NCBI GenBank assembly: GCA_021399405.1
Contig: JAAFKL010000432.1
Span: 1-5,172 of the forward strand
DNA length: 5,172 bases
Direction: 5' to 3'
Source of the DNA: Candidatus Heimdallarchaeota archaeon
GTDB taxonomy: Archaea; Asgardarchaeota; Heimdallarchaeia; Heimdallarchaeales; Kariarchaeaceae
Shown: positions 1-5,172 of the stretch, in pieces
Layout: each line of letters begins with the position of its first letter
How positions within the stretch are numbered: position 1 is the stretch's first letter
Program-made: the position numbers and the translations under genes
Notes under the pieces: model-generated
Database searches by the model: none
Told to the model about the DNA's origin: nothing
The model's input: only the letters and a program-made list of their open reading frames with translations

Positions 1-687
1 TACGATCCGAGATTGCAAAAAGTTGCAAAATCCATGGTTGGAATAATGCAGAAGACTAATCAGGACTTTGGAGTTCTAATGAAAGAACCAAGTTCGGGTG
101 AGGCAGTCTATGAGATTTCTGACGATGCTTTCATGGATCACATGCTAACCAATAATGTTAAGCAATTCAATGAAACTGGTGTGGAAAAAATTGTCACACT
201 AAGTCCACATGCGTATAACATTATGAAGCATATCTATCCTTACTATGGTTTGGATGCAGAAGTAGTTCATTATACTGAATATCTTGATCAGATTTGGAAC
301 AATGATAACATGAAATTTGCCAAGAAACTCGATATGGAAGTTACTTATCATGATCCCTGTTATCTTGGAAGATGGAATGGTGTATATGATGCTCCACGAA
401 ATCTGATTGAGGCAATTCCTGGAGTAACTCTGACTGAAATGGATGAAACCAAATCACAAGCAATTTGCTGTGGTGGTGGTGGAAATCAAATCTATCGAGA
501 AACAGAAGAGGATGTTCGCCTTTCTGATGTTCGTGTGAACGGTGCTGCTAAAACAGGCGCATCTGCTATGATCACATCTTGTGGATATTGTATCCAGAAC
601 TTCGAGGATAGTTCAAAGACCACTGGCAAGAATATTCAAATCAATGATCTGATTGAGTTAGTCATGCTTGGACTCGGAGGTCAATAA
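1..687 (+). CDS. HdrD/EMO-like (Fe-S)-binding oxidoreductase, CCG domain protein (5' end outside window)
   Basis: The frame is open from base 1 (Y-D-P-R-L-Q-K...) with no convincing start, so this is the C-terminal ~228 codons of a longer gene; the TTG at 13 is not a credible start. The visible part spans most of two CCG (cysteine-rich) domains of the heterodisulfide reductase HdrB/HdrD, GlpC and LctD/EMO families. The second is intact: HDPCYLGR with Cys at nt 358-360, CCGGGG at 466-483, and SCGYC with Cys at 580-582 and 589-591, the ligand set of a [4Fe-4S] or noncubane cluster. The first is degenerate: E-P-S-S-G at 85-99 replaces E-x-C-C-G, and SPHA at 202-213 replaces CPHC. Its stop abuts the etfA start, so it probably exchanges electrons with EtfAB, as in bacterial ETF:quinone oxidoreductases (EMO) encoded beside ETF genes. 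Whether it has the EMO membrane and ferredoxin domains cannot be seen. The family is secure; the EMO-like role is inference. Confidence 0.88.
   Translation, partial: YDPRLQKVAKSMVGIMQKTNQDFGVLMKEPSSGEAVYEISDDAFMDHMLTNNVKQFNETGVEKIVTLSPHAYNIMKHIYPYYGLDAEVVHYTEYLDQIWNNDNMKFAKKLDMEVTYHDPCYLGRWNGVYDAPRNLIEAIPGVTLTEMDETKSQAICCGGGGNQIYRETEEDVRLSDVRVNGAAKTGASAMITSCGYCIQNFEDSSKTTGKNIQINDLIELVMLGLGGQ
676..681 (+). promoter_or_regulatory. Shine-Dalgarno site of etfA
   Basis: GGAGGT lies inside the last codons of the upstream iron-sulfur gene, with 6-7 nt between it and the ATG at 688. It fixes the etfA start and shows that the gene is translated by internal or coupled initiation on a shared mRNA. Confidence 0.8.
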
Positions 688-1692
688 ATGAACCTCAAAG
701 AATGGAAAGGTATAGCTGTAATGATCGAGCAAGACGAAGGTGTTGCTCAAAACATATCATGGGAATTACTTGGTAAATCTCGTGATCTGGCAGATAAATG
801 CAATGAGGACCTTATTGCAATAGTTCTCGGCAACAAGAATACTAAAGAAATTGCTGCAGAAGCAATTCAACGTGGAGCTAATATGGCAATTGTAGCCGAC
901 CATGAATTACTCGGACATTACAAATGGGAAACTTACTCCAAGATAACCATGGAAATTATTGAGGAATACAAACCCAGTAATTTGATATTTGGAGCGAGTC
1001 CAAATGGACGAGATCTTGCAGGTCGTCTTGCAGTCAGAGCTAAAGCAGGTTTAACAGCAGATGTTGTAGAGCTTGACATTACAAAAGATGGTTTAATGTT
1101 AGGTCAGGTCCCTGGTTTCGGTGGATCAATTTTAGCCGTTATTAAATGTGAAACAAGTAGACCTCAGATGGCAACCGTTCGTCCAGGTATCTTTGTTGCC
1201 AAAGAGCCTGATACTAAGAACAAAGGTAAAATTAAAAACTTCAAAGTCAAACTCGAAGAGAGTGAGATTACTACTCATCTGATCAAGAAAGTGATTGTTG
1301 AGACTGAAGATATTTCAAAAGCCAAGAGACTCGTATCTGCTGGTAGAGGTGTCGGAAACGATATCACTTTGGTGAAGGAACTTGCTGAATTACTTGACGC
1401 ATCAATTGGTCTTACCAGACCACTTTGTGATGATGGAGTACTCCCAAGATATCACCAAATAGGGTCCACTGGTGTGACCGTAAAACCCAAATTCACTTTG
1501 AATCTTGGGATAAGTGGTGCTATGCATTATACTAGTGGTATCAAAGATTCGGACACAGTCATTTCAATCAACACTGATGATAAAGCAATTATCTTTGATT
1601 ATACTGATTACGGTGTAGTGGGCGATGTGAATGAGATTATGCCAAAGCTATTAGAGAAGCTGAAAGCAAAATTGTTACAGGAGGCTAAATAA
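688..1692 (+). CDS. etfA: Electron transfer flavoprotein subunit alpha (EtfA/FixB)
   Basis: Alpha subunit of the soluble FAD heterodimer that shuttles electrons between flavin dehydrogenases and an oxidoreductase. The 334 residues match normal EtfA length. The N-terminal ETF domain (about 1-190) has the GASPNGRDLAGRLAVRAKAG stretch from 102, followed by LTADVVEL, and SRPQMATVRPG at 157-167. The C-terminal FAD domain (about 202-330) has SAGRG (217-221), TRPLCDDG (243-250), IGSTG (258-262), GISGA (274-278) and DYGVVGD (307-313). Compared with human ETFA from memory, the flavin-contact Arg249 (here R244) and Thr266 (T261) are kept. Gln265 becomes S260 and the Gln285-His286 pair becomes H280-Y281. 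It starts directly on the upstream stop codon and overlaps etfB by one base, so it is co-transcribed with both. Family assignment is very secure. The dehydrogenase partner is not in this window. Confidence 0.96.
   Translation: MNLKEWKGIAVMIEQDEGVAQNISWELLGKSRDLADKCNEDLIAIVLGNKNTKEIAAEAIQRGANMAIVADHELLGHYKWETYSKITMEIIEEYKPSNLIFGASPNGRDLAGRLAVRAKAGLTADVVELDITKDGLMLGQVPGFGGSILAVIKCETSRPQMATVRPGIFVAKEPDTKNKGKIKNFKVKLEESEITTHLIKKVIVETEDISKAKRLVSAGRGVGNDITLVKELAELLDASIGLTRPLCDDGVLPRYHQIGSTGVTVKPKFTLNLGISGAMHYTSGIKDSDTVISINTDDKAIIFDYTDYGVVGDVNEIMPKLLEKLKAKLLQEAK
1680..1684 (+). promoter_or_regulatory. Shine-Dalgarno site of etfB
   Basis: GGAGG sits in the last codons of etfA, 7 nt before the ATG at 1692. 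It supports this start and translational coupling of the two subunits, which are needed in equal amounts. Confidence 0.8.
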
Positions 1693-2489
1693 TGTCAGAC
1701 GGATTGAATATTGTAGTAATGGTAAAAGTTGTACCTAAATCAGATCAGGTTAAAATGGACCCTGAAACGAACGCATTAATCAGAAATGTCGAATCGATTA
1801 TCAACCCACCTGACAAGAATGCAGTGGAAGTTGCTGTTTCTTTGAAAGAGAAATATGGAGGGAAAGTTACTCTAATGTCAATGGCACCACCCTTTGTGGA
1901 TGATTTCATGAGACTCATGATTGCCATGGGTGCAGATGATGCTATTTTATTAAGTGATCGTGCTTTCGCAATGGCTGATACTTATCCAACTACAATGGTT
2001 TTGGCAGAAGGTGTCAAGAAGATGGGAAATGTTGATTTAGTTATCTGTGGAGTAGAATCTGCTGATGGAGGAACCGGTAATGTACCCCCAGGACTCGCAG
2101 AATGGCTCGATTTCAGTCAAGCAACTTATGTTGAAGAAGTAGACTACGATGCTGCAGATAATCGTTTTATTGTAAAAAGAGCAACTACCAGTGGAGAGGA
2201 AATAATTTCAATTCCAAAACCAGCTGTACTCTCAATTGAACTAGGAGTTAATAGTCCACGGTTCCCTGATTTTGCCATGAAAAAAGAGCTTGATAGCAAC
2301 TACAAATTGACAATCTGGGACAATAAGGAATTTAACCTCGATCCTGAGGTCATTGGATTGCCAGGTTCATTAACCATAGTTGATGGCATGGTTCAGGGTA
2401 AAACTCGTGAGAGAAAGAAAATCTTTCTTGATGGCTCATCCGATGAGATTGCAGAGAAATTATCTGAAATCTTACTTGAAAATATGTAA
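1692..2489 (+). CDS. etfB: Electron transfer flavoprotein subunit beta (EtfB/FixA)
   Basis: Beta subunit of the ETF heterodimer, 265 residues, normal family length. Visible family features: VVMVKVVP at 8-15, NPPDKNAVEVAVSLKEK at 38-54, MSMAPP at 62-67, IAMGADDAILLSDRAFAMAD at 77-96, DLVICG at 115-120, PPGLAEWL at 132-139, the SIELGVNSPRFPDF stretch at 181-194, and the C-terminal arm RERKKIFLDGSSDEIAEKL at 239-257. The SMxPP and SDRAFAxAD elements are those of the FixA/'group 2' class, which includes bifurcating ETFs with a second FAD in EtfB instead of AMP. However, the usual GKQAIDGDTAQVGP loop reads GVESADGGTGNVPP (120-133), so bifurcation should not be assumed. The ATG overlaps the etfA stop (TAATG). 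It is the last gene of the operon. A decayed copy of its 3' end lies at 4893-4944. Confidence 0.96.
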   Translation: MSDGLNIVVMVKVVPKSDQVKMDPETNALIRNVESIINPPDKNAVEVAVSLKEKYGGKVTLMSMAPPFVDDFMRLMIAMGADDAILLSDRAFAMADTYPTTMVLAEGVKKMGNVDLVICGVESADGGTGNVPPGLAEWLDFSQATYVEEVDYDAADNRFIVKRATTSGEEIISIPKPAVLSIELGVNSPRFPDFAMKKELDSNYKLTIWDNKEFNLDPEVIGLPGSLTIVDGMVQGKTRERKKIFLDGSSDEIAEKLSEILLENM

Positions 2490-2581
2490 GCCTGCTGAAA
2501 CAATTTGGAAATTCTAATTCAAATTAAGTTTGTAAAATAATAAATTAGTATACAGATTAATCAATTAATATCCTATATCGG

Positions 2582-2598
2582 TTAAAATTCTTAAAATT
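2582..2598. repeat. Short direct repeat upstream of the regulator's TATA boxes
   Basis: TTAAAATT occurs twice, at 2582-2589 and 2591-2598, with a 9-base period, ending 5 bases before the first TATA-like box. The placement would fit a BRE/activator or repressor site, but in DNA this AT-rich the repeat could be chance. Slightly upstream, ATTAAT is also repeated at 2556-2561 and 2564-2569. Confidence 0.3.
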
Positions 2599-2603
2599 AT
2601 CAC

Positions 2604-2613
2604 TTATATATAA
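2604..2613 (+). promoter_or_regulatory. Distal TATA-like box of the beta-helix regulator gene
   Basis: TTATATATAA fits an archaeal TATA box. With the usual spacing of about 25 nt, transcription would begin near 2633-2637, leaving a leader of about 40 nt before the ATG at 2676 or about 80 nt before the ATG at 2715. No ribosome site is obvious in front of either start. Confidence 0.45.
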
Positions 2614-2652
2614 ATCAATCACTCACTCGCTCAATCCGATTCAAATAATTCT

Positions 2653-2660
2653 TTTATATA
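2653..2660 (+). promoter_or_regulatory. Proximal consensus TATA box of the beta-helix regulator gene
   Basis: TTTATATA is an exact match to the archaeal consensus TTTAWATA. The expected transcription start falls near 2680-2684, downstream of the first in-frame ATG (2676). A transcript from this box could only use the second ATG at 2715, which is also the start that gives a compact signal peptide. Confidence 0.55.
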
Positions 2661-2714
2661 CTAATTTACTATTTAATGTATAGAAATTCATATATCTCAA
2701 ATGGGAATTTGCAA

Positions 2715-4895
2715 ATGAAAGCCACAACAGTTCAAAATTTAAAACTCGTACTCCTAATGACATTTGTCCTTACAATTATAACAAGTCATCAACAGAGAAC
2801 GATGGGAGATGATCTCGATCCAACTAATCTGATGTTACATGACTCGATTTTTATTGATGGAAATGATGACTTTCGTACAAAGGCTGCAGAAGAGGGATGG
2901 CAAGGTAGTGGATCAAAAGACAAGCCTTACCAAATTGAAAATTACTATTTCGATGGAAACAATCAATTAGATGAATATGGGTACATTCTAACTTGGGATT
3001 TGATAAATCACATTGAAATATCAAATTCCAATTTGTATGTGATTATACAAAATAATTACTTTGAAGATGGAATTGAGGGAATTGTCATCATTAACTCTGC
3101 TAATATTATTATCAAGGGAAACATAATAACCGGGATGTCAAATGGCATTTCAATTATAAATTCACATAATATACGGGTATTAGAAAATGTTTTCTCTCAG
3201 ATATATCTTATTACAACTTCGATTTATGTTTGGGAGATCCCATATCACAGAGAAATTTTATATAGAAGTGCTTTGAATATAGAGTCATCATACCAGGTAT
3301 ATGTAATAGAGAACAATTTCAATAATATCGAACCAAATGATATGATGCTATCGATGGATTGGTCGAACCGGATTCGCATTACTTATCCTTATGCAATAGA
3401 TTCAGATCACTCGAATTCGAGTTATTTATTTATTTGGAATAATTCCTTTACAAATGTCTATCATTGTATTGTTGGGAATTATCAATATTCGCAAATTATT
3501 TCAAATCAATTTTCAAATATCGGTTCAGGTATTAGATTTTATGAATCCTCAAACAATTTGATAATGGACAATGATTTCAATAATATTCATGAACCATTTG
3601 GACTCAATACTGATCAATATAGTCTATCCACAGCAATAAGCTTTCCGCGAGATACTATGGCAGGACCTATGAAGGAAGGGTCATCAAATAATAGTATAAT
3701 TGGTAATTACATTGAGAACGCTGAGAGAGGAATATATATTAATCAATTCAAAGGCTCTAATACCACTATCATGGGTAATGAGATCCAAAACACCACAACG
3801 TCGGGAATTTTTCTAGGGTATCGAGGTAGTGACTGGCCTTCTTATAATTTCAATGAAACTCCTCTACTCCCTGATATGATTACGGATAACATATTAAGTA
3901 ATGGCTATCTTGGTATTCATGTTTCGGCAGACGAAGAAGTTGAAGGTGCAGCGAAGTATTTTCTACGAGGTAATATAAAACAAAACAATTTCATTGATAA
4001 TGACAATCAAATTTTATTTACAGAATATGATTATGACATCTCCTCAGGTCAAGAAGAAGAATACACTGGTGCGATTGCAGCAGACCAAATAAACTATAAT
4101 CATTGGAGTGATTATACATCTCCCGATACTGATGGTGATGATATTGTCGACAACCCATACCCAATCTCCACAGGTTCGGATAATTCTCCAAAGGTTACAC
4201 CCTTCAATATTGATAGAGAAGCAATTAATGAATTGTATTATCCAGATGATTACAAAGCGTCAAAAGATGTTAGCTCAAGTGATGAGCCACTAGAAGAGCA
4301 ACTCATCATTTCAAACACTAAATTAGCTGCAGCAGGTATTGGAGTTCTGACCTTTATCGGTGGTGGTTCTTACTATTACTACCAAAAAGTTCCAAGAAGC
4401 AGCCTTAAAATTTCATCTCAAAAAGGTGTAGACGGTATTATTAGTTCAATTTTCTCTTCAAAATCGGCAGGATTCTTGGTACTTGGAAGTAAAATAGTAA
4501 ATCACGATGATTTATCTGATGAACTAAAAAAGGCGATCCCCGATAAACTATTGGAATATAAATTTTTAATGAATCCAGTTAGATTGTCAATTTGCAAACT
4601 TCTAATCGATAGTGTGGATCTTCCCTCAAAAAATATTAAAGAAGCCCTGGATGTATCCTGGGACAATTTTGGAACTCATTCTAAAGCACTAAGAGATGAA
4701 GGTTTGGTTGAAACATATTCCAAATTTGTAGATGGTATAGAGTCTCAGATTATTAGAATAACGCCAGAAGGAGAGAAAAGTTATAATGAATTAATAGGGA
4801 TTCTTCAGGAATTATTCGATAATAATTATTTGTACTCAACCTATTTGGATACTATAACCAAAATGCCAGATACTTATGATCAACCTATGCAATAA
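2715..4895 (+). CDS. Secreted NosD-type beta-helix / single TM / winged-helix transmembrane protein (putative one-component regulator)
   Basis: Predicted 726-residue membrane protein, numbered from the ATG at 2715; an in-frame ATG at 2676 would add 13 residues. Parts in order: signal peptide with hydrophobic core LVLLMTFVLTIIT (about 11-23); right-handed parallel beta-helix (about 71-459) with coils of about 22 residues, seen in repeated NNxF/GNxI and GIxI turns; the NosD-type end motif with NHWSDY and DTDGDDIVDNPYPI (about 460-497), whose Asp-rich loop looks Ca2+-binding; an acidic linker (498-535); one transmembrane helix (about 536-556) followed by Lys/Arg, giving an inside C terminus; and a winged helix (about 616-692; LMNPVRLSICKLLID, recognition helix around SWDNFGTHSKALRDEGLVE, wing, then IRITPEG) like HTH_34/ArsR-type domains. 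The layout suggests a ToxR/CadC-style sensor that binds DNA while membrane-bound. Beta-helices of this class often bind sugars, but the ligand is unknown. It has its own promoter and is more AT-rich than the etf genes. Domain calls are firm; regulatory function is inference. Confidence 0.85.
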   Translation: MKATTVQNLKLVLLMTFVLTIITSHQQRTMGDDLDPTNLMLHDSIFIDGNDDFRTKAAEEGWQGSGSKDKPYQIENYYFDGNNQLDEYGYILTWDLINHIEISNSNLYVIIQNNYFEDGIEGIVIINSANIIIKGNIITGMSNGISIINSHNIRVLENVFSQIYLITTSIYVWEIPYHREILYRSALNIESSYQVYVIENNFNNIEPNDMMLSMDWSNRIRITYPYAIDSDHSNSSYLFIWNNSFTNVYHCIVGNYQYSQIISNQFSNIGSGIRFYESSNNLIMDNDFNNIHEPFGLNTDQYSLSTAISFPRDTMAGPMKEGSSNNSIIGNYIENAERGIYINQFKGSNTTIMGNEIQNTTTSGIFLGYRGSDWPSYNFNETPLLPDMITDNILSNGYLGIHVSADEEVEGAAKYFLRGNIKQNNFIDNDNQILFTEYDYDISSGQEEEYTGAIAADQINYNHWSDYTSPDTDGDDIVDNPYPISTGSDNSPKVTPFNIDREAINELYYPDDYKASKDVSSSDEPLEEQLIISNTKLAAAGIGVLTFIGGGSYYYYQKVPRSSLKISSQKGVDGIISSIFSSKSAGFLVLGSKIVNHDDLSDELKKAIPDKLLEYKFLMNPVRLSICKLLIDSVDLPSKNIKEALDVSWDNFGTHSKALRDEGLVETYSKFVDGIESQIIRITPEGEKSYNELIGILQELFDNNYLYSTYLDTITKMPDTYDQPMQ

Positions 4896-4944
4896 AACTA
4901 GAGAAAGAAATTAAATCTTCTTTGCTGGCTCATCAGATGAAATA
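4893..4944 (+). pseudogene. Relic of a second etfB 3' end
   Basis: Read in the frame starting at 4894, this stretch gives KTRERN*IFFAGSSDEI, against KTRERKKIFLDGSSDEI at residues 238-254 of the intact EtfB (nt 2403-2453). Alignment is gapless: 13 of 17 codons encode the same residue and 40 of 51 bases match by hand count. Several differences are synonymous third-position changes, as expected of a once-coding copy. A stop (TAA, 4912-4914) replaces the second Lys of the KK pair. Similarity begins at the stop codon of the beta-helix gene and fades after 4944, near the end of the convergent PIN gene; a weak, gapped continuation to about 4965 is possible. It is too short to be a gene. It could be a displaced 3' end after insertion or what is left of a deleted paralogue. 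Confidence 0.75.
4894..4917 (-). terminator. Possible T-rich terminator for the PIN gene
   Basis: Read on the - strand, the stretch is rich in T runs (TTTAATTTCTTTCTCTAGTTTT is typical of it in part), about 30-55 nt past the stop of the convergent gene. Archaeal terminators are often simple T tracts without a hairpin. The same bases belong to the etfB relic, so the T richness may be coincidence. Confidence 0.25.
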
Positions 4945-4948
4945 ATTT

Positions 4949-5172
4949 CTATACTGAGATTACTCTTTCTATCCCAGGAATTCCATCAAAATCACTATCA
5001 GTTGATAAAATTTTCTTTTCTGAGTTGTTTATCATAGTTTGAAGATGAATACAATCTCTAGGAAGCAAATTGTATTCATCCATAAGCAGCGGTATTTTTC
5101 CAACAATATTTTTATCTACCAAAATAATTTGCAAATTTTCGAAACTAAGCATCACTTCATTTACCTGCTTAA
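4949..5172 (-). CDS. PIN-domain protein, VapC-like ribonuclease toxin family (5' end outside window)
   Basis: The - strand frame is open from the right window edge (KQVNEVMLSFENLQ...) to the TAG at 4949-4951, giving about 73 C-terminal residues of a protein that in this family is about 130-150 long. The GTG at 5155 followed by ATG is internal, since the residues before it continue the PIN fold. Diagnostic elements are YNLLPRDCIHLQT, with the conserved acidic Asp of the 'RDxxH' helix at 5054-5056, and ILSTDSDFDGIPGIERV, with the conserved TDxDF Asp at 4997-4999. These acidic residues bind the metal in PIN nucleases; the first two of the site would be in the missing N-terminal half. The family acts mostly as VapC toxins cutting tRNA or rRNA, usually with a small antitoxin gene just upstream, here beyond the right edge. 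It converges on the beta-helix gene with a gap of about 53 bp. Family secure; toxin role inferred. Confidence 0.85.
   Translation of the reverse strand, partial: KQVNEVMLSFENLQIILVDKNIVGKIPLLMDEYNLLPRDCIHLQTMINNSEKKILSTDSDFDGIPGIERVISV

What the first reader, a model, noticed from the sequence alone, without database searches (positions are those of the whole stretch)
2715..4895. Transmembrane one-component regulator with an extracellular beta-helix as the presumed sensor
One protein joins a signal peptide, a NosD-type beta-helix, a single membrane helix and a cytoplasmic winged helix with a clear recognition helix. Known membrane-bound one-component regulators (ToxR, CadC, TcpP) have small periplasmic domains and N-terminal DNA-binding domains; here the order is reversed and the outside part is a large repeat fold usually seen in polysaccharide-binding or -cleaving proteins. 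It may let the cell sense surface glycans, S-layer state or a partner cell and act on DNA directly. I know of no characterised example.
Basis: partly seen in the sequence, partly recalled or inferred. Interest (0 to 1): 0.78.

Follow-up and report, generated by a model that had tools for sequence, protein, structure and literature searches.

The report
Asgard membrane regulator with beta-helix ectodomain
This gene of an uncultured Asgard archaeon encodes a surface protein whose outside part is a long beta-helix and whose inside part looks like a DNA-binding switch, so it may carry a signal from the cell surface directly to genes; a small set of relatives has the same layout, but neither the signal nor DNA binding has been tested.

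Summary
Best reading: a transmembrane one-component regulator. That class is known and widespread; the beta-helix sensor is what is new. Glycan or S-layer sensing is a guess. Against DNA binding: this copy is acidic (pI 4.7); three of the five relatives are basic, two are not. A weak second hydrophobic stretch leaves topology slightly open.

The parts
2715..4895 (+). whole gene, 726 aa plus stop (ATG at 2676 would give 739 aa)
   Evidence: start chosen by alignment with P0002
2715..2810 (+). N-terminal signal peptide or signal anchor, hydrophobic core residues 8-26 (2736-2792)
   Evidence: also in P0002, P0005, P0006; absent from the recorded starts of P0003 and P0004; end of the segment is a guess
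2847..4214 (+). NosD/Beta_helix ectodomain, residues about 45-500
   Evidence: Pfam PF05048, PF13229; model with many short strands, mean pLDDT of ten-residue blocks 22-82; Foldseek best hits are beta-helix proteins but with low TM-scores
4098..4166 (+). end-of-helix motif NHWSDYTSPDTDGDDIVDNPYPI, partly conserved in all six (N462, W464, P470, D471, D479, Y482, I484 invariant)
   Evidence: a calcium-loop likeness is recalled, not tested
4317..4373 (+). membrane helix, residues 535-553
4428..4502 (+). juxtamembrane stretch modelled as two short helices (572-580, 584-596); weak second hydrophobic segment
   Evidence: VIA-align matches to MarR-type chains mostly start at model residue 73-78 (P0001 580-585)
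4536..4820 (+). winged-helix domain, residues 608-702
4659..4697 (+). recognition helix, residues 649-661 (WDNFGTHSKALRD)
   Evidence: role by homology only
4707..4760 (+). wing, two strands, residues 665-682
2603..2613 (+). TATA-box-like stretch cttatatataa; a second, cttttatata, at 2651-2660
   Evidence: read by eye in a 77% A+T region; no test of function

Best explanation
A single-pass transmembrane one-component transcription regulator. The beta-helix stands outside the cell, anchored by one membrane helix; a PH1061/MarR-like winged helix stands in the cytoplasm and is expected to work as a dimer. Binding or crowding of the ectodomain would change how two tails pair below the membrane and so their grip on DNA near the membrane. 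Shown: the gene, the domains, their order, a confident winged-helix model, recurrence in six proteins, and lower conservation of the outside part than of the winged helix. Inferred: topology, dimerisation, DNA binding, signal transfer and the nature of the signal.
For: Three domains above curated cut-offs in all six proteins. Winged-helix model with block pLDDT 82-96, and 1ub9 as best match by sequence and by fold. In all six the 15 residues after the membrane helix hold more K/R (1-4) than the 15 before (0-2), and no D/E against 2-5: C-terminus inside. The same subfamily ends eight long proteins without an N-terminal hydrophobic segment, three of them scanned and rich in TPRs, i.e. it occurs in proteins that look cytoplasmic. 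Mean identity over 15 pairs is 54% for the winged helix and 37% for the ectodomain (the ectodomain aligns with many gaps). L066 is another protein of the subfamily with one membrane helix, from a related genome. In three further loci a winged-helix gene overlaps the end of a multi-pass membrane gene (L077, L092, L093).
Against: This winged helix is acidic (11 K+R, 17 D+E, pI 4.66), P0002 too (5.11), P0004 slightly (6.57); P0003, P0005, P0006 are at 8.2-8.9 and L066, L068, L072 and PH1061 at 9.4-10.1. A second weak hydrophobic segment follows the membrane helix (approximate scores 2.7-5.3 against 0.3-1.7 for the membrane helix, lower is better), with K/R before and D/E after it in P0003-P0006, the pattern of an outward crossing; if it crossed, the domain would be outside. 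The membrane stretch was modelled with pLDDT under 50. No operator found: inverted repeats upstream are not clearly above shuffles.
Confidence: 0.6

Rival explanations
1. The winged helix is a protein-pairing module rather than a DNA binder: it heterodimerises with soluble winged-helix regulators of the cell and holds them at the membrane until the ectodomain releases them.
For: Acidic charge of this copy and of P0002; single-domain relatives in frames of about 85-170 aa make up most listed matches in Asgard genomes. That MarR-like folds dimerise is recalled.
Against: P0003, P0005 and P0006, of the same layout, have basic winged helices; helix 3 is conserved within each of the two subgroups (69-100% identity).
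Confidence: 0.2
2. Regulated proteolysis: the protein is cut at the membrane when the ectodomain is engaged and the freed tail moves to DNA as a soluble regulator.
For: One membrane helix rich in small residues (AAAGIGVLTFIGGGS) next to a complete soluble domain. No protease family was found among the five window ORFs scanned, so this rests on shape alone.
Against: No direct sign of a cleavage site; linker and membrane region are poorly conserved (mean 29% identity).
Confidence: 0.12
3. A surface adhesin or glycan-binding protein that gained a tail by fusion without regulatory use.
For: 27 of 35 beta-helix ORFs in 30 loci have a last membrane segment followed by 0-35 residues.
Against: Six proteins keep the tail, and it is better conserved than the ectodomain.
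Confidence: 0.06

Closest known systems
Transmembrane transcription regulators (TTRs), Demey et al. 2023, PMC10269533
   Same: a predicted DNA-binding domain plus at least one membrane region in one protein; single-pass is the commonest form (passages read)
   Different: no NosD or beta-helix hit in the main text; its supplements, with the domain lists, were not available to me
ArnR/ArnR1 of Sulfolobus acidocaldarius (PMC6396743, passages read)
   Same: archaeal membrane-bound one-component HTH regulators
   Different: HTH is N-terminal, two C-terminal membrane helices, sensing domain placed next to the membrane anchors and no large outside domain described in the passages read
ToxR, CadC, TcpP (recalled)
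   Same: membrane-bound DNA-binding regulators with an outside part
   Different: DNA-binding domain N-terminal; small periplasmic part
PH1061 of Pyrococcus horikoshii, PDB 1ub9
   Same: winged helix, best match by sequence and by fold
   Different: 100-residue chain without sensor or membrane part
Archaeal NosD/beta-helix surface proteins
   Same: signal segment, beta-helix, C-terminal membrane helix
   Different: 27 of 35 sampled ORFs stop within 35 residues of the last membrane helix (two of the 35, L023 and L029, are bacterial)

Membership tests
Transmembrane transcription regulators (TTRs) | predicted DNA-binding domain | tested here: met
Transmembrane transcription regulators (TTRs) | at least one transmembrane region | tested here: met
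   hydropathy and approximate insertion energy, residues 535-553; no trained topology predictor was available
Transmembrane transcription regulators (TTRs) | extracellular signal changes transcription | not testable with these tools
   needs experiment
Pfam HTH_34 (PF13601) | score above gathering cut-off | tested here: met
   all six proteins, 31.4-38.0 bits against 27
MarR family | Pfam MarR (PF01047) match | tested here: inconclusive
NosD (Pfam PF05048) | score above gathering cut-off | tested here: met
   47.1 bits against 23.6
NosD of nitrous oxide reductase maturation (TIGR04247) | score above curated cut-off 300 | tested here: not met
   29.1 bits
ToxR/CadC/TcpP or ArnR type | N-terminal DNA-binding domain | tested here: not met
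   the HTH_34 match is C-terminal in all six

The most novel reading that the evidence does not exclude
One Asgard winged-helix subfamily serves as an interchangeable output plug: on TPR arrays for signals inside, on membrane segments, and on large beta-helix ectodomains for signals outside, giving these archaea direct surface-to-gene receptors that recognise polymers or neighbouring cells without kinase relays.
Probability: 0.35. Interest if true: 0.7.

Novelty: new variant of a known kind. Interest (0 to 1): 0.5.

Why it matters
Little is known about how Asgard archaea sense their surroundings or their partners (general knowledge, not searched). A receptor that joins a large extracellular repeat fold to a DNA-binding-type domain in one chain is a concrete, testable candidate: its tail can be expressed alone and its DNA targets mapped without a culture.

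Tried and rejected
Assembly or frameshift artefact: rejected, the layout recurs in five other database proteins. Copper chaperone NosD: rejected as a name, far below the curated cut-off. Shared operon with the ETF genes: not supported; in L080 and L081 a gene on the other strand follows ETF beta, and L082 ends inside ETF beta, so it says nothing. Operator search upstream: longest perfect inverted repeat 12 nt, reached by 23 of 100 shuffles; best 32-nt inverted match 25, reached by 13 of 300. Single fusion origin: not settled; the beta-helix group needs two changes on the winged-helix tree and is one group in 0% of 200 bootstrap trees, yet starred branches force no more than one change; the long branch L067 falls beside P0001 and P0002 with weak support. 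Full-length structure model: mean pLDDT 46.7 from three sequences, so its fold matches (GH110A, PfbA, polygalacturonases, AlgG; query-normalised TM-scores 0.16-0.26 in the first 15 rows; 2 of 380 matches at E up to 0.001) say beta-helix and nothing finer. Genome scan with the three-row alignment gave 30 NosD loci and no fusion; neither of its two patterns could match P0005 or P0006, so that scan is no evidence of absence. Longer frames outside the strong group, looked at because they might be fusions: L078 and L079 (323 aa, two HTH-like halves by eye), L091 (398 aa, multi-pass membrane), L092 and L093; none has a beta-helix. Two weak matches in frames of 246 and 282 aa were not looked at. Literature: searches; the COG2512 search gave two unrelated papers.

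Full report
What is there. The window holds the end of a CCG-domain gene (1-687), ETF alpha (688-1692) and ETF beta (1692-2489), then after 225 bases the gene in question (2715-4895), then on the other strand part of a PIN-domain gene cut by the window's end. No whole genome is held for the window.

Where it comes from. These genomes lie in the phylum of G007, a Thorarchaeota MAG by the title of locus L022, so the window is most likely from an Asgard archaeon; a relative of the same layout is from Heimdallarchaeota archaeon LC_2. The class was not tested further.

The protein. Pfam gives NosD, Beta_helix and HTH_34 above cut-off. The best membrane-type segment is 8-26 and the second best 535-553. 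In all six proteins the 15 residues after the inner membrane helix hold 1-4 K/R and no D/E, the 15 before hold 0-2 K/R and 2-5 D/E. Four of six recorded proteins (P0001, P0002, P0005, P0006) have an N-terminal hydrophobic segment; P0003 and P0004 lack it, perhaps because their starts or contigs are short.

How widespread. Three protein searches (P0001 whole at E 1e-5, P0001 530-726 at 1e-3, P0003 350-527 at 1) returned six distinct proteins in all, the window's own included, each with the three Pfam families. The method needs shared 5-residue words, so distant ones can be missed; the second search, for one, did not report P0003. In 227 Asgard genomes the three-row tail profile matched 73 at E 1e-6 and the 15-row profile 162 at 1e-5 (matches weaker than about 1e-11 were not listed). 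The strong matches of the latter (E below 1e-25, 12 places, all of them rows of the profile itself) lie in five genomes: eight in ORFs of 680-870 aa, of which three were scanned and show TPRs (L068, L072, L075) and five I judge alike by eye; one with a membrane helix (L066); two of 308-309 aa with an N-terminal hydrophobic stretch (L070, L074); one alone (L077). A further TPR-like one of 621 aa is L090. None of these is joined to a beta-helix. MAGs are incomplete, so absence here is weak. In 243 genomes of the phylum of G229 (a Methanomassiliicoccales MAG), 14 match at 1e-12, in 19 places, all in frames of 90-169 aa.

A split form. In L077 (Asgard), L093 (Asgard) and L092 (a Bathyarchaeota MAG) a winged-helix gene of 99, 155 and 115 aa begins just behind or inside the end of a multi-pass membrane gene on the same strand. 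This links relatives of this winged helix to membrane proteins again, though not to beta-helices; L092 and L093 are weaker relatives than the 12 above.

A control for the layout. In 30 NosD-like loci from genome contigs, blastp at E 1e-3 found 36 ORFs related to P0001-P0003; one is a single winged helix (L003), the other 35 I take as beta-helix ORFs without a Pfam scan (33 archaeal or so titled, two bacterial). Of these, 27 end 0-35 residues after a last membrane segment, two have longer tails (L028 161 aa, L030 94 aa) and six show no C-terminal membrane segment, some cut by contig ends. The tail profile found no winged helix in any ORF of the 30 loci other than the single one in L003. So the window's family looks like an ordinary archaeal surface protein with a regulator added behind the membrane helix.

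Conservation. Over 15 pairs the mean identity is 37% for the beta-helix, 29% for linker and membrane part, 34% for the juxtamembrane part and 54% for the winged helix. The proteins fall in two groups, P0001-P0002 and P0003-P0006; between the groups helix 3 is only 31-38% identical, so the two groups need not read the same DNA. On the winged-helix tree the two groups do not come out together, but the tree is too weak to say that the fusion arose twice.

Against it. The winged helix of P0001 carries 11 K+R and 17 D+E (pI 4.66), P0002 11 and 15 (5.11), P0004 10 and 11 (6.57); P0003, P0005, P0006 are at pI 8.2-8.9; L066, L068, L072 at 9.4-10.0; the PH1061 piece at 10.1; L003 at 10.4. DNA binding by this copy is therefore less sure than by some of its relatives, and a pairing role is a serious rival.

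What is known. One-component membrane regulators are a described class: 50,302 in 9,673 genomes, 1,384 archaeal (PMC10269533, passages read). ArnR/ArnR1 are a worked archaeal example with N-terminal HTH (PMC6396743, passages read). No paper on a beta-helix receptor of this kind stood out in the listings, within an open-licence library. The only name given for one of the six is 'hypothetical protein HeimC2_02380'.

Judgement. Real, recurrent and, as far as seen, confined to one part of the Asgard archaea; a new sensor type on a known class of regulator. Signal, DNA target and direction of control are unknown.

Noticed in passing
L068, L069, L071, L072, L073, L075, L076, L067, L090: Large proteins ending in the same kind of winged helix, TPR-rich in the three scanned (L068, L072, L075) and alike by eye in the others; three each in G039 and G040. 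A stretch before the winged helix looks like a longin or roadblock domain by eye.
   Followed up: partly
L066:2-1574: A multi-membrane-helix gene followed by a membrane-helix-plus-winged-helix gene, directly upstream of dnaK and dnaJ (named by eye): possibly a stress regulator.
   Followed up: no
L077:3950-4860; L092:816-1897; L093:164-1163 (minus): Multi-pass membrane gene overlapping or abutting a winged-helix gene, in two Asgard genomes and a Bathyarchaeota one: a possible two-gene form of membrane regulator.
   Followed up: partly
L091:2004-3200: A 398-aa multi-pass membrane protein with a C-terminal winged helix in a Hodarchaeota genome.
   Followed up: no
window 4949-5170, minus strand: Part of a PIN-domain protein, cut by the window end (Pfam 30.0 bits, cut-off 23.6).
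   Followed up: no
window 1-2489: CCG-domain protein with ETF alpha and beta in one run; the same order, judged by eye, in the related genomes G039, G040 and G044.
   Followed up: partly
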